IMG/VR virus record: IMGVR_UViG_3300044641_001512
Location: 1-36,520 of that record
Reading direction: 5' to 3' (one strand)
Source of the DNA: a virus
DNA length: 36,520 bases
Positions within the stretch are counted from its first letter, which is position 1. Each line of letters opens with the position of its first letter. Under the pieces are notes generated by a model. The model was given only the letters and a program-made list of their open reading frames with translations. It did not search any database and was not told the origin of the DNA. Of the stretch, positions 1-36,520 are shown piece by piece. The translations under genes and the position numbers were made by a program.

Positions 1-12
1 GGTCGCTTAACC
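1..12. repeat. 12-bp terminal direct repeat, left copy
   Basis: GGTCGCTTAACC at the left end is repeated exactly at the right end (36509-36520). A minus-strand reading frame continues in phase when one copy is removed, so the repeat marks circular closure. The length equals the 12-nt cohesive ends of lambda, and the genome carries lambda-type terminase genes close by. It could therefore be a filled-in cos overhang captured at both ends, or simply an assembly overlap. Confidence 0.8.
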
Positions 13-220
13 CACGTTCCTGTCCTAGCCCGAAAGCTTCCTTATACCCGTACGCCCTACCCTCCACCCTCAAATAGCTCGAAATGCCCTTAAAACGCAC
101 AGAACGGCGTCCTAGGAGCATCGTGGCGATTGCCGTGAGCTCGCGTTCCGTAGCCATCGCCCAGTCTGCGCGCTTGACTAGGGTATCGCACTTATTCGTT
201 TTATTGCTATGCGTTATCAT
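1..220 (-). CDS. Hypothetical protein crossing the contig junction (79 aa when closed)
   Basis: This frame is too short to be obvious in the linear window because it runs off position 1. It starts with ATG at 220-218, which shares one base with the TAA of the upstream gene (TAATG), so it is translationally coupled. If the 12-bp terminal repeat is collapsed, the frame continues in phase from 36508 and ends with TAA at 36491-36489, giving 79 residues that begin MITHSNKTNKCD. The next ATG (36479) lies 9 bases further on. I recognise no family. The composition is basic and mainly helical. The coupled start and intact frame across the joint make it likely to be a real gene. Confidence 0.65.
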   Translation of the reverse strand, partial: MITHSNKTNKCDTLVKRADWAMATERELTAIATMLLGRRSVRFKGISSYLRVEGRAYGYKEAFGLGQERGLSD

Positions 221-642
221 TAAGCCTCACCCTTAAGTCCGTCCGCGTCGCTCCTCGCATCCTCGTGATGGTCGATGGTCTGCCGGTAATCGAGCATGAG
301 CGTGGCCAATCGCGGAAACACCAAGGCAACTCTAGCCATCTCCTTGCCGAACTCGTAGTGTAAAGCCTGCCGCGTCCGTCCGGTCTTCTCGGCCATCTCA
401 CTGAACGATTGCGTGACCGCGCTCACGTCGCCAGACCCAACCCTGAGCACGACCATGAACATAGTGGGCGATAGGTCGGCGAGCGTCGCCAGTCGGCGGC
501 ATAGGTCAGCCGCGCTCCTCACCTCGCACTCGTCGATCTCGACCAATCGTTCCATGATCTCCGCAGTCAGCTTCGCCGAATCACTCGCGCCGTCGTAAGT
601 CGCGGTATAGACTGGCTGGCGGTTGATCGTGTAGGTGATCAC
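220..642 (-). CDS. Hypothetical protein with possible helix-turn-helix
   Basis: This is a 140-residue protein with a GTG start at 642 that overlaps the stop of the upstream gene as GTGA. Residues about 80-110 (FSEMAEKTGRTRQALHYEF) look like a helix-turn-helix of the kind that picks out 'new or rare' recognition helices. The rest is helical and unremarkable. A DNA-binding or regulatory role late in the replication operon is an inference. The gene is followed by a TAATG-coupled small gene that crosses the contig junction. Confidence 0.6.
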   Translation of the reverse strand: MITYTINRQPVYTATYDGASDSAKLTAEIMERLVEIDECEVRSAADLCRRLATLADLSPTMFMVVLRVGSGDVSAVTQSFSEMAEKTGRTRQALHYEFGKEMARVALVFPRLATLMLDYRQTIDHHEDARSDADGLKGEA

Positions 643-911
643 GAGAGGTCGCCTACCGGATTGTAAATCAGCTTACGAAGTTCGGGCGTGATCTCGATTG
701 CGTCCATGCCCTCAAGACTTAGCTGACCCATCGACTCGCGCTGTTGCAGCAGCATGATCACGGCCTTGATCTTCTTGATGCGCTCGCCGTATTCGCGAGT
801 TATCGTCTTGCGCTGAACTTCCAGCGTGGTGATCGCGCGTGCTGCGCGGGCCGAAAAGCGCAAGGCTTCGAGTTCCTTCAATTCCAGTTCATGATTTCCG
901 TTGGAGGGCAT
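639..911 (-). CDS. Small charged coiled-coil-like protein
   Basis: Ninety residues from ATG at 911, beginning MPSNGNHELELKEL. I chose this start because it follows an A-rich leader (GAAGAAAAAACAAAAACGC) like those before other genes here. The frame is open further, to a TTG at 1049 that overlaps the methyltransferase stop as TTGA and would give 136 residues. The stretch LELKELEALRFSARAARAI through ERIKKIKAVIMLLQQRE is charged, helical and likely to form a coiled coil. The function is unknown. The gene is coupled to its downstream neighbour through GTGA. In 912-1048 another frame could encode about 46 very basic residues from a GTG, which is weakly supported. Confidence 0.6.
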   Translation of the reverse strand: MPSNGNHELELKELEALRFSARAARAITTLEVQRKTITREYGERIKKIKAVIMLLQQRESMGQLSLEGMDAIEITPELRKLIYNPVGDLS

Positions 912-1045
912 TTGCGTTTTTGTTTTTTCTTCGGGCCTTGCGCGGACAGCTTGTGGTGTTTCGCCCACGCATGGCTCGAAATCAGTTTCGGTTTTGTTGG
1001 TAGTGTCTTTGCCACGCAATCGGCTTTGACGTTCGCGCGCTGTTG

Positions 1046-1624
1046 TCAAACAATTTCGCGCTCGATGACCGTCAACCCATTATTTCGATGCGTGTGATAT
1101 ACTTCGCGCCAGTCAGGTCGCACGTTCATAAACTGCCTGATAGCCTTGTTGATTCCTTCATCGCTATCGTCTCCGACGGTGCCGAACGTCTCGGTGTCAT
1201 GAAACGCAATCCAACGTTTCGCTTGATCGCCGTGCAGCGCGAGTTCCTTAGAAACCTGTGTGTAGCTGTGCAGCGTGTCTACAAACAACAAATCAGTCGG
1301 CTCGATCTTTGGAATCGTGATCGTGCTCGCCGTTACAAAAACCCAATCGGTTTTGGTGAGCGACGCGAAAGCCTGACGCACGCCGTAATCGTCGTTGATG
1401 TCATACGATCGAAGGCGCGCGTCGTGCTTGCCACGCAGTCCGTGTAGGAAGGCAAGCGTGCTCTCGCCTGTCCTCACACCGAACTCGGTCACGTGGTCGC
1501 ATTGCTGCGCGAGGAAAGATAGCATAGGCAGGTGCTCGTTGATGTCTGATCTCTTGCGCGCCGCGTATTGATACGAGGCGCGAATTATATCGTGTTCTGA
1601 GTTGTTTTCTCGTTCTGATTTCAT
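1046..1624 (-). CDS. Class I SAM-dependent methyltransferase (Methyltransf_24-like)
   Basis: 192 residues. The segment HVTEFGVRTGESTLAFL (about residues 43-59) matches the SAM-binding motif I of Rossmann methyltransferases. DLLFVDTLHSYTQV (about 110-123) matches the motif IV region of the Methyltransf_24 group, followed by WIAFHDTETFG. Members of that group often methylate sugars or small molecules. The substrate here is unknown; candidates are glycans linked to the two phage glycosyltransferases, or a base or nucleotide. The ATG at 1624 follows the A-rich leader AAACAAAACTAAC, without a Shine-Dalgarno sequence. The gene sits directly after the replication gene. Confidence 0.75.
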   Translation of the reverse strand: MKSERENNSEHDIIRASYQYAARKRSDINEHLPMLSFLAQQCDHVTEFGVRTGESTLAFLHGLRGKHDARLRSYDINDDYGVRQAFASLTKTDWVFVTASTITIPKIEPTDLLFVDTLHSYTQVSKELALHGDQAKRWIAFHDTETFGTVGDDSDEGINKAIRQFMNVRPDWREVYHTHRNNGLTVIEREIV

Positions 1625-1625
1625 G

Positions 1626-2513
1626 TTAGTTTTGTTTTCTGTGCTGAAATTGTTCCGAGCGCGCCGTCTGTTTTGTGAGCCAGTCCTGCGTCGTGCGATC
1701 TAGGGCCGACCATTGCTCGCCTTCGCGCGTGCCGCCTCGGGCGTAAACGGAATCAGGCGCGTTGTCATTAATCCATGCGCGCCAGCCGTTCGGTTCTGGC
1801 AACGAGGTCGAGATCGAGCCGCTGGGCGTTTGCTGCCCCATCGTAGGCTCGCACTTGTTAATCCAATTCACGAAACGGCGCCGACTCATCGTTTTCTTGT
1901 TGGCCGCAGCCCAGACCAAGGCTTTCGCGTGCTCGCGTCGAATGTCGATGCCTCGATACGCTGGCGAGGTCGCAAGGTCGGCGAGCCATTCGGCGTCGGT
2001 CTGCTTGGGTTGCTTTTGCGGCTTCTCGGGTTGATCAGGCAAGTCATCGAAAGGAAGATCGGGCGGCGGGGCGTCAGCCTCGCTCTCTGCTTCTTCTTCT
2101 AGCTTCTGACTTCTGACTTCTGACTTATTGGGCGTTACACTTGCGTTACTCGATGCGTTACGCTCGTTGTTACGCTCTTTGTTACGGTGATTTTGAACGC
2201 GTAACCTAGTCTGTTCTCGCGTGATAGCTTCGTTGAGCATACGTCGGCAGGTTATTGTTACATCACCGTTACTGCATCGTAGCACGTTGCCGACCTTCAT
2301 TGCGTCGATTTCTTCAACTGCTGTTTCAAATTCAGCTTCGGAAACGCCCATGATGCGCGACCATCCACGAACCGGAAAAGTTGCCGTTCCGCGAGTCGAT
2401 GAGCCGTGCAGAACGCAGAGAATGTCCACCCATGCACCGCGTGCCGATAGGGTCAAAATGCGCGTGTCGACCAAGTAGTCGGACGGGTAAAATTGCAAAA
2501 AAGGTAGTTTCAT
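1626..2513 (-). CDS. Phage replication initiator / replisome organiser (lambda O-like)
   Basis: 295 residues. The N-terminus (YPSDYLVDTRILTLSARGAW) is typical of phage replication proteins with a winged-helix N-terminal domain (DUF1376/replisome-organiser type). A low-complexity, acidic and Pro-rich linker lies at about residues 115-170, followed by a C-terminal domain that would be expected to contact a helicase or loader. The linker-coding DNA carries GTTAC repeats that look like origin iterons, as in lambda O. No helicase gene is visible, so the host DnaB is probably recruited. A strong hairpin followed by a T-rich run lies just upstream of the ATG. Confidence 0.75.
   Translation of the reverse strand: MKLPFLQFYPSDYLVDTRILTLSARGAWVDILCVLHGSSTRGTATFPVRGWSRIMGVSEAEFETAVEEIDAMKVGNVLRCSNGDVTITCRRMLNEAITREQTRLRVQNHRNKERNNERNASSNASVTPNKSEVRSQKLEEEAESEADAPPPDLPFDDLPDQPEKPQKQPKQTDAEWLADLATSPAYRGIDIRREHAKALVWAAANKKTMSRRRFVNWINKCEPTMGQQTPSGSISTSLPEPNGWRAWINDNAPDSVYARGGTREGEQWSALDRTTQDWLTKQTARSEQFQHRKQN
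2132..2272. repeat. GTTAC iterons, candidate replication origin inside the initiator gene
   Basis: On the plus strand GCGTTAC occurs at 2132, 2143 and 2155, and TTGTTAC at 2167 and 2179. The five copies are spaced 11, 12, 12 and 12 bases apart. An inverted copy (GTAAC) is at 2201 and two further GTTAC are at 2257 and 2268. The single 11-base step breaks codon phase, which argues against a mere protein repeat. Iterons within the initiator gene are the arrangement of lambda ori inside O. Three tandem TTCTGAC units (2104-2124) lie next to them. The origin function is inferred. Confidence 0.5.
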
Positions 2514-2525
2514 AAATCAAAGAAA

Positions 2526-2587
2526 AGTCCGCCAGCCCACGCGGTGAAACTTGGCGATGAAACTCGCCTCGCGCGAACTGACGGACT
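2526..2587 (-). terminator. Hairpin with T-rich tail between rusA and the replication gene
   Basis: On the minus strand AGTCCGTCAG (2587-2578) pairs with CTGGCGGACT (2535-2526), a 10-bp stem with one G-T wobble. A second small stem (GGCGA/TCGCC) sits inside the long loop. The right arm runs into TTTTCTTT, as in a Rho-independent terminator. The T-run ends only a few bases from the ATG at 2513, so it may act as an attenuator or 5' leader structure for the replication gene as well as a terminator for the recombination operon. Confidence 0.6.
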
Positions 2588-2637
2588 AAATTGTTTGATT
2601 GATTTCATGGATAGGCGTTTCACGGCCTTCGCTTTGG

Positions 2638-3108
2638 TTACGACTCCGAAAACAGCTGTAAAGTAAAATTACAACCGACTTCTTGTTCACTCTGCGCCCA
2701 GTATTTCGCAACCGTCATGTAAGTGACCTGCGAGTCGTCGCGCCAGATTGCCTTGGTGCGCGTAACGCGATCAAGGATGAGCTTAACCATGTTGTCCGCG
2801 TCCGGCTTCTGCGCGTGCCTAACTGGAGCCGATGGTTTCACGAAGCCGTGGGCGTTGAAGTGCGACTTTGGTCGTCGCATCCAGAACGTCGCAACGACTT
2901 CAAACGCTCCGTCCTTGTTGTATTCTGGCTTGTGCTCATTGATCGCTTTAACGAGCGCAAAATTGACCGCGCGCTTCCAATCGTCGGCAACGTCGCTGTC
3001 ATACATTCTCGCAACGTACTTCGCGCCCATCTTGCGGGCAAACGCTCTCGCACGAGGTTGGCCTTTCGGGTCGCCGTAGATTAAGAAGGTCATTTGAGTC
3101 GGTCTCAT
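2638..3108 (-). CDS. rusA: RusA-family Holliday junction resolvase
   Basis: 156 residues, the usual size for RusA-like enzymes. The N-terminal GDPKGQPRAR (about 12-21) matches the GxPxxKxRPR-type motif. KPDADN (101-106) and the WRDDSQV segment (122-128) hold the acidic residues that bind the catalytic metal (D103, D105, D124, D125 by family pattern). The enzyme cuts four-way junctions made during recombination or replication, fitting its place at the end of a recE/recT block. The ATG overlaps the upstream stop as ATGA. An alternative start is Met6. Confidence 0.9.
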   Translation of the reverse strand: MRPTQMTFLIYGDPKGQPRARAFARKMGAKYVARMYDSDVADDWKRAVNFALVKAINEHKPEYNKDGAFEVVATFWMRRPKSHFNAHGFVKPSAPVRHAQKPDADNMVKLILDRVTRTKAIWRDDSQVTYMTVAKYWAQSEQEVGCNFTLQLFSES

Positions 3109-3230
3109 TTTGTAACCTCCTTCCGTCGCACGAGCAAATGATCGCGCTCCTCTTGCGTGATGCGATGCGCGATCAGCCCGAGCATAATCGCGCGACGGAA
3201 TACGTTTTGCTGACAGGTTTCGACGCTCAT
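3105..3230 (-). CDS. Small hypothetical protein (41 aa)
   Basis: The ATG at 3230 is preceded by a clear Shine-Dalgarno sequence, AAAGGAG, with 6-7 bases of spacing, which is unusual in this genome and decides the start. The product (MSVETCQQNVFRRAIMLGLI start) is helical and basic. The same frame stays open upstream to an ATG at 3317 behind an A-rich leader, which would give 70 residues. The gene ends in ATGA overlap with rusA. I do not recognise a family. Confidence 0.55.
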   Translation of the reverse strand: MSVETCQQNVFRRAIMLGLIAHRITQEERDHLLVRRKEVTK

Positions 3231-3301
3231 CGTGATCTCCTTTGGTGTCTGAAATTCAAGCAATCGGCGGTCGATTTCTGAGTTAAGTTTATTTTGTTCA
3301 T
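3227..3301 (-). CDS. Possible 24-aa coupled mini-gene
   Basis: A 24-codon frame beginning MNKINLTQKSTADC. Its ATG overlaps the TGA of the upstream membrane protein gene (ATGA), and its own TGA overlaps the ATG at 3230 (again ATGA). It fits exactly into the coupled chain seen throughout this operon. It may serve mainly to carry ribosomes to the next start. The alternative is that this stretch is only the 5' part of a 70-residue frame from 3317. Confidence 0.3.
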   Translation of the reverse strand: MNKINLTQKSTADCLNFRHQRRSR

Positions 3302-3516
3302 GGCGTGAGCGAATCATTGTTTGGTTGTTTGGTTGTTTTCTTATGCTTGAATCTGCCCAACTCATCTCTGAGCGAGCGCAGGTTTTTAAGGTTGTCGAAA
3401 TAATCATCGACCCACTGTTCGTTGCGGCCTCGCACGATGCCGTCGGCGCGCCCAACAAAGTAGGCGAGCACGATGGCGACTAAGCAAAGCGCGGTGACTG
3501 CGATTGCGGTGATCAT
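3298..3516 (-). CDS. Small single-pass membrane protein
   Basis: 72 residues from ATG at 3516, which overlaps the stop of the RecE-like gene (ATGA). A GTG at 3528 is possible but less likely. Residues about 1-22 (ITAIAVTALCLVAIVLAYFVG) form a transmembrane segment, followed by a charged cytoplasmic or periplasmic tail rich in Arg, Asp and Lys. The function is unknown. It lies within the recombination operon, between the RecE-like nuclease and rusA. Confidence 0.6.
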   Translation of the reverse strand: MITAIAVTALCLVAIVLAYFVGRADGIVRGRNEQWVDDYFDNLKNLRSLRDELGRFKHKKTTKQPNNDSLTP

Positions 3517-4340
3517 GATTTGTACCACGCTGGCAATGAGAGTTCGTGCAGGACTGGCTCGATGTTCGGCCAGTTGTTGTCCTCGATGCTTCGCTTGAGG
3601 CGAATCAGGTCAGCGATGTTCTCGTCCTGACCGCGAGCGATTGCATCGTCGCTGAGTTTATAGACTGCCACGCCGTAGGGTTCGCACTTCTCGACCGCGA
3701 CGTAATACATCCGCGAAACTGACCATTTAAATACTTCGTTGATGAGCGGCAAATAAAACCCAGCTTGCCGGTGGTAGCCGTAGGAGAACGCGGCGCGCTC
3801 GAAGTTGCGGAACGCGTCGCTGTCCAAACTCTCGACGGTCTTCACGTCGAGCACGTAAGGCTCGCCGTTCGTCAGTTCGCAGCCCAGCGAGCTAAACCAG
3901 TCCGTGCGGCATTGCAGCGCGCCCAGAGCGTTCTTCTGTTCCTTGCGCCATGTCACTTCCGGCATACCGTCCGCGAGGAGCTGCGAGGCGATTGGATGTG
4001 CCGCCACGGCCTCGCGCATCGCCACGACCTGCGCCAGTTCGTCGGCATCGAGCAGAGTCTTGCCCTCGTGCTGCGCTGCAAACTCGGCGTATGCCGCCTT
4101 GCCTTCCTTAGTGCGCCGGTCGAGATCGGGTTTCTGAACGTAGCGCGCAGCAAACTCCTTCTCCTCTAGGATGGCACAGTGTACCGCGCTGCCTAGTCGG
4201 AACGCCGTGGACTCGTCGGGTTGAGCGAGCGTCTTGGCAATATACTTTTTGAAGTAGAGCGCGGGGCGGCGACGGTAACACTCCAGCTTTGAGTGCGAGA
4301 TCGCAACATTAGCGTGATAATCTTGTATTGATTCATTCAT
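3513..4340 (-). CDS. RecE/exonuclease VIII-like PD-(D/E)XK nuclease
   Basis: 275 residues, beginning SIQDYHANVAISHSKLECY and continuing with LGSAVHCAILE (H54), the pattern of the DUF3799/RecE C-terminal nuclease family. Candidate catalytic residues are E128, D147 (CRTDW), D165 and K167 (LDVKT) and Q192 (YGYHRQAGFY). The enzyme would resect double-stranded DNA ends 5' to 3', leaving 3' tails for the RecT annealing protein encoded three genes upstream. It is the size of the stand-alone phage nuclease domain, not of full-length E. coli RecE. The start is the ATG at 4340. Confidence 0.85.
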   Translation of the reverse strand: MNESIQDYHANVAISHSKLECYRRRPALYFKKYIAKTLAQPDESTAFRLGSAVHCAILEEKEFAARYVQKPDLDRRTKEGKAAYAEFAAQHEGKTLLDADELAQVVAMREAVAAHPIASQLLADGMPEVTWRKEQKNALGALQCRTDWFSSLGCELTNGEPYVLDVKTVESLDSDAFRNFERAAFSYGYHRQAGFYLPLINEVFKWSVSRMYYVAVEKCEPYGVAVYKLSDDAIARGQDENIADLIRLKRSIEDNNWPNIEPVLHELSLPAWYKS

Positions 4341-4455
4341 CTTTTTTGTCCTCGGAGTCGCAGATGAACGGCCAGATCACGATGAGTAAAATCGAGAACA
4401 GAATGAGCGTTGCCCATTCGCAAATCCAGCCGATCAATCTGCGGATTGAGTTCAC
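4333..4455 (-). CDS. 40-aa membrane peptide
   Basis: A short frame starting with GTG at 4455, overlapping the upstream stop as GTGA, and ending 8 bases inside the RecE-like gene. The peptide begins NSIRRLIGWI and continues with a hydrophobic helix (WATLILFSILLIVIWPFI) and an acidic/basic tail (CDSEDKKDE). It has the features of a small single-pass phage membrane protein. Coupling on both sides supports translation. The function is unknown. Confidence 0.55.
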   Translation of the reverse strand: MNSIRRLIGWICEWATLILFSILLIVIWPFICDSEDKKDE

Positions 4456-4748
4456 AGATCGGTATCCTCCAGCTTGATCTTAAATTGGAGCGGGTCGATT
4501 TCGCTTTCGCTCTCGTCTTTAAAGCGCACCGACCAACTGACCTTTACGTTGATCTTCGGCGCGGCTGCGAGGCTGTCCCACTCCACCGAGAAAGCGCACT
4601 TGGCTTTCGGCTCGGTCTGGTTCTCGTCCTCGATGAATGATTCCTGCGCCGCCTTAGCGATTTGTTTGAAGTGCGTTTCGAGCAAGCCTCGGAATTGTTC
4701 CGTGGCTGCGTTGATGACTGCTGTCTGTTTTAGATCGTTATCGTTCAT
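4452..4748 (-). CDS. Hypothetical acidic protein in the recombination operon
   Basis: 98 residues. The N-terminal half is helical (residues 1-45) and the C-terminal half has beta-like alternation (CAFSVEWDSLAA, KINVKVSWSVRFKDE). The acidic C-terminus ends LEDTDL. I do not recognise the family. Its position between recT and recE, and the ATGA overlap with the gene upstream, suggest an accessory role in recombination or nucleic acid handling. Confidence 0.6.
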   Translation of the reverse strand: MNDNDLKQTAVINAATEQFRGLLETHFKQIAKAAQESFIEDENQTEPKAKCAFSVEWDSLAAAPKINVKVSWSVRFKDESESEIDPLQFKIKLEDTDL

Positions 4749-4966
4749 GATTCTTTCGTTTGATTGTTGATTCGTTTGCTGAAGAAAAAGCGCAGACCGC
4801 GCTCGATGTCACCGTGGCCGACGTAGCGACCGTGACTATCTACGCGCTCGCCTCGCTCGTTGGTGTGATGTGACTTCATACGCTCTAGCACGCGAGCCTC
4901 TGGCTTATAGAGTCGGCTCCGGTCGTAAACGTCGGAGCGGCGGATAGCTTGACCCATTACGTTCAC
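4745..4966 (-). CDS. Small basic hypothetical protein
   Basis: 73 residues from GTG at 4966, overlapping the recT stop as GTGA; an ATG at 4957 is the alternative. It is very basic and rich in Arg and His (VLERMKSHHTNERGERVDSH), so nucleic-acid binding is plausible but unproven. No recognised domain. Coupled downstream by ATGA. Confidence 0.55.
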   Translation of the reverse strand: MNVMGQAIRRSDVYDRSRLYKPEARVLERMKSHHTNERGERVDSHGRYVGHGDIERGLRFFFSKRINNQTKES

Positions 4967-5619
4967 GCCGCACCTCCAATCGCGTCGCTCAGTCCGCCAG
5001 CGACTTTCTCACTAAGCGGCGTCACGTTAATCTCGGGCGCGATGTCGCGCGCTTCCTCGACCGTGCGTAAGCCTTTGAGTATGTCGCCGAACTGGTCGCG
5101 CAGGATAAAGCCTCGAGCGCGGAACTTCAACATACGCTTTGGATAGTCAGACCACGGGCCGGACTTGCCCCAGAGTTTTGCGCCCTTCGCGTCGGCAGTC
5201 GTGAACGTCTCGCTTGCTGCGTCGAATCCTTTGCGACGCACCGTAATCTTGTAGCCATGGGTATCCTTTCCGACCTCACCAACTTCTTCCTCGGCGTAGG
5301 TTTCGAGCTGGCCGCTAGCGCGAACCAAAGCAAGAGCGGCGTCGCCGTAGATCGCTGGCCTGCCGTTGATGACTGCCGTGTTTTGCAGAGCGGCCATTGG
5401 CGTGAGTCCTAGTTCCATTCCTAGTTGAATCGCGATCATCACGCTCTCCGGTTTCTCCATGCCGCGCGGTGCGAAGCCGCTGGCGACGACTGCCTTGGCG
5501 AAGCGGAAAGCCTCGTCGATTGAAGCCAACTGCACGCCTTGATTGCCGAAGCTGATCTGTGCTTTCGGAGCGGTATCTTGTACCGCGACTTGAGTATCTG
5601 TTTTAACGTTCGTGTCCAT
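4963..5619 (-). CDS. recT: RecT-family single-strand annealing recombinase
   Basis: 218 residues from ATG at 5619. The core KPESVMIAIQLGMELGLTPM (around residue 55-75), followed by INGRPAIYGDAALALVRASG, is the conserved signature of the RecT family. A later block (GPWSDYPKRMLKFRARGFILRDQFGD) matches its C-terminal core. It anneals complementary single strands and works with the RecE-like nuclease nearby. The start follows the leader CAAAACACAAAACAAAACC; an in-frame ATG 13 codons upstream (5658) and longer extensions exist but cover a hairpin and do not look coding. Confidence 0.88.
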   Translation of the reverse strand: MDTNVKTDTQVAVQDTAPKAQISFGNQGVQLASIDEAFRFAKAVVASGFAPRGMEKPESVMIAIQLGMELGLTPMAALQNTAVINGRPAIYGDAALALVRASGQLETYAEEEVGEVGKDTHGYKITVRRKGFDAASETFTTADAKGAKLWGKSGPWSDYPKRMLKFRARGFILRDQFGDILKGLRTVEEARDIAPEINVTPLSEKVAGGLSDAIGGAA

Positions 5620-5647
5620 TGTGTTATCGGTTTTGTTTTGTGTTTTG

Positions 5648-5689
5648 CCGCCCGTCATTAAGTTGGCGGGCGGTTTTCCTTTAAGGAAA
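5648..5689. promoter_or_regulatory. Two inverted repeats in the recT leader
   Basis: The 142-bp gap upstream of recT holds a perfect 7+1+7 palindrome, TTTCCTTTAAGGAAA (5675-5689), and next to it a 7-bp GC stem, CCGCCCG/CGGGCGG (5648-5654 with 5667-5673). On the plus strand the GC stem is followed by TTTTCCTTT, so it could end antisense transcription. On the minus strand it would form a leader hairpin. The palindrome looks like an operator. I find no convincing -35/-10 pair in the gap. Confidence 0.4.
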
Positions 5690-5761
5690 TTGTGCTGGCG
5701 TATTTTCGCACCGCCACCAGCGGCGTCGGAGGCACTATTTAGAGTCCGTTGCGTAGACAAA

Positions 5762-6175
5762 TTAGAACGGCACTTCTTCCGTCTCGACTGGCTTAGTCGC
5801 TGCTTTCTCAGCACTCTGCGGCGCAGGTTCGCGGCGTGAATACCAAATTGTGCGGGCAGCGTTCTTGAGCAACGTGTCGGCCTCGCGAGGAGGAAATGGT
5901 GTTCCGTCTTTGCGGAGATTTTGTTCGCGGTCGGCTCCGTAATAGCGAAGCTGCGCATCACTGAGCTGACTGACTGGCGTACCAGCGTTCTTGCCGAAAT
6001 GCACCGTCACATCGCCCGCGTTATCGACCCAGACTTCCGGTGCCGGTAGCGAGGTCGGAAGCGGAGTGCTCGATGCTACGCTCGGTGCCGTGGCGACCGC
6101 GCGTGGTTTGGTTTCAAGAGCAGCACGGATTGCGCGCAGCTCGATGAGGAGTTCGTTGTGTTGTTCGCTGGTCAT
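5762..6175 (-). CDS. SSB-like / DUF3820-type hypothetical protein with acidic tail
   Basis: 137 residues. The middle contains VTVHFGKNAGTPVSQLSDAQL (about 56-76), the 'FGKxxGxPxxxLxDxxLRYY' pattern of the DUF3820-type module also found at the C-terminus of some exonucleases. The last residues, EEVPF, resemble the acidic-hydrophobic tip of bacterial SSB (DDIPF) that recruits repair proteins. No OB fold is evident, so a true SSB is uncertain. It lies just upstream of recT. The start follows AAGGAACAACAA, a weak Shine-Dalgarno plus the A-rich leader. Confidence 0.6.
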   Translation of the reverse strand: MTSEQHNELLIELRAIRAALETKPRAVATAPSVASSTPLPTSLPAPEVWVDNAGDVTVHFGKNAGTPVSQLSDAQLRYYGADREQNLRKDGTPFPPREADTLLKNAARTIWYSRREPAPQSAEKAATKPVETEEVPF

Positions 6176-6372
6176 TTGTTGTTCCTTAGTTTTTGCAAAA
6201 GTTTAATCTCGGAAGTATTCACCAACCGCGCGACGTAGCCAAGGTCTTGCGCGATGCGGTAGGCGTAGCCGGTCGAGATGCCCAGATCGTAGGCTGCGAC
6301 CTTCATCGACTCGCCTCGATTAATTGCCGAGATGATTCGCGGGCGGTTGCGCGGGTTGCTTGGGCGGCTCAT
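6172..6372 (-). CDS. Small helix-turn-helix DNA-binding protein
   Basis: 66 residues from ATG at 6372, which overlaps the lysozyme stop (ATGA). Longer in-frame extensions run in the shadow of the lysozyme gene and are rejected. Residues about 11-40 (IISAINRGESMKVAAYDLG, ISTGYAYRIAQDLG) form an HTH. It may regulate the recombination operon directly downstream, for example through the palindrome at 5675-5689; this is inference. Confidence 0.65.
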   Translation of the reverse strand: MSRPSNPRNRPRIISAINRGESMKVAAYDLGISTGYAYRIAQDLGYVARLVNTSEIKLLQKLRNNK

Positions 6373-6749
6373 TTCGAGAAGGCTTTGACCTTGGTGGAGT
6401 AGCTCTTGGTCGCTGGTTTCGTCGCGCCTTTTGGGCCGCCGTTGTGAATCCGCGCCAGCGTCTCGACGTCGCCCGCAGCCCACGCTTGCGGCGCGTAGCG
6501 TTTGAGGTAGGCGGTCACGACGCGCTTGGAGTAATCGAGATCAGCGCACCGCGAGTAGTCACCGGCAACGCGACTGTCGGCGTGGTAAGCGCGGTGGATT
6601 TGAAGCGGGCCAAGTGCCTTGCCGTTGTCTCCGATGGTCGGGCCGAGCTTGCCGCTCGTCTCGACGATGTGCAGAGCGCGGAAGAAAGAAGCATCGGGCG
6701 CGGCTTGGGCGGTGAGAGTGAGCGCGAGGAGGAGGAGAGTGGATTTCAT
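6369..6749 (-). CDS. Secreted i-type (destabilase-family) lysozyme, putative endolysin
   Basis: 126 residues. A Sec signal peptide covers residues 1-16 (MKSTLLLLALTLTAQA, cleavage after AQA). The mature part has IVETSGKLGP (E30), D41, GPLQIHRAY, GDYSRCADL and ARIHNGGPKGA (99-109), the pattern of destabilase/i-type lysozymes. E30 and D41 are the likely catalytic pair. It would cleave peptidoglycan after export by host Sec, so release would not strictly need a large-hole holin. It lies far from the holin-like genes on the map. Coupled by ATGA on both sides. Confidence 0.82.
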   Translation of the reverse strand: MKSTLLLLALTLTAQAAPDASFFRALHIVETSGKLGPTIGDNGKALGPLQIHRAYHADSRVAGDYSRCADLDYSKRVVTAYLKRYAPQAWAAGDVETLARIHNGGPKGATKPATKSYSTKVKAFSK

Positions 6750-6910
6750 TTTGCGAGTTTAGCTGCGTTGCGTTTCGCTTGGGCGATTTGTTTTGCGGTG
6801 CAGTCTGCGGCGATTGATTCGGCGAGAGCAACGGCCTTGTCGGCGCGAGCTTGGTCGGGCGCAAGCAGAGCGAGGACTAGAGCGTGGGTGAGTGCGGTGG
6901 TGGAGTTCAT
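6746..6910 (-). CDS. 54-aa hypothetical peptide with hydrophobic N-terminus
   Basis: A short frame bounded by ATGA overlaps at both ends: its ATG at 6910 overlaps the upstream stop and its TGA overlaps the lysozyme ATG. The N-terminus (THALVLALLAPDQARA) resembles a short signal peptide, followed by an Ala/Lys-rich helix ending KRNAAKLAK. It may be a small exported helical peptide translated with the lysozyme. No family recognised. Confidence 0.5.
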   Translation of the reverse strand: MNSTTALTHALVLALLAPDQARADKAVALAESIAADCTAKQIAQAKRNAAKLAK

Positions 6911-7176
6911 CGGTCAAAATCAATGGTGATGCACTTGGCAGCGTTTACGAATACCGTGGGACGCTCGGCGTAAATCACGTTCAGCAGCTTTCGCAATGCG
7001 CTAGGTGTTTTGATTTGATGCACCACCTCATCCGCAACAACCATGTAACGAGGAAACGTGCCACGCTCTGATGCTGGACGCTCGATGGCTTTGATGCCGA
7101 GACTTTCAATCGTGTGCGTTTTATTCACAGGAAAAAACAGGTTCATGTTATAGGTTATATCGGTGCTGGTGTGCAT
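6907..7176 (-). CDS. Hypothetical protein (89 aa)
   Basis: The ATG at 7176 shares a base with the upstream TAA (TAATG). A second in-frame ATG lies ten codons later (MNLFFPVNKTH). The product mixes beta and alpha character (GTFPRYMVVADEVVHQI). I recognise no domain. Coupling on both sides supports it as real. Confidence 0.55.
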   Translation of the reverse strand: MHTSTDITYNMNLFFPVNKTHTIESLGIKAIERPASERGTFPRYMVVADEVVHQIKTPSALRKLLNVIYAERPTVFVNAAKCITIDFDR

Positions 7177-7541
7177 TAGGCGTTGCGACCGTAGTTTGGA
7201 AACGATGTGTAAACTTCGTAGCTCAAAACATTCGACCGCTTTTGCAGGCGAGTCGCCGCACCTTCAAGCTGGCCAGCAACGCCGGTGTGGTTAATCGACA
7301 GCGCATTCTTGCGGTGAGCCTTGGCGCGAGCCTCCAGCTCATCAGACAATTCCAGCTTCTTGATCTGCTCGTCCGAGATCGTGATCACTTGGGTGTTTTC
7401 GCCCCAGATGCTTTTGATTGCGACCTCGGACACATCGCCACTCACGCGCTTGGCCTTCAATGCATCTTCAGCAGAAAAGTTTGTGCCGTCGAAAAATAAT
7501 CCGGTGAGTTTGTTGCGGAGGATCGTGATTTGGTTTTTCAT
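7176..7541 (-). CDS. Hypothetical protein (121 aa), first gene after a regulatory gap
   Basis: Starts at ATG 7541 behind the leader ACAAAAAAACAACAAC, preferred to an extension to 7595 that covers that leader. The sequence (MKNQITILRNKLTGLFFDGT start) has a beta-rich N-terminal part and a charged helix (DELEARAKAHRKNAL). The family is unknown. It is the first gene downstream of a 127-bp gap containing a 19-bp palindrome and so may head the operon running through lysozyme and recT. Confidence 0.6.
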   Translation of the reverse strand: MKNQITILRNKLTGLFFDGTNFSAEDALKAKRVSGDVSEVAIKSIWGENTQVITISDEQIKKLELSDELEARAKAHRKNALSINHTGVAGQLEGAATRLQKRSNVLSYEVYTSFPNYGRNA

Positions 7542-7668
7542 GTTGTTGTTTTTTTGTCTCGGGCTTGATTGCCTTCGATGTGAATACCAAATCACAACTC
7601 CGTCCTGATTAGAAGACTTTTCTTCTTATCTTTCTCAACACAATCCTTTACCTTTGATAATCAAAGGT
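7542..7668 (-). promoter_or_regulatory. Intergenic regulatory region with 19-bp palindrome
   Basis: This 127-bp AT-rich gap contains ACCTTTGAT-A-ATCAAAGGT (7650-7668), a perfect 9+1+9 inverted repeat that begins right at the stop codon of a winged-helix gene. A second short inverted repeat (AAGAAG/CTTCTT) lies near 7612-7626. The palindrome looks like an operator for a dimeric repressor, most simply the adjacent HTH protein. It shares CCTTT/AAGG elements with the palindrome at 5675-5689. No clear sigma70 promoter was found, only scattered TTGnnn and TA-rich stretches. Confidence 0.45.
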
Positions 7669-7947
7669 TTATGTAATTCGTTTTTTAACCACAACTGGTC
7701 GATACCAACTCATAATCCTGATTCCTGCCGAGGAAATTGCCGTGCCTCGATACATCTCGATGTGACCAGACTCCATGCCGCGTCGCAGATATTGGAGCGC
7801 GGTGCCGCGTGATATGTCGAGCGCGTCGCAAAATTGATCAGTCGTCATCCAGCCCTCGCCTTTGGGCTGACGAGTTTTTGCTGTCATCACCGAGCGCAAT
7901 TCAACCGCCCAGTTAGGCGTGATAGGTTTTGATTTCGCTCGCGGCAT
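7669..7947 (-). CDS. Winged helix-turn-helix DNA-binding protein
   Basis: 92 residues from ATG at 7947, preceded by a good Shine-Dalgarno (GGAGG, 8-9 bases upstream). An extension to 8013 lies inside the phosphoesterase gene and is rejected. Residues about 32-60 (GWMTTDQFCDALDISRGTAL, QYLRRGMESGHIEMY) form an HTH/winged-helix of the kind found in small phage regulators. It may bind the 19-bp palindrome just after its own stop codon. The gene overlaps the 3' end of the phosphoesterase gene by 35 bp. Confidence 0.7.
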   Translation of the reverse strand: MPRAKSKPITPNWAVELRSVMTAKTRQPKGEGWMTTDQFCDALDISRGTALQYLRRGMESGHIEMYRGTAISSAGIRIMSWYRPVVVKKRIT

Positions 7948-8662
7948 AAAATTGTCCTCCGATGTTTCGTGTCTGAAAAAGCTGATACGTTCCGTCGGAA
8001 AATAAAATACCATACGCCCAGCCTTGCGCCCACTTAAGCTTACCTGTCTTTTTATTAACGTAATCCATGTCTCTCACGCACATACAACCAATGCTGCGCG
8101 CCTCGACTGGTTCGCGCGATGCAACGGATGCGACCTCGATGGAGTGAATATGTCCATGCAGACAGCTGCCATAGATTGCCGCGTGCGTTCGACACGCGCC
8201 GACGCCCGCGTGGAATCCGTGCAGCACCGAGAGTTTGCCGAGATCGAGCACGCCGAGATCGGAATCGTACGGCAGCATTTTAGCGCGGCATTTCTTCACC
8301 ACTGCTTCCATCTGCTTAATGCCATCAGTAGCGTAATCACGAAGCATACCAGAGCAAGAGTTGCGAAATTCATAAAGTCGTTCGTCGTGATTGCCACGCA
8401 GGAAATGATTGCTCGCGCCGCCGTCGAAGAAGCGACGAAGGAAATCGTTGCCCGCCTCCCAGTCGTCGGCCAGCGATGCGGCTTTCTCCTCGTCGCTCGC
8501 GCCCTTGCGTAGATTGCGGAAGTCGTAGTTGTCGCCAGCGTGGACGCGTATCTCAGGCTTCCACTCTTTCATGAACGACCAGAGTGCGCCGACGCTCGCC
8601 TCGTCAGCCATGTCGCCATGATTGTCGCTGACGACGACGAAGCGTTGTGCTCCTTTAGACAT
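7913..8662 (-). CDS. Calcineurin-like metallophosphoesterase
   Basis: 249 residues carrying the full motif series: VVSDNHGD (D13, H15), HAGDNYD (D44), LRGNHDE (N91, H92), VLHGFHAG and CLHGHIHS near residues 145-172. These bind the two metal ions. Phage members may act as DNA/RNA phosphatases or nucleases (SbcD/Mre11-related fold), but the substrate cannot be told from sequence. It is the first non-structural gene after the tail module. Its ATG overlaps the end of the preceding gene by 8 bp. Confidence 0.85.
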   Translation of the reverse strand: MSKGAQRFVVVSDNHGDMADEASVGALWSFMKEWKPEIRVHAGDNYDFRNLRKGASDEEKAASLADDWEAGNDFLRRFFDGGASNHFLRGNHDERLYEFRNSCSGMLRDYATDGIKQMEAVVKKCRAKMLPYDSDLGVLDLGKLSVLHGFHAGVGACRTHAAIYGSCLHGHIHSIEVASVASREPVEARSIGCMCVRDMDYVNKKTGKLKWAQGWAYGILFSDGTYQLFQTRNIGGQFYAASEIKTYHA

Positions 8663-8987
8663 CGAGTGCGTCGCTTAGGTCAATCGAGGTAAGCCCACCG
8701 CCAGCAAGCAACGTCTCGGCCTTGGCTGCAACGTAGAGTTGAGCGAGGACTTGGTGGTCAGCGAGTGCGGCCGCTCCGAGATACTGCGTGAACTTCGCGC
8801 CGCTGAGTCTCAGTTTGGCGATGACTGGCACGAGGTAATCGGCACCGGCCTGCGCGTGCGCTGCGTCGAGATAGAGCGCGAAGATCGCCGACGCCTCCAG
8901 CGTTGAACGGTCGTAGCGGTACGACGTCAGGCGAATATAATTGCCAGAGATACCGGACGGCAGAGCGATTGTTTTTTGAAGAGCCAT
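8655..8987 (-). CDS. Small tail-associated hypothetical protein
   Basis: 110 residues from ATG at 8987, one base after the stop of the tip protein. An extension to 9119 overlaps that gene and is rejected. It begins MALQKTIALPSGISGNYIRL, a type of protein often seen directly after the tip protein in siphophages, possibly a tip or fibre assembly factor. The C-terminal half is Ala/Leu-rich and helical. The role is inferred from position. Confidence 0.6.
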   Translation of the reverse strand: MALQKTIALPSGISGNYIRLTSYRYDRSTLEASAIFALYLDAAHAQAGADYLVPVIAKLRLSGAKFTQYLGAAALADHQVLAQLYVAAKAETLLAGGGLTSIDLSDALDV

Positions 8988-8988
8988 G

Positions 8989-11900
8989 TTAATTGTATTC
9001 GGTGAAGTCGAGGTTGAACCGGTAATTGCCCGCACCAATGTTGCTTCCGTCCAACGTCGCCGCGCGAACGTAAGCAGTCGAGGAACTATTTGAGGCGTTA
9101 TCAAAATCGTAAGCGGCAATCAGGTTTGCATCGCTCGCGCAACCACCGACACCGACGTCGGGCTTCGTCGAGAATCCACGGTTGGAAATGTCCACCGAGA
9201 ATGTCTCGGTTGGCGAAGGTGAACCACCACCAAGCGCGACGACGTGCGATGCCTGAAACACGGCTTGAACTTGGCGCACGCTCGATGCTGAGGTCGCTCC
9301 GGTTTTGATGCCGCTTACGCTCACGTCGCTCTTGTCCTGCGCGCTGACCGTACCGGCTCCAAGAAAAGCGTTGTCAGCGGCCAAGCCTACATACACCCAA
9401 GCCGACGCTACGCCGCTGCGATTGACTGCGCGCAAGAAAGTAAAGCCCGTTGAAGGAGTCGCGGCATATAAACACATCGTGTTGGCCTTGGTTGAGACCA
9501 ACGAGTTTGATCCGCCAGCTTCTCCGAACCAAGTGTATGACGTGTCGCTACTATTGTTTGTAGATACGGCTTTGATTTCGTAGTGATCAAAATCCGTCTC
9601 GGTGTTCGGAGTCCAAGATGCGCGTGTGCCGAAATAGTATTCGCGCGTGCTCTCGATGAGCTTAGGCGTCACGCCGATCTTAGACAGACTTGAACCGCTC
9701 GGCGTAGCCGGTGCCGTAGAATTGTTCGGCGCGGTCTGCGTGCCACCGCTAACGATGCTGCTTGCAATGCCGAACGCGCTGAACGCTTGCACGGCGATTT
9801 CGTAAGACACGTTCGGCGTCAGGTCGTCGATTGATGATGTGCTGCCTCCGGTGCTGCGCTGGTCTGCGACAATCCATCCAGCCGTTCCGCTCTTGCGGTA
9901 AAGTACGTTCATGATGACGCAGCGCGTTGTGAACGCTGGCACATTGACGACGATGCGCGCGAGCGTGGTGCCGTCGCCGCTCAAATAAGTTCCGGTCGTG
10001 TTGACCGTCGGCGCGCTTGGGTCAACCGGCGGCGTGCTGTCCGTCTGCCCAGCGGTCACCGCCACCGCGGTTGCGCTCGCGCCGGTGCTCTTTGCGCTTT
10101 GATTCTCGCTGCGGTCGTAGGCTGAAATCCAGTAATAGTAAACCGTGCCAAGCGTCAGATTAACGTCCACGAATCGGCTCGCGCGCGTCTCGGCAATCTT
10201 CGTCGCGCCGCCAGAGTCGTTGCTCGTGTTACGCCAAACGCCGTACTCGCCGAAGTCGGGTTCGGTGTTGTCGTCCCAGTCGAGCGATATGATTTGCCCA
10301 GTACCGGCAATGGCCGTGAGTCCGGTCGGAGTCGCTGGCGGCGTAGTGTCCGGCGCGACCGTGACCGAGCTGGTGACGTAGCTCGTGCTGATCTTGAAGT
10401 AAGATTCGCCGAAGATTCGCACGTCGTAGTTGGTGCCGATCTTCACGTCGGAACTGATATAATCTTCCGTCTGCGCGCCTTCAACTCGGCTCCACGTCAG
10501 GTAGGTAGTGCTTGTGCTCGGCTTGTATTCGATGACGACGGCGCCACCGCTTTGGATGAACTCCTCGGCTGGCGGCGTCCACTTTACTTTAATGCGCGGA
10601 ATTGCCGTGCCGTCGGCTTGGATGAATTGCGTGGTGCCGTCTGCGGTGAGCGCGAGAGCGGAAGGCGCGGACAACGTGAACGGATTCGGCAACGTGGTGT
10701 TGGGTGCGTCTGGAACGTAAATTTGATCGTCTGAAACACTCCACGAATAAACCGACGACGCGGTCTCGCGCAGCGTCATGTCGATGTATATCTGCGGAGG
10801 ATTTCCGTCAGTCGCAAAGTGCCACTCCATCACCTCGAAAACTTTCGACGACCAACCGAGCTTTGCGTTGGTGATCATGACCGTGTCGCCCGCGCGAACT
10901 TGCATCGCTTCAAGACGAAAGCGGGCGGTGAATGTGATTTCTTCGCGCGCGCGGCGCAGCTCGATGACGGCCAAGCGTTGAGCGCAGGATGACGAGGTCG
11001 TGAACGGCAGCACAACGTCGCGGTAATAGCGCGTGTTGTTGTCGTTCGTGACGTAGGTCGCCGACGAGATCGTCGGAAAGTCCGACACTTGCCAGCCGTT
11101 GCCTTCGCTGACGTAAACGCCTTTCACCGAGTTTACGCGGTCGCGCGCGCTCGTGCGCGTCTGGATGTTTAGCGGGCCGACGAAGTGCTTTTCGGTAAAC
11201 GTCACCGTTGGGATGCGATAGCCGCCAGCGTAAGGAACGACCTTGCCTCCGGAGTACGCGATGAGTCCGCCCATCGCTGAGAGCAGCTTGCCGATGTTCT
11301 CGTCGGGCGACGCACTCGTGGCGATGACGCCGTTCGCCTCGTAGCGGTTTTCGTAGGTCGTCGGAGAGAGCGGAAGAATCTGCACTTGCTCGTCGCAGAT
11401 GTTCGCGGCTGCGGTGATCGCGGTGTCGTCCACTTCGGCAGAGGTTAATCCCATGCCGAGCGCCGAGTCGGTGAGATAGTCGCGTAAGCACAGCGCGGCG
11501 TTTGCCGAGTAAACCGTCGTCGTCGTGCGCGGGTCGTAAACCTTTTTGCCTTTGATGACCGCCGAGATGTTCGGAATACCGCTTGGAAATTTCTCGGTGT
11601 CCCAAGTTAGGCGGACGTATAGGTAAGCGATGCCGCGAAGACGATGATTATCAGTCCATTTTCCATCCGTCAGTGTGCTTGTTTCGTCTCTTAAATCAGT
11701 ATCAACCGTCTGATAGGACTCGCCAAGATGCTTATTCACGCGTGCAACGCCGTTGTAGAATCCGGTCGGAGTATTACTGACGAGCGGAACGAGTTCGTCG
11801 TTAAAATACACCTCCTCGATTTCTTCGATCTCGTGGCCTGCCAACGTAACAACAATGTGAAGCCATTCATTTTTGCTTCCGGTCGTGGACAAATAAACGA

Positions 11901-12168
11901 TGGTTCCAGAAACGCGACAACGACCATAAACCATGTTGCGCGCCGAAATCGGAGAGCGCACCATCTGAGAGCGATTAGTTAATGATGAGTCAGAAAAACT
12001 TGGAGGCTTTGGAGCCAGTAGTTTTGATGCGGCCATTGAAGCCGCGGTGACCGCAACGAAAGTTACAACGCCAGTAACGAACGCTAAAGTCGTTGCGCTG
12101 ACAACAACTGTGGTGCCAGTGGCAGTAGCATAAGCAGTGAAAAGCCAAATTGCGATTGATTCAGCCAT
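8989..12168 (-). CDS. Tail tip / host-specificity protein (gpJ-like) with fibronectin III domains
   Basis: 1,059 residues. The N-terminus has hydrophobic helices (about 5-55), as in many gpJ-like proteins, followed by the conserved tip core (SPISARNMVYGRCRVSGTIV near residue 70). At least one clear fibronectin type III-like domain follows at about 620-710 (TPPATPTGLTAIAGTG, ISLDWDDNTEPDFGEY) and probably further FN3-like repeats at about 720-900. The C-terminus would contact the host surface. It lies at the end of the tail module after the NlpC/P60-like gene, matching lambda order K-I-J without a visible I. Confidence 0.85.
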   Translation of the reverse strand: MAESIAIWLFTAYATATGTTVVVSATTLAFVTGVVTFVAVTAASMAASKLLAPKPPSFSDSSLTNRSQMVRSPISARNMVYGRCRVSGTIVYLSTTGSKNEWLHIVVTLAGHEIEEIEEVYFNDELVPLVSNTPTGFYNGVARVNKHLGESYQTVDTDLRDETSTLTDGKWTDNHRLRGIAYLYVRLTWDTEKFPSGIPNISAVIKGKKVYDPRTTTTVYSANAALCLRDYLTDSALGMGLTSAEVDDTAITAAANICDEQVQILPLSPTTYENRYEANGVIATSASPDENIGKLLSAMGGLIAYSGGKVVPYAGGYRIPTVTFTEKHFVGPLNIQTRTSARDRVNSVKGVYVSEGNGWQVSDFPTISSATYVTNDNNTRYYRDVVLPFTTSSSCAQRLAVIELRRAREEITFTARFRLEAMQVRAGDTVMITNAKLGWSSKVFEVMEWHFATDGNPPQIYIDMTLRETASSVYSWSVSDDQIYVPDAPNTTLPNPFTLSAPSALALTADGTTQFIQADGTAIPRIKVKWTPPAEEFIQSGGAVVIEYKPSTSTTYLTWSRVEGAQTEDYISSDVKIGTNYDVRIFGESYFKISTSYVTSSVTVAPDTTPPATPTGLTAIAGTGQIISLDWDDNTEPDFGEYGVWRNTSNDSGGATKIAETRASRFVDVNLTLGTVYYYWISAYDRSENQSAKSTGASATAVAVTAGQTDSTPPVDPSAPTVNTTGTYLSGDGTTLARIVVNVPAFTTRCVIMNVLYRKSGTAGWIVADQRSTGGSTSSIDDLTPNVSYEIAVQAFSAFGIASSIVSGGTQTAPNNSTAPATPSGSSLSKIGVTPKLIESTREYYFGTRASWTPNTETDFDHYEIKAVSTNNSSDTSYTWFGEAGGSNSLVSTKANTMCLYAATPSTGFTFLRAVNRSGVASAWVYVGLAADNAFLGAGTVSAQDKSDVSVSGIKTGATSASSVRQVQAVFQASHVVALGGGSPSPTETFSVDISNRGFSTKPDVGVGGCASDANLIAAYDFDNASNSSSTAYVRAATLDGSNIGAGNYRFNLDFTEYN

Positions 12169-12174
12169 TGTAGT

Positions 12175-12597
12175 TTAGATTTTCCAGCAGATTGAATTTT
12201 TAATCTCTGCGTTTGGTGCAAAGATCAGACCGTTTTTAGAAACAAACGCCGAATGATTTCCGAGGTTTATTCCAGCAGAGTCTCCATTTCCTGTGTCGAA
12301 AATTACAATGTCGCCGCGCGCAGCAAATCCTTGGCCGATTGCTTTGAATCCTAGCGGCTCCATTTGCATTTGAATAGTTCCGATCAGCCCACCGTTTTTT
12401 TCCAGCACGCGCACGCCAGAAAGCGCACGGTCATAAGTGCCGCGCAAGGTCGCCGCTGGGTCGAGTCCGGTGCAAAGCTGAATCCAGTCAGCACCGAACA
12501 AACAGCAATCGTTCACGCCCCAAGCGAAAGGCTCGTTGCGTTTGCGGTCGATGTAGGCGGCGAGAGTTTCGGGCCAGTTTTCACAGCGAGTCGGCAT
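12175..12597 (-). CDS. NlpC/P60-like (DUF6950) tail tip-associated protein
   Basis: 140 residues. FAWGVNDCCLFGADW (C31 or C32) and LGNHSAFV (H115) fit a cysteine-histidine pair of NlpC/P60-like cell wall peptidases, and RGDIVIFD (94-101) is also typical. The size and layout match the DUF6950 group encoded next to gpJ in many siphophages, in the place of lambda gpK. It may cut peptidoglycan during DNA entry or only serve as a structural fold. Close spacing to both neighbours. Confidence 0.75.
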   Translation of the reverse strand: MPTRCENWPETLAAYIDRKRNEPFAWGVNDCCLFGADWIQLCTGLDPAATLRGTYDRALSGVRVLEKNGGLIGTIQMQMEPLGFKAIGQGFAARGDIVIFDTGNGDSAGINLGNHSAFVSKNGLIFAPNAEIKNSICWKI

Positions 12598-12599
12598 CG

Positions 12600-13232
12600 T
12601 TAATCGTAAGTTGTCGGGCCGTAATTTCCACCACTGTTATCATCAACTGGAGCTGCGAGTTTTGCGTTGCCCCAATAAATTTGTTTTTCTTGAATCGAGT
12701 TCACGAACTCCAAGCCCTTGTCTAGCGGGTAAAGGTTCTTCTGCTCCTCGTCGGTGTAACGAACCTCGCGCGGACGCCGAAAATCCACGAGCTTATTTTC
12801 GGCAGTCATGCCAATGGTCGCGTTTTGTCCGTCATCGTTAATCGACATGACATCCATGCGACCAGAAAAGATCGTGATCGGAGTCGAGACAAGCGAGCCG
12901 CTGGAATCGAGCGCGCCAAACATGATCGAGCAAGCCTTGCCTTGGTAGTTCTCGGTAAGAGCTACGGCAATCAAAGCGGTCGGCACGCCTGACAACTGCA
13001 TCGAGATACCACGGGCAGCAAGGTCGGTCGTCTCCTCGACTGGCGAGATCGTGCCGAGCGTGCCAATGCCGAGATAGCCTGTGCCGCTATAAGTGATCGT
13101 GCCGTAACCGCTCCAAAGATTGAGCGGAGTCTGAAAAGCAAGCGACGCGAGAATGATCGGAGAGAGTTGCGACGCGCTGACCTGCGTCGTCATGTCGTTG
13201 CTGAGAGAACGTCCTGCGGTCGTGATGCTCAT
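12600..13232 (-). CDS. Minor/distal tail protein
   Basis: 210 residues. GTGYLGIGTLGTISPVEET followed by GISMQLSGVPTALI and a beta-rich body (ITIFSGRMDVMSI) matches a conserved protein found between the tape measure and the tip in siphophages. It likely forms part of the baseplate hub. The ATG at 13232 overlaps the upstream stop; an in-frame ATG 13 codons in is an alternative. Function is from family memory and position. Confidence 0.7.
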   Translation of the reverse strand: MSITTAGRSLSNDMTTQVSASQLSPIILASLAFQTPLNLWSGYGTITYSGTGYLGIGTLGTISPVEETTDLAARGISMQLSGVPTALIAVALTENYQGKACSIMFGALDSSGSLVSTPITIFSGRMDVMSINDDGQNATIGMTAENKLVDFRRPREVRYTDEEQKNLYPLDKGLEFVNSIQEKQIYWGNAKLAAPVDDNSGGNYGPTTYD

Positions 13233-13810
13233 TGCGCGACGTCCTCCATCACGTTAAACGAAACGCCGTAGAACTTGGCCGTGTCGATGCTCCACTGCGT
13301 AGAAGTATCTGTAAGACGAAACACGCCCTTGGCGTTGTTATATGTGATCGCTGTTCCGGCTGCGTATGATGAACGCAAAACTGGATATAGATCAACCGAC
13401 GAGGACGAGTTAGATTGCACGACCTTGTAAAGCGAGGTCGAGATTTGCAGCCAGTCGCCGACGGCGAATTGCCCACTCGCGCCGCTGATGCCTAGCGTCG
13501 TTCCGTTGGCCGTAGCCGAGGACACAGTGAGCGTGCCGGTCACGTTGCCGCGTGGCGTCGGATTAGCGAAGTCTTGAAAATAGAACGTGCCGCGCTGGGC
13601 CATGAGCAGAAACGACACGACCTGTTCTGCCGCGGCGCGCGTCATTGGTGGGCAATCGACGGTGCCGAGCCAGCCTTGGCCGCTCCAGTTGTATTGCTGC
13701 ACCTGCATCGTGAACGGTGAGATGTTGCGCGAGATCGCGCTCATCCCAGTCATTGATAGGCGCGAGGCTTCAAGCGCAGCGGGCGGCGTGAGTGGATAGG
13801 AGATAGCCAT
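13229..13810 (-). CDS. Distal tail / minor tail protein
   Basis: 193 residues. ISPFTMQVQQYNWSGQGWLG, then PPMTRAAAEQVVSFLL and RGTFYFQDFANPTPRG, is a conserved pattern of a tail protein encoded just after the tape measure in many phages. The middle is beta-rich. It would form the ring below the tail tube. Its ATG lies 5 bases after the tape measure stop. Confidence 0.7.
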   Translation of the reverse strand: MAISYPLTPPAALEASRLSMTGMSAISRNISPFTMQVQQYNWSGQGWLGTVDCPPMTRAAAEQVVSFLLMAQRGTFYFQDFANPTPRGNVTGTLTVSSATANGTTLGISGASGQFAVGDWLQISTSLYKVVQSNSSSSVDLYPVLRSSYAAGTAITYNNAKGVFRLTDTSTQWSIDTAKFYGVSFNVMEDVAQ

Positions 13811-13815
13811 GAGGA

Positions 13816-15483
13816 TTAGGCGAAGGCTGAACGATACGCGCCACCACGTCGAACCATATCAGGAATCTCGGCTTTAAGGCGGCGACGTTCTTGTTCCAAG
13901 ATCGGGCCAAGTTCATTGCGCGTGACGCCAGCGGCAATGTTGTAGTTCACATTGATCGAAGGGCCAGCGGAGCCGCCACCTTGGTTCATGTTGGAGTTGG
14001 AAACGATAGAGCCGCTGGCGCGCGGCACGAATAGTTCTGGGCCGCGTTCTCCGACGACGTAAGGACTGTTCGCGGATACTGGGCCACCGTTTGCGCGGAA
14101 CATTCCTTGTAACGCACCAGAGATTCCTGCGGCGAGAGGTTGCGTGATAGTTTGCTGAAATACCAATCTAAGCAAATCACGTCCTACTGCTTTTAGAACA
14201 TTTTGTAATTTTTCACCGCTTAAAATTGCGTCCTCAAAACCTTGTGCAATTATGCTTCCAGCATTTTCGCTCATTATCGCAAGTTGCGACATTGCAGGAA
14301 TTGCCTTATTAGCATTTTCATTTGCAGCAAGTATTCGTGATGCCATATCTTCAGCATCACCAGCAGCAGATGCGTATGCTGCGCCAGCAACACCCAAAGC
14401 TTTTGCTGCATTTTCTGCAGTCATTCCTTGAGTTTCTTCTAGTTTAGTAATTCTTTCAATTTCCTCCATGTAGATTTGAAGCGGACTGCGTATAGAAGAA
14501 ATTGTTTGCTCATACTTTTGCAGATTTGCGTTCCTGATTGCCTGTAAATCATTCGAAGCCCTCATCATTCTAGAAGTTCTATCTTCAGAAACGTCGGCGG
14601 TTTTAGCGTGCTCAACAGCAAACTTTGCAGCTTCTGCATCTATTTTTGCAGCCTCCATTGCAGACTTATCTTCTTCGGAAATTGCTTTTACGGTTGGAGT
14701 TGGCGTACCTTCTTGAAGCATTGGGCCTATCAAAAGTCCTTCTGGCCGAATCCTCATTCTGGATCGTTCCATTTCAGTTAGAAACTTTTCTAAATAATTT
14801 TGCGCTCCAACAAATGCTGATGCAGCACCAGCTTTAACCTTGGCAAACATTACTTGAAAACTATCTCCAGCCCGATCAATGTTTTTGATTTCTCTGTCCG
14901 TTAATTTGATCGAATCAAATCCTTTGCTGATTTCATCAAATCCAACAGCAGCAATTTGACTCAGAGTCTCTTTCATCTTTGGGCCAATCTTAGCTCCAAA
15001 AATGTCAGCAATAGCATTATATGCCGCTTGTTTATCCGTAGCGTTTGCCAAGCTGATGGCTATAACTTCCCATTGCTTGTCGATAGATAGCGCACGCAAA
15101 CCTTCTCCGGTTAAATTAAGTGCTTCAAATGATTTGATCGCCGCCTCATTTCCAGAGACCGCATCTTGTATTTTAGAACGAAGATTTTCAGCAGCTTTTG
15201 CAGTTTGCTCAAATGCCAATCCATTTTGAAGATTAGCATACGCCAATCCTTGGAACGAATCCGTAGTCATTCCTGCCTCAATCGAAAGATCGTTTAGCTT
15301 TCCGCCTAAATCGAGAACGCTCTTAACCATCATGCCGATACCAGCAACACCTAGTCCAACGCCAAATGCTGCTGTCAGTTTTTGTGCACTGTTCGTCATT
15401 CTTTGCAGCGAATTTTGCACATTAGCAAACGCTTGCTTAGTGGCGTCAACCGCTCTGAGGACGAATGTAGCTTCAGCTGCCAT
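13816..15483 (-). CDS. Tail tape measure protein
   Basis: 555 residues, short for a tape measure, implying a short flexible tail (roughly 80 nm by the usual 0.15 nm per residue rule). The N-terminus is helical with a hydrophobic patch (AAFGVGLGVAGIGMMVKSVL, about 39-58), and the long middle is coiled coil. The C-terminus has SPYVVGERGPELFVPRASGS, a hallmark of lambda-type tape measure C-termini. It follows the frameshifted chaperone genes as expected. The base composition is visibly more AT-rich than its neighbours between 14150 and 15400, a possible sign of separate origin. Confidence 0.9.
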   Translation of the reverse strand: MAAEATFVLRAVDATKQAFANVQNSLQRMTNSAQKLTAAFGVGLGVAGIGMMVKSVLDLGGKLNDLSIEAGMTTDSFQGLAYANLQNGLAFEQTAKAAENLRSKIQDAVSGNEAAIKSFEALNLTGEGLRALSIDKQWEVIAISLANATDKQAAYNAIADIFGAKIGPKMKETLSQIAAVGFDEISKGFDSIKLTDREIKNIDRAGDSFQVMFAKVKAGAASAFVGAQNYLEKFLTEMERSRMRIRPEGLLIGPMLQEGTPTPTVKAISEEDKSAMEAAKIDAEAAKFAVEHAKTADVSEDRTSRMMRASNDLQAIRNANLQKYEQTISSIRSPLQIYMEEIERITKLEETQGMTAENAAKALGVAGAAYASAAGDAEDMASRILAANENANKAIPAMSQLAIMSENAGSIIAQGFEDAILSGEKLQNVLKAVGRDLLRLVFQQTITQPLAAGISGALQGMFRANGGPVSANSPYVVGERGPELFVPRASGSIVSNSNMNQGGGSAGPSINVNYNIAAGVTRNELGPILEQERRRLKAEIPDMVRRGGAYRSAFA

Positions 15484-15957
15484 GATGTTTTCTCAGTCGA
15501 TTTTGATGGTTAATATAGGCAAGCCAGCCGTTCATTTCGTCGGCTGGCATGGCGAGGACTTCGTGACTAAATTTACCGAGACGTTCAGCGATGCTGTAGA
15601 CGGCGAGGAGGTCGGCACCTTCATCGCCGCCGATTAGTTTTTTAAGTCTTCAAGATTCGCGGAACTGTCGGCGAGAATCTGATTGGCGACGCGAGCGACC
15701 ACGTTGCTATCGGCCTTGTTGAGCAAGGTCGGCTTGTGCTCGATGGTGAATAGCTTCTTTCCGCTCTCGTCCGTGGCTTTCATTATCAAAATGTCCACGA
15801 GCAAATCCATATCATTGTTCTGAGATTTCTTATATACTCGGTTTTTCTCAGCCAAGGTCATTGGCGTCGAGAAGATCACGAGCTTCCACTCAGGAACCTC
15901 GATACGTTTGGTGCCGAGGTTGTTGAAATGTTCGCGGACGAGATCAATAGCTTCCAT
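15473..15957 (-). CDS. Tail assembly chaperone, frameshift form (gpGT-like, 161 aa)
   Basis: A -1 shift at A AAA AAC (15643-15637) lets ribosomes bypass the TAA and read 54 more codons, beginning LIGGDEGADLL and ending at TGA 15475-15473 inside the tape measure start. The extension contains EVLAMPADEMNGWLAYI, the kind of sequence seen in the T part of phage chaperones. It has no start codon context of its own and fills the otherwise empty stretch up to the tape measure gene exactly. Under the lambda model, the T part links the chaperone-tape measure complex to tail tube subunits. Confidence 0.75.
15599..15643 (-). promoter_or_regulatory. Programmed -1 frameshift signal (slippery site plus hairpin)
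   Basis: Slippery heptamer AAAAAAC at 15643-15637, in the correct phase (TTA AAA AAC TAA). After a 5-base spacer, GGCGGCGA (15631-15624) pairs with TCGCCGTC (15606-15599) as an 8-bp stem with one G-T wobble. The loop contains a further 4-bp stem (AGGT/ACCT) that could extend the structure. Heptamer, spacing and stem all fit classical -1 frameshift elements. Confidence 0.75.
15634..15957 (-). CDS. Tail assembly chaperone, short form (gpG-like)
   Basis: 107 residues, ending NLEDLKN. It lies between the tail tube and tape measure genes, where lambda encodes G and GT. The protein would coat the tape measure during tail assembly and is not expected in the virion. Its last codons contain the slippery heptamer A AAA AAC directly before the TAA, so a fraction of ribosomes should make the longer form. 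The start follows a long A-rich leader (CAAAACAAAACACACAC). Confidence 0.8.
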   Translation of the reverse strand: MEAIDLVREHFNNLGTKRIEVPEWKLVIFSTPMTLAEKNRVYKKSQNNDMDLLVDILIMKATDESGKKLFTIEHKPTLLNKADSNVVARVANQILADSSANLEDLKN

Positions 15958-15987
15958 GTGTGTGTTTTGTTTTGTGTTTTTCTAGCG

Positions 15988-16374
15988 TTAAACGGTCAGG
16001 GTCGAGAGCGCGCCGTTACCTTCGAAACTAATAGCACCTTCTACGAGGCCATCAAAACTAGCCGAAACGTCGAATTTCGTCACGATAGCCGAGCCGCTGT
16101 AGTAAACATCCGAGGACGTCGCGCCCTCTGGATAGAGGTTGAGCGTGACGGTCGAGCCGATGGTGATGAGAAGTTGGCCTGCGTCGGCTTCGTCCCAGTA
16201 GAGATCGCCGGATGCGCTCCAAGTCTTCATTGAGCCTTGGCGCGTGCGGTAGACGTCGCCGATCACGCTATCCTCGACGGTGTCGGAGGAGTGCGAGAGC
16301 GAGTAATTGCGGAGTTCACCGATGGTGGTGGTCGAGATTTTGATAAGGCCATCGCGGCCAAGTTTGGTAGCCAT
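15988..16374 (-). CDS. Major tail tube protein
   Basis: 128 residues. The beta-rich sequence beginning MATKLGRDGLIKISTTTIGE, with DTVEDSVIGDVYRTRQGSMK and TWSASGDLYWDEADAGQLL, is typical of siphophage tube proteins with the conserved tail tube fold. It is encoded between the tail terminator and the chaperones, as in lambda (V). It would polymerise into hexameric rings around the tape measure. Confidence 0.85.
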   Translation of the reverse strand: MATKLGRDGLIKISTTTIGELRNYSLSHSSDTVEDSVIGDVYRTRQGSMKTWSASGDLYWDEADAGQLLITIGSTVTLNLYPEGATSSDVYYSGSAIVTKFDVSASFDGLVEGAISFEGNGALSTLTV

Positions 16375-16375
16375 A

Positions 16376-16807
16376 TTAGTCAGTGGTTAAATAGATGCAG
16401 TTAAAGGTGTGACGAGCAGAACCCCAGTGAACTTCTTCATTAGGCTCCTGTGTATATTCCACATTCGTCAAATGAGTATCTTGGCAGACGCCACCGAGCG
16501 TAACGTCGGCCAAAATTGCCGCTTCAACGGCAGCCGAGCCGGTATCGAAAAGGTCGTCGATCAGATACGTGCCGCTCTCGGCGATGAAATAGTCTACCAC
16601 AAGCTGCAGCTGGCGGTACTGCGTTCGGTTGCTCGGGCCGAGCGTGCGTACATCAATTTGCTCCGTCACGGCATAAATTGCCGCAGATGGAAAACTGATG
16701 CTGGCAATGGTATTGTTACGCCCGCGCAGGATGTTAGCCGTAGGAACGACCAGAGCAGACGTAAGAGCGGTTGCTGCGGCATTGCGAATGTTTGTGCGTG
16801 TGCTCAT
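16376..16807 (-). CDS. Tail terminator protein (gpU-like)
   Basis: 143 residues, close to lambda gpU (131). The start MSTRTNIRNAAATALTSALV and the middle (YAVTEQIDVRTLGPSNRTQY, LVVDYFIAESGTYLIDDLFD) match minor tail protein U-type terminators, which cap the tail tube and join it to the head. It sits between the gpZ-like and tube genes as in lambda order Z-U-V. ATGA overlap upstream. Confidence 0.8.
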   Translation of the reverse strand: MSTRTNIRNAAATALTSALVVPTANILRGRNNTIASISFPSAAIYAVTEQIDVRTLGPSNRTQYRQLQLVVDYFIAESGTYLIDDLFDTGSAAVEAAILADVTLGGVCQDTHLTNVEYTQEPNEEVHWGSARHTFNCIYLTTD

Positions 16808-17718
16808 GTTTCTTTGTTATATTCGACGACGCCTGATGATGAAATTTTAGCGAAGCCCAAGTTGGCCGCTCGATTAACTAAAATGGCATTTACTTTTGAT
16901 AAAGTGATTTTTTCACGAATACGAAATGCGCCATCAACTAATCTCTGTAAATTAGGAATCTTGTTTTTGGAAGTCGTCGCAATCACATAAGGATTTGTCG
17001 AAAAATTGGCCTGCACCCTTCCTGATCTTGAAGCGTATTTAGTGATCCATGACGGCACTCGTATGCCGCAAGACAAAGCAGCAGACGCAAATCCTGCTTT
17101 AGCCCAGCCGACTTTTGACTGCACGAATTTCAAGTAATCATTAGCGGATTGATTAGAAACCCACATCTGATCTTGCACTTGCCAGCGACCAACTTTGCTG
17201 CGCGTGACTTCTCCAATACGTCCTCGATTATTCCGATAACGCTTATGGAAATTCATCATCTCAAAAATAGTTGCGTTGGGTCGCCAAAATTTCCGGTAGA
17301 TTGAAATGCGTTTATTATTATCAAACTCATTTCCAAGTTTGATATAAGCAAATTCAGTTCGCTTTCGCTTTGGTTGAATTTCTCTAGATTTTCCAATGCG
17401 CTGAAATAAACCAATAGACATCTCCTTCCTCATTTGCTTGCCGCCAAACAAGTCACCCTTGATTGCGTTCTCGCCTTGTTTCTTGGCGTTCGTACTGAGT
17501 CCGCTTGCTTTTGTTTTTTGAATAAATCCACCACCAACTGTTCGGGCTGCATCTCCGCCGCTGGTTTTGTCTCCAGTTGGCGGCGTGATCTGCATGATGG
17601 TTTTCGCAAGATTCCCAGCCTCTTGTTTTATCACTAAGCCGAGATCGACGTTTGCAGCAGCGGCCAGACGCGCTAATGCAAAATCGAGCTTAGTGGTATC
17701 TGTTCCTACAAAGATCAT
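16804..17718 (-). CDS. Neck / minor tail protein (gpZ-like)
   Basis: 304 residues. The N-terminus (FALARLAAAANVDLGLVIKQ, EAGNLAKTIMQITPP) resembles phage HK97 gp10/lambda gpZ-type tail completion proteins. The remainder is strongly basic (RKRTEFAYIKLGNEF and KRYRNNRGRIGEVTRSKVGR). It lies directly upstream of the gpU-like gene. The region 16850-17500 is more AT-rich than flanking genes. Confidence 0.6.
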   Translation of the reverse strand: MIFVGTDTTKLDFALARLAAAANVDLGLVIKQEAGNLAKTIMQITPPTGDKTSGGDAARTVGGGFIQKTKASGLSTNAKKQGENAIKGDLFGGKQMRKEMSIGLFQRIGKSREIQPKRKRTEFAYIKLGNEFDNNKRISIYRKFWRPNATIFEMMNFHKRYRNNRGRIGEVTRSKVGRWQVQDQMWVSNQSANDYLKFVQSKVGWAKAGFASAALSCGIRVPSWITKYASRSGRVQANFSTNPYVIATTSKNKIPNLQRLVDGAFRIREKITLSKVNAILVNRAANLGFAKISSSGVVEYNKET

Positions 17719-18035
17719 ATTGCTTTGCTCACTTCGATTTCACAACCCGCGCCCTCAGCGTCGAGCGTCACGCGCTCAATAAAGTATGTGATGCCCGCGC
17801 GCGAAAGCGTCTGCGTAACTTTAGGAACTGCGCTCACGCTCGACGTCAAAAGAAACACCGTGAACTTTGAGTTGTCGCGGCGTTGATCTTCAAAATCAGA
17901 GAAAGCATCACTTGATGCAGACCAGACTCCGGTGATGCTCGCGCTCTGGTAGGTGAACGCGATACCAGCCTGCGCCAAGATTGCTCCAAAATCGGCGTTG
18001 ATTTGAGTCGGGTCAAAGTCTCGGACTGCGGCCAT
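17715..18035 (-). CDS. Head-tail joining protein
   Basis: 106 residues from ATG at 18035; an extension to 18269 overlaps the glycosyltransferase gene and is rejected. The beta-rich sequence (FTYQSASITGVWSASSDAF, KFTVFLLTSSVSAVPK) resembles small head-tail connectors of the FII-like type. It lies between the head module and the gpZ-like gene, as expected for a neck protein. Coupled to the next gene by ATGA. Confidence 0.6.
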   Translation of the reverse strand: MAAVRDFDPTQINADFGAILAQAGIAFTYQSASITGVWSASSDAFSDFEDQRRDNSKFTVFLLTSSVSAVPKVTQTLSRAGITYFIERVTLDAEGAGCEIEVSKAI

Positions 18036-18037
18036 AC

Positions 18038-18682
18038 TTATGCGCCTTTCGTTAAATACCACCGCGCGTGCAACTCGGGCCGATTCTCGCGCAGCCAAGG
18101 CTCGGCGTCGTCCATGCACTTCTTGGCGTCGTTGCCGCAGGTCTGGCTTCCAACGTGGTGAACGTAGGCGCGCGAGATGAAGTGCGGTCGCTTCATGTCG
18201 AGACACTGAACGTCGTCGCTGAACCAGTTGAGCGGAGGAAAATCTACCCATGCGTCGCGGTGAATCCACGCGCAGATTGGCGCAATGACGCTTGCTTGAA
18301 CAATGAGTCGCTCGGATGGGTATCGCAGGAAGTCAATTTGCCCGCGTCCGCAGCGGATGTTCTGTTCGCCGCGCGCATAGTCCGAGCGCGTCGCCACCCA
18401 CCCGAGGTCTGGATAATGCTCACGAAGTAATTTCACGTCGCCCATGAGCCTCATCCACGTCGTCGGAGTGAAAACAATGTCGTCGTTGCAGATCACGAGT
18501 TGATCGTGTTCCTTGAACGCGATGCGCGCCGCCTCGTTATAAGCCTCGCCGAAGGTCGGGCCGAGTCCGTGCGAAACGTAGGTGCGGATGCCGTGCGGAA
18601 CGTAGGCTTTGATCGACGCTCTCATCACGTCGAGGCAACGCGCGTTCTTGGTGCATACGACGATGGCGGGTTCTGGAATCAT
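18038..18682 (-). CDS. Glycosyltransferase-like protein
   Basis: 214 residues. PAIVVCTKNARCLDVMRASI at the N-terminus and LVICNDDIVF (D67, D68) resemble the nucleotide-sugar binding segment and DxD-like motif of GT-A fold family 2 enzymes. Later NWFSDDVQCLDM and AYVHHVGSQT match the acceptor-side and His-rich end of that family. It overlaps the preceding glycosyltransferase gene (ATGA), so the two probably act together, perhaps glycosylating the capsid or tail or modifying the host surface. Confidence 0.72.
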   Translation of the reverse strand: MIPEPAIVVCTKNARCLDVMRASIKAYVPHGIRTYVSHGLGPTFGEAYNEAARIAFKEHDQLVICNDDIVFTPTTWMRLMGDVKLLREHYPDLGWVATRSDYARGEQNIRCGRGQIDFLRYPSERLIVQASVIAPICAWIHRDAWVDFPPLNWFSDDVQCLDMKRPHFISRAYVHHVGSQTCGNDAKKCMDDAEPWLRENRPELHARWYLTKGA

Positions 18683-20064
18683 GGCTTTTTAGCTCCAAGG
18701 ATTCGCTCGATGTTCTCCGCGTCGATGACGGTTTCTCCGCACGTTAGCACGCGCTCGTCCCAGTTGTTGGGCGGCACCATGCCGTCCTCGACGTTCACGC
18801 GAATCACCGCACGCGGCATTTCAGTAGGCTCGCCGACGTGGTGCAAGAACTGCTTCGCCATTGCCAACGTCTCGGCGTCGTCGGCCTTGATTTGAAAGTA
18901 GTGCTCGACGATCTCGGGCCGTGCCGCAGTGGAGAGCCAAGCGTCGCGGAATGACACCGAGCGGGTCGAGTTGCCAAGCGTCTTTTGCGTGATGCGAATT
19001 GTCGGCTCGGTGTGCTTGTGATAAACGAATTGGAGCGCGTTCGCGTCCGCCGTCATGCCAGCCAAGCGATATGCACGCGCGGCGAGATCATGCCCAGCCC
19101 AGCCGTACCACTTCGATTCGTGCGTCCACGGACGATCTTTCTGCGCCGGTTCGGGCAAGGTCAGCATCCGAGACGCCCACCACGCCGCGCGCTTGCCGTC
19201 GTTCTTCTCAAACGCCAGCATGATAATTGAGGCGATGGCTTCGCGGCACCACGGAAATACGCCGTGCGCGCCCATGGCGAACTGCATCGACTCGCGCCGA
19301 CTCGCCGAGATGCGCGCAAGGTTGAGCTGCACCTCGTAGCGAAAAGAGTCGTCGAGGTTCGGAAACGAAAGCGCGATGCGGCCAAACTGTTCGGCGGCTT
19401 GTTTGTTGCCCGCGCAATAGTGCTCTTGGTGGATATAAAAATACTGAGTCGCCGCTTCGCCTACGCTGCGGCCTAGAATAGCAAGGTTACGCTTGCGGTT
19501 ATCTTGTTTTATGCAAGCTGGCTCATGCCTCCAGACCGGAGTTGTCCACTCGACATGGCGGTCGTTAGGCAACAGCAGCAGGTTTTCGTGTACGTCGTGA
19601 TGCCAAACGCGCCCAGATTGAAACGCGCTGCGACGGATGAACCGCTCGCGTTGTAGTTTCTTTCCGGTTCCGCGCACGTCGTAAGGACAGCGCACCATCA
19701 GCACCTCTTCGGAGAGTTCGGCGAGCTTACTCTTTAGGTCGTCGGCTTCGGCCAAAACGTCGTCGCAGTCCGCCCAGACTAACCAATCGCCGGTCGCATA
19801 TGCGAAAGCCTGATTGCGTGCCTTGGCGAAGGAATCGACGTGCTTCCAAGCCTGTGCCGTGACTCCGTTGTGATACTCGCTAAAAACTAAATTAACGCCG
19901 TTGTCGATGCACCAGCCGCGCGCAATTCGCTCGGTGTCGTCCGGCTCCTTTGAACCGATGGCGCGGACAAGTGAGAGTTCGTCGATCTGACCGACGAAGG
20001 AATTGAGCATCGCCTCGATGTGGTGCGCCTCGTTGCCGCATATTACGCAAAGTGAAATGAGCAT
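18679..20064 (-). CDS. Family 2 glycosyltransferase with C-terminal TPR-like region
   Basis: 461 residues from ATG at 20064 (a TTG at 20085 is less likely). MLISLCVICGNEAHHIEAML is a classic GT2 start, and GDWLVWADCDDVL (D99-D102) is the metal-binding DxD motif. After about residue 210 the protein is helical and resembles tetratricopeptide-type repeats (AEQFGRIALSFP and later). This layout is known in bacterial GT2 proteins that glycosylate polypeptides or glycans. It is the first gene after the capsid terminator and is coupled to a second glycosyltransferase. Confidence 0.8.
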   Translation of the reverse strand: MLISLCVICGNEAHHIEAMLNSFVGQIDELSLVRAIGSKEPDDTERIARGWCIDNGVNLVFSEYHNGVTAQAWKHVDSFAKARNQAFAYATGDWLVWADCDDVLAEADDLKSKLAELSEEVLMVRCPYDVRGTGKKLQRERFIRRSAFQSGRVWHHDVHENLLLLPNDRHVEWTTPVWRHEPACIKQDNRKRNLAILGRSVGEAATQYFYIHQEHYCAGNKQAAEQFGRIALSFPNLDDSFRYEVQLNLARISASRRESMQFAMGAHGVFPWCREAIASIIMLAFEKNDGKRAAWWASRMLTLPEPAQKDRPWTHESKWYGWAGHDLAARAYRLAGMTADANALQFVYHKHTEPTIRITQKTLGNSTRSVSFRDAWLSTAARPEIVEHYFQIKADDAETLAMAKQFLHHVGEPTEMPRAVIRVNVEDGMVPPNNWDERVLTCGETVIDAENIERILGAKKP

Positions 20065-20090
20065 AGAAGGCGCACGAACCGTCAAAAACG

Positions 20091-20117
20091 AAAAACCTCA
20101 CGCGGTTAGGCGTGAGG
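20091..20117 (-). terminator. Rho-independent terminator after the major capsid gene
   Basis: On the minus strand CCTCACGC (20117-20110) and GCGTGAGG (20103-20096) form a perfect 8-bp GC-rich stem with a 6-base loop, followed at once by TTTTTCGTTTTT. It separates the capsid gene from the glycosyltransferases and tail genes. Since no obvious promoter follows, partial read-through probably sets a high capsid-to-tail ratio. Confidence 0.85.
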
Positions 20118-20142
20118 CTTAGAACTAAAATCCGTTTATGGA

Positions 20143-21108
20143 TTAGCTATACTGGGTCGTGATTAATTGACCAGCATTTGCATTAACGACCTTTTCTGCC
20201 GTATAGTGCGAAGCACGAACGATATTCGACTTGATCGACTCGTCGCGGTAAGTGCTAACGCCAATTACTGGCCCGTACTCGCTCCAATTAAGGGTAAAGC
20301 CAGCACCGCCGCCGAAGAAACCAGAGGAGGCTTCGGTAACGTTACCAACCCAGATGTACGTATTAGCCCAGACGTTCGCCGCAGCGAAGGCAACACCTTC
20401 GGGTGCGGAATCGTAGGACGCGCGGCCAACCAAAACCTCAGAAACGCCAAATACCTCAGCGGCAGCTTGGGTCGAAGCGTTGAGGATGGTGTCGCTCGAA
20501 AGACCGGTGCCACGAAGGCGGTTCTGGAATTTCGTCGAGGCGCGGAGGCGCGTCCACACTGGGTATGGAATCACAACCTTGGCGTTGCTCGTGGATTCAC
20601 CCTTGGCGAGCATACGGTCGAGAGCTTCCTGAACGTCAGCACCCACGTCGAACGTGGCGATGTTGGCGGTCGTGTAGGCGGTGCCGGAGTTGGTCGCGGT
20701 GAACGTACCGCTGTCGAAGATTTTTGCAGCAACACGGAGTTCGTGCGCGAGGAGCAGCTTGCGTTTAGCGAGCTTGGCAGCAACCGTCTCAGCGTCGAAA
20801 AACCGCGCGACGTCGAGGGTCACTGTATCGTCTACAGCTTCCTCATAACCAAATTCAAGGGCCGTATAGACTTCTTGATTAAAAGAACGGGTGCCACGAG
20901 CATAGGTGCTATATGGAGCGCGGTTCTTGACGTCGGACTTGAGCAGTTGGCCTTCTTTGAGAACAAAGGAAGGGTACTGACCAGCGCGGACAGGAACGTT
21001 GAGGACGGGCATTACGGAAGTGCCTATAAGCGTACTTTCAAAATCTTTAGCTTGCTCTAGGACTCCGGCGATGTCGCCACGGAAGATTGCAGCAGAATTA
21101 GTATACAT
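20143..21108 (-). CDS. Major capsid protein (HK97 fold)
   Basis: 321 residues. The order protease/scaffold, decoration protein, capsid, and the sequence pattern (TLDVARFFDAETVAAKLAKR, AHELRVAAKIFDSGTFT; VVIPYPVWTRLRAS; AAEVFGVSEVLVGRASYDS; VWANTYIWVG) fit the phage major capsid protein group with HK97 fold related to lambda gpE. There is no long N-terminal delta domain, consistent with a separate or protease-fused scaffold. It is followed by a strong terminator. Confidence 0.88.
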   Translation of the reverse strand: MYTNSAAIFRGDIAGVLEQAKDFESTLIGTSVMPVLNVPVRAGQYPSFVLKEGQLLKSDVKNRAPYSTYARGTRSFNQEVYTALEFGYEEAVDDTVTLDVARFFDAETVAAKLAKRKLLLAHELRVAAKIFDSGTFTATNSGTAYTTANIATFDVGADVQEALDRMLAKGESTSNAKVVIPYPVWTRLRASTKFQNRLRGTGLSSDTILNASTQAAAEVFGVSEVLVGRASYDSAPEGVAFAAANVWANTYIWVGNVTEASSGFFGGGAGFTLNWSEYGPVIGVSTYRDESIKSNIVRASHYTAEKVVNANAGQLITTQYS

Positions 21109-21131
21109 GGTAGTTTAATAGATTGTTTAGA

Positions 21132-21482
21132 TTAGATGTTCTTAGGCAGCATCTCGATGATCGCACCAGCGTCAGACGCGGTGGTCAGCGATTTGCCAAC
21201 GGTGATCGTGCCCGTGATGGCGACCTGACCAGAAGCGACGCTGAAAAGCGTATCACCAACGGTTACAGGGCCAGCGAGCAAGGTCGCTTTAATGGTGGTG
21301 CCGCCGAGAAATTCGACGGTGACGTAATCGCCAGAGGCGGCGTCGATAACGGCAACGCCGTCAGGAAGCGAAGCGGTGGCAGCAAGACCCACGCCTCTAT
21401 TTGAAGACACACTTACCAACCTGAAGGCCGTGATGGCCGAGTTGGCTAGAAAACTGCCCGTGTTATTAAATGAAGTAGCCAT
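21132..21482 (-). CDS. Capsid decoration/stabilisation protein (DUF2190-like)
   Basis: 116 residues, beta-rich with Gly, Val and Thr. It begins MATSFNNTGSFLANSAITAF and contains GVAVIDAASGDYVTVEFLGG, a pattern seen in DUF2190-type capsid accessory proteins with a fold like lambda gpD. It lies just upstream of the major capsid gene. A/T-rich leader without Shine-Dalgarno. Confidence 0.75.
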   Translation of the reverse strand: MATSFNNTGSFLANSAITAFRLVSVSSNRGVGLAATASLPDGVAVIDAASGDYVTVEFLGGTTIKATLLAGPVTVGDTLFSVASGQVAITGTITVGKSLTTASDAGAIIEMLPKNI

Positions 21483-21502
21483 TTTAGTATATAGTATTAA
21501 GG

Positions 21503-22444
21503 TTAGAGTTTAACGATTTCGCCGCTCTGAACGCGCGCACGATAAGCGGCGTAAAGGTCAGCGTGATTTTTGATAGCAAACGAGATCGCGGCAGATTTGT
21601 CGCCTTTCAGCTCGGAGGCTTTGGCGGCGACGATCTCCTCGAATTTCTGCGATTGCACGGCAGGCTTGGGAGCCTCAGCCGAGGCGACGGGAGCGGCAGG
21701 CGCACCGAACGACTTGGCAAATTCTTTGACGGCAGCGAGCGCGGCGGTGTTCGCAGCGAGTTGCACGACTTCATTCTGCGCGCTCATAGCGGCAGGCTTG
21801 TCCTCGATAGGAGGAAGCATGGATTCGAGCTTGGCGATTTTATCGCTCATGCCCATCATGGCAGATTGAATCATGCCCTCGATAGCTTTTTTCATGTCAT
21901 CATTCATAGGAAGTTCGATTTCGATTTTTGCTTCGGGTTGTTCAATTTCGCCGGTCTGAAGTTGTTTCAGTTTGCGCGCGAAAAATCCGCTCGGGTTGGC
22001 AGCAGGTTCGCTGACAAGATCGACCGAGTAGATTTCTGAGCACCGTTGCAAAGTGGTTAGCTTGTCGGATGACTTTTCCGACGGGCCAGAGAACGCGATG
22101 GAAAGCCCGAACGTGTCAGGAATCCGTTGTGCAATCTCTAAAATGTAAGCGCGATGCGGAGAGTTTTGCAGCAAGTGCAAGTCGCCCAGTAGCTTCTCGC
22201 CGTCGATACGCAGCGCGTCGATGTAGCCAACAATGTCGCCCGCACCGCCAGAGTGATCGAGCTTCACCTTGAGTCCGCCAGCGTATTGCTCGGCGGCAGT
22301 CTTCACTTGCTCCAAGGTCTTGTCGTCAATCATGACGCCGTGGCCGAGAGCTGGGCCTTTGGTGATCAGCGAGACGCCACGGATGACTCCGGCTTCGGTG
22401 TCAATGGCTCCGGTCGAGGCTGCGAATGTGATGACTTGTTCCAT
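21503..22444 (-). CDS. Head maturation protease fused to scaffold
   Basis: 313 residues from ATG at 22444; a TTG at 22465 could add seven. The N-terminal half carries VKLDHSGGAGDIVGYIDAL (H64) and FGLSIAFSG (S115 or S119), then IYSVDLVSEPAANPSGFFA, the layout of phage prohead serine proteases with the herpes assemblin-like fold. Residues about 170-313 are a helical, Ala/Glu/Lys-rich scaffold-like region (MKKAIEGMIQSAMMGMSDKI; AKLESMLPP). It would template the procapsid and then digest scaffold and itself. Confidence 0.82.
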   Translation of the reverse strand: MEQVITFAASTGAIDTEAGVIRGVSLITKGPALGHGVMIDDKTLEQVKTAAEQYAGGLKVKLDHSGGAGDIVGYIDALRIDGEKLLGDLHLLQNSPHRAYILEIAQRIPDTFGLSIAFSGPSEKSSDKLTTLQRCSEIYSVDLVSEPAANPSGFFARKLKQLQTGEIEQPEAKIEIELPMNDDMKKAIEGMIQSAMMGMSDKIAKLESMLPPIEDKPAAMSAQNEVVQLAANTAALAAVKEFAKSFGAPAAPVASAEAPKPAVQSQKFEEIVAAKASELKGDKSAAISFAIKNHADLYAAYRARVQSGEIVKL

Positions 22445-22471
22445 CGCTAGTGCGACGGACGTCAAAATCGC

Positions 22472-23080
22472 TCACCGCTTGGCTCGCTTCTTTACGATCT
22501 TCGGTCGCTTGCCAATCCAAGGCGCGACCGCAAACACGATGCCAAGCCCAGCCGCGACGCTGGCGAAGCGTTCAAAGGTCAGCAAAGCCGAGTCGGCGGC
22601 GTCTTTGTGCGTGCGCGAGACGGTGAGCTTGTCGAGCAAGAGCTTGTTAATGAGCGCGGTCATTGGCTCGATGACGCCGTAAAGTTCCGCAGTCATGGCT
22701 GGCGAGTTCAGCGTTTCGATTTCGCCCTTGTCGCACGCCTCGCGCGCTTTCTTCAAATAGGCTTTGACGAGTTTATGCTGGGCCACGAGTTCCGAAGGCT
22801 GACCAAACTCGGAGATAAGTCGCTCGGCTTCGCTCTCCAACTTGGTCAGCGAAGCGCAAAACTCTTTTCCGTCGATCAGTCCTTTGCTCGCCTTCGCCTG
22901 ACCGTCCACAATCGCCAATCCGTAAATGTCGAAAAGCGGACTCAGCACATTGCTCGTCAGCGAAAACTCTCGGTCGCTCGCCGCAATGTTCTCCGAAACC
23001 TTTTGCACCGTCATCACTCCGACGCCCGAAAAGCAGACGACGGTTGCGGCCAGCGCAGCGGTGATCAGCTTCGGATTCAT
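22472..23080 (-). CDS. Two-helix-anchored four-helix-bundle protein, chemoreceptor sensor-like
   Basis: 202 residues. TM1 or signal segment at about 6-24, TM2 at about 169-187, then a basic tail (KRPKIVKKRAKR). The roughly 140-residue region between them, LFDIYGLAIVDGQAKASKGL ... AELYGVIEPMTALINKLLLD, resembles the four-helix-bundle ligand domain (4HB_MCP) of methyl-accepting chemotaxis proteins, but there is no HAMP or signalling domain. It is coupled by ATGA to two holin-like genes. An N-terminal anchor, periplasmic helices and C-terminal TM would also suit a unimolecular spanin, though the lipobox around C16 (TVVC) is imperfect. Function unproven. Confidence 0.55.
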   Translation of the reverse strand: MNPKLITAALAATVVCFSGVGVMTVQKVSENIAASDREFSLTSNVLSPLFDIYGLAIVDGQAKASKGLIDGKEFCASLTKLESEAERLISEFGQPSELVAQHKLVKAYLKKAREACDKGEIETLNSPAMTAELYGVIEPMTALINKLLLDKLTVSRTHKDAADSALLTFERFASVAAGLGIVFAVAPWIGKRPKIVKKRAKR

Positions 23081-23403
23081 TTCTTCAAGAGCTTGCTAGG
23101 GTTCTTGCTATACTTCTTAGCCAGCGATGTCAGTCCGTCGATAATCTCAGGAGAGACGACGCCAGCCACGCCGTAGGTGATGGCCTTAACGAGCGAGCTA
23201 ACCTCGATTTGTTCAACGATGAACCACGCAATAGTTGATACGATGGCCGCCATTAGGATGCGCCGCACGCTGTCCCAGATTGAGCCTTGGATTGGGTTGG
23301 CTAATAGCCGAGCAGTCATGCCCGCGCCACCAATCACAGCAGTGAGCCAGCCTGTTTCTTTCCAGACTTTTGCCACTTCCATAAGGTCTTTGTGCTCGTT
23401 CAT
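23077..23403 (-). CDS. Holin-like membrane protein (LydA/holin superfamily III-like)
   Basis: 108 residues with hydrophobic segments at about 19-36, 47-64 and 70-88, and a Lys-rich C-terminal tail (KYSKNPSKLLKK). The pattern WLTAVIGGAGMTARLLANP ... IVSTIAWFIVEQIEVSSLV ... VAGVVSPEIIDGL is typical of class I/III phage holins, where a 'SPEIID' segment precedes the tail. It would oligomerise in the inner membrane and time lysis. It sits between another holin-like gene and the four-helix-bundle gene. Confidence 0.65.
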   Translation of the reverse strand: MNEHKDLMEVAKVWKETGWLTAVIGGAGMTARLLANPIQGSIWDSVRRILMAAIVSTIAWFIVEQIEVSSLVKAITYGVAGVVSPEIIDGLTSLAKKYSKNPSKLLKK

Positions 23404-23798
23404 TTTTTGCGAGTCATTCTATCGCCAAACCACCAGCCCACACAATTAAACGCACAGAACTGAATTTCGTCGATCATCTCAGCTTGCTCGGATGCCGTGA
23501 CGCGAAAGAAAACGATGGTCACTAGAATCAAAAGAAGCAGCGTGATGAACGGGCGAAACAGCGTTATCAAATTGGCCGCCCAGTCCGATGTGTTGGCTGG
23601 AGGCGTGGCCGCTTGTTGGCTGGCCGTGAACGCATCCCATTTAGCCTTGTCGCTGGCGATCTCGGCCATTGCTTTCGCCTCTTCCAGCTTTCGTTTGTGA
23701 TCTTGTCCGGCCTTGTAGTTCTCAAAAAAGCCGTTGCCGATGCGGAGCAAGACACCGAGTGCGCCGCCGCCTAGTGCGTTGGTGATAAGATCGAGCAT
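23400..23798 (-). CDS. Holin-like protein (3TM holin family)
   Basis: 132 residues. An amphipathic N-terminus (LGGGALGVLLRIGNGFFENY), a charged helix, then two hydrophobic segments (FRPFITLLLLILVTIVFF and EIQFCAFNCVGWWFGDR). The FRPFIT and WWFGDR motifs match the 3TM holin group found in phages and gene-transfer agents. Together with the next gene it may form a holin/antiholin pair. ATGA overlap downstream. Confidence 0.68.
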   Translation of the reverse strand: MLDLITNALGGGALGVLLRIGNGFFENYKAGQDHKRKLEEAKAMAEIASDKAKWDAFTASQQAATPPANTSDWAANLITLFRPFITLLLLILVTIVFFRVTASEQAEMIDEIQFCAFNCVGWWFGDRMTRKK

Positions 23799-23801
23799 GG
23801 C

Positions 23802-24332
23802 TTATACTGATTTCGGATTCGTCAAACGGCGGAACAAGAAATAGGGCAACCAAACCCACTTTGGTATCTTGGTGATTTTTACATTGGTATTCTGCACCAG
23901 CGGAGCGTCAGCATCCCAGAGCTTCACCCTAATCGGCGAGCCATCCGGTGAGCAGCAGTTGAGCAGAGACACATTGCGCGTAGGAGCGCGGCCTCGGCTC
24001 CAGTAGTTGTCATATTGCCCTAGCTCCACCGTGCCCGAAATAACGCAGTTATAGAGCCGCAAACCATCAATCGCGCCCTTCACCGTCGTTGAGCCTTGAA
24101 TGACGCAGGATTGGAAGGAATAGGCATTGCCGCGCACACAATCAATGGAGTCCTCGCCGCTAGCAGGAATGACCAGCCCAGTAGCCGTTAGGTTGCTCAC
24201 GTTTGAGCATTTAAACAAGTCGTCCCATTGCATAGGGTCGCTTGGAGCCTGCCAGTCCTCAGACGTAACCAGCTTGCCGTTGTCCGCAGGGCCAACGTAG
24301 CTGCGCCAGTTTACGTCTTTTATTCCAGCCAT
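23802..24332 (-). CDS. Hypothetical beta-rich protein near the fibre gene
   Basis: 176 residues. Repeated short hydrophobic beta strands with Asn/Cys turns (YSFQSCVIQGSTTVKGAIDG, LRLYNCVISGTVELG, VSLLNCCSPDG) suggest a small right-handed beta-helix, and the C-terminus is hydrophobic and basic (WVWLPYFLFRRL). Such proteins occur beside tail fibre or lysis genes in phages. Whether it is structural or membrane-bound is open. Confidence 0.55.
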   Translation of the reverse strand: MAGIKDVNWRSYVGPADNGKLVTSEDWQAPSDPMQWDDLFKCSNVSNLTATGLVIPASGEDSIDCVRGNAYSFQSCVIQGSTTVKGAIDGLRLYNCVISGTVELGQYDNYWSRGRAPTRNVSLLNCCSPDGSPIRVKLWDADAPLVQNTNVKITKIPKWVWLPYFLFRRLTNPKSV

Positions 24333-24333
24333 T

Positions 24334-24525
24334 TTATTCAGCTTTCGGTGCCTCGGGAGCGGGCTGATTGGCTTTCACGATCTCGGTGAGCTTAGTGCGT
24401 AAGCCGCCAACGGTGGCGAGTTCTTCACCGCGAAACGCGCCGCGAGTGGAGCAAACGTCGATGAGTTGAACGACGGCAACGAGGTCGTTGATTTCGATGG
24501 TGGGTTTTTGTTGTTCGGTGTTCAT
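24334..24525 (-). CDS. Conserved small hypothetical protein next to the tail fibre
   Basis: 63 residues. INDLVAVVQLIDVCSTRGAF followed by RGEELATVGGLRTKL matches a short conserved phage protein common in aquatic phages ('NDL..... IDL.S.RGAF...EL..VG..Y.KL' pattern). The function is unknown, and it is usually near structural genes. The start follows the A-rich leader CCAACTAAAACAC. Pro/Ala-rich tail. Confidence 0.65.
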   Translation of the reverse strand: MNTEQQKPTIEINDLVAVVQLIDVCSTRGAFRGEELATVGGLRTKLTEIVKANQPAPEAPKAE

Positions 24526-24530
24526 GTGTT

Positions 24531-27500
24531 TTAGTTGGATTCGAGTGCGGCGACACGTTGGCGAAGTTCTTGAATTTGTGCAACGAGATTTGCGATGACT
24601 TCAGCCGTGCCAGCTTGCATACCTTGGTAAACGGGTTTGCCCTCGGCATCCACAGCGTCCTTTTCGCCAACAACGGAAGAAGGTGACACCTCGGCAAACT
24701 CGTGAGCCAAGAATCCTACGAACTTGCTACCATTTGATTTCCATGTTCCGACCTTGGGCTTGAGAGCGTCGATAAACGAACCACTATCTGTAAGCGGGCC
24801 ATTAATGTCTTTTAGACGATAATCGGATGTTTGATTATATAATACTAAGCTACCGTTGTAGGTAACTGAACCAACAGCAGTACCACCATATTGTAGATAT
24901 AGAAACGGTTGATTTGTATTTGCTATACTAATTGCAATACCGGAACCGCCAGAACCAGTAACTTTAACACCAACTGCGTCAGCAGAAGCTGCATGGCTTT
25001 GTAAAAGACCAGTATAACTTGTAGTCGTCCCCACCAGCACGTTATTACCTAAAGAATTTAGACACAATGCTCCACCATAACTTTGTATGGATTTGTAAGC
25101 GCCGCTACCACTATCGCCAATTGCTATGCCATCTGTTCCACCCGCCGTGGTTATAAATAATCCTGCGGTATTATATGCAATTCCGGTAGCATGAACTTGT
25201 AATTTTGCCGCAGGACTCGTAGTCCCAATGCCGACGTTGCCTGATGGAAGAATAGTTACTGCATCAACAACACTTTGAGAGCTAAATCCATTATTTAGTG
25301 CAGTAGATAGGACTAGCGTAGATGACCATCCAAACTCGCTGCTAACACTGCGAATAGCGGCACCATATCTGTCATTCGCGTTGTTAGAGTTATTGTAAAA
25401 TTGGAGTCTTGCTCCATTACCACTCGCTGTATTGTTTGGCGTGTTATTAAATAGGTTTAATGCGTCGTAAATTCCATCAGTGCCATTTACTTGATATCCA
25501 ATATAGGAATTGCCAACAACCTGTAATTTCGCGGTAGGACTCGTCGTCCCAATCCCCACATTCCCACTGCTCGTCGCAAAGTTGGCTCCCGTGGTGCTCG
25601 ACAACGCCCCAGTCACGGCGAGTCCGGTGGAGGAGACTTGAACCACCGGAGTCGTAAAGGTCGTGCCGCCAACTGCGGTCGATGGCGTAATTTCAAAAAC
25701 GTTATCGACGTTGTTTTGAGCTGAAATCTGCCATGCCGTTTTTGTCGCGCCACTACGAAAGCGAACCGATGAATAGCCGCCCGTTGCGTTGCTACTATTT
25801 AGATTTAGAATATTGTTTGTGGCCCCAGCGTCGATACTGACGACTCCCGTGGCGCTCAACTGCGTAAACGCGCCCGTGCTCGGCGTCGTCGATCCGATGG
25901 CCGTCCCGTCAATCGTCCCGCCGTTGATGTCCGCCGTGTCAGCCACAAGCGAATCAATGTTGGCCGTGCCGTCAATGTACAAATCTCGCCATTCATGTCC
26001 AACACGGCCCAAATCGTAAGTGTTATCAGTTGCGGGATCAAAGTCGGAATTTATGCGCCCGACAAAATTGATTGTGTCGGTGTTGCTGCTGCCGAGGGTC
26101 GTGTTGTCGTTCACGGTTAGCCCCGTAAATACGCCGGTTGTCGGGGTCGTTGCGCCAACCGTGCCGTTAATATTGATTGAGGCCGTGCCCGTCAGGTTCG
26201 TGACCGTGCCGCTGCTAGGCGTGCCAAGTGCGCCGCCAGAATAGAGTAGTGTTGCGCTGCTGTCTGGCAACGTGAAGGTCTTTTCTGCCGTAGTAGGGCC
26301 AGAGAACTTGGTGAAGCCGTTGCCTGTGCCACCATACGTCGAGGCGATGACTTGCGTGAGCGCAGCACTACCGTCGAAGTTGTTGCCGTAGATGGCGCGA
26401 GGCGTGGTAAGCGTGGCCGCGCTGCCAGTCGTGTTCTGATTCAGCGTTGGCACGTCGCCCGCCGAGATCGCAGCCATGACGACGTTGGTGCCGTTGCCTC
26501 GCAGGAAATAACCCGAAGTCGTCGCGCCAGCCAAACTATTGATTGCAGCTTGAGCAGTCGTTTGTCCGGTGCCGCCGTTAGCGAGCGCGATGGTTCCCGT
26601 AATGCCCACCGTCACCGAACCGGCAGCGTTCGTGATGGCGATGTTAGTGCCAGCCGTAAGATTCGCCACCGTGTAGCCGGTGCCGTTACCGATGAGGAGC
26701 TGACCGTTGGCGGGCGTCGTTGATACGCCCGTGCCGCCGTCCGCAACAGCGAGATCGGTGATGCCGGTGATGCTGCCGCCGGTGATGGAAACGCTCGCCG
26801 CGTTCTGAACCGCCATCGTGCCGAGTCCGAGATTGCTGCGAGCCGTGGTAACGCTCGCCAAGTCGGAGAGGTTATTGGCGACTTGCAGAAAATAAGTATC
26901 ACTCTGCGTCGCTGCGCTGCCGAGTCCAAGGTTGGTGCGCGCGGTCGAAGGCGAAACGAGGTCGGAGAGATTCGACGCCTTGGCGAGCTTGTCGCCGTCC
27001 AGCTCGTTAATCGCAGCTTGAACTTCCGTGGCAACGATTCCGCCTGCTGGCACGTTCGTGATGTTGCTCGCGGTGTAATCACCATTCGTGGCGGTCACGG
27101 TTCCGGTGCGACCAAAGACCGAGGCGACCGCGTCCGTGTTGTCCACCTTCGCCCAGCCATCCGCGCCGTTGCTGATAATCCAGTCGCCGACGTTGAACGT
27201 GATTGAGGCAAACGTGCCGCCAGTCGTGACGATGTAGTAATCACCGAGCGTCGTCGTCGCGGGCGGATTCGCCAACGTCGGAGAGTTCGTTGAGGCGTTC
27301 CACGTTCCCATGTACGTCACTTGGCCGAGGATGGAATCGGGCAACTGCGTGAGCGGAATCTTGCCGCCAGAGTCGAGCGTGGCGACGCCAGAGTTGGCGC
27401 CCTTCTCGGTGCTAGGAATCTTCGACGCCAGATCGGTGACGAGGTTCGTAACTTGCGACTCGGCAATCTGAATGTTTACCGCAGACGCGGAAGTCGCGCG

Positions 27501-29507
27501 ACCTTTCGAGTCGAGCGTGATGACGACTGCGCTCGATGCGCTGCCGTAGCCGCCAGCCGTGACGCCAGAAATGGTCAGGCTTGGGTTTGGATAGGTGCCT
27601 GTGAGATCGCCGCCAGCTGGGCCGGTAGGCGTGCGCGAGTCGGTAAAGCGTGCGTCATCGCCCGCGGCAACGGTGCCCGCGGTCGTGCCAACGTCGCGCG
27701 TGGCGGAATTGCCAAGACCAAGATTGGTTCGGGCCAGAGCGACCGAGGCGACGTCGCTGAGATTGTTTGCGACTTGGAGAAAGTAGGTCGCGCTCTGAAC
27801 TGCGGCTGAACCGAGTCCGAGATTGGTGCGAGCGTCCGTTGTATTCGATGCTCCGGTGCCGCCGTCAGCGATAGCCAAGTCCGTGATTCCGGTGATCGTG
27901 CCGCCAGTGATGGTGACGCTTGCAGCGTTCTGCGTGCTCATCGTACCAAGACCAGTGATGTCGGTGTTTGGTATCGTGCTAGATGCCGTCAGAGCCGCCG
28001 TTCCGCTGCCTTTAACGTAACCAGTCAGCGTGGAGGCACCAGTGCCACCATCTGCCACGGCAAGGTCTGTAATGCCAGAGATGCTTCCGCCAGTGATCGA
28101 GACGTTGCCAGCCGATTGAGTGGCGATGCTACCCAAGCCAAGGTTCGAACGAGCGAGCGCAACGGATGCGACGTCGCTCAACGAGTTCGCGGCTTGCAGG
28201 AAAAAGGTCGCGCTCTCCACCGCGGCAGAGCCAAGACCGAGATTTGTGCGAGCCGACGTGACGCTGGCGAGATCGTTGAGATTGTTCGCGCGGTATGCGT
28301 AAGTCGTATCTGCGCCGGTGGCGGTGACGCCGAGATTGGTGCGCGAAGTCGTGACGCTGGCGACGTCGCTCAGGTTCGACGCCTTCGCCAATTTCTCACC
28401 ATCGAGTTCGTTGATCGCGTCCTGTACGTTCGTCGCCGTGATGCTACCTGCCGCGGTGTTCGTGATCTGCGTGGCCGAGTAATCGCCAGCGACGGCGGTG
28501 ATCGAGCCAACGCGACCGAATACGCTAGTGACCGATTCGCTGTTATCTACCTTCTGCCAGATCGTGCCGTTGTAGATCGCCCAGTCGCCAACCTTCCAGT
28601 CGGTAATGCCGTTAAGGTTCGTCGAGCCGTCCACGTTGACGACGTAGTAATAACCTTTTGTGCCGACGCTCGACGCGAGCGCAGGATTGTTCGTGGCCGC
28701 GTTCCAAGTGCCTTGGTAATTCGTGCCACCGTCGGCAGAGATTTCGATGAAGCCAGCCGCCGTTGAAATTGCGATGCCGTCGCCCGCCGTAATGTCGGCG
28801 TTTACGAACGCGCCATTGCTGCCGATTAGGATTTGACCGTTGGCAGGTGAGCCGGTCAGTTCGGCAAGCGTCGTACTGTTTCCACTACCAGCCGCGCCGC
28901 GCGCAGAGTTGAGCGTCCACTTGGTCGAATTACGCGAAGGCTTTTGCGTCGTCTCCTCGTTGGCAACGTAGCTGTCGCCGTTGTAGGCGACAAGATCGAG
29001 CTTGTAATAAGTTACGCCCGATTCCCACTTGCCGCGCGGGTTCAGCCCTTTCGGCTCGGCAAACTCTTTTCGCAGTTGATCAATTTCGCCAGCGCGAGGA
29101 AAGCGCGAGAGTTCGTCGGTGACAATTTCTTTGACCGCGTTCGGCAGCGCAGATGCAGCCTCGGCGATGCGCGCTTCAGCCTTAGCCAACAGCGTGTCAT
29201 TCTCCGCGCGCTCAGCCATGAGCACGGAATACTTCGCAGCGGTCGTGTCCTCCAGACTCACGGATAACTCTGCGATCTTTTGCTTCAACACGTTGCCGAG
29301 CTTTGCGTGCTCGGATTGTGATTCTTGCGAAAGGAACTTTTGCAGTTCATCGCGCATCGCTGGCTCGATCTCGTTTAAGTTGCGCTCGATCTCCACCGAG
29401 AGATGCGTCCGCAGTTCTGGCAGCGATTCGACGAGCTTCTTTAGCTCGACGCGCTGAATGATTGCCAGCTCGATGAGGTTGTCGATTTGAGTCTGAGTGT
29501 GGATCAT
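24531..29507 (-). CDS. Large tail fibre/tailspike with S74 intramolecular chaperone
   Basis: 1,658 residues. The N-terminal 150 residues are coiled coil. W161-W197 (GKWESGVTYYKLDLVAYNGD) is a chitin/carbohydrate-binding CBM5/12-like module. A long shaft follows with many NLSDVASV-type and TARTNLGLGSAA-type repeats and ITGITDLAVADGGTG units. The last 98 residues begin SDYRLKDING, the S74 endosialidase-type chaperone, with S1561 and K1566 as the self-cleavage dyad and a terminal coiled coil. The chaperone trimerises the fibre and is then cut off. Unusually, the gene lies between portal and head genes. Confidence 0.88.
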   Translation of the reverse strand: MIHTQTQIDNLIELAIIQRVELKKLVESLPELRTHLSVEIERNLNEIEPAMRDELQKFLSQESQSEHAKLGNVLKQKIAELSVSLEDTTAAKYSVLMAERAENDTLLAKAEARIAEAASALPNAVKEIVTDELSRFPRAGEIDQLRKEFAEPKGLNPRGKWESGVTYYKLDLVAYNGDSYVANEETTQKPSRNSTKWTLNSARGAAGSGNSTTLAELTGSPANGQILIGSNGAFVNADITAGDGIAISTAAGFIEISADGGTNYQGTWNAATNNPALASSVGTKGYYYVVNVDGSTNLNGITDWKVGDWAIYNGTIWQKVDNSESVTSVFGRVGSITAVAGDYSATQITNTAAGSITATNVQDAINELDGEKLAKASNLSDVASVTTSRTNLGVTATGADTTYAYRANNLNDLASVTSARTNLGLGSAAVESATFFLQAANSLSDVASVALARSNLGLGSIATQSAGNVSITGGSISGITDLAVADGGTGASTLTGYVKGSGTAALTASSTIPNTDITGLGTMSTQNAASVTITGGTITGITDLAIADGGTGASNTTDARTNLGLGSAAVQSATYFLQVANNLSDVASVALARTNLGLGNSATRDVGTTAGTVAAGDDARFTDSRTPTGPAGGDLTGTYPNPSLTISGVTAGGYGSASSAVVITLDSKGRATSASAVNIQIAESQVTNLVTDLASKIPSTEKGANSGVATLDSGGKIPLTQLPDSILGQVTYMGTWNASTNSPTLANPPATTTLGDYYIVTTGGTFASITFNVGDWIISNGADGWAKVDNTDAVASVFGRTGTVTATNGDYTASNITNVPAGGIVATEVQAAINELDGDKLAKASNLSDLVSPSTARTNLGLGSAATQSDTYFLQVANNLSDLASVTTARSNLGLGTMAVQNAASVSITGGSITGITDLAVADGGTGVSTTPANGQLLIGNGTGYTVANLTAGTNIAITNAAGSVTVGITGTIALANGGTGQTTAQAAINSLAGATTSGYFLRGNGTNVVMAAISAGDVPTLNQNTTGSAATLTTPRAIYGNNFDGSAALTQVIASTYGGTGNGFTKFSGPTTAEKTFTLPDSSATLLYSGGALGTPSSGTVTNLTGTASININGTVGATTPTTGVFTGLTVNDNTTLGSSNTDTINFVGRINSDFDPATDNTYDLGRVGHEWRDLYIDGTANIDSLVADTADINGGTIDGTAIGSTTPSTGAFTQLSATGVVSIDAGATNNILNLNSSNATGGYSSVRFRSGATKTAWQISAQNNVDNVFEITPSTAVGGTTFTTPVVQVSSTGLAVTGALSSTTGANFATSSGNVGIGTTSPTAKLQVVGNSYIGYQVNGTDGIYDALNLFNNTPNNTASGNGARLQFYNNSNNANDRYGAAIRSVSSEFGWSSTLVLSTALNNGFSSQSVVDAVTILPSGNVGIGTTSPAAKLQVHATGIAYNTAGLFITTAGGTDGIAIGDSGSGAYKSIQSYGGALCLNSLGNNVLVGTTTSYTGLLQSHAASADAVGVKVTGSGGSGIAISIANTNQPFLYLQYGGTAVGSVTYNGSLVLYNQTSDYRLKDINGPLTDSGSFIDALKPKVGTWKSNGSKFVGFLAHEFAEVSPSSVVGEKDAVDAEGKPVYQGMQAGTAEVIANLVAQIQELRQRVAALESN
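26720..28420 (-). repeat. Repeated shaft-coding segments of the fibre gene
   Basis: Several degenerate copies of a unit encoding NLSDVASVTTARTNLGLGS recur through this stretch. A longer module containing KVDN..SVFGR.G and INELDG(E/D)KLAKASNLSD occurs twice about 1.4 kb apart (around 28380-28580 and 26970-27170). This is an internal duplication rather than a mobile or CRISPR repeat; spacing keeps codon phase. Confidence 0.75.
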
Positions 29508-29508
29508 G

Positions 29509-31683
29509 TTATTTGTTTTCAGCTTTAACCGTCTTGCTTAACTCGATGATGGATTTTTCTCCGACGATGTTTTGTTTGATTTCATCGACGCGGCCATTTT
29601 GTTTCTTCCGATAATTCTGAACCGCGTCTAGCCACTCTTCTGGCTCCGGTGGTTGCAGCGCAGCAAAACTTTGCCGCACTTCGCTCGATGCTGCTTTGAG
29701 TTCTTTAGTGTCCGCCTGCTTGTTTAGTCGCTCAACGATTGCGGTCGCCCACGAATAACCCTCGTCTCCGCCCCAGCCGTTCCACGCCTGCCAGCCCTTA
29801 CCTTGCTCGTCCCAAGTCTCGCCGTTCTTGTCGGACTCGTGACGGTCAAAGTACGCCTTCATGCGGCGCACGGTTTCCTCGGAGAGCGGGCGGCGGTTCA
29901 TCAAGTCACGCGCGCGAGCAATGCCCACGCTCGTCATGCCGCGTTGCGAGGCTGGTTTCTTGTCGCGTACTTCAAGAGCGCGCTTGGCGTTGTCGGCGAT
30001 GGCGACCGTCGGAATGTAGGTATTAGTCTCGAAATCAATCGTGACGAGATTTGATTCGTTCTGTATTTGTGTGACTGGCTCGGCTGGCGCAGGTTCTTGC
30101 GACTGGCTCGCCTTCTGTGCTTCGGCGGCGGACGCACCAACTGCATCGCCCGCAGCAGCAGCAGCGGCAGGAGTGCTAGGTAGCGAGTTCGTCGTGAGGC
30201 GTATAGCGGTTTCTGGCACGCCATACTTCGCGGCCAACTCTTTGACGTAACCAGCCTCGATTGCGATCTGCTCTAAACGCGAGAACGCGTCGGTGCCTTC
30301 TTCGGCAGCGATTTCTTGCAGCGACTTCGCGCCTTGGCGATTTTCGTTCATGTTCGCAGCGGACTCGCGGCCAACGTCGATCGAGAGCTTAGCAGGAAAA
30401 CGCCATTCGCCTTTAGTTGCGCGGCGCAGAGCTTGCACCATCGTCTCGCCCGCAAGCAGCGTCGGAGGCGGAATTTCACCGCGCGCGATGGCATCGAGGA
30501 TTACAGCGTCTTTGATTGGATCGAGTACCTTGTCGGTGAGGACGCCTTGCTGGCGCGTGAATACGCGGTCAGCTGCTGCAAATTCAGCCCGAACGCTTGG
30601 GCCTTTATAGTCTTGTGTGCCGAATAATACTCCTTCGGGTATGCCCACGGACATGGCAATTTCGTGCATTAAATGCTGCACGAATCCGGTGAACGCTTGC
30701 GACGGACGCGATGGCATTACTTCCACGCGGTCGCTGTTTTGGAAATAGCGAATCATGCCGACCTCGGTCAGCTCGTTTTTTTGCTGCTGTCCGCTCGGCA
30801 GCGAGAGCGCAGGATTTGGTTGGAAAAGATTGCGCGGGTTCGCAGTGCCTCGGTCGTTGAAGATAAGCGCGGCCTGTTGCGAGGAGAAGCGCACGCCCGC
30901 TTTCTCGGCTTGAAGAATTTCGTGCAGCATCCGCGAAGTCTGAATCCCAGTCGCTAGATCAGACACTCCTCTGTACATATCAGACCGATTTGGATCGAAG
31001 TAGTGGCAGAACTGATTCGCTGGAATGTCCTCTGCGCCAAAGTAAACTCCATTCCGATCTACGCGATAAATACGGTAAGCAATCGGCTGCCCAAAGTCGT
31101 CGGTGATGATGCCTTGGTAATAGTTGTTGGACTCGACCGCTGCGCTGTTCGGATTGCCGATGCGCGTGGCCGGCACGAGTTGCAGTTTCAAGCCTTCGCC
31201 AGAACGACGAATAACGAAACCGCAATCGCCGTCCACCGGACGTTCCTCGGCAGCAATTTGAATTAGCTTCTTAAACGAGTGCCGATTGGTCACATCGCAA
31301 TGCTTGCACCAATCGTGAAAATAATCGCTGACCGTCTGATTGTAATCGCGGTCTCCGGTGGTAGGTGAGTATTCGTGCGGCGTTAGATACAGACCAAACT
31401 TGCGCGAGACCTCGCGAACTTCAGGTGCGTTGTCGATCAAGTCACGTGCTTCCCACATTAGCACTACTCGGTCGCGCTGGTTCTGCGTGCTTTCCGATGG
31501 CTGGCCGTATTGCTTCGGAGCGTAAAGACGATTAGTGCGCGCGGCGTTATATTCGAAAAGTGATTTCTGAACACGAGCCTCCAGACGTTTCAACGCCCAA
31601 GTCGGCGCGATGTTCTCAAGCGCGCGGTCAAGCCAAGGCTGATTCTTGATTAGCTTAGAAGCGTCAAAGGTCTCGTTGTCCAT
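29509..31683 (-). CDS. Portal protein (lambda gpB family) with extra C-terminal domain
   Basis: 724 residues, longer than lambda gpB (533). The portal core runs to about residue 480 (ARDLIDNAPEVREVSRKFGL; FCHYFDPNRSDMYRGVSDLA; IPEGVLFGTQDYKGPSVRAE). An Ala/Gln-rich linker follows at about 495-550. A second module at about 555-653 (KRALEVRDKKPAS; TSVGIARARDLMNRRPLSEE; GWQAWNGWGGDEGYSWA) resembles a small domain found appended to other phage head proteins and as part of protease or capsid genes. It forms the dodecameric DNA channel of the head. Confidence 0.88.
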   Translation of the reverse strand: MDNETFDASKLIKNQPWLDRALENIAPTWALKRLEARVQKSLFEYNAARTNRLYAPKQYGQPSESTQNQRDRVVLMWEARDLIDNAPEVREVSRKFGLYLTPHEYSPTTGDRDYNQTVSDYFHDWCKHCDVTNRHSFKKLIQIAAEERPVDGDCGFVIRRSGEGLKLQLVPATRIGNPNSAAVESNNYYQGIITDDFGQPIAYRIYRVDRNGVYFGAEDIPANQFCHYFDPNRSDMYRGVSDLATGIQTSRMLHEILQAEKAGVRFSSQQAALIFNDRGTANPRNLFQPNPALSLPSGQQQKNELTEVGMIRYFQNSDRVEVMPSRPSQAFTGFVQHLMHEIAMSVGIPEGVLFGTQDYKGPSVRAEFAAADRVFTRQQGVLTDKVLDPIKDAVILDAIARGEIPPPTLLAGETMVQALRRATKGEWRFPAKLSIDVGRESAANMNENRQGAKSLQEIAAEEGTDAFSRLEQIAIEAGYVKELAAKYGVPETAIRLTTNSLPSTPAAAAAAGDAVGASAAEAQKASQSQEPAPAEPVTQIQNESNLVTIDFETNTYIPTVAIADNAKRALEVRDKKPASQRGMTSVGIARARDLMNRRPLSEETVRRMKAYFDRHESDKNGETWDEQGKGWQAWNGWGGDEGYSWATAIVERLNKQADTKELKAASSEVRQSFAALQPPEPEEWLDAVQNYRKKQNGRVDEIKQNIVGEKSIIELSKTVKAENK

Positions 31684-31691
31684 GATTGTGT

Positions 31692-31928
31692 TTAGTTGCC
31701 GTTAAAAGAAACGAAGGTCGTGTCGGTCGAACTTCCATTTGCGTCGTTGATGGCGTCCTGTAAGTTTCCGAGCATATTATTGAGCTGGGCCAAGTCCGCA
31801 CGCGAGACACTTTTTCCGTTCAGCGAGTAGCTTTGATTTAACAGCACGGCTTGAATGGCATCGAGTGTCTTGGTTTTAAGAGTCGCCAGCGTCGCGCCAT
31901 CGAGTCCGAGAAATGGGTTGTCGAGCAT
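31692..31928 (-). CDS. Head-tail connector / head completion protein (gpW-like)
   Basis: 78 residues, close to lambda gpW (68), and located between terminase and portal exactly as in lambda (A-W-B). TLDAIQAVLLNQSYSLNGKS, then VSRADLAQLNNMLGNLQDAI, matches the gpW alpha-beta-alpha pattern. It would seal the portal after DNA packaging. The start follows no Shine-Dalgarno. Confidence 0.78.
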   Translation of the reverse strand: MLDNPFLGLDGATLATLKTKTLDAIQAVLLNQSYSLNGKSVSRADLAQLNNMLGNLQDAINDANGSSTDTTFVSFNGN

Positions 31929-31956
31929 TTGCTAATGCCCGAAACGTCAAAAGGTC

Positions 31957-33747
31957 TTACTCCTTGGGCGGCGTGTAGCGAACCACGTTTGCAATCGTCG
32001 CCATGCAGAGCATCATGGCCGAGGTGTCCAAGCCGTGATTTGGTGCGTTGCTTTTTACCTCACGCCATTCCCAGACGCCTGTTCTGATTTCAACTTTGGA
32101 CTCGCCTTTGAGGTGTTCAAGGTAGAGCGGATTGACGTCGGCGGGCATGAGCCATTTGAGGTCGCCTTTGTTTTCGAGCGCGTTCGCCAAGATGTCTTTG
32201 AAGTAATCGCCGCTCCAATCGTAATAGAACACGTCGCCGCCTCGATAGTCACTCGTGCGCGGCTCGCTGAATGGGAAGTTAATCAGCGCGTTCGTGTTCT
32301 CGTCGCGCATCGTCCACGTCTTACGCGCGTGTCCTCTCATGCCACGCCAACCAAAGTCGGCGCAGTCACGATCTACGTCGGCGGGCCGGTAGCCTCTGTC
32401 TTGCGCCACGCATCCGTCCTGAACCTTGTAACGGTGCTGCATTTGACGGAGCTGGTCGCGCGTCTCGATGCGTCCAAAATAGAGTTGCTTGTAGGTTGGG
32501 CCAGTCGCAGAGGAGAAGGCTCCTATCTCTAGCCACCAATGGTCTTGCTGTCGATCGATTGCCATGAAACGAATCACCTCGCCCTCGATCTGTTCGCCAT
32601 TCGAGAATTGCGAAACGGTGTAGTCGCTCGCTTGCACGAACAAGTTGACGACCTTCTTTTCGACAATCCACGGCCTTGCCTCACGCTTCGTCTTGAACTC
32701 GATCTTCATCTTGTCGTCGCCTTGGCGCACGAAGTGGTTATCGGCGGCGCAGAACTCCTCGACGAGTAGGCGCATTGGCCGCGAGACTAAAGCCTCGACG
32801 CGGAAACTTTGAAACTCAATCGGCGCGTCAGGTCGCATTGGCACGAACCGTCCGGTGCGTTTCCAAGCGTTGCGCGTAGCGTCGGAGTCTGGTGACTCGT
32901 GGCCGCAATGCGGACAGCGGAAACGGCAGGACTCGACGGCGCGCGTCACGTCCCACGTCTCGTCATCGCGCTTTGCTGCTGCATCCCAAACGACGCCTCC
33001 GCGCAGACCTGTCTCCTCGTTCTTTTCGAGAGTGAACGCGATTGGATGAACCTTGGCGCACGACGGACATTCTGCGCTCCATTCTTGTTGGTTGCCCGAG
33101 CGATAGCTCGTGTCCTCGACGTTGCCAGTTTCCAAGTCCATGACAGGAGCTTGCGACGTGTTGTAGATTTTCGAGCGTCCAACTTCCTCGAAACGAGACA
33201 CGCGCGCAACCGCATGACCATAAACGTCTTGCCATTTCGGTAGCCATATCTCGTCGTTCACCTTGTAGCGGATGGACTGGCTTTGCTGCGAGGAAAGATT
33301 CGCAGGGTTTAGGATAAAAAAGAAACCGCCGAAGTAAATCTCGGTCGTCGTCTTCATCGGGCCAGCGCGCGGCAGCATCTTGGCGACCGGCTTGCAGCTT
33401 TCAAAGATCGGGTTGAGCCTCGACTTGGCGTGGCGATCAATCATTTCGTCGGTCTGCATCGTCCACGAGATAGGGCCAGCGTCGTTGCAGATAATCCACG
33501 GAATCCAAATGTCGGCTACGAGCGTGCCGCCGATCTGAACTGCCTTCCTAAAATGCACGCGACGCACTAGCGGATTCTGGAGCGCATCAAAGATCGGAAT
33601 CAGCCACGGCGAGAGGCGCACGTTGAATGGGCCTGACGTTGCGTAGCTCTCGGGCAACACGATGTGCTTGCGCGCCCACTCGTAGATCGGCGAGCGGTCA
33701 CGCTTCGGCAGCTTGAAAATAGCAAGGCGGCGGTCGGCTTCGGTCAT
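31957..33747 (-). CDS. Terminase large subunit (lambda gpA family)
   Basis: 596 residues, near lambda gpA (641). The N-terminal ATPase has FRKAVQIGGT (67-75) at the Walker A position; as in lambda gpA the classical GKT is absent and a basic residue precedes the loop. YKVNDEIW (161-168) takes the Walker B place. A zinc-finger-like pair, CPSC (227-230) and CPHC (278-281), lies between ATPase and nuclease, a feature of this family. The nuclease part has MAIDRQQDHWW and HGLDTSAMM with expected acidic residues. It cuts concatemers at cos and drives packaging. Confidence 0.92.
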   Translation of the reverse strand: MTEADRRLAIFKLPKRDRSPIYEWARKHIVLPESYATSGPFNVRLSPWLIPIFDALQNPLVRRVHFRKAVQIGGTLVADIWIPWIICNDAGPISWTMQTDEMIDRHAKSRLNPIFESCKPVAKMLPRAGPMKTTTEIYFGGFFFILNPANLSSQQSQSIRYKVNDEIWLPKWQDVYGHAVARVSRFEEVGRSKIYNTSQAPVMDLETGNVEDTSYRSGNQQEWSAECPSCAKVHPIAFTLEKNEETGLRGGVVWDAAAKRDDETWDVTRAVESCRFRCPHCGHESPDSDATRNAWKRTGRFVPMRPDAPIEFQSFRVEALVSRPMRLLVEEFCAADNHFVRQGDDKMKIEFKTKREARPWIVEKKVVNLFVQASDYTVSQFSNGEQIEGEVIRFMAIDRQQDHWWLEIGAFSSATGPTYKQLYFGRIETRDQLRQMQHRYKVQDGCVAQDRGYRPADVDRDCADFGWRGMRGHARKTWTMRDENTNALINFPFSEPRTSDYRGGDVFYYDWSGDYFKDILANALENKGDLKWLMPADVNPLYLEHLKGESKVEIRTGVWEWREVKSNAPNHGLDTSAMMLCMATIANVVRYTPPKE

Positions 33748-33911
33748 GGGTTGATCGGCTCAACGATTTTCTTTGGCCGTCCACCCTTCTTGCCGTTGGC
33801 CTTTGCCGTCGCAATTTTAACCGGAGAGCGCGAACGTCCGCCAATCTTTCCACCCTTTTTACCGAGGGCGACGGCGTATGGATTTTTCATGCGTTGATTT
33901 GAACTCGCCAT
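33744..33911 (-). CDS. 55-aa basic KGG-motif protein coupled to the terminase
   Basis: Starts at ATG 33911, begins MASSNQRMKNPYAVALG, and contains two KGG boxes, GKKGGKIGGRSRS and ANGKKGGRPKK. Its TGA overlaps the terminase ATG (ATGA). Lys/Gly/Arg-rich KGG peptides are widespread short proteins in bacteria and phages, thought to bind nucleic acids or coat proteins; the function here is unknown. Tight coupling to terL suggests a packaging-related or leader role. Confidence 0.65.
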   Translation of the reverse strand: MASSNQRMKNPYAVALGKKGGKIGGRSRSPVKIATAKANGKKGGRPKKIVEPINP

Positions 33912-33924
33912 TTGTGCTTAAAAA

Positions 33925-34239
33925 TTAGCGAGGAATGTATTCGGTTTCCCAAGAAACATAGAAAGCATACGACTTAGCAGCAGTTTTAACTTCGTATTCG
34001 GCTTGGTCGAGTTTGTGTTTATAGAAAGCATAATTGTTTTCAGAAACTTCAAGCAGTTTAGCCCAATCGTAACCGTCAGGCTTGTTTTTCTTAATACCAT
34101 CGCGGGCATAAACGAGCGTGTTAAAAGCATTATCGAGCTTCATTGAAATGTCGTAGCGAGCGTTCCTGAGCTTGATAACCCACTGGTCGAGGGTCAGGAG
34201 GGTCTTTGCGCGAGCTTTGATTTTTTTTGTCGTTGGCAT
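33925..34239 (-). CDS. Hypothetical helical protein
   Basis: 104 residues from ATG at 34239 (leader AACCAACAAAAAA). A TTG extension to 34284 covers the leader and is rejected. It begins MPTTKKIKARAKTLLTLDQW and continues with long helices rich in Lys, Tyr and Asn (SENNYAFYKHKLDQAEYEVK). I recognise no family. It stands alone behind a 149-bp gap, so it may have its own transcription signal. Confidence 0.6.
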   Translation of the reverse strand: MPTTKKIKARAKTLLTLDQWVIKLRNARYDISMKLDNAFNTLVYARDGIKKNKPDGYDWAKLLEVSENNYAFYKHKLDQAEYEVKTAAKSYAFYVSWETEYIPR

Positions 34240-34388
34240 TTTTTTGTTGGTTGGTCGTTGCTGAACGTGAACAGACAAACCCAAACCGCTTTCGGTTTAA
34301 AGCTAAATCGCACTCTTTTTGACCGATTCTTTTTGTGCCGTTTATGGTCAACAACTTACGCAGATTTGACTTTGCTCATCGAGCGCAA
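34240..34388 (-). promoter_or_regulatory. 149-bp intergenic region with inverted repeat
   Basis: Contains a perfect 6-bp inverted repeat with a 4-base loop, AAACCG-AAAG-CGGTTT on the minus strand (34298-34283), followed by GGGTTTGTCTGTT. Upstream, two GGTCAA-type or TTGACC-like hexamers occur near 34331-34352, one of which could be a -35 element, but no good -10 was found at 17 bases. It could hold a late promoter before the 34239 gene. This is a weak call. Confidence 0.3.
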
Positions 34389-34796
34389 TTATCGCATCTC
34401 CAAGATTTGAATCAGTTCGTATTCTGAAACGAGCCTCTTGTCCCACCAGATTTTACCGTTTGTCGGCATCGTCTTTTCAAATTGCAGCAAGTGAGAACCA
34501 TGCCATTCCCAGCCTTTACATGGTGCGCCCGCTTTAATTCCGGCTTCCATAATTGCAGCCAGCTCCGGCAGATACCATCGCTGACCCTCAGTTAATCCTT
34601 CGCTAAATTCGTTCTGATTAATTTTAGTTTCCACCATCTGGATTTTCATCCTGCCGTAATCGCGGAAAATCCAGTCAATGTCGAAGGCGGTAAACTTTTG
34701 TTTCACGCCTGCACACTCCGTCCGCACCCAGCGCGAGAAGTCTAAGTTGCGGTTGAAGGTTTCTTCTTCTCTAGTTCCTGTTATTGGATTCTTCAT
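34389..34796 (-). CDS. PD-(D/E)XK nuclease-like protein
   Basis: 135 residues. TAFDIDWIFRDYG (D39, D41) followed by KIQMVETKINQ (E57, K59) fits the D...ExK core of restriction-endonuclease-fold proteins, with Q72 in a following helix. It is small, like phage resolvases or VRR/DUF-type nucleases. It sits between the small terminase and the large terminase and may trim branched DNA before packaging. The function is inferred from the motif only. Confidence 0.6.
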   Translation of the reverse strand: MKNPITGTREEETFNRNLDFSRWVRTECAGVKQKFTAFDIDWIFRDYGRMKIQMVETKINQNEFSEGLTEGQRWYLPELAAIMEAGIKAGAPCKGWEWHGSHLLQFEKTMPTNGKIWWDKRLVSEYELIQILEMR

Positions 34797-35011
34797 GCTT
34801 CGTCTTTTGTTGCTCCGCCACTCGATGAAAAGAAAGGTCGTTCGGATGTCAGCTCGATCTCGAAATGGTCATCGACGCAACGCCCAGCCCACGCGACTTG
34901 GTAGAGCAAACAGTTGGGTCGGTAAATCATGGCAATGATGACGCCAGCGTCGTCGCCGCAAGTGCGGTGCCAGACCATGTCGCCGAGGCGAAACTTTGGT
35001 GTGTCGGTCAC
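34793..35011 (-). CDS. Small SH3-like hypothetical protein
   Basis: 72 residues from GTG at 35011, overlapping the terS stop (GTGA) with GAGGAAAC upstream. KFRLGDMVWHRTCGDDAGVI, then RPNCLLYQVAWAG, looks like a small beta-barrel of the KOW/SH3 type ('LGD.V......G.V' pattern). The Ser/Gly tail is flexible. It may bind nucleic acid or a partner protein. Coupled to the PD-(D/E)XK gene by ATGA. Confidence 0.6.
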   Translation of the reverse strand: MTDTPKFRLGDMVWHRTCGDDAGVIIAMIYRPNCLLYQVAWAGRCVDDHFEIELTSERPFFSSSGGATKDEA

Positions 35012-35496
35012 GTTTCCTCGATGTTAGCCGACCGACTTACCATCTCGCCTTGATAGGTTGCGATGTTGGAGTTGATCACCTCGCGTATCTCGTCTAAGAT
35101 CAGCGCGCCCTCGACGTTTGCCTCGGCTGCGTTCTTGCCGATTACGCGCTGGCCTAGCTCGACCTCTAGTTTGAGGCGCAGGAGCAGGTCGAGTTTCTGG
35201 GCGAGCGTAGAAAACATTTCATCAACGACCTCGCTTGCCACGACCTCGCCAGCCTCGCGCTCATTACGCGCGCGCGCGAGACGGATTTGCTCACGCATCA
35301 ACTCGGCCTTGAGTTCAGCTAGTCCGCCACCGCTGCCGCCTACGCGTCCGAGTCCGTGCGAGTCCGCCCACGCCTTGACCTGTTCAAACGTGCCGTCATG
35401 CGGAAAGCCTTCGCGTTTGCGCCAGTTGCGAAGCGTGCGAATGTCGATTTGCAGCTTCTCAGAAAGCGCAATGAGATCGGGTTCAGGCTTGGGCAT
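35008..35496 (-). CDS. Terminase small subunit (Nu1-like)
   Basis: 162 residues, close to lambda gpNu1 (181). N-terminal winged HTH with ALSEKLQIDIRTLRNWRKRE (about 10-29) and TFEQVKAWADSHGL. A Gly-rich hinge (GGSGGGLAE) follows, then a helical oligomerisation region (LREQIRLARARNE-type, and LAQKLDLLLRLKLEVELGQR). It recognises cos DNA and feeds it to the large subunit. The gene overlaps the HNH gene by 14 bp and lies about 1 kb from the contig ends. Confidence 0.82.
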   Translation of the reverse strand: MPKPEPDLIALSEKLQIDIRTLRNWRKREGFPHDGTFEQVKAWADSHGLGRVGGSGGGLAELKAELMREQIRLARARNEREAGEVVASEVVDEMFSTLAQKLDLLLRLKLEVELGQRVIGKNAAEANVEGALILDEIREVINSNIATYQGEMVSRSANIEET

Positions 35497-36412
35497 ATTT
35501 TGAGCCTTTGCTTATGTTTTTAGATGCCCACATTGGTTGGAGATTGCGCCAGTTAAAGCACTCAAACATCTGATCTTTTTGGCTCAAATCAAAAGAGGCG
35601 CATGGTCTGATATGATCAACGTGCCATTCGCCGTAATTACTCCACGACATTCCTTGTTCAAATTTGTTTTCGATGTAACTTCTAAGAAACTCAACTGAGC
35701 AGCCGACCATAGAAAATGAGCCAATGTTGTTCACGCTTTGGTTTTTCATAGCGCACCATATCCGACCCATGACGCGCTTTCTTAGCCTAGCAGACGGAAT
35801 CGCCATATTTTTATGGTATCTCGCTTTTCTCGTTTCGCTGGGAGTCAGCGAATCGCTTGGCTTAAAATAATTCCTTCGCTTGGTCGTGTCGATTCCAGCC
35901 TCCTTGAGAGCATACAAAACCTGTGCGCCTGACGTTCTAAACTCCTTGGCGATTGTTTTGGTTCCTATTCCTTGATGGTATCTAGCCATCATGACGATTA
36001 TGTTGTCCCACGCTTTGCTCGCAGTTTCCTTAAACTGAATGGCATTGCTTCCGCCCTTAACGTGTCGCGAGGTAAGCCAATCAATCACGTCGCCTTGAAT
36101 CACTTTATGGAGCTTCCTGTCGTGAGCCCAGCCCTTCGTTTGATCGTGAATTATTCGTCTCAGTTTTGGGCCCACCATTTGCCGATGAAAGAAAAGCGAT
36201 CCGTTGCAACTTAAGTCCACGAGTGCCATTCGAGAGATTCCTTTTGATTGCGATAATTCTGTGATCGTCTGATCGCAGGTTTGTCCCGTGTAAATGTTTT
36301 GCCACCTGTGCAACCAACCCACGCGAGAGTCTGGCGTTCTTCGCGCACGCTGAAAGTTTTGCAGCGGTTTTCGCGCGCCCACCTTTTCGTCCCATAGCTC
36401 TAGCTGATTCAT
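35483..36412 (-). CDS. HNH endonuclease
   Basis: 309 residues from ATG at 36412, with an in-frame TAA immediately upstream. The C-terminus has GMSWSNYGEWHVDHIRPCAS (about 254-273), FDLSQKDQMFECFNWRNLQP and MWASKNISKG, a well-known HNH pattern with the first His and Asp in HVDHI and an Asn in the last helix. The N-terminal 190 residues contain HTH-like segments (GTKTIAKEFRTSGAQVLYAL). HNH proteins next to terminase genes are often needed for cos cleavage; a homing role is the alternative. Confidence 0.78.
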   Translation of the reverse strand: MNQLELWDEKVGARKPLQNFQRARRTPDSRVGWLHRWQNIYTGQTCDQTITELSQSKGISRMALVDLSCNGSLFFHRQMVGPKLRRIIHDQTKGWAHDRKLHKVIQGDVIDWLTSRHVKGGSNAIQFKETASKAWDNIIVMMARYHQGIGTKTIAKEFRTSGAQVLYALKEAGIDTTKRRNYFKPSDSLTPSETRKARYHKNMAIPSARLRKRVMGRIWCAMKNQSVNNIGSFSMVGCSVEFLRSYIENKFEQGMSWSNYGEWHVDHIRPCASFDLSQKDQMFECFNWRNLQPMWASKNISKGSKYAQA

Positions 36413-36479
36413 TTAGCGAAACGCTTTGGTGTGCGTTAATTGAGTCAATCTTATTTTGTGTTTCTTGCGGAACAATCAT
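36105..36479 (-). CDS. Overlapping frame with KGG motif at the HNH start (doubtful)
   Basis: A 124-codon frame from ATG at 36479, overlapping the HNH gene for its last 300 bases in the +1 phase. The first 40 residues look protein-like: helical, then ARAMGRKGGRAKTAAKLSA, close to the KGG box of the 55-aa protein at 33911. Beyond about residue 55 the sequence looks like a shadow of the HNH gene. It may be a short real gene, or the original N-terminus of the HNH protein disconnected by a frameshift. It starts 9 bases after the junction-spanning gene stops. Confidence 0.35.
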   Translation of the reverse strand: MIVPQETQNKIDSINAHQSVSLNESARAMGRKGGRAKTAAKLSACAKNARLSRGLVAQVAKHLHGTNLRSDDHRIIAIKRNLSNGTRGLKLQRIAFLSSANGGPKTETNNSRSNEGLGSRQEAP

Positions 36480-36508
36480 GAAAAAAAATTACGTGATTTC
36501 TTGCACGA

Positions 36509-36520
36509 GGTCGCTTAACC
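36509..36520. repeat. 12-bp terminal direct repeat, right copy
   Basis: This is an exact copy of positions 1-12. It lies about 1 kb upstream (minus strand) of the small terminase gene, roughly where lambda-type phages keep cos. Both copies contain the same part of the junction-spanning reading frame. Confidence 0.8.

Follow-up and report, generated by a model that had tools for sequence, protein, structure and literature searches.

The window, the whole 36,520-bp stretch of viral DNA that was analyzed, carries its packaging genes on the minus strand. A gene at 31957 to 33747 encodes a terminase large subunit (TerL) of the lambda gpA type (phrog_15); its match to PF05876 (GpA_ATPase; E 1.4e-24) scored 87.6 bits against a cutoff of 25.6, which places it in the GpA ATPase family and agrees with an earlier sequence-only reading that had called the terminase lambda type. 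The portal protein (29509 to 31683) belongs to the lambda family (PF05136; E 1.5e-39), and the terminase small subunit gene, terS, lies at 35008 to 35496 (phrog_57; E 1.6e-06). The structural model of TerS was weak (pLDDT 69, pTM 0.33), with a helix pattern compatible with a gpNu1-like N-terminal winged helix; a structure search with this weak model returned no significant fold match, and comparison of TerL with solved structures returned nothing useful. In our TerS alignment (A1), the C-terminal half is conserved and the N-terminal part is of two dissimilar, exchangeable helix-turn-helix-like types, while cosN stays unchanged.

The first and last 12 bases of the window are identical, as the sequence-only reading had noted: GGTCGCTTAACC occurs at positions 1 to 12 and again at 36509 to 36520, the match extends no further, and a search of all 36,520 nt found no third exact copy. 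On the minus strand, which codes for terS and the other packaging genes, the 12-mer reads GGTTAAGCGACC, and the joint of the two ends runs from GGACAGGAACGTG through a single GGTTAAGCGACC into TCGTGCAAG. We assign the two copies to cosN, in filled-in form, at the right chromosome end (1 to 12, minus strand) and at the left, terS-side end (36509 to 36520, minus strand). The start of terS is 1024 nt from the end with an HNH endonuclease gene in between, much as had been described. Across related contigs, cosN takes the form GGT-N6-ACC followed by T, with six variable central bases; GGTTAAGCGACC is the commonest version, and GGTTGCAAGACC, GGTTCCGACACC, GGTGGTTAAACC, and others also occur. Since GGT, ACC, and the following T belonged to the pattern by which the leader/cosN alignment was selected, their invariance in that alignment is partly by construction; the GGT-N6-ACC contig starts found through the TerS search described below were not chosen on sequence. 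A literature search for the 12-mer found no record of it.

The gene between cos and terS (35483 to 36412, minus strand; phrog_1035, phrog_28061) encodes a protein with an EndoVII/HNH-type C terminus (motif WHVDHIRP...FNWRNLQPM...NISKGSK). Its position would suit a component of the machine that cuts cos, as in some other cos phages, and one publication counts HNH endonucleases among the components of packaging (PMC5304195). An HNH-dependent cleavage system would be expected to keep its HNH gene always beside the terminase genes, and the cos-terS interval of close relatives does not show this. The HNH gene is absent from the interval, and terS begins 48 to 114 nt from the end, in L009, L010, L011, L025, L034, L036 to L042, and L044, which have the same kind of cosN; other relatives carry an HNH gene in this slot, and in further lineages other genes fill it. 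A role for the HNH protein in cos cutting is unlikely because the gene is missing from the interval in close relatives with the same cosN (those listed, apart from L036 and L044), and we regard membership in the cutting machine as improbable. The gene probably stands outside that machinery and is best read, from its distribution among relatives, as mobile or accessory; the cos-terS slot is, on the same comparison, a variable cargo site. Cargo in the slot of L043, L045, L050, L051, L058, and L068 includes a ParB_N domain with an N4/N6 methylase, a C5 cytosine methylase, a Tet_JBP oxygenase, a TET-associated glycosyltransferase, a GNAT/ABC fusion, and DUF5131. We also detected a second open reading frame (ORF) of 124 aa at 36105 to 36479 (minus strand), in a different frame from the HNH gene and overlapping its 5' portion; comparable ORFs (78 to 124 aa, beginning NESARAMGRKGGR) are found in HNH-bearing relatives.

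At the other end, the gene at 220 to 642 (minus strand), which encodes a 140-aa protein of unknown function that is 94 to 96% identical in eight relatives, served as a control for the ORF that follows it. The sequence-only reading had described a minus-strand frame that starts at an ATG at 220 and runs through the joint, and this ORF is real: it covers 1 to 220, continues at 36508 to 36489 with a TAA at 36491 to 36489, and encodes 79 aa. That reading had also treated the position of cos inside a coding frame as an unusual feature of the phage, for which a functional role found no support. If cos did lie within a functional gene, that gene could yield its product only once the two ends had been joined. 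In the window and in L002, L005, L011, L085, and L086, all with exactly 208 bp from ATG to cosN, no stop interrupts the frame at cos; the gene upstream has a stop that overlaps the start of the frame; and the first 37 codons of the frame show a pooled pN/pS of 0.53, a value that, like those that follow, is a descriptive pairwise sum over related sequences. Nearest cos, however, pN/pS is 1.27 (codons 38 to 58) and 1.92 (codons 59 to 69, with few changes), against 0.077 in the adjacent 140-aa gene, so that no constraint at the protein level is evident there. Against a functional gene there is also L088, in which the distance from ATG to cosN is 207 bp and the shifted frame stops at a TAA inside cos; the C termini encoded beyond cos differ; and no homologous ORF was found at cos in the distant lineages L140, L141, L142, L154 to L156, and L161. 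Because only one of the three frames of GGTTAAGCGACC contains a stop, an ORF arriving at cosN will often run through it. Given the break in L088, the pN/pS values, the distant lineages without the frame, and the stop-poor 12-mer, the presence of cos inside a frame is most likely incidental and not a conserved feature, and we consider a gene dependent on circularization highly improbable.

The relatives examined were the 80 IMG/VR contigs returned by a TerS search, and the support that they lend to a cos is, at the level of sequence, far stronger than the window alone allowed. In 48 of the 80, which come from 45 metagenomes and represent 40 distinct sequences over the first 300 nt, the GGT-N6-ACC 12-mer is the exact contig start. 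At the other end of the chromosome, contigs L086 and L088 terminate exactly at GGTTAAGCGACC, and L085 passes from its cosN end into AGATCGGAA, the start of a TruSeq adapter; in L007, a P7/TruSeq adapter ending in CCGATCT immediately precedes GGTTAAGCGACC. We take the adapter sequences in L085 and L007 to be Illumina P7/TruSeq. Searching with a cosN-plus-leader pattern recovered 55 contigs in which the match lies mostly at position 1 or at the last base, and most near-complete relatives have the cos at one end only. Six terS-bearing contigs (L005, L006/L002, L011, L046, L060, and L069) run continuously across the joint with a single copy of the 12-mer, in keeping with the proposal that the molecule closes. 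Because the joint is contiguous with one copy in relatives and dozens of related lake-virus contigs end there, the 12-bp repeat is not a product of chance. Judging by these contigs, the chromosome has fixed ends at one unique sequence, and the two ends share a cohesive sequence that leaves one copy when they are joined. The authors of PhageTerm (PMC5557969) describe how end repair fills 5' overhangs, so that both termini carry the cohesive sequence, and degrades 3' overhangs; shared terminal sequence is thus confined to 5' cos phages, and assemblers put cos at the contig limits. With the same 12 bases at both contig ends, the window fits their 5' cos case. The sequence-only reading had proposed a 12-nt cos overhang with filled-in virion ends as the source of the repeat; the contig ends at the 12-mer and the adapter junctions now support the overhang, and the repeat is what a 12-nt 5' overhang filled during library preparation would give. 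We infer that the 12 bp exist as single-stranded 5' overhangs in the virion.

A blunt, duplex direct terminal repeat of 12 bp would yield the same assembled sequence as a filled-in overhang. Among direct terminal repeats, the PhageTerm authors give 131 bp as the smallest, and 12 bp falls below their threshold of 20 bp between cos and direct terminal repeats (PMC5557969). The contigs that span the joint hold just one copy there, and the terminase is of the gpA type; we assign the blunt repeat a very small probability. That the repeat is a mere assembler overlap on a circular or permuted genome has next to no probability, as the pile-up of contig ends and the junctions with adapter already refute it: a coverage break could leave a short end overlap in a single contig, and the joint is indeed contiguous in relatives, but the identical base is the break point in 48 of 80 independent contigs, the 12-mer is joined directly to adapter at each end, and 12 bp is shorter than the usual assembler k-mers.

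A 5' cos is thus the reading that we carry forward. Inward from cosN on the terS side, a leader of about 50 nt (feature at 36466 to 36508, minus strand, with a T tract at 36481 to 36488) aligns without gaps in about 55 distinct leaders, the T-tract positions 36 to 40 reaching 1.4 to 1.8 bits; in many lineages the first gene starts near nt 56 from the end. By its position and conservation, the leader is a candidate cosB and a candidate TerS-binding segment. A search near the joint for TerS-binding repeats, which the sequence-only reading had suggested as a check, found none that were convincing, and none resembling R1 to R3 of lambda were recognized. On the right-end side, a conserved block, CGCCGTTCTGTGCGTTT (93 to 109, minus strand), starts 97 bp before cosN in the window, L002, L005, L011, L085, and L086 and 96 bp before it in L088; the block is also present in L129 and L130, with other sequence upstream. 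We considered this block as an attachment site and rejected it: the exact pattern CGCCGTYCTRTGCGTTTTAAGG matched three viral contigs and no bacterial genomes.

Closer to the right end, a dyad of the form AAG-N4-CTT (AAGGAAGCTT; 34 to 43, minus strand) starts 31 nt before cosN. This spacing is conserved: almost every cos region in the comparison has the dyad at -31 or -32, the loci from bacterial bins L152, L154 to L156, L158, L160, and L161 among them; in L046, L086, and L088 the dyad is degenerate. A scan for AAGGAATCTTTT followed after 18 to 24 nt by GGTN6ACCT returned 23 contigs, of which 4 look like chance matches; the other 19 are further loci with a spacing of 20 or 21 and downstream ORFs like those of the TerS clade. 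From position and conservation, we identify the dyad, with moderate confidence, as the counterpart of cosQ. Directly before it in the direction of packaging lies a G-rich, G-quadruplex-like tract (47 to 71; G on the terS-coding, minus strand), which outscores every other 25-nt segment of the genome, on both strands, in G4Hunter. Relative to random segments of the same contig, the tract ranks in the top 5% at 30 of 32 distinct cos sites and in the top 1% at 23 of them (median score of 2.15 versus 0.37 for random segments), and a strong tract is missing at two (L154 and L160). Its sequence and length differ among lineages while the G-rich property persists. The DNA near cos, dyad and G-rich tract together, is by this comparison conserved as DNA. 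Several contigs stop in or right beside the G-rich tract (ends of L087, L089, L129, and L130; starts of L019 and L020), which suggests sequencing or assembly dropout there.

Taken as a whole, the window is very probably the complete linear virion chromosome of a tailed phage with a lambda-type terminase, with a three-part cos at its ends and an incidental ORF through the joint. We have high confidence that this is a genuine 5' cos of the lambda type, from an apparently undescribed clade. The gpA-type terminase would make staggered nicks, before GGTTAAGCGACC on the top strand and before GGTCGCTTAACC on the bottom strand, producing 12-nt 5' overhangs; end repair of the library would then fill them and place the 12 bases at both contig ends. 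The proposed cos consists of cosN (GGT-N6-ACC, then T), the gap-free T-tract leader as candidate cosB, and the right-end G tract and dyad as candidate cosQ; the joint ORF would be a poorly constrained small ORF that enters a DNA element, not a gene that requires cos. On arrival, the motor would encounter first the G tract, next the dyad, and last cosN. In lambda, ending packaging requires cosQ and cosN (PMC4669245), and in the window's clade the tract and dyad may together form a cosQ-like termination signal that marks the DNA, or slows the motor, for the terminating cut. We speculate, with low confidence, that a quadruplex-forming tract ahead of the dyad could pause the translocating motor so that the terminal cos is recognized, a structural stop signal undescribed for lambda; such pausing is a tentative idea that we think somewhat unlikely. 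A literature search combining G-quadruplexes with cos sites in phages found nothing, and one combining them with terminase and packaging returned only papers that, judged by titles and abstracts, concern other topics. The dyad at fixed spacing and the G tract point to a termination signal and so bear on how a lambda-type motor recognizes its stopping point.

Relatives of TerS in bacterial genomes were mostly in Opitutaceae/Opitutia bins, with one in a Betaproteobacteria bin and one in an Akkermansia bin. The phage host is probably a freshwater member of Opitutia (Verrucomicrobiota), an assignment drawn from metagenome bins, which can be wrong. The locus in the bin labeled Betaproteobacteria (L161) shows this cos architecture too, its cosN being GGTGGTTAAACC, and reflects either wrong binning or a wider host range. 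A search of TerS against sequenced isolate phages gave no match. These results give a large and essentially uncultured clade of phages associated with Verrucomicrobiota a defined cos site. They also show that chromosome ends can be placed with single-base precision from bulk metagenome contigs alone, by way of end pile-ups and adapter junctions.

The marine Verrucomicrobia phage P8625 (NC_029047), the one isolate from this phylum in the list of TerL matches, also has a gpA-type TerL (20% identity over 97%) but no terS match in the phage collection. We examined P8625 as a possible relative with the same cos and set it aside: the combined motif of GGT-N6-ACC plus dyad is absent, and its record has no shared end repeat. 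The HK97-type 3' cos phages likewise have fixed cohesive ends, but library preparation would trim their 3' overhangs and leave no shared end sequence (PMC5557969), whereas the ends of the window share 12 bp.

The closest comparison is with the cos of lambda (cosQ-cosN-cosB; NC_001416). Both have a 12-nt 5' cohesive end (inferred for the window), a gpA-family terminase, a lambda-type portal, and terS beside the left end; both contain GCGACCT within cosN, with a CTTTC block at an equal distance from it, at the position of cosQ in lambda. The Q-like segment of the window, which was picked after inspection, shares 12 of 20 positions with lambda (shuffle P = 0.0009). Unlike lambda, the window has its 12-nt frame shifted one base with respect to GCGACCT and lacks recognizable repeats like R1 to R3, and the center of cosN varies widely in its clade. 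The right end of lambda has no G-rich tract, so this right-end element of the window's clade is, in the sequences compared, one not seen in lambda. The N15 cos (PMC4669245) is also lambda-like, with a simpler cosB and with variation within the cohesive end. Between N15 and lambda, that variation concerns 2 of 12 positions, whereas the window's clade varies all six central positions, keeps GGT and ACC, and adds the G tract.
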